Source: a virus. From it: a stretch of 20,687 nucleotides of DNA. Where the stretch lies: IMG/VR virus record IMGVR_UViG_3300036832_000201, positions 1 to 20,687 of that record. One strand, given 5' to 3'. The position numbers and the translations under genes were made by a program. Below are positions 1 through 20,687 of this stretch, piece by piece. The notes under the pieces are model-generated. The model was not told where the DNA came from. It worked only from the letters and a program-made list of their open reading frames with translations, and made no database searches. The stretch's first letter is position 1, and each line of letters begins with the position of its first letter.

Positions 1-1
1 C

Positions 2-589
2 GGTGCTCCGGCGTGGCCTTCTCACCCGATCTATCCGGGTGGCCCGCCTCCGGGTCCTTCGCAGGGTCCGGGCTTCCCGTCTCACCCGATCGTCATTCCT
101 CCGGGTTCTGGTGGCCAGCCCCCGACCGTGTGGCCGGGACCGGGCGCGCCCACCCACCCCATCGTGATCCCGCCGGACGCGGTCTCTCCAGGCGTGCCCT
201 CCCATCCGATCTATCTTCCTCCGATCGCTTCGGTTGGTCCTGGCTTCCCGACCAATCCGATCGCTCCGGGTGGTCCTCCGCCGCAAGTTTGGCCTGGGCC
301 GGGTTATCCGTCTCACCCGATTGCTCCGGGTGGCCAGCCTCCGGGGATTTGGGGCGGTGGCAATGTGCCTATGCCGACACCTCCGATCTACATTGGGTTG
401 CCTCCGGGTGAGGAGTTGCCGCCGGAAGGGAATGGCAATTCGCCGACCCATCCGATCTATCTTCCGCCGGTCAATCCGGATGGGAATAACGTGTTGGCCC
501 ACGTCTACATCGCCGGCTACGGCGGGTGCTGGTTCTTGATAGACGCGGCGGCTCCTTCGCAGCCGCCTGCTCCGCAGCCGAAGAAGTAA
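2..589 (+). CDS. Pro/Gly-rich HPI-repeat protein (5' partial)
   Basis: The reading frame is open from the first complete codon at position 2 to TAA at 587-589, so the start lies upstream of the window; an ATG at 128 is internal. The visible part is about 195 residues. It is built from about eight copies of a loose repeat of roughly 20 residues centred on P-(S/T)-H-P-I followed by a hydrophobic pair and PP or PGG (for example PSHPIYLPP, PTHPIVIPP, PSHPIAPGG), spaced by Gly/Pro-rich linkers with Trp. The last 50 residues change character to a short mixed segment (AHVYIAGYGGCWFLIDAAA) and a Pro/Gln/Lys tail. Such composition suggests an extended polyproline-II-like rod rather than a globular enzyme. 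Its place just upstream of a capsid gene makes a virion-associated role likely, but I do not recognise a characterised family. No membrane segment or catalytic motif is visible. Confidence 0.8.
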   Translation, partial: GAPAWPSHPIYPGGPPPGPSQGPGFPSHPIVIPPGSGGQPPTVWPGPGAPTHPIVIPPDAVSPGVPSHPIYLPPIASVGPGFPTNPIAPGGPPPQVWPGPGYPSHPIAPGGQPPGIWGGGNVPMPTPPIYIGLPPGEELPPEGNGNSPTHPIYLPPVNPDGNNVLAHVYIAGYGGCWFLIDAAAPSQPPAPQPKK

Positions 590-606
590 GCGAGTTACCG
601 CGCGGC

Positions 607-669
607 TGAGGGTCAGCACGAAGCAACGTGCTTCAAACTGTCGGGGCGACTGTAAGCGCCCGGCCCTCA
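607..669 (+). promoter_or_regulatory. Structured leader before capsid A
   Basis: This 104-base gap between genes can fold as a three-way junction. The outer stem is TGAGGG 607-612 with CCCTCA 664-669. One inner hairpin is AGCACG 615-620 with CGTGCT 627-632, mutually exclusive with GAAGCA 620-625 and TGCTTC 629-634. A second is GGGCG 644-648 with CGCCC 657-661. There is no T-tract, so it is not a typical intrinsic terminator. It could be a leader or processing element controlling the capsid A message. The pairing is seen in the sequence; the function is inferred. Confidence 0.4.
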
Positions 670-693
670 CCACGACCACACCGGAGATCGAAC

Positions 694-1749
694 ATGAACG
701 CTCCAGCTCCATTCATTCGCTACAAGCAGCAAGAGCCCACGCTGGATTTGCCTCGAGGCAATCTGTTCCGGAGGATGCTCACGGCCAAGGCCGTGGCCAT
801 GATCAAGAAGCAATCGATCGATCTGACGGCTCTGGAGATGTGGCCGAACGACCGAGAGTTGCACGTGGCGATCAAGGCCGCCTCCGCGCCGGCGATGACC
901 TCGGTCCCGGGCTGGGCCGCAGAGTTGGCCCAGCGAGTGGTCGCGGATACCGTCTCCGCGCTGGGTCCCTACTCCGCCGGAGCTCAACTGCTCGGCGATG
1001 CTCTGCTGCTGAGTTGGGATGGGGCCGGAGCCATCGGAGTGCCCGGGTTCGTTGCGTCGGCCAACTACGCTTCGTTCGTTGCCGAGGGCGATCCCATTCC
1101 TGTCCGTCAGTTCGCCAACGCCTCCAAGGACGTGCTGCCTCACAAGCTGGCCAGCATCGCCGTGCTGACCAGGGAGATGATGGAGAGCTCGAACGCAGAG
1201 GCGCTGATCGGTGACACCCTGATCAGGTCGGCCGGGCTCGCATTAGATGCGGTGCTGTTCGGTAGTGCAGCGGCCTCCGCCGCACAACCCGCCGGTTTGC
1301 GCAACGGCATCGCTGCATCGACACCCAGTGCCAACGCCGATCCTTACTTCGCTTTCTTCGAGGACATCAACACACTCATCTCCGCCGTGGGTCAGGTCGG
1401 AGGCAGGGGTCCGTTCTACGTGATCGGCTCGGCAGGAATGGTGGCTGGCGTGTTCCTTCGCGCCGGACAGAACGCCATCATCATACCACTGATGACCTCC
1501 GCGGCAGGCAATGACTTGATCGCGGTCGCGGCCAATGCCGTCGCCGCTGCGTTCTCGCCAACTCCGGACATGGAGACGGCCAACACCGGCGCGTTGGTGA
1601 TGGATACGGCTCCCGGAGCGGCGGGCAGCATGGGCCCGGAGCGGAGCCTGTACCAGACGGACAGCTTGGCGATCAAGATGCGGTGGCCAGTGAGCTGGGT
1701 CTTGCGCGATGCTCGCGGCGTGGCATGGCTCACACCGACTTGGAAGTGA
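694..1749 (+). CDS. HK97-fold major capsid paralog A
   Basis: A 351-residue stand-alone capsid-like protein. ATG 694 is chosen because GGAG at 683-686 precedes it at good spacing; the longer frame back to 628 runs into the structured leader. It is clearly homologous to the C-terminal half of the 3857-5974 fusion. Shared blocks in order are APAMTSV-x-GWA-x-EL, SFV-x-EG-xx-IPVRQ, a TREM-x-E block, PAGL-x-NG, and near the C terminus RSL-x-QTDSLA followed by W-V-x-R and VAW. These match the body of HK97-fold capsid proteins. Unlike the fusion it has no protease domain and no long coiled-coil (delta-type) scaffold region; its N-terminal arm is only about 65 residues before the first shared block. 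It therefore may need to co-assemble with capsid B, for example as a vertex or minor capsid protein like the gp24/gp23 pair of T4. That role is inference. Confidence 0.85.
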   Translation: MNAPAPFIRYKQQEPTLDLPRGNLFRRMLTAKAVAMIKKQSIDLTALEMWPNDRELHVAIKAASAPAMTSVPGWAAELAQRVVADTVSALGPYSAGAQLLGDALLLSWDGAGAIGVPGFVASANYASFVAEGDPIPVRQFANASKDVLPHKLASIAVLTREMMESSNAEALIGDTLIRSAGLALDAVLFGSAAASAAQPAGLRNGIAASTPSANADPYFAFFEDINTLISAVGQVGGRGPFYVIGSAGMVAGVFLRAGQNAIIIPLMTSAAGNDLIAVAANAVAAAFSPTPDMETANTGALVMDTAPGAAGSMGPERSLYQTDSLAIKMRWPVSWVLRDARGVAWLTPTWK

Positions 1750-1756
1750 GGTCGTC

Positions 1757-2938
1757 ATGCGAGAAGCCCTCGAGACTTATGACGATGGGCTCCCGGAGTT
1801 GGACCCCATCATCACTTACGAAGTGACTGACTACGGTTGGCGAGGCTTGACCGGCCAAGGCGAGGTCTATGAGGTCAAGAGCAGCAACGGTCATAAGGCG
1901 GAGGTCCCGTCCTCGATCCTGGTGGCCTTTCGCGGTCAGCCCGTCGGTCGTCGCAGGGTGACCAATGATTTGAATGCGAACATCGACGACTATCTGCTTC
2001 ACTTCAATCGCGTGGTTGAGTTGTACAAGAGCAACCGCATCGAAGACGCACTGATGGAAGCTGAGCTCACTCTCCTGGCCGCGCCCACGCTGAGGGCCAA
2101 GTTCAACCGCAGCATGGTGTTGTTGGCTGCTGGTCGTTGGCGTGAGGGTCTCTCCGAGTATTGGGAGTGCGAGCAGAGCAAGCCGTTCATGAGACCTCCG
2201 GTCGAGCAGGCGCTCAAGCTCGGCCTCCGGCCGTGGAGGGGCGAACCGTTGACCGGGAAGCGACTGCTGTTGCTCCACGCTCATGGCTTCGGTGACACGC
2301 TGATGATGCTGCGATACGTCAGGGGCATGAGCAAGACGGTCATGGTGATGCCTCCGGAGCTGACCCGGCTGGCCAGACAGTGCGGACCGGTGGTCGAGGA
2401 GCCGATTGATTGCGACTTCTTCTGTCCGATCCTCCACCTGCTCTACGTGCTGGGCGTCAACCCGGCTGAGGTCTCCGGCGCTCCGTACCTATCCTCCGAG
2501 CTCGCCTCTACAAACGATTGGCATTTGAAGCTGGGCCAGAAGAAGCGAAAGAGGATCGGGCTGGCGTGGTCCATCGGGAAGCCCAGTGACGGAGACTACC
2601 CCAGAGAGATCGTGTTGGAGAGGTTGGTTGAGCGTCTGGGCAATGCGGAGCTTCACAGCGTACAGGTCCAGGGTGAGCAAGAGGCGACGTGGTGCGGGGT
2701 CGCCCACCATCAGCTCACCGACTTCGCGGACTGCGCAGGATTGATGAGGGCCATGGACGAGATCATCAGTGTCGATACGGCGGCGCTCCACTTGGCTGGA
2801 GCGATCGGCCATCCCAAGGTCACTGGTCTACTCTCGTACTGGTCGAGTTGGAGATGGCATGCCAAATGGTACGACAACGTAAAGCTGGTAAGACAGACCT
2901 CTACCGGGGATTGGGCCAGCGCGCTGGCTCAGCTCTGA
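1757..2938 (+). CDS. TPR-glycosyltransferase, GT9/heptosyltransferase-like
   Basis: A 393-residue protein starting at ATG 1757, seven bases after the capsid A stop, with GAGGT at 1748-1752. Residues 1-65 form an extension I cannot place. Residues about 75-140 are helical and TPR-like. Residues 168-393 resemble the GT-B fold of GT9-type enzymes: a glycine loop with LHAHGFGDTLMMLRY (173-187), then IGLAWSIGKPSDGDYPREI (267-285), and the nucleotide-sugar side segment DFADCAGLMRAMDEIISVDTA (322-342) followed by HLAGAIGHP and WRW/WY near the end. Known relatives are bacterial TPR proteins with an ADP-heptose-like transferase domain. Substrate is unknown. Its position between two capsid genes and overlap with a methyltransferase suggest virion or surface glycan modification rather than lipopolysaccharide synthesis. 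It would act in the infected cell cytoplasm. Confidence 0.75.
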   Translation: MREALETYDDGLPELDPIITYEVTDYGWRGLTGQGEVYEVKSSNGHKAEVPSSILVAFRGQPVGRRRVTNDLNANIDDYLLHFNRVVELYKSNRIEDALMEAELTLLAAPTLRAKFNRSMVLLAAGRWREGLSEYWECEQSKPFMRPPVEQALKLGLRPWRGEPLTGKRLLLLHAHGFGDTLMMLRYVRGMSKTVMVMPPELTRLARQCGPVVEEPIDCDFFCPILHLLYVLGVNPAEVSGAPYLSSELASTNDWHLKLGQKKRKRIGLAWSIGKPSDGDYPREIVLERLVERLGNAELHSVQVQGEQEATWCGVAHHQLTDFADCAGLMRAMDEIISVDTAALHLAGAIGHPKVTGLLSYWSSWRWHAKWYDNVKLVRQTSTGDWASALAQL

Positions 2939-3492
2939 AGCGGGTCTCCGTCGTTCCTGCTCAGGTCAGGGCCGGCTTCTTTAGCAAGTATCTCAACCAG
3001 CGCGAGACCTCCATCCTAATCGATCTGGTCAGGAGCGTCTCGCCCAAGGTCATGATTGAGTTTGGGTGCAACGTTGGGATCACCGCCAAGCGGGTGCTGG
3101 AGAACGTGCCCACGCTGGAGCGATACGTCGGTGTCGATGTGGACCCGGATCACGTCCCGACGCTGAGCTGTCAGCTCTCCGAGGTCCCGGAGCGAGCCGG
3201 AGCCTACGCCGCCGATGACCAGAGGTTCTATCTGCTGACCCAACCCTCGCTGGAGCTGGAAGCTGATGACCTCGAGAAGTGTGAGGCCGTGTTCATAGAT
3301 GGAGACCACAGCGACGCTGTCGTGAGCCACGAGAGTATGCTGGCCATGGAGTTGGTTCGTAAGGGTGGGATCATCGTTTGGCACGACTATGGCAATCCGT
3401 CCGTTGAGGTCACCAGAGTGCTCGAGCGGTTCGGAGGCACGTGGCCGATCACGTCCGTTGATGGATCGTGGTTGGCGTTCATGAGGACCTGA
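2866..3492 (+). CDS. Class I SAM methyltransferase (Methyltransf_24-like)
   Basis: About 208 residues from ATG 2866. Class I Rossmann motifs are visible: motif I EFGCNVG (65-71), acidic motif II VGVDVD (88-93), then FIDGDHS (143-149) and GGIIVWHDYGNP (167-178), an arrangement typical of the Methyltransf_24 group, which often sits in sugar or glycan clusters. The start is uncertain. The frame is open back to 2689, but that region lies inside the glycosyltransferase gene. ATG 2854, ATG 2866 or a later non-ATG start near 2911 are all possible, and the conserved part begins only around residue 28. With ATG 2866 the gene overlaps the glycosyltransferase by 73 bases, which implies translational coupling and a shared pathway. 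The acceptor could be the transferred sugar, a protein side chain or a small molecule; the sequence does not decide. Confidence 0.75.
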   Translation: MVRQRKAGKTDLYRGLGQRAGSALKRVSVVPAQVRAGFFSKYLNQRETSILIDLVRSVSPKVMIEFGCNVGITAKRVLENVPTLERYVGVDVDPDHVPTLSCQLSEVPERAGAYAADDQRFYLLTQPSLELEADDLEKCEAVFIDGDHSDAVVSHESMLAMELVRKGGIIVWHDYGNPSVEVTRVLERFGGTWPITSVDGSWLAFMRT

Positions 3493-3506
3493 GAGGAGAA
3501 CAGATC

Positions 3507-3845
3507 ATGCCCTTCGCTGTTGTAGATGGACCGACCATCCCCGCCGGTCAATCCCTGTCCAACTCGGCTAACTGCTCCGCCGGGTCGATCCTTCGTATCA
3601 CCGTGCCCCAGGAGTACACCGAGGCGAGCCTGACCTTCCAGGTCTCCACCGACGGCAAGTTCTTCAACGATCTGTATGACGCCGAGGGTAATGTGGTCGA
3701 GATCGTGGCCACACCGGACAGCTCGATCGTCCTGAAGGAGGAGTGGGTGAGGTTCATTCCGTTCATCAAGTTCAGGTCGGGCACCAGAGACGCCCCGGTC
3801 GAACAGGCGAAGGATTGCAAGTTCGCGATCGCGCTCCATACTTGA
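3507..3845 (+). CDS. Small beta-rich virion protein, possible capsid decoration
   Basis: A 112-residue protein starting at ATG 3507, with a strong GAGAGGAG at 3491-3498. The sequence reads as alternating beta strands (LRITVP, SLTFQVSTDG, VVEIVATPDSSIVL, RFIPFIKFRSG) with few charged helices and no signal peptide. The segment TFQVSTDGKFFNDLYDAEG followed by FIKFRSGT resembles short uncharacterised proteins I recall from phage head modules. Its location directly before the protease-capsid gene suggests a head decoration or beta-sandwich accessory protein. No catalytic residue pattern is visible. The function is inferred from position only. Confidence 0.6.
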   Translation: MPFAVVDGPTIPAGQSLSNSANCSAGSILRITVPQEYTEASLTFQVSTDGKFFNDLYDAEGNVVEIVATPDSSIVLKEEWVRFIPFIKFRSGTRDAPVEQAKDCKFAIALHT

Positions 3846-3856
3846 GGAGACCTCAG

Positions 3857-5974
3857 ATGCTGATGAAACGCAACAAGCAGGTCCCAGACCCAAGCGAATA
3901 CGACGACGACGAGGAAGACGAGTTTATCAGTGATTGCGTGGATGAGCTCGGCAATGAGGACGTCTGTCAGATGCTGTGGGATGACCGGGCCGCCAGCGGG
4001 GTCAAGTACAAGACCCACGCCGAGAAGGTCAGTGGGATGGAGTTCATCTTGTCCGATGAGACGCCGGACAGATTAGACGATGTGATCATGTCCGATGGAT
4101 GGGAGCTCAAGGCGTTCAAGAAGAACCCCATCGCTCTGTTCGGACACAACAGCACTTTCCCGATCGGCAAATGGTCCAACGTGCGGGTCGAGAATAAGCA
4201 GCTCCGGGGTCACCTCGAGCTCGCTCCAGAAGGCACTAGCCAGAGGATCGATGAGATCAGGAGACTGATCGACGCGGACATCCTCAAGGCAGTGTCGGTC
4301 GGTTTCAAGCCGATCGAGGTGAAGGATAGAGACGGCTCCGAGTGGGGCAGTGTCTACGTCAAGTGCGAGCTAGTGGAGACCAGTGTGGTTTCGGTTCCTG
4401 CGAACCCGAACGCACTGGCTGTGGCCAAGAGCTTGAACATCTCACCTGAGACAATCGATCTAGTCTTCGCCGGGCAAGGCAATGGAGACCGGATCAAGCG
4501 TCGAGGGTTCAACGGCGGGCACGCCAAATCAAATAGCAACGGAAGGGTCAGACAAATGTCTACCTTGGCTCAACGTATCACGACCCTGGAGGAGCAGATC
4601 AACTCCAAGCGTGATAGTCTTCAAGATCACGTCGACAAGATGGACGACACCAACGTCAGCAACGCTGATATGGAGATCGCCCAGAAGCTCAAGGAGGACC
4701 TCATTCGCCTCGAGCAAACTCACGGCATGCTCGTTGATAGCGAGAAGCTGCTGGGCAAGACCACCACTGGAAACGGGGAGCATCAGCCCAATCCTCGCGG
4801 GCGATCGCTGGTCCCGTCTAACGGAGAGCGGGTGGCTGCTCCCGCGGTGATCGTCAATCGTACCAAGGATAGCCTCGATCTGGTGGAGCTGGTGGTCAGG
4901 GCAGGCACCCTGGCTTACTTCTCCAAGGGTTGGGGTCGTACCATCGAGGACACCCGCAACAAGATCGCAGAGCGTTATCCGGAGTATAAGGATGATGCGG
5001 CCAAGCTGATCGCTGAGCTGGTGCTTCGTTCGGCAACGGCGCCGGCCATGACCTCGGTCACGGGTTGGGCTCAGGAGCTGGTCCAACAGACCTACGCTGC
5101 CCTGATGCCGCTGCTGATGCCCAAGGCGATCCTCACTCGTCTCGCGACGAAAGGGTTGGCCCTGAGCTTTGGGACCGCCGGCAAGATCGTCATTCCTACT
5201 CGCTCTCGCACGCCCAGCCTCGCTGGTTCGTTCGTGGGTGAGGGTCTGGCTATCCCGGTCCGTCAGGGTGCGTTCACCAGCCAGACGCTCACTCCGAAGA
5301 AGATGGCAGTGATCACCACGTGGACCCGGGAGATGGACGAGCACTCCATCCCGGCGATCGAGGGTCTCCTGAGGGAAGCCATCCAGCAGGACACCACGGT
5401 GGCAGTCGATACGGTGCTGATCGATGCTAACCCGGCGACCACGATCCGGCCCGCCGGTCTGCTCAACGGTGTGGCCTCCACGACCCCGACCGCCGGTGGT
5501 GGTATCGCGGGCCTGGTCGGAGACATCTCTGCTCTGATCAATGCCATCTCCACCAGCACTTACGGCAACGTTCGCAATTTGGTCTGGCTCGCCAACCAGA
5601 CCGATATGCTGCGTGCCTCGCTGCTCAACGTGAACGGCATCTTCCCGTTCCGCGATGAGATCAGGGGCGGGAGCCTCAACGGCATCCCGATCATCGATAG
5701 TGCCACCATCGCAGCCAAGACCTTGATCCTGGTCGACGCTGCTGACTTCGTGGTGGTTGGTGGCGACGCTCCTCGCATGGAGATGAGCGATCAGGCCACC
5801 CTGCACATGGAGGATACCAACCCGCAAGAGCTGGTCGCCTCTCCGAGCACTGTGGCGGCTCCTCAGCGCTCTCTGTTCCAGACCGACAGCCTCGCGCTTC
5901 GCATGGTGCTCCCGCTGAATTGGGTGCAGCGTCGCGCAGGTACGGTGGCCTGGACCCAGAACGTCACTTGGTAG
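3857..5974 (+). CDS. Prohead protease-scaffold-major capsid fusion (capsid B)
   Basis: A 705-residue polyprotein starting at ATG 3857, with GAGGAG at 3844-3849. Residues 1-58 are an acidic leader. Residues 59-195 are an HK97-type (S78/U35) prohead protease: His97 in FGHNS, Ser147 in KAVSVGF, and the ELVETSVVSVPANPNA segment (171-186), which carries the likely acidic member. Residues 236-300 form a charged coiled coil like a delta/scaffold domain. Residues about 335-705 are the HK97-fold capsid, starting around LVELVVRAG, with APAMTSVTGWAQEL (395-408), IPVRQ and the terminal RSLFQTDSLALRM block. In many HK97-like phages protease and capsid are separate genes; here one frame holds both, so protease stoichiometry would be 1:1 unless the internal start near 4556 is used. 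The fusion would have to cut itself free during maturation. The gene ends at TAG 5972-5974. Confidence 0.9.
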   Translation: MLMKRNKQVPDPSEYDDDEEDEFISDCVDELGNEDVCQMLWDDRAASGVKYKTHAEKVSGMEFILSDETPDRLDDVIMSDGWELKAFKKNPIALFGHNSTFPIGKWSNVRVENKQLRGHLELAPEGTSQRIDEIRRLIDADILKAVSVGFKPIEVKDRDGSEWGSVYVKCELVETSVVSVPANPNALAVAKSLNISPETIDLVFAGQGNGDRIKRRGFNGGHAKSNSNGRVRQMSTLAQRITTLEEQINSKRDSLQDHVDKMDDTNVSNADMEIAQKLKEDLIRLEQTHGMLVDSEKLLGKTTTGNGEHQPNPRGRSLVPSNGERVAAPAVIVNRTKDSLDLVELVVRAGTLAYFSKGWGRTIEDTRNKIAERYPEYKDDAAKLIAELVLRSATAPAMTSVTGWAQELVQQTYAALMPLLMPKAILTRLATKGLALSFGTAGKIVIPTRSRTPSLAGSFVGEGLAIPVRQGAFTSQTLTPKKMAVITTWTREMDEHSIPAIEGLLREAIQQDTTVAVDTVLIDANPATTIRPAGLLNGVASTTPTAGGGIAGLVGDISALINAISTSTYGNVRNLVWLANQTDMLRASLLNVNGIFPFRDEIRGGSLNGIPIIDSATIAAKTLILVDAADFVVVGGDAPRMEMSDQATLHMEDTNPQELVASPSTVAAPQRSLFQTDSLALRMVLPLNWVQRRAGTVAWTQNVTW
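4541..4558 (+). promoter_or_regulatory. Internal ribosome binding site and ATG in protease-capsid gene
   Basis: GGAAGGG at 4541-4547 stands nine bases before an in-frame ATG at 4556 (Met234). The Met falls exactly between the protease domain plus its Asn/Gly-rich linker and the coiled-coil scaffold. Initiation here would give a 472-residue scaffold-capsid protein without protease, restoring the usual excess of capsid over protease. Nested starts in phage head genes have precedent (lambda C/Nu3). The motif is seen; its use is inferred. Confidence 0.5.
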
Positions 5975-5990
5975 TCGTAGAGTTGCAGAA

Positions 5991-6071
5991 CCCGCCGGCC
6001 TGCCGGGAGTTACGGGGAACGCAAGAGCGGCCTAGCCGACGATCCGAAAACTCCGGGGAGGCTAGGCGCTC
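5991..6071 (+). other. Hairpin-rich spacer after capsid B
   Basis: The 122-base gap 5975-6096 holds a small CCGGC/GCCGG hairpin around 5994-6005. It also holds a larger inverted repeat: GAGC 6025-6028 pairs with GCTC 6068-6071, and GCCTAGCC 6030-6037 pairs perfectly with GGCTAGGC 6060-6067, with one bulged G at 6029. The 22-base loop contains a minor CCG/CGG pairing. No T-run follows, so classic intrinsic termination is unlikely. An mRNA-stabilising or processing structure 3' of the capsid message is possible. Confidence 0.45.
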
Positions 6072-6096
6072 CCATCTATGAGGAAAGGACTATAAA

Positions 6097-6408
6097 ATGT
6101 CGACTAAATATGCAGACGATCCAGCGACCGAGCATGCTCGCAAGCAACTCGAGATCGACCGGAAGGTCACTGAGCGATCACGCACCGAGTACGCGGAGCG
6201 TGCGAAGGGCAAGCCAACTCCTACGCAAGAGGAGCTGGACATGTCCATGCTTGGCGCCCACATCCTAGAGCACGAGGACGACGGCGGTGGGCCCGATCCC
6301 AATGATCCGGTTCATCGGGAGCACACCCAGACCAGGCACATGGAGAGTGGCGGCGGAAGTCGACCGCAATCCTACGCGACCAGGCAGCAGCACTCCAAGA
6401 CCGAGTGA
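6097..6408 (+). CDS. Small hydrophilic phage protein, unknown
   Basis: A 103-residue protein from ATG 6097, with GAGGAAAGG at 6080-6088. It is strongly charged: an N-terminal helix rich in Lys, Arg and Glu (about residues 10-40), then KPTPTQEELDMSMLG, an acidic Asp/Gly/Pro stretch, and a Gln/His/Arg-rich tail. It has no hydrophobic core long enough for a membrane segment and only weak globular character. It lies between the capsid and portal genes and ends five bases before the portal start. I do not recognise the family. A portal- or capsid-associated assembly factor is the reasonable guess from position. Confidence 0.6.
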   Translation: MSTKYADDPATEHARKQLEIDRKVTERSRTEYAERAKGKPTPTQEELDMSMLGAHILEHEDDGGGPDPNDPVHREHTQTRHMESGGGSRPQSYATRQQHSKTE

Positions 6409-6413
6409 TCTAG

Positions 6414-7862
6414 ATGGTTGGATTGGTCGCTAGGTTCAGGGCAGTCATGAAAGCGGTCGAGGGCAGCTTCCGCCCTGGACCGTACTATCTGCCCATCACC
6501 GGGGGATGGCTTCCTGCTGGTGCGGCGGCCAATTGGTGGCAGCAAGGTTACGACCCTATCTACGCTTCCACCTGTTCGGCGATGGTCGAGGCTTGCGTCT
6601 CGGCTTATGCGCAAACTGTCGCTATGTGCCCGGGTGATCACTGGCGAATGAATGACAAGGGTGGGCGGGACAGAGTTAAGACCTCTGCTCTCGCCCGCGC
6701 CCTCCGCCATCCCAACGACTACCAATCGATCAGCGACTTTCTGTTGAATATGGTCAGGAGCCTGTACCTGACTGGCAACGCCTATGCTCTGGCTCTGCGT
6801 AACAATCGTTACGAGACCGAAGAGCTTCACATCATGAACCCGGACATGAGCTATCCTCGCATAGCTGAGACTGGGGACGTGTTCTATTGGCTCGGCGGCA
6901 ATGACGTTGTGAGCAAGAGGTTCGGCGAGGAGTACCTGGTCGTGCCCATGCGCGACGTGCTCCACATCAGGCTCCATACGGAGCGTAAGCGATACCCGGT
7001 CCCGCTGGTGGGTGAGAGCCCGATCGTGGCCACCTATGGGGACCTCGCGGTCACTTCGGCCATCTCCAAGCAACAGGCCGCGTTCTACATGAACGAGGCC
7101 AGACCATCGGCAGTGCTCTCTACCGACCTCGTGCTGGATAAGGATCAGGTCCAAGCTCTGCGCGATCGCTGGAACGAGCAGGTCAAGGGTCTCAATCAGG
7201 GTGGTACTCCGATCCTCACTGCCGGCTTGAAGGTCCAGCCCTGGGCCACCGCAGGCAAGGACGCAGCCACGGCGGATATCCTCAAGCTCTCCAATGAGCA
7301 GATCGCCTTGGCCTTCCGGGTGCCCCTCCAAATCCTCGGCATCGGTGGTGCTCCATACGGCAGCGCTGAGTTGCTGATGCAGAGCTGGATCGCCAGCGGC
7401 CTTGGGTTCTGCCTCAACCACATTGAAGAGGCGTTCGGCCTTCACTTCAATCTCAAGGGTCAGCCTGATGAGTATGTAGAGTTCGATACCGCCGCGCTGC
7501 TTCGCTCTGCATTCAAGGATCGCATCGACGCTCTGGCCAAGGGAGTGATCGGTGGCATCCTAGCGCCCAATGAAGCTCGTAACTCCGAGGGTTACGATAA
7601 GGTGCCGTTCGGAGATGAGCCCAGGGTTCAGCAGCAGGTCGTTCCGTTGAGCGCTGCCGAAAAAATTCCTCCGGCTCCTCCGGCTCCTCCGGCTCCCGGT
7701 CCCCAAGACGCCAAGCCGCCGACGGACGGGAAGCCTCCGCCAACCGATGGCGAGAAGCCAAAGCCACCCGAGAAGGGTAACGATGATGACATCCAACGGG
7801 AAGTCAGAAACCTACTTAGGCTCACCGAGCGAGTTGGACGACGGCGGAAATATTCTGCTTGA
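6414..7862 (+). CDS. Portal protein, HK97 family
   Basis: A 482-residue protein that would form the dodecameric DNA gate at the head vertex. The N-terminal half reads as an HK97-type portal: ACVSAYAQTVA, then LARALRHPNDYQSISDFLLNMV and LTGNAYALALRN (about 94-130), a VLHIRLHTE segment, and the stem/clip part with SKQQAAFYMNEARPSAVL, ATADILKLSNEQIALAFRVP (286-304) and the GSAELLMQSWI region. From about residue 418 to 460 it carries a Pro-rich linker, encoded partly by three perfect 9-base repeats, ending in an acidic then basic tail. The last 80 bases are also read in another frame by the collagen-like gene. The start at 6414 has only a weak ribosome binding site; ATG 6447 is an alternative. 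Confidence 0.9.
   Translation: MVGLVARFRAVMKAVEGSFRPGPYYLPITGGWLPAGAAANWWQQGYDPIYASTCSAMVEACVSAYAQTVAMCPGDHWRMNDKGGRDRVKTSALARALRHPNDYQSISDFLLNMVRSLYLTGNAYALALRNNRYETEELHIMNPDMSYPRIAETGDVFYWLGGNDVVSKRFGEEYLVVPMRDVLHIRLHTERKRYPVPLVGESPIVATYGDLAVTSAISKQQAAFYMNEARPSAVLSTDLVLDKDQVQALRDRWNEQVKGLNQGGTPILTAGLKVQPWATAGKDAATADILKLSNEQIALAFRVPLQILGIGGAPYGSAELLMQSWIASGLGFCLNHIEEAFGLHFNLKGQPDEYVEFDTAALLRSAFKDRIDALAKGVIGGILAPNEARNSEGYDKVPFGDEPRVQQQVVPLSAAEKIPPAPPAPPAPGPQDAKPPTDGKPPPTDGEKPKPPEKGNDDDIQREVRNLLRLTERVGRRRKYSA
7668..7694 (+). repeat. Three 9-base tandem repeats in portal tail
   Basis: Three perfect copies of CCTCCGGCT at 7668-7676, 7677-7685 and 7686-7694 encode the PPAPPAPPAP linker of the portal C terminus. 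The unit keeps frame, so slippage would change linker length without breaking the gene. Confidence 0.85.
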
Positions 7863-9180
7863 TGCGTGGCGGATCGCACTTGCGGAGACGCTGGACGACC
7901 AGAAGGTGGAGTGGGAGCGCCACGTCAAGTTGATGGAGGCCCAGTCCGAGGCTGTCATCGCCCGCACGATGGCTCGCTTGGTCTCGTTGGACGAGCAGAT
8001 CAGGGTCACTCTGGCCGGGTTCGATGAGCAGATCAGGATCAGGTTGGCTGCACTGAAGGATGGTCCTCAGGGTGAGATCGGTGAGCAAGGAGAACGAGGT
8101 GAACGAGGAGAACGAGGTGAGCCAGGTGAGATCGGTGCCAAGGGAGAGCGCGGTGACCCCGGTGAGCGAGGCGAGCAAGGAGAGCGTGGTGACCCAGGTG
8201 ACAAGGGCGAGCGCGGTGACCCGGGTGAGCGAGGAGCTCAAGGCGAGGCGGGCGATAGAGGCGACAAGGGCGAAGCAGGCGTACCCGGAGAGAAGGGCGA
8301 CGCAGGACCTCAGGGCGAGCGCGGTGACCAGGGAGAACCCGGAGAGGATGGGGTCAACGGCGAGCGTGGTGAGCAGGGTGAGAAGGGCGAGCGAGGTGAT
8401 GTCGGGCCAGCTGGCGATCGTGGTCCCGAAGGGCCCGAGGGACAACCGGGGAAACAGGGCGATCCTGGTCCCCGCGGTGAGCAAGGTGAACGTGGCTTCA
8501 CAGGAGTTGGAGGCGAGAATGGCCAAAAAGGTGAAAAAGGCGAGCAAGGTGAAAAGGGCGACAGCGGCTCTCAAGGTGAGCGCGGTGAAAAGGGCGAACC
8601 CGGTGAGATCGGAGCAACGGGCAAGGATGGTGCAACGGGGCCGACAGGGCTCCTGAGGGAAGTCAAAGCGTACGTGGAGAATGCGGTCCACTATCGCAGC
8701 GAGCTGGTCACCCATCAGGGCGGGACCTATCAAGCTAAATGCGATACGGCTCGCACTCCTCCGCACGAGGACTGGGTGTGTTTGGCAGCTCCAGGTCGCA
8801 ACGCATCCAGTCCTCAGGTTCGAGGCACTTGGCAGGAGAACCCAGACCAGCCCTACAGGCACCTCAACATGGTTGCGCTCAACGGCTCCGGCTTCATCGC
8901 CAGACGCGACGATCCAGGACCGTGTCCCGGAGAGGGCTGGCAATTGATCGCGTCGTGCGGCAAGCCTGGCAAGCCAGGGCTGAAGGGAGAGCGCGGAGAT
9001 CGAGGAGAGCCTGGAGAGAAGGGCGAGCGTGGTCTACCCGGCCGTGACGCTGCTCAGCTCAAGGGCTTCCGGGTGGACAAGAAGAACTACACGCTGACCC
9101 CGATCATGTCGAACGGTGAGCTGGAGCCCATCAAGTTGCGTGATTACTTCGAGCAGTACAACGAGGAAAGCAATGGCTGA
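7783..9180 (+). CDS. Collagen-like phage fibre protein
   Basis: A 465-residue protein. ATG 7783 (or 7786) is chosen because GAAGGG at 7772-7777 precedes it; the frame opens earlier, but inside the portal gene. Residues 36-92 are a helical segment, probably coiled coil. Residues 94-288 are 65 uninterrupted Gly-X-Y triplets rich in Glu, Lys, Arg and Asp. Residues 289-392 are a globular domain with HYRSELVTHQGGTYQAKCDTAR and four cysteines (320, 333, 381, 392), reminiscent of carbohydrate-binding modules. Residues 393-422 are ten more Gly-X-Y triplets, followed by a short beta-like C-terminal domain. Bacterial and phage collagen-like proteins form trimeric rods stabilised by charge pairs instead of hydroxyproline. 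Its place right after the portal suggests a virion surface or neck fibre. The overlap with the portal and with the next gene (ATGGCTGA) implies coupling. Confidence 0.85.
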   Translation: MMTSNGKSETYLGSPSELDDGGNILLDAWRIALAETLDDQKVEWERHVKLMEAQSEAVIARTMARLVSLDEQIRVTLAGFDEQIRIRLAALKDGPQGEIGEQGERGERGERGEPGEIGAKGERGDPGERGEQGERGDPGDKGERGDPGERGAQGEAGDRGDKGEAGVPGEKGDAGPQGERGDQGEPGEDGVNGERGEQGEKGERGDVGPAGDRGPEGPEGQPGKQGDPGPRGEQGERGFTGVGGENGQKGEKGEQGEKGDSGSQGERGEKGEPGEIGATGKDGATGPTGLLREVKAYVENAVHYRSELVTHQGGTYQAKCDTARTPPHEDWVCLAAPGRNASSPQVRGTWQENPDQPYRHLNMVALNGSGFIARRDDPGPCPGEGWQLIASCGKPGKPGLKGERGDRGEPGEKGERGLPGRDAAQLKGFRVDKKNYTLTPIMSNGELEPIKLRDYFEQYNEESNG

Positions 9181-9826
9181 TCGGATCATCGACGTCATTA
9201 CTCCGGCGGACACCTTCGACCTCATGACGATCGAAGAGCTCAAAGTCATGTTCGGAATTTTGCCGACCGACACCAGTCAGGACGAGCTCCTCTCCATGTT
9301 CATCACCAACTACTCCGACCTGATCGCGACGTACTGTAATCGGGTGTTCGCTTATGAGGAGTTGACGGAGATTTGGCGCTGTGTGGATTACGATCAGACC
9401 AACGCGATGACCAGATTGTTCCTGAGCCACTACCCGTTGGACAAGGGTTACACGATCGTCTTGGAGAGCCCGACCGGGAGCACGCTCGATCCGTCCTCTT
9501 ACGCTGTGGAATTGAAGTCGGGCAAGATCGAGTTGCTGAGCACCAACTCCGAGCCCATCAAGGTGACCTACGCCGGAGGTTACAAATTGCCAGACGAGGC
9601 TCCTCCGGCTCTGAAACAGGCGCTCGGTCTGATCATCAGAGAGGGTCAAGCCATGATGCAGCGGCTGGCCGTCAGCGGTGTCCGCAGCATCGCCCACAAG
9701 GACAGTCGGGTGCAATACTATGACAGCCAGGCCACCGCGGCCAAGTTGGGGACGATCGGAGTTTCGGCAGTCGGCATGAGTGCTGCGAACACACTGCTCA
9801 TGCACTACGTCAGATTGGAAGTGTGA
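9173..9826 (+). CDS. Head-tail connector (gp6-like)
   Basis: A 217-residue protein from ATG 9173, with GAGGAAAG at 9163-9170, overlapping the previous stop. The N-terminal part, with ITPADTFDLMTIEELKVMFGI followed by a helical segment SQDELLSMFITNYSDLIATYCNRVF, is typical of gp6/connect-type adaptor proteins that dock under the portal. A beta-rich middle and a final helical region (ALKQALGLIIREGQAMM) follow. It would form the first ring between portal and stopper. Family assignment rests on this pattern and on position after the portal. Confidence 0.75.
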   Translation: MADRIIDVITPADTFDLMTIEELKVMFGILPTDTSQDELLSMFITNYSDLIATYCNRVFAYEELTEIWRCVDYDQTNAMTRLFLSHYPLDKGYTIVLESPTGSTLDPSSYAVELKSGKIELLSTNSEPIKVTYAGGYKLPDEAPPALKQALGLIIREGQAMMQRLAVSGVRSIAHKDSRVQYYDSQATAAKLGTIGVSAVGMSAANTLLMHYVRLEV

Positions 9827-10203
9827 TGGCCAGCTTGAGCGTAACCCTCGACGTTAGTCATTTGGTCGAGACCCTATCCAATATGGAAGAGCAACTCAAG
9901 AACTTCCCCCAGGATATGGGTGTGGAGTTGACAGCCTGGCAGACGGAGGACATGCATCGAAAGTATCCCAACACCACGGTGGATGAGACCTCCGCATCAA
10001 CTGAGATTTGGCCGACCTCGAGGGTGGCTGAGCGAGATGGCAAGAAGATCGCGGCGGCATTCAGGGCGCAGCGCACCGCGACCAGAAAGCCTACTGTTTC
10101 TCTGAAGGGCAATACCAATCGTCCCATCCTCAGGCCAGAGCTTTACGATAAGCTGGTAGCTAGGATGGACAAATTGATGAGTGAGCAGCTCGCATGGCAC
10201 TGA
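9826..10203 (+). CDS. Head-tail joining protein, gp10-like position
   Basis: A 125-residue protein starting at ATG 9826 in a TGATG overlap with the connector stop. The N terminus has an amphipathic helix (LVETLSNMEEQLKNFPQDMG) of the sort seen in HK97 gp10-type and minor tail proteins, then a W-Q-T-E-D-M-H-R-K-Y-P segment, and a basic middle (RAQRTATRKP) before a C-terminal helix LYDKLVARMDKLM. No catalytic motif is visible. The order connector, this gene, stopper, terminator supports a head-tail joining role. Family membership is uncertain. Confidence 0.55.
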   Translation: MASLSVTLDVSHLVETLSNMEEQLKNFPQDMGVELTAWQTEDMHRKYPNTTVDETSASTEIWPTSRVAERDGKKIAAAFRAQRTATRKPTVSLKGNTNRPILRPELYDKLVARMDKLMSEQLAWH

Positions 10204-10580
10204 ACATGTCAACTCTGGTCTACTCGCCTTGTCAAGACGTGTTTGGCAGGTCGGTGGTGTTCACATCAACCCTGGGCAACTCCTTCTCTGGGACGGCTCG
10301 TGGCATCTATGATAGTCGCTCACTCAACGTGGTGCTCGAGGACGGTAGCATCCTGTCCGATCAGGACACCATCCTCGACATCAGGACGGTTGAGTTCGCC
10401 ACGCTGCCAGTGCAGGGTGATACGATCAACATCCCTGCCGATCCAGCCTCCGGCCTCCCTGCGCTGGGAGACTTCGAGATCACCGACGTCTCTCACAATG
10501 GAGGCGGGGAGGTTACTCTTCAACTCAAGTCTCTCACGACGGCTCAGACCAAGAAGCCGCCCAAGAGAACCTGGCCATGA
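10194..10580 (+). CDS. Head closure/stopper-like protein (gpFII-type)
   Basis: A 128-residue protein from ATG 10194, overlapping the previous gene by ten bases; ATG 10206 is a possible later start. It is predicted all-beta: VVFTSTLGNSFSGTARGIYDS, then NVVLEDGSILSDQDTILDIRTVEF, and a C-terminal DFEITDVSHNGGGEVTLQL strand pair. This layout fits lambda gpFII-like stopper proteins, which close the head and receive the tail. The ATGA overlap with the next gene, the terminator, matches usual gene order. Assignment is by pattern and position, not by a diagnostic residue. Confidence 0.6.
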   Translation: MALNMSTLVYSPCQDVFGRSVVFTSTLGNSFSGTARGIYDSRSLNVVLEDGSILSDQDTILDIRTVEFATLPVQGDTINIPADPASGLPALGDFEITDVSHNGGGEVTLQLKSLTTAQTKKPPKRTWP

Positions 10581-11194
10581 TCACCGAGACCCAGAGCTTC
10601 GCCCTGGATGTTCGCGACGCCATGCATGACACCGTGGCCGCCGATACGTACTTCTCTGGTTACACCTTTCGTAAGACCAGAATGCTGCCGATCCAAATCG
10701 CACTGCTTCCATACGTTGGCGTGTACATCGTGGACGAGATGATGGTGCCCGACGGGGATGCCAATGCCGGCTGCATCAGGTTCAACCATACCGCTCGCAT
10801 CGGCTTCTCCGTGGTTCATGCTAACAACGATCAGGTCTCGCTCGAAAAGAGCATTGACGCGACGTATCTGAAGATCATGAGCCTGCTCTGGACCAACGCC
10901 AAATTGAACAACGTGTTGGTCAATGGCAATCCGGAGGGGATGGGGTTCGAGGGTGTGGTCAGAGGCTCGCGCCGTCACATCTTTGGATCTACGGGAGCTA
11001 ACAATGAGACGCCGTTCGCGGAGCTTCAGTATGAGGTCAGTTGCTTCTCACGCTCCGAGTGGTATCCGGACATCACGGATATGCTGAATGAGATCGACGT
11101 CACGGTTGCGGTGAATAACATAGACACGACCCAAGTTCAGCCCATCACTATCAAGTACATGCTTGACGTTCTACGAGCAGCGAGGAGGAGTTAG
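10577..11194 (+). CDS. Tail terminator/completion protein
   Basis: A 205-residue protein from ATG 10577, overlapping the stopper stop as ATGA. It has an N-terminal helix (LDVRDAMHDTVAADTYF), strands LPIQIALLPYVGVYIVDEMMVP and RFNHTARIGFSVVHANN, a helix through SIDATYLKIMSLLW, and a C-terminal mixed part. Tail terminators (gpU-like) cap the tail and join it to the head; the fold alternates helix and sheet in this way. The gene ends at TAG 11192-11194, two bases before the next start. Position between stopper and sheath genes is the main support. Confidence 0.6.
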   Translation: MITETQSFALDVRDAMHDTVAADTYFSGYTFRKTRMLPIQIALLPYVGVYIVDEMMVPDGDANAGCIRFNHTARIGFSVVHANNDQVSLEKSIDATYLKIMSLLWTNAKLNNVLVNGNPEGMGFEGVVRGSRRHIFGSTGANNETPFAELQYEVSCFSRSEWYPDITDMLNEIDVTVAVNNIDTTQVQPITIKYMLDVLRAARRS

Positions 11195-11196
11195 CC

Positions 11197-11508
11197 ATGG
11201 TTGCTGTGAAGACGGAAGTGTTGACCCCTGGCCAGCGAGCGAAGGCTCGTCTCCAGCGGGTGAGGGATATGAAGCGGGTCGAGGGTATCCGCGTAGTGCC
11301 GGCCGATGGCGAGGGGTTCACAGCAGATGGTATGCGCCGTCTGCTCAAGCATCCCACCGCTGGTGGCTTCCGCAGCGAGGGTGACATCGAGTGGCCCAAT
11401 GACACCTTCACCAAGAAGAGGTTGAAGGAGGGCTCGGTCAAACTGGCCGAGCAGAAGAAGCAGGGCGAGCGTCAAGATCGGTCTCGCCAAACCCAGCGAG
11501 AGGAGTAA
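11197..11508 (+). CDS. DUF2635-like small protein before sheath
   Basis: A 103-residue basic protein from ATG 11197, with GAGGAGG at 11181-11187. The middle reads RVVPADGEGF followed by DIEWPNDTFTKKRLKEGSV, resembling the short DUF2635 proteins (Mu gp38) that sit directly before the sheath gene. It differs from compact DUF2635 proteins by a longer basic N terminus and a Lys/Gln/Arg-rich tail. The next gene starts seven bases after its stop. The function of the Mu counterpart is not well known; a tail assembly role is likely. Confidence 0.55.
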   Translation: MVAVKTEVLTPGQRAKARLQRVRDMKRVEGIRVVPADGEGFTADGMRRLLKHPTAGGFRSEGDIEWPNDTFTKKRLKEGSVKLAEQKKQGERQDRSRQTQREE

Positions 11509-11514
11509 TCATCC

Positions 11515-13104
11515 ATGCCGATCAGTTTTGCCAACATTCCTGCCAACATCAAGGTCCCGCTGTATTGGGTCGAAGTCGATCCTAGCATGGCCGGCCTCGC
11601 AACGATCAACCTCAAGGCATTGATCGTAGGGACCATGACCACGGATGGTGACGCACCGCCTGACGTTCCGATCCCGATCGGGAGCCAGGCCCAGGCGGAC
11701 ATGCACTTCGGTCCTGGGTCCGAGCTGTCTCGGATGTTCCAGGCGTACTACAACAACAACTTCGCCAACGAGGTATGGGGTCTCCCGCTCTCAGAACCTC
11801 CGGCGTCTTCGGCCGCCACTGGCGACATCGTGGTCACCACTCCTCCGACGGAGGCTGGTACGATCCACCTCTACATCGCAGGCACTCACGTTCCGATTAA
11901 CATCATGACGACCGATACTGCAGACACGATCGCTACGGCGATCGCAGACGCCATCAACACGTTCACTGATGTGATCGGCAATCCGGCGCTCCCGGTGACT
12001 GCCGTAGCGGCGACCGGTACGGTGACGCTGACCTCCCTGTTCAAGGGCGTCAACGGCAACGAGATCACGGTCCAGCTCAACTACTACGGTTCTATCGGGT
12101 CGGAGATGACCCCGGTGGGTCTGGTCATGACCCTGCCGGCCAACGGCATTCTCGCCGGTGGGGTGGGTACGCCAGACATGGCTACGGCGATCGCGAACAT
12201 CCAGAAGAAGGACTTCGAGTTCGTGGCGATGCCGTACACGGATACCAACTCACTGTTCGATTGGGATCAGGAGTACGGATTTACTGACCAAGGTCGTTGG
12301 GGTTGGCAGCGTCAGCAGTTCGGCCACGTGTTCAGCGCCAAGCGCGGGACCTATGCCGCACTGATCACGTTTGGTGACACGCTGAACAGCGGCGTAGAGA
12401 GCATCATGGCATTTGAGACGACCACTCCGTCTCCGATGTTCGAGTGCTGTGCGGCTTATACGGCCAAGGCTCAGCGTGCTCTGATCAATGATCCTGCTCG
12501 CCCCTTGCAGACCCTCGCTCTGAACAAGATCAAGGGTTGCCCCTTGCAGGATCGCTTCGACTTCCCGGAGCTGAACAGTCTGGCCTCCAACGGCCTGGCC
12601 ATCCAGGAGGTCGGCAGCGACGATCAGCCCATGATCCTTCGGGAGCAGACCACCTATCAGCTCAACCTCTATGGGATGGGCGATGATGCCTACGAGCTCG
12701 TGACCACGTTGGCCACGCTCGCCAAGTTGCTCCGCAATCAGAAGCATGCCATCACCAGCAAATTCCCTCGCTCCAAGCTGGCGGACGACGGGACCAAGTT
12801 CGGACCTGGCCAAGCGATCGTAACGCCAGGCATTATCAAGGCCGAGCTGGTCAACGAGTACCAGATGGACATGTGGAATGGGTTGGTCGAGAACCTCAAG
12901 GCGTTCAAGGCCAACCTGATCGTGGAGCGCGATCCCAACGATCCTAACCGGGTCAATGTGCTCTACCCGCCTGACCTGATCAACCAACTCCGTATCTTTG
13001 CCGTGTTGGCGCAGTTTCGCCTACAGTATGACAGAGGGATCGACACGGAGATTATTGGCGCGGCGCCACCTCCGTTCCAGGCTTCTTCGGGCGCTCCGGG
13101 CTGA
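11515..13104 (+). CDS. Contractile tail sheath protein (Mu gpL-like)
   Basis: A 529-residue protein from ATG 11515, with GAGAGGAG at 11499-11506. The N terminus (ISFANIPANIKVPLYWVEVDPSMAG) is characteristic of Mu gpL-type sheaths. A beta-rich insertion follows at about residues 95-215. The conserved core has FEFVAMPYTDTNSL, RGTYAALITFGDTLNS, and a C-terminal handshake region with RVNVLYPPDLINQLRIFAVLAQFRL. The sheath polymerises around the tube and contracts to drive injection; its presence shows that the phage is a myovirus-type particle. The tube gene follows after 32 bases with its own AGGAG. Confidence 0.92.
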   Translation: MPISFANIPANIKVPLYWVEVDPSMAGLATINLKALIVGTMTTDGDAPPDVPIPIGSQAQADMHFGPGSELSRMFQAYYNNNFANEVWGLPLSEPPASSAATGDIVVTTPPTEAGTIHLYIAGTHVPINIMTTDTADTIATAIADAINTFTDVIGNPALPVTAVAATGTVTLTSLFKGVNGNEITVQLNYYGSIGSEMTPVGLVMTLPANGILAGGVGTPDMATAIANIQKKDFEFVAMPYTDTNSLFDWDQEYGFTDQGRWGWQRQQFGHVFSAKRGTYAALITFGDTLNSGVESIMAFETTTPSPMFECCAAYTAKAQRALINDPARPLQTLALNKIKGCPLQDRFDFPELNSLASNGLAIQEVGSDDQPMILREQTTYQLNLYGMGDDAYELVTTLATLAKLLRNQKHAITSKFPRSKLADDGTKFGPGQAIVTPGIIKAELVNEYQMDMWNGLVENLKAFKANLIVERDPNDPNRVNVLYPPDLINQLRIFAVLAQFRLQYDRGIDTEIIGAAPPPFQASSGAPG

Positions 13105-13136
13105 GATCGAACAACTCAAAGAGAGGAGACTAGACG

Positions 13137-13505
13137 ATGGCACAGCGGTTCGCTGGGATCGCGTTTCTAACCGTGGATGGCACGCAGCTGGCCCTTCGCG
13201 GAAATTTCACCGTAAGTCCAAGCGCCGTTGAGCGCACCATGATCGCCGGTCAAGACGGCGTGCATGGCTATCAAGAATTGCCTCGAGTGCCATACATCGA
13301 GGGAGACCTGTCCACTATCCCAGGTCTCCTCCTCGAGGACCTCGAGGCAGAGACGGACGTGACCGTGATCGCTCAGTTGGCGAACGGCATGCAATACACG
13401 CTGACTGGTGGAACGTGCAAGGCCGGCTTCGAGAACAACACTCGAGACGGTCAGGTGCGGGTCCGCTGGGAGGGCCTGGCTTGCCAGGAGATTTCTATCA
13501 GATAG
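13137..13505 (+). CDS. Tail tube protein (Mu gpM-like)
   Basis: A 122-residue protein from ATG 13137, with GAGAGGAG at 13120-13127. The start FLTVDGTQLALRGNFTVSP followed by the ERTMIAGQDGVHGYQE segment, a PYIEGDLSTIPG turn and a C-terminal strand with VRVRWEGLACQEI fits Mu-type tail tube proteins, which stack as hexameric rings inside the sheath. Its length is the usual one for the family and its place directly after the sheath is typical. The gene ends at TAG 13503-13505. Confidence 0.88.
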   Translation: MAQRFAGIAFLTVDGTQLALRGNFTVSPSAVERTMIAGQDGVHGYQELPRVPYIEGDLSTIPGLLLEDLEAETDVTVIAQLANGMQYTLTGGTCKAGFENNTRDGQVRVRWEGLACQEISIR

Positions 13506-13512
13506 GTGACGC

Positions 13513-14022
13513 ATGGCAGAACCACAGATGAGAGGAAATGGCGGGACCCGTATGAGGGAGGGCTTTGTTGTGCCCGAGCCTCAGCTCCAGGCCCCGCTCT
13601 CGACCGAGCCGCAGTCGGCGGCTCCTCAAGAACCGCTGCCCTCACAAGTCAAGCCTGAGGCTCCCGCTCCCTCGCCGATACTGGATGAGACGGAGCGGAT
13701 CAGGAAGGACATCAAGGAGAGTGCGGAGGATTGGCCGCTCACGGTCCAACTACTCTATCGTCCGGTCAAGAACGACAGGGGCGAGGAGGTCTGGAGCCTG
13801 ACCTTCAGGGAGCCTCGGGCGGCCGAGATCAATCGGATCGGCAATCCGACCCGTATGCTCTGGGATGGTGAGATCATCATTGAAGAGCGCAAGATGACCT
13901 ACATCATGGGTGCGCTCTGCGGCATCCTCCCGCCTCTGCTCGAGGCGATGGACCCGCGTGACTGGAACAGTTGTGCGTATCGTTTGCGTAAATTTTTTTT
14001 ACCCGATCTGCGGGCGTGGTGA
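13513..14022 (+). CDS. Tail assembly chaperone (Mu gp41-like), short form
   Basis: A 169-residue protein from ATG 13513. Residues 1-55 are a low-complexity Pro/Gln/Glu-rich extension. The conserved part starts near SAEDWPLTVQLLYRP, then LTFREPRAAEINRIGNPTRM, a helical GALCGILPPLLEAM and DPRDWNSCAYRLRKFF. It matches the pattern of E/gp41-type tail assembly chaperones: reading of strand and helix, then an (M/L)DPRDW motif. It is translated just before the tape measure, which it would coat during tail assembly. A slippery T TTT TTA sequence lies seven codons before its stop. Confidence 0.8.
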   Translation: MAEPQMRGNGGTRMREGFVVPEPQLQAPLSTEPQSAAPQEPLPSQVKPEAPAPSPILDETERIRKDIKESAEDWPLTVQLLYRPVKNDRGEEVWSLTFREPRAAEINRIGNPTRMLWDGEIIIEERKMTYIMGALCGILPPLLEAMDPRDWNSCAYRLRKFFLPDLRAW

Positions 14023-14186
14023 CTACGGTCATCGACGACAGTATGATCATCGACTGCTATCGACTGGCTAGTTACTATCACCTCGATCCTCGCATGTTCC
14101 TCGAGATGTCCATCAGTGAGGTCCAGCTCCACTTGAGCAGGACGGCTCAGCTTGAGAGGACGCGCGCCAAGGAGAGCGGAGACTGA
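13513..14186 (+). CDS. Frameshifted tail assembly chaperone, long form
   Basis: A -1 shift on the heptamer at 13995-14001 joins 163 residues of the short chaperone to 61 residues read from 14001 in the other frame, ending at TGA 14184-14186, for a product of 224 residues. The extension is open throughout and contains a family-like segment, IIDCYRLASYYHLDPRMF and LEMSISEVQLHLSR, resembling the downstream part of gpG-T and gp41-gp42 type pairs. Its stop overlaps the tape-measure ATG as TGATG. Without frameshifting 163 bases between the chaperone stop and the tape measure would be noncoding, unlike the rest of the window. The +1 frame closes about 70 bases downstream, so -1 is the open option. 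Confidence 0.8.
13995..14001 (+). promoter_or_regulatory. Slippery site T TTT TTA for -1 frameshift
   Basis: Within a run of eight T at 13993-14000, the zero-frame codons TTT (13996-13998) and TTA (13999-14001), preceded by T 13995, make the heptamer T TTT TTA. Slipping back one base keeps perfect TTT pairing in the P site and re-pairs the A site at TTT. This heptamer is the same as the HIV-1 gag-pol slip site. Its location seven codons before the chaperone stop is the classic place for tail chaperone frameshifting. Confidence 0.75.
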
Positions 14187-16507
14187 TGCCCACTGAGCTA
14201 CAAGAGCTACAGCTTCGCGTCTCGTTGATCAACGAGGCGTCCGAGGGTGTGGCCAAGCTCAAGGAGCAGCTCGGTCAAATCTCTGGGACCTCCGGCAAGC
14301 GGGCTATGGACAAGCTCAAGGAGGAGCAGGCCGAGCTGGCGAAGCAAGTCAAGGAGCTGGGTGAGCTCGTTACCGGTGGTAGCGAGGCCATGCTGGGTTA
14401 CATCGGCAAGTTCGGCGCTGCCGGTATAGCCATGTCCGGGTTCGCCACGACCCTCTTGGTCGGGCTCGGGAGCCTGAAGGAGTGGTCGGACAGGGTCGTT
14501 GACTTGACCAATAAGGCCAAGGTCATCGGCATGCACCCGGCCGAACTGAAGAGCATCATCGAGCAGTATGAGCGGCTTGGTGTCTCTGCCGGAGTTGTCG
14601 AGCAGAGCATGGCTGGTTTCTCCACCACGATCGCGGAGATCAACCGGATCGGTGGCCACAAGCGGATGGAGATGGTCGAGGCCGCTGGTCAGTTCGGCGA
14701 GGTGATGGAGAAGGGCATCGAGCGTGTGGAGGCCCAGACCGATTGGGCCAGCAAGCTCGACCAAGTTTTGATCCAGGCCCAGAACGTCTACGACAACAGG
14801 CTCGCTGAGACCAAGGGCAACATCTCCGACGCGACCAAGAGTGAGAACGACTTCCTGAAGCTGTGGGGTCTCGATCCCTCGGTCAAGGTGCTCAAGGGCA
14901 TCCAGAGGGTCTCGGAGGAAGAGAAGAAGCGACAAGAGGAGCGATCCAGATTAACGGCCGACTATAAGAAGCAGGTCACCGTTCTCAGTCAAGAGCTTGA
15001 GAGTTGGGGTGACGACATCAAGACCAGCATGTTGGCCGCGGACGGGACGATCGTCACCGGTCTGAAGATGTCCATCGAGTTGGTCAAGCTGCTCCACGAG
15101 GAGTGGAATAAGCCGTGGATGGGTGCGGCAGGTCGTACGCTGAGGTCCCTGATCACCAGAGGCGTGGGTCTGACGGCGATCGATCTGGTCAAGGCCGCGT
15201 TCGGTTTCCACAATGAGATCACCGATGATCCTGGCACCACATTCAGCCAGAGGTTCGGCCAGTCCCAAGCTCCCCACGCTCAGACCGACTTTGCGGAGAA
15301 GCTCAAGAAGCTAGGATTGGAGCGGTCGCCTCAGAACGATTACTCGCAGCCGGCTCACTTGCTCTCCGGCCCAGTGGGTGAGACCACCGGGAGCGATCAA
15401 ATCCCCGGCATCGGTAAGGGCTGGGAGTGGATGCGAAGGTCGGAGAACATAGAGGACCGCAGGCAAATCGATGAGACCATGGTCCAGGGTGATGAGTACA
15501 TCAAGTACATCCAGGCCAACACCGCGGAGACTAAGAGGCTGAATGATAACTTCCGGCTGCTCGATCGTGGCGAGGCTGTCCTGAGAGGTCTCGGAGGTCT
15601 CCCTGGGTTCGAGAGTGGGAAGAACGTCACAGGTGGAACGTATGGAGGAGGTGGGGCGAGTGGCAGTTGGGCCGCGCCATCACCGTCTGCTCCGAACGGC
15701 AGTTCAGTTGGTGGCGGAGACGGCAAAGGTGGTGGCGATAGCAATCCCTCCTCGGGGAAGGGTGGTGGATCGAGCTCTGAGCCAAGCTCCAGTCCGGTAG
15801 AGCAGTCCAACCCGGCCAATGCTCAGACCTCCGTTCCGCAGAGGTTCGTTTCCGATCTAACGGCCATGACCTTGGCCGGCGCCAAGCCGCACAACATCCA
15901 CGCCTACATGCTCCAGCACGGGATCAATCTCAGTGAGGCCACTTGCGGTCAGTTCATGTCCTCCGTGGTCAAGGAGCATGGCGGCATTCCACCGAAGAAC
16001 CCAGCTGTCGCTTCGAACTGGAATAAGTTCGGTGGTGCGGAAGGTGCCGGATACTCCAATGATCCGAATGCGATCAACATCGCGGTCAAGCAGGGCGCCA
16101 GCGTAGGGTCCACCGGCTCTCATGTCACGTCGGCAGTTCCGATCACGGATGCCAGTGGAAAGATCACAGGGTACAGAGGCGTTGGTGTCAATCAAGGCAA
16201 GCAGGGTGTGGCCGGTGTGGGTCAGTACGGCCGGGACGTCATCTCCAGCATCCCGTTGCGGATAGGCACGAGGCCGGGTGAGTATCAAATTCGCCATCAG
16301 ATCGTAACGCCAGCTGCCGATACGGCTAGCGACGATCGTAAGACCATTGATCAGGCTTCTACGGACAAGGCGGTCAGGACCGTGAAGGTGGAGACCGGAG
16401 GCAAGCTGACCGCGGACGTGAATGCCCCGGCTGGTGCGGAGGTCAAGGTCGAGGGTGGCGGCGCGTTCAGCAAGACCGAAACAAATAGAACGATGCCGTT
16501 GCAATAA
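14186..16507 (+). CDS. Tape-measure protein 1 with NlpC/P60-like domain
   Basis: A 773-residue protein from ATG 14186 in a TGATG overlap. Residues 1-305 are helical, with a hydrophobic segment at about 70-97 and long charged helices, as in tape-measure proteins that set tail length and leave with the DNA. Residues 480-550 are a Gly/Ser/Pro-rich linker. Residues 570-700 look like a papain-like NlpC/P60 or CHAP-type domain: Cys587 in EATCGQF and His646 in GSTGSHVTS are the likely catalytic pair, suggesting peptidoglycan cutting during entry. Residues 727-773 (TVKVETGGKLTADV) match the tail of the next gene. The first 305 residues align without a gap to the next protein. It stops at TAA overlapping the next ATG. 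Confidence 0.8.
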   Translation: MPTELQELQLRVSLINEASEGVAKLKEQLGQISGTSGKRAMDKLKEEQAELAKQVKELGELVTGGSEAMLGYIGKFGAAGIAMSGFATTLLVGLGSLKEWSDRVVDLTNKAKVIGMHPAELKSIIEQYERLGVSAGVVEQSMAGFSTTIAEINRIGGHKRMEMVEAAGQFGEVMEKGIERVEAQTDWASKLDQVLIQAQNVYDNRLAETKGNISDATKSENDFLKLWGLDPSVKVLKGIQRVSEEEKKRQEERSRLTADYKKQVTVLSQELESWGDDIKTSMLAADGTIVTGLKMSIELVKLLHEEWNKPWMGAAGRTLRSLITRGVGLTAIDLVKAAFGFHNEITDDPGTTFSQRFGQSQAPHAQTDFAEKLKKLGLERSPQNDYSQPAHLLSGPVGETTGSDQIPGIGKGWEWMRRSENIEDRRQIDETMVQGDEYIKYIQANTAETKRLNDNFRLLDRGEAVLRGLGGLPGFESGKNVTGGTYGGGGASGSWAAPSPSAPNGSSVGGGDGKGGGDSNPSSGKGGGSSSEPSSSPVEQSNPANAQTSVPQRFVSDLTAMTLAGAKPHNIHAYMLQHGINLSEATCGQFMSSVVKEHGGIPPKNPAVASNWNKFGGAEGAGYSNDPNAINIAVKQGASVGSTGSHVTSAVPITDASGKITGYRGVGVNQGKQGVAGVGQYGRDVISSIPLRIGTRPGEYQIRHQIVTPAADTASDDRKTIDQASTDKAVRTVKVETGGKLTADVNAPAGAEVKVEGGGAFSKTETNRTMPLQ

Positions 16508-18945
16508 TGCCAACCGAGATTGAAGAACTAAGGCTAGTCATTACGCTAACCGACAACGCGTCGGGAGCGATAGCCGCGATCCGCCAGCAGTACGCCGGTT
16601 TGAGCAGCGGTGCGACCCAGGGTCACGTTGAGAGGTTCAAGCGAAGCCACAACGAGCTGGCCAAACAGATCAAGGAGATGCAAGAGCTGGTGCTTGGCGG
16701 CGAGAAGGCCATGCTCGGCTTCGTCGGCAAGTTCGGTATAGCAGGGGCAGCGGTCGCCGCATTCGGAACGGTACTGGCCGAGGGCATCAAGGGTCTCAAT
16801 GAGTTCTCCACCAAGCTGGTGGAGCTCAACAACAAGGCCAAGGTGATCGGTGTCCACCCGGCCGTGCTTAAGAGTATTGAGGAGCAGCTGGCCCAGATCG
16901 GAGTTGGAGCTGATCAGGCCGATGCTAACGTAGCGAGGTTCAACGAAGCCTATGCGAAGATGGGCCGAGTGGGCAGCGCCGAGCACTTCAAGCTCGTCCA
17001 GGATGCCGGCCACTACGGTCGCGAGATGGAGGCTGGTATCCAGACCATCCTCCACCAGCGGACGGAGGTCGCGAGGATCAACGAGGTTCTGGCCCAGGCC
17101 CAGAACGTCTACAACAACAGGCTGAAGGAGACCAATGGCAACATCGCCGATGCGACCGACTTCACCAAGCAGTTCATGGCCGCATGGGGGATCGATCCGA
17201 CATTCGCGTTGATCCAGCATCTGCATGAGGTCAGCGACGAGGAGAAGAAGGTGATCACGGAGCGGTCTAAGGCGACCGCCGAATACTACAAGCAGACCAC
17301 TATTCTGAAGCAGGAGTGGGATGACTGGATGGACGACATCAAGACCTCCGCGCTGGCGCCGGATGGTTTGATCGTTCAAGGTCTCCAGGAGATCATCCGG
17401 CTGGTCAAGTTCCTGCACAACGTCAACGAACCTCTGAAGCCTGGTCAGCGCTCGAAGAGTTGGGATGACATCGGAGAGGCTTGGCACAAGGCTAGCGAGA
17501 CTGACAAGCAGAAGGAGGAGGAGCGGAAGAAGCGACAAGAGACCCCGCTGACTGAGAATGCCCTGAAGAAGTTTGGTCAAAAGAGCTTGGCTGATCAGCT
17601 TGGGCTCGGTAACATCCCGGACGTTGAGGGCAAGCCTGGTCAGCAACCGGCGGTTGGAGGTGCTGCCCATCTGCTCTCGTCGATGGGAGACACCACCGAA
17701 AACCACACCGATATCATGCGGGACAACACCGGTCAGCTCAAGAGGCTGAACGATTATCTCGCAGCGGAGCAACTCGGTATCAGACCAGGAGAAGCTGGTG
17801 GGCCAGGTGGCGGCGGTGGGATAGCTACTCAGGGCACTGTGCCCCAGAGCATGGGACCCACACCGACGACCACAGAGGCTCCGTCGGAGGCTGGGCCCTC
17901 CTCCTCCACCACCTCCACCGCGGCTCCCACGACCGCGCCCAGTCAGGCTTCCACGGTGCCCACGTCCGTCTCCACTGGGCCGGCGACCTCCGGGCCGGCT
18001 CCGTCAAGACCGGGTGGTGGCTCAGCTCCTCTGAACGCACCCGACCTTGATACGTTCACCAAGGGCACGAGGGCCAGGGGAGCGATCGGTGCTTCAACTC
18101 CAGAGGCGACTGCTGCCAGCATGGCCCAAAAGTTCGGAGAGGGGACCGGTGGTGGTGGCACCGACGCAGTTCAGGGCGAAGGAGCCGCAGCCCTGTTGGC
18201 CAGGAAGCGAGCTGGGTTTAAGGAGGAGCTCAAGGACCCGGAGACCCGCAAACTGCTCGGCGCCGTGATCAGCTCCGAGAACGTGGGAGCTGGCTCGGCC
18301 GTCGCAGAGAGCTTGATGAACCGTACCGAGTTGGTCAACGCCTCTCGCGCCAGGAGAGGATTGAAGCCACTCTCGCTCAAGCAGATGATGGGCACCTACG
18401 GTCATAGCTTCTATGGTCCGATCAAGCACGGATACATCGGAGAACACCTCCAGAAGATGAACGACCCGAAGTACGCTGCGGAGATGAATAAGCGGATCGA
18501 TGCAGCGCTAGGTGGTGCCAATACGATCAAGAGCTACACGGATCAGGGCAGCAAGGGTGATCCTAACTACGAGGCTGGTGGGATCGGCGTCAATATCAAC
18601 AAGGAGCGGTTCAACGACTGGGGTTATCCTGGCTCGGTGGAGTGGAGGAAGGCGAGACAAGCTGAGCTCGAGAAGGCCGACGCGACCGCCGACCCAAAGA
18701 TGGCCGCAGCCGCAGCAGCTGATCGAGCTACGGTCGATCGCAAGTCCATCAAGACCGTGAAGGTGGATGCGACCGGCAGTGTGAAGGTGAATATCGCTGA
18801 CGCTGGAGGCGACGCTACGCTAGGCAGTCAGAAGCTGTTCAAATCGACCACGCCAGAGCGCAGCACCCAGATGGTAGCGGCGGAGAGTGGACCGAAGGCT
18901 GACGCCCCGGCCACGTTCAAGGAGAGATTTGAGGCAGCCAACTGA
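16507..18945 (+). CDS. Tape-measure paralog 2 with lysozyme/SleB-like domain
   Basis: An 812-residue protein from ATG 16507 in a TAATG overlap. Residues 1-305 align to tape-measure 1 with no gaps and about 45% identity by hand count, including KAKVIG at 111-115, QAQNVY at 197-202 and DDIKTS at 276-281. A Pro/Ser/Thr/Gly-rich linker covers about 425-515. The C-terminal enzyme-like domain differs from its neighbour: LLGAVISSENVGAGSAVAESLMNRT (583-607), where Glu591 is the candidate acid, then SLKQMM, GHSFYGPIKHGYIG and a GGIGVNINKERFNDWG segment, resembling lysozyme-superfamily or SleB-type wall hydrolases. The final TVKVDATGSVKVNI tail (750-763) is again shared. So the two genes share both ends but carry different wall-active modules. 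Both are likely tail-tube internal proteins. Confidence 0.8.
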   Translation: MPTEIEELRLVITLTDNASGAIAAIRQQYAGLSSGATQGHVERFKRSHNELAKQIKEMQELVLGGEKAMLGFVGKFGIAGAAVAAFGTVLAEGIKGLNEFSTKLVELNNKAKVIGVHPAVLKSIEEQLAQIGVGADQADANVARFNEAYAKMGRVGSAEHFKLVQDAGHYGREMEAGIQTILHQRTEVARINEVLAQAQNVYNNRLKETNGNIADATDFTKQFMAAWGIDPTFALIQHLHEVSDEEKKVITERSKATAEYYKQTTILKQEWDDWMDDIKTSALAPDGLIVQGLQEIIRLVKFLHNVNEPLKPGQRSKSWDDIGEAWHKASETDKQKEEERKKRQETPLTENALKKFGQKSLADQLGLGNIPDVEGKPGQQPAVGGAAHLLSSMGDTTENHTDIMRDNTGQLKRLNDYLAAEQLGIRPGEAGGPGGGGGIATQGTVPQSMGPTPTTTEAPSEAGPSSSTTSTAAPTTAPSQASTVPTSVSTGPATSGPAPSRPGGGSAPLNAPDLDTFTKGTRARGAIGASTPEATAASMAQKFGEGTGGGGTDAVQGEGAAALLARKRAGFKEELKDPETRKLLGAVISSENVGAGSAVAESLMNRTELVNASRARRGLKPLSLKQMMGTYGHSFYGPIKHGYIGEHLQKMNDPKYAAEMNKRIDAALGGANTIKSYTDQGSKGDPNYEAGGIGVNINKERFNDWGYPGSVEWRKARQAELEKADATADPKMAAAAAADRATVDRKSIKTVKVDATGSVKVNIADAGGDATLGSQKLFKSTTPERSTQMVAAESGPKADAPATFKERFEAAN

Positions 18946-19553
18946 TGACTACGATTAAGGACATCCACCTTCCGTTCAGAGACGATTGGGTCACTGCGTC
19001 ATTTCGCAGCGCTCCGTTCTTCTGTGAGGCGAATAGTAGGGACAGCGGTCGCAGGACTGTGGAGCATGAGTTTCCCAAGAAGGAGCTTCCGTACGCAGAG
19101 GACATGGGCAGGAGAGCGAAGCAGTTCACGGTCAGAGCGTACTGCATCACCCACCCCTTCACTATGGAGGGTCCTTTCCTGGACGGGCTGTACAACGTGG
19201 ATTATCGGATCACCAGAGACGCGTTGATCACAGCGCTTGAGCAACCAGGTCCAGGCACGCTGATCTTCTCCACGCGGCCGTCCGAGAACGTTGTGGTCAC
19301 CAGATATCGATTGACTGAGGAGGAGAAGTTCGGAGGTTACTGCACGTTCGATATTGAGTTCGCGGAGTTCGGTCTGCCGCCTCAGTACCTCACGCCCTCG
19401 CAGAACACGAACACCGTGCTCAATTCTGCCGCCGATACCTTGAGAGCTCAGACCCAGGCGGGCATGGCCGGGCCTGACCCACCGGCGGAGAACGCTACGT
19501 TCCAAGACAGGTTCGGAAATTGGGGCAATCAAAAGAGTATGTTGGTGAGATAG
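18945..19553 (+). CDS. gpN-like DNA-circularisation protein, N-terminal part
   Basis: A 202-residue protein from ATG 18945, overlapping the previous stop (TGATG). The start with LPFRDDWVTASFRSAPFFCEAN and RRTVEHEFPKKELPYAEDMGR is the signature of the DNA_circ_N domain of Mu gpN-type proteins, needed for tail/baseplate assembly and once linked to DNA circularisation. The family is usually 400 residues or more; here translation ends at TAG 19551-19553 after the N-terminal domain and a short linker. The next gene starts on the following base in the same frame and holds what looks like the missing C-terminal part. Confidence 0.8.
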   Translation: MTTIKDIHLPFRDDWVTASFRSAPFFCEANSRDSGRRTVEHEFPKKELPYAEDMGRRAKQFTVRAYCITHPFTMEGPFLDGLYNVDYRITRDALITALEQPGPGTLIFSTRPSENVVVTRYRLTEEEKFGGYCTFDIEFAEFGLPPQYLTPSQNTNTVLNSAADTLRAQTQAGMAGPDPPAENATFQDRFGNWGNQKSMLVR

Positions 19554-20222
19554 ATGGAAAAGCCGGACGCAATAGAAGCCGAGGGCATCGTGATCAGATT
19601 GCTGGCCAATCTGCTCGGGTGCATCCAGGACAAGCAGGACGCAGGCATCCAAGCCAAGGTGGTGATCGGATGGGTGGCGGCCAATGCGCGGATGCTGCTC
19701 TACTATGATCAGATCGGAGCACCGCTGGACTTGTGCTTCGACCTCGTGCGACAGGCCGGGTGCGACCTCCCGCACATGGATGAGGTCCGCATCCTGCTGG
19801 ACGTGGAGACCCCGCAGACGCTCGGGGCAACCATGATCAGGGACCGCTCCATCAACTTCGCCCTGTGCCAAGAGGGCAAGATCATCTCCAACATGACGTT
19901 CGTCAGCAGGCAGGACGTCGACGATCTGATCTACGCGATCCAGGCGCCGTTCAACAAGGCCGAGGAGATCGCCGCCGACACCATGGACCCGATGGACTAT
20001 CAGGGCATCATTGAGCTTCGTGCAGCGATCGTCAACTACCTCGTTCAGACCAGCCGGCCCCTGCCCAGCATGTTGCAGTATCAATTCGCTAGACCTCTCC
20101 CGTCCCTGGTCATCTCCCATCGGCTCTATGGAGACGCAAGTCGATACGATGAGATACGAGCCGAGAACAAGATCGTCCATCCTGCGTTCTGCCCGGCCAC
20201 CGGCCAGGCGCTCTCGGCGTGA
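19554..20222 (+). CDS. gpN-like protein, C-terminal part
   Basis: A 222-residue protein whose ATG 19554 follows directly on the TAG of the previous gene, in the same reading frame. The C-terminal third, with RAAIVNYLVQTSRPLPSMLQY and LPSLVISHRLYGDASRYDEI ending in HPAFCPATGQALSA, is the conserved end of Mu gpN-type proteins (typically RPLP, then LAHRLYGD and a HP-x-F-x-P end). Reading through the TAG would give a 425-residue protein of normal family length. A GGTGAG at 19544-19549 gives it its own possible ribosome binding site, so independent translation and assembly of two subunits is equally possible. Three-quarters of the N-terminal half is helical. Confidence 0.75.
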   Translation: MEKPDAIEAEGIVIRLLANLLGCIQDKQDAGIQAKVVIGWVAANARMLLYYDQIGAPLDLCFDLVRQAGCDLPHMDEVRILLDVETPQTLGATMIRDRSINFALCQEGKIISNMTFVSRQDVDDLIYAIQAPFNKAEEIAADTMDPMDYQGIIELRAAIVNYLVQTSRPLPSMLQYQFARPLPSLVISHRLYGDASRYDEIRAENKIVHPAFCPATGQALSA

Positions 20223-20229
20223 GGGATGA

Positions 20230-20687
20230 ATGGCTCAGGACGGCAGGCTGTATGTCTCACCCAACCGCACTCCGAGCCAGCAGGAGCCGGCCGGCAATGC
20301 GTATTCGATACCGCAGCGGCCGGCCAACTCCAGAGTACCGTACGAGCAGGCCACGCTGATCGTCAACGGGGTCAACTTCGAGGACTGGGAGACTATCTTC
20401 GTTCAGCTCCGCTGGCATGACAGTTGGTCCTACTTCCGGTTCACCAGCGTGGAGCGAGACACTCCGACTGGTCCTGGGGGTCAGTACCGTACCCACTTCT
20501 ACGCCCAATTCATGCCCGGCAACGTCGCTCAGATCAATCTTGGTGGAGTGGATGTGCTGCGTGGATACATAGAGACCAGGCAAGTCTCCTATGATGCGAC
20601 CCAACACGGCATCGAGCTCCAGGGCAAGAGCTGGACGGCTCCGATAGCCAGGAGCAGCGTCAATACCAAGAGCGGCAGCTTCGATGG
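20230..20687 (+). CDS. gpP-like baseplate hub protein (3' partial)
   Basis: The frame from ATG 20230 stays open to the window end, about 152 residues, with GAGGGA at 20221-20226 as ribosome binding site. After a Pro/Gln-rich lead of some 38 residues comes ATLIVNGVNFEDWETIFVQLRWHD, then beta-strand segments with VDVLRGYIETRQVSYDATQHGIELQGKSW. The YIE-xx-(Q/S) strand followed by GIELQGKSWTAPIARSSV is the pattern of Mu gpP (gp44)-type hub proteins, where a similar G-(K/R)-S-(R/W)-T-A-x-(L/I) turn occurs. Its place directly after gpN matches the Mu order. The remaining C-terminal part lies outside the window. Confidence 0.75.
   Translation, partial: MAQDGRLYVSPNRTPSQQEPAGNAYSIPQRPANSRVPYEQATLIVNGVNFEDWETIFVQLRWHDSWSYFRFTSVERDTPTGPGGQYRTHFYAQFMPGNVAQINLGGVDVLRGYIETRQVSYDATQHGIELQGKSWTAPIARSSVNTKSGSFD

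Follow-up and report, generated by a model that had tools for sequence, protein, structure and literature searches.

The window, which is the whole of a 20,687-base IMG/VR virus record from an uncultivated soil bacteriophage, encodes two tandem tape-measure paralogs, TMP-A and TMP-B (Table 1), one carrying a predicted peptide-cutting domain and the other a predicted glycan-cutting domain. It is fairly probable that the two genes result from the duplication of a two-enzyme tape measure and the partition of its enzymes between the copies; the two proteins would then probably assemble together into a mixed bundle. A wider generalisation, that this phage lineage builds a hetero-oligomeric tape measure of two co-translated paralogs, with a peptide slot and a glycan slot that each freely swap unrelated enzymes of the same class, is put forward at about even chances.

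Table 1. Features of the tape-measure locus, with positions counted from the first base of the window.
Feature	Position	Strand	Basis
Tail sheath	11515..13104	+	phrog_165 E 1e-152
Tail tube	13137..13505	+	Tail_tube E 4.6e-30
Tail assembly chaperone (gpE/41-type)	13513..14022	+	Phage_TAC_7 E 6.5e-6; phrog_166 E 1e-7
Probable -1 frameshift extension of chaperone	13990..14187	+	T-run AAATTTTTTTT, then frame open to TMP-A start
TMP-A, tape-measure copy bearing the papain-type, peptide-cutting domain	14186..16507	+	ORF, 773 aa; weak profile matches; lies between chaperone and gpN; member of the A clade of 16
Ruler half of A, residues 1-306	14186..15103	+	47% identity to B, gapless; 305-308 aa in all A-clade copies
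Predicted papain-fold (NlpC/P60-CHAP type) domain of A, residues 549-706	15830..16303	+	Alignment, AlphaFold2 model, iterated profile
Cys587 of A	15944-15946	+	Catalytic-type residue, 25-member alignment
His646 of A	16121-16123	+	Catalytic-type residue, 25-member alignment
Shared C-terminal tail in A	16328..16504	+	Profile from 31 single-copy tails, domain E 2.8e-16
TAATG junction, A stop / B start, one-base overlap	16505..16509	+	No clear Shine-Dalgarno ahead of B
TMP-B, tape-measure paralog with glycan-cutting SleB-type domain	16507..18945	+	ORF, 812 aa; B clade of 16
Ruler half of B, residues 1-306	16507..17424	+	BLASTP to A; ruler lengths
Predicted SleB-type lytic transglycosylase domain of B, residues 560-735	18184..18711	+	22-member alignment; model; VIA
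Glu591 of B	18277-18279	+	Invariant in 22-member alignment
Shared C-terminal tail in B	18688..18903	+	Profile from 31 single-copy tails, domain E 1.1e-12
gpN-type DNA circularisation/hub protein, 2 ORFs	18945..20222	+	DNA_circ_N E 2.9e-20; phrog_184 matches both halves
gpN, N half	18945-19553	+	phrog_184
gpN, C half	19554-20222	+	phrog_184

The pair is located in a Mu-like contractile-tail operon (sheath, tube, chaperone, TMP-A, TMP-B and a gpN-type hub in two pieces), both genes lying 3' of the tail tube and tail chaperone and 5' of the hub genes. TMP-A weakly matched the tape-measure profiles phrog_2013 (lytic tail protein, E 3.5e-5), phrog_2276 (0.0028) and TMP_3 (5.7e-4, under the gathering score), and TMP-B, for which no direct match was found among the tape-measure profiles, is linked to them by its paralogy to TMP-A. 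Weak profile matches (phrog_2013 and TMP_3) together with the operon position thus identify both products as predicted tape measures. Relatives were gathered via the conserved sheath, which introduces no bias to the tape measure, as well as by direct tape-measure searches. The paired arrangement, which the preliminary description had proposed to look for in related phages, was found in 17 distinct virus contigs, in all of which the chaperone and hub genes flank two tape-measure ORFs, some of them truncated at the contig edge; about 30 relatives have a single tape measure.

Several other features of the region were observed. The T-run near the 3' end of the chaperone gene and the open -1 frame that follows it are a probable programmed frameshift, and the gap of ~160 bases from chaperone to tape measure is similar in relatives. 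The gpN-type hub/circularisation protein is split into two ORFs in most relatives as well. A collagen-like GxY-repeat protein of 477 aa is encoded directly 3' of the portal gene (7747-9180). The window also has a second, standalone major-capsid paralog, which is 36% identical to the capsid half of a protease-capsid fusion (628-1749 and 3743-5974), and of two ORFs between the capsid paralogs one reads as a glycosyltransferase (1709-2938) and the other as a SAM methyltransferase (2689-3492). The capsid paralog is present in every paired phage with the region covered (the window and contigs L002, L006, L012, L026, L035, L047 and L058) and in only two (L055 and L075) of roughly a dozen single-tape-measure phages with the region covered.

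The ruler halves of A and B, for which a gapless alignment of about 45% identity over the first ~305 residues had been counted by hand, are identical by BLASTP at 142 of 304 positions (47%; 68% similar; no gaps; E 3e-89), far above chance. Both ORFs are present and intact, as first described, and different modules are indeed found between the ruler and the C-terminal tail, a papain-type Cys/His domain in A and a SleB-type domain with Glu591 in B. The tail itself, previously noticed as a common TVKV-type end, is weak in the direct A-B comparison (E 0.28) and is found in both proteins (A 709-768 and B 728-799) by the profile of the tails of 31 single-copy relatives; it is common to all tape measures of the group. 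The ruler measures 303-308 aa in A- and B-clade copies with full rulers (an upstream start of L048_B being discounted) and is equal within pairs; since this length is nearly constant across pairs, there are no coupled A-B length changes to read. The A stop and the B start overlap by 1-11 nt in 15 of the 17 paired contigs and lie 3 bases apart in the other two, and no clear ribosome site (Shine-Dalgarno) was found ahead of B at the junction, an arrangement that fits coupled translation.

In the tree of ruler halves, the A copies form one clade (n=16; 100/99) and the B copies another (n=16; 95/96), the two being joined (92/95) and adjoining a group of phages with one tape measure. This topology shows one old duplication, which preceded the spread of the paired lineage. 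Both copies of L058 fall outside the A and B clades; when placed singly, neither joins either clade, although their branches are very long, and the L058 pair is likely to be a separate, second duplication. All paired phages are metagenomic, with no cultured phage among them. No paired prophage was found in ~590 genomes of Bradyrhizobium and its family, the host group of the relatives, where the only prophage loci were ~30% identical to the rulers and the annotated ones were single-copy; tblastn of A and B against named phage genomes gave no match at E 1e-5.

AlphaFold2 models cover the C-terminal halves of A and B only. For the first protein, an NlpC/P60-like Cys/His domain had been suggested, and Cys587 and His646 are invariant in all 25 rows of the alignment of A-domain relatives. 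The model of this domain (pLDDT 66, the core better) aligned best by VIA with the NlpC/P60 enzyme 4xcm (Z 6.7, rmsd 3.6 over 110 residues), and most of the VIA rows listed were papain-like, NlpC/P60 and CHAP enzymes among them. A sequence search of the PDB with the A-domain profile gave nothing meaningful, and an iterated profile joined the A domain to Pfam-called CHAP domains in other tape measures. Since Foldseek by itself found nothing under E 0.001 with the model, the assignment to the papain-type NlpC/P60-CHAP fold, a moderate match, is made from VIA and the motif and profile links. The A domain is a predicted cutter of peptidoglycan peptide/amide bonds.

The proposal of a lysozyme/SleB-like domain with Glu591 in the second protein is borne out by the model, the core of which is mostly above pLDDT 90. 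VIA aligned it with the SleB catalytic domains 4fet (Z 11.0, over 114 of 122 residues) and 4f55 (Z 10.7), the only entries listed, and Glu591, Glu601 and Asn605 are invariant in 22/22 rows of the alignment of B-domain relatives. Pfam and NCBIfam gave no match to the B domain, which is too divergent, and a PDB sequence search with the B-domain profile gave nothing meaningful. By its model, the B domain has the SleB lytic-transglycosylase fold, in which Glu591 would be the counterpart of the known SleB catalytic Glu, and is predicted to cut glycans. It thus has the fold and the invariant Glu in common with the spore-cortex lytic transglycosylase SleB (4fet, 4f55), but is only 11-12% identical to it, has no Pfam match and is fused to a tape measure. 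Both C-terminal domains are modelled with hydrolase-type folds, the match of A being moderate. Of the two wall-cutting activities originally proposed, what stands is a peptide-cutter-type domain in A and a glycan-cutter-type domain in B, by fold and conserved residues, while the enzymatic activity of both is a prediction.

The enzymes found at the two positions vary among the paired phages. The A slot may be occupied by papain-type CHAP/TIGR02594 domains, M15 peptidases or an LDT-like family (L007, L035, L047 and L048), and the B slot by SleB, SLT-like or Phage_lysozyme2 domains or a family labelled P5x (L006, L007 and L008). Both domains are visible in 13 phages, where every B is glycan-class only and every A has a peptide-class domain, and the ruler trees indicate at least nine enzyme replacements in A and three in B, with none across bond class, although neither the phages nor the replacements count as independent, the phages being related. 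For example, L007, L008 and L012 have rulers that are 88-93% identical and carry three different A enzymes. Enzymes are often swapped in each slot, apparently only within a bond class.

This partition applies to those enzyme families that were identifiable; for the LDT-like and P5x families, as for the L026_A and L058_A domains, the class was read by eye from motifs. Profiles of the LDT-like and P5x families gave no meaningful match to PDB sequences, which leaves their class unsupported by sequence search, and Pfam run on single C-terminal modules left both families unnamed; with an M15b profile nothing meaningful was found among PDB sequences, and with an SLT-type profile lysozyme C came up at E 0.34. 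P5x is a label of convenience and makes no claim that the family is related to P5, the lytic protein of phi6, which has been reported to be an endopeptidase (PMC5380687).

Most single tape measures carry one cutter of each class in a single protein, 21 of them by profile, and none carries two of the same class. Such pairs include CHAP and SleB (L017), glucosaminidase and CHAP (L009), SLT and CHAP (L011), glucosaminidase and M15 (L060), CHAP and SLT (L051), and GH24 and CHAP (L088). The exceptions are the single-copy L044 and L075, in which only a glycan cutter is visible, and L058_A, which seems to carry a glycan cutter, a peptide cutter and an alpha/beta hydrolase. The A copies of both L026 (13087-16302) and L058 (12666-16205) have an M15-like domain and an apparent alpha/beta hydrolase of the serine esterase or cutinase type, which might be a third wall or envelope enzyme on the tape measure. 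The second domain of the L029, L040, L052 and L064 tape measures resembles a double-psi beta-barrel (RlpA/3D type) and might be yet another glycan cutter.

The ancestor would have had one tape measure, most likely with both a glycan and a peptide cutter, like the single-copy sisters and CwlP of SPbeta (PMC5380687), and after tandem duplication of its gene each copy would have retained the ruler half, the C-terminal tail and one enzyme class, peptide/amide in A and glycan in B. Made together from overlapping genes, A and B most likely co-assemble in one tail tube as a mixed bundle of fixed length, with the C-terminal tail probably docking in the hub, and when the tail contracts the two enzymes would arrive at the host wall at the same time and cleave bonds of both types. 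Such a bundle is the simplest outcome for two copies that are produced together and have both retained the ruler and the tail. The trimeric tape measure of phage JBD30 is known to be anchored by its C-terminus (PMC11445458).

The dN/dS ratio is mostly 0.01-0.24 in the ruler, enzyme and tail of both copies, well under 1, and the enzyme domains give the smallest values (0.03-0.06 with unsaturated dS; ratios from some L002 comparisons with saturated dS were disregarded), which indicates that A and B are both under purifying selection in all three parts. Disabling mutations in one copy, which had been raised as an outcome that would speak against two working proteins, are absent from the relatives, and the catalytic residues are invariant. 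These data bear on a rather unlikely reading, in which one paralog is the ruler and the other, with its tape-measure fold retained, is a passenger in the tail lumen or hub and mainly delivers the second enzyme. Duplication can free one copy from measuring, and the constraints on the copies do differ, the ruler half of B evolving slower than that of A in most comparisons. However, a passenger would be expected to shorten, while in every pair with full rulers both copies have an entire ruler half, equally long in the two, and both rulers are under purifying selection.

Another reading is that some virions use only A and others only B as tape measure, so that there would be two kinds of particle, each with its own wall cutter. 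Each protein has everything that a tape measure needs, and the second capsid paralog of these phages makes two particle types conceivable, but such alternative tails are improbable, and less likely than a mixed bundle, because the genes overlap without a separate start signal or switch, equal ruler lengths would yield equal tails, and the single-copy relatives put both enzymes in one protein, suggesting a joint need. Tandem duplicates are often transient, yet a redundant or decaying copy without function is very hard to credit for a pair that 16 contigs of a single, deeply diverged clade have kept, with low dN/dS, invariant catalytic residues and no stops; an assembly chimera of two phages, a concern with metagenomic records, is the least credible reading, as 17 contigs, drawn from several samples, have the same junction and the trees of A and B are concordant in grouping.

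In neighbour order and gene families the locus resembles the tail operon of Mu-like myophages (sheath L, tube M, chaperone 41, tape measure 42, N), the closest named sheath being that of Paraburkholderia phage IPK (44% identical), but gpN is split in the group of the window, and Mu-like phages as a rule have one tape measure at this position. The capsid paralogs gp23 and gp24 of T4 are likewise a duplicated and specialised virion structural gene, although they concern the capsid and carry no enzymes. Tape measures, the proteins that set the length of the tail, are generally treated as homo-oligomers with zero, one or rarely two lytic domains. While examples with one such domain or with two have been described, no precedent for a duplicated tape measure with enzymes split by bond class was found in the open-access literature searched; papers on 'two tape measure' that were considered as precedent dealt with other subjects (two phages compared, or two chaperones). 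Also newly seen are the origin of the pair from one old duplication and the exchange of enzymes in each slot, apparently only within bond class. A duplicated gene with both rulers kept and the enzymes repeatedly replaced, apparently within class, suggests that wall penetration needs a peptide and a glycan cutter together, and A and B as distinguishable subunits would make the stoichiometry of the tape measure directly testable.

Other tape measures with a peptidoglycan-hydrolase domain are those of TM4, with a single lytic domain (PMC1796659), and phiCbK, with a CHAP domain (PMC3556154); unlike the pair described here, each has one gene and one enzyme class. CwlP/YomI of the Bacillus subtilis prophage SPbeta, a large protein of the virion that combines a muramidase with a DD-endopeptidase (PMC5380687), resembles the pair in having a glycan and a peptide cutter on a tail protein, and its pairing matches that of the single-copy L017, L009, L011 and L051. 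In CwlP/YomI, as in L017, both enzymes are in one protein, whereas the window splits them over two paralogs, each with its own ruler and tail.
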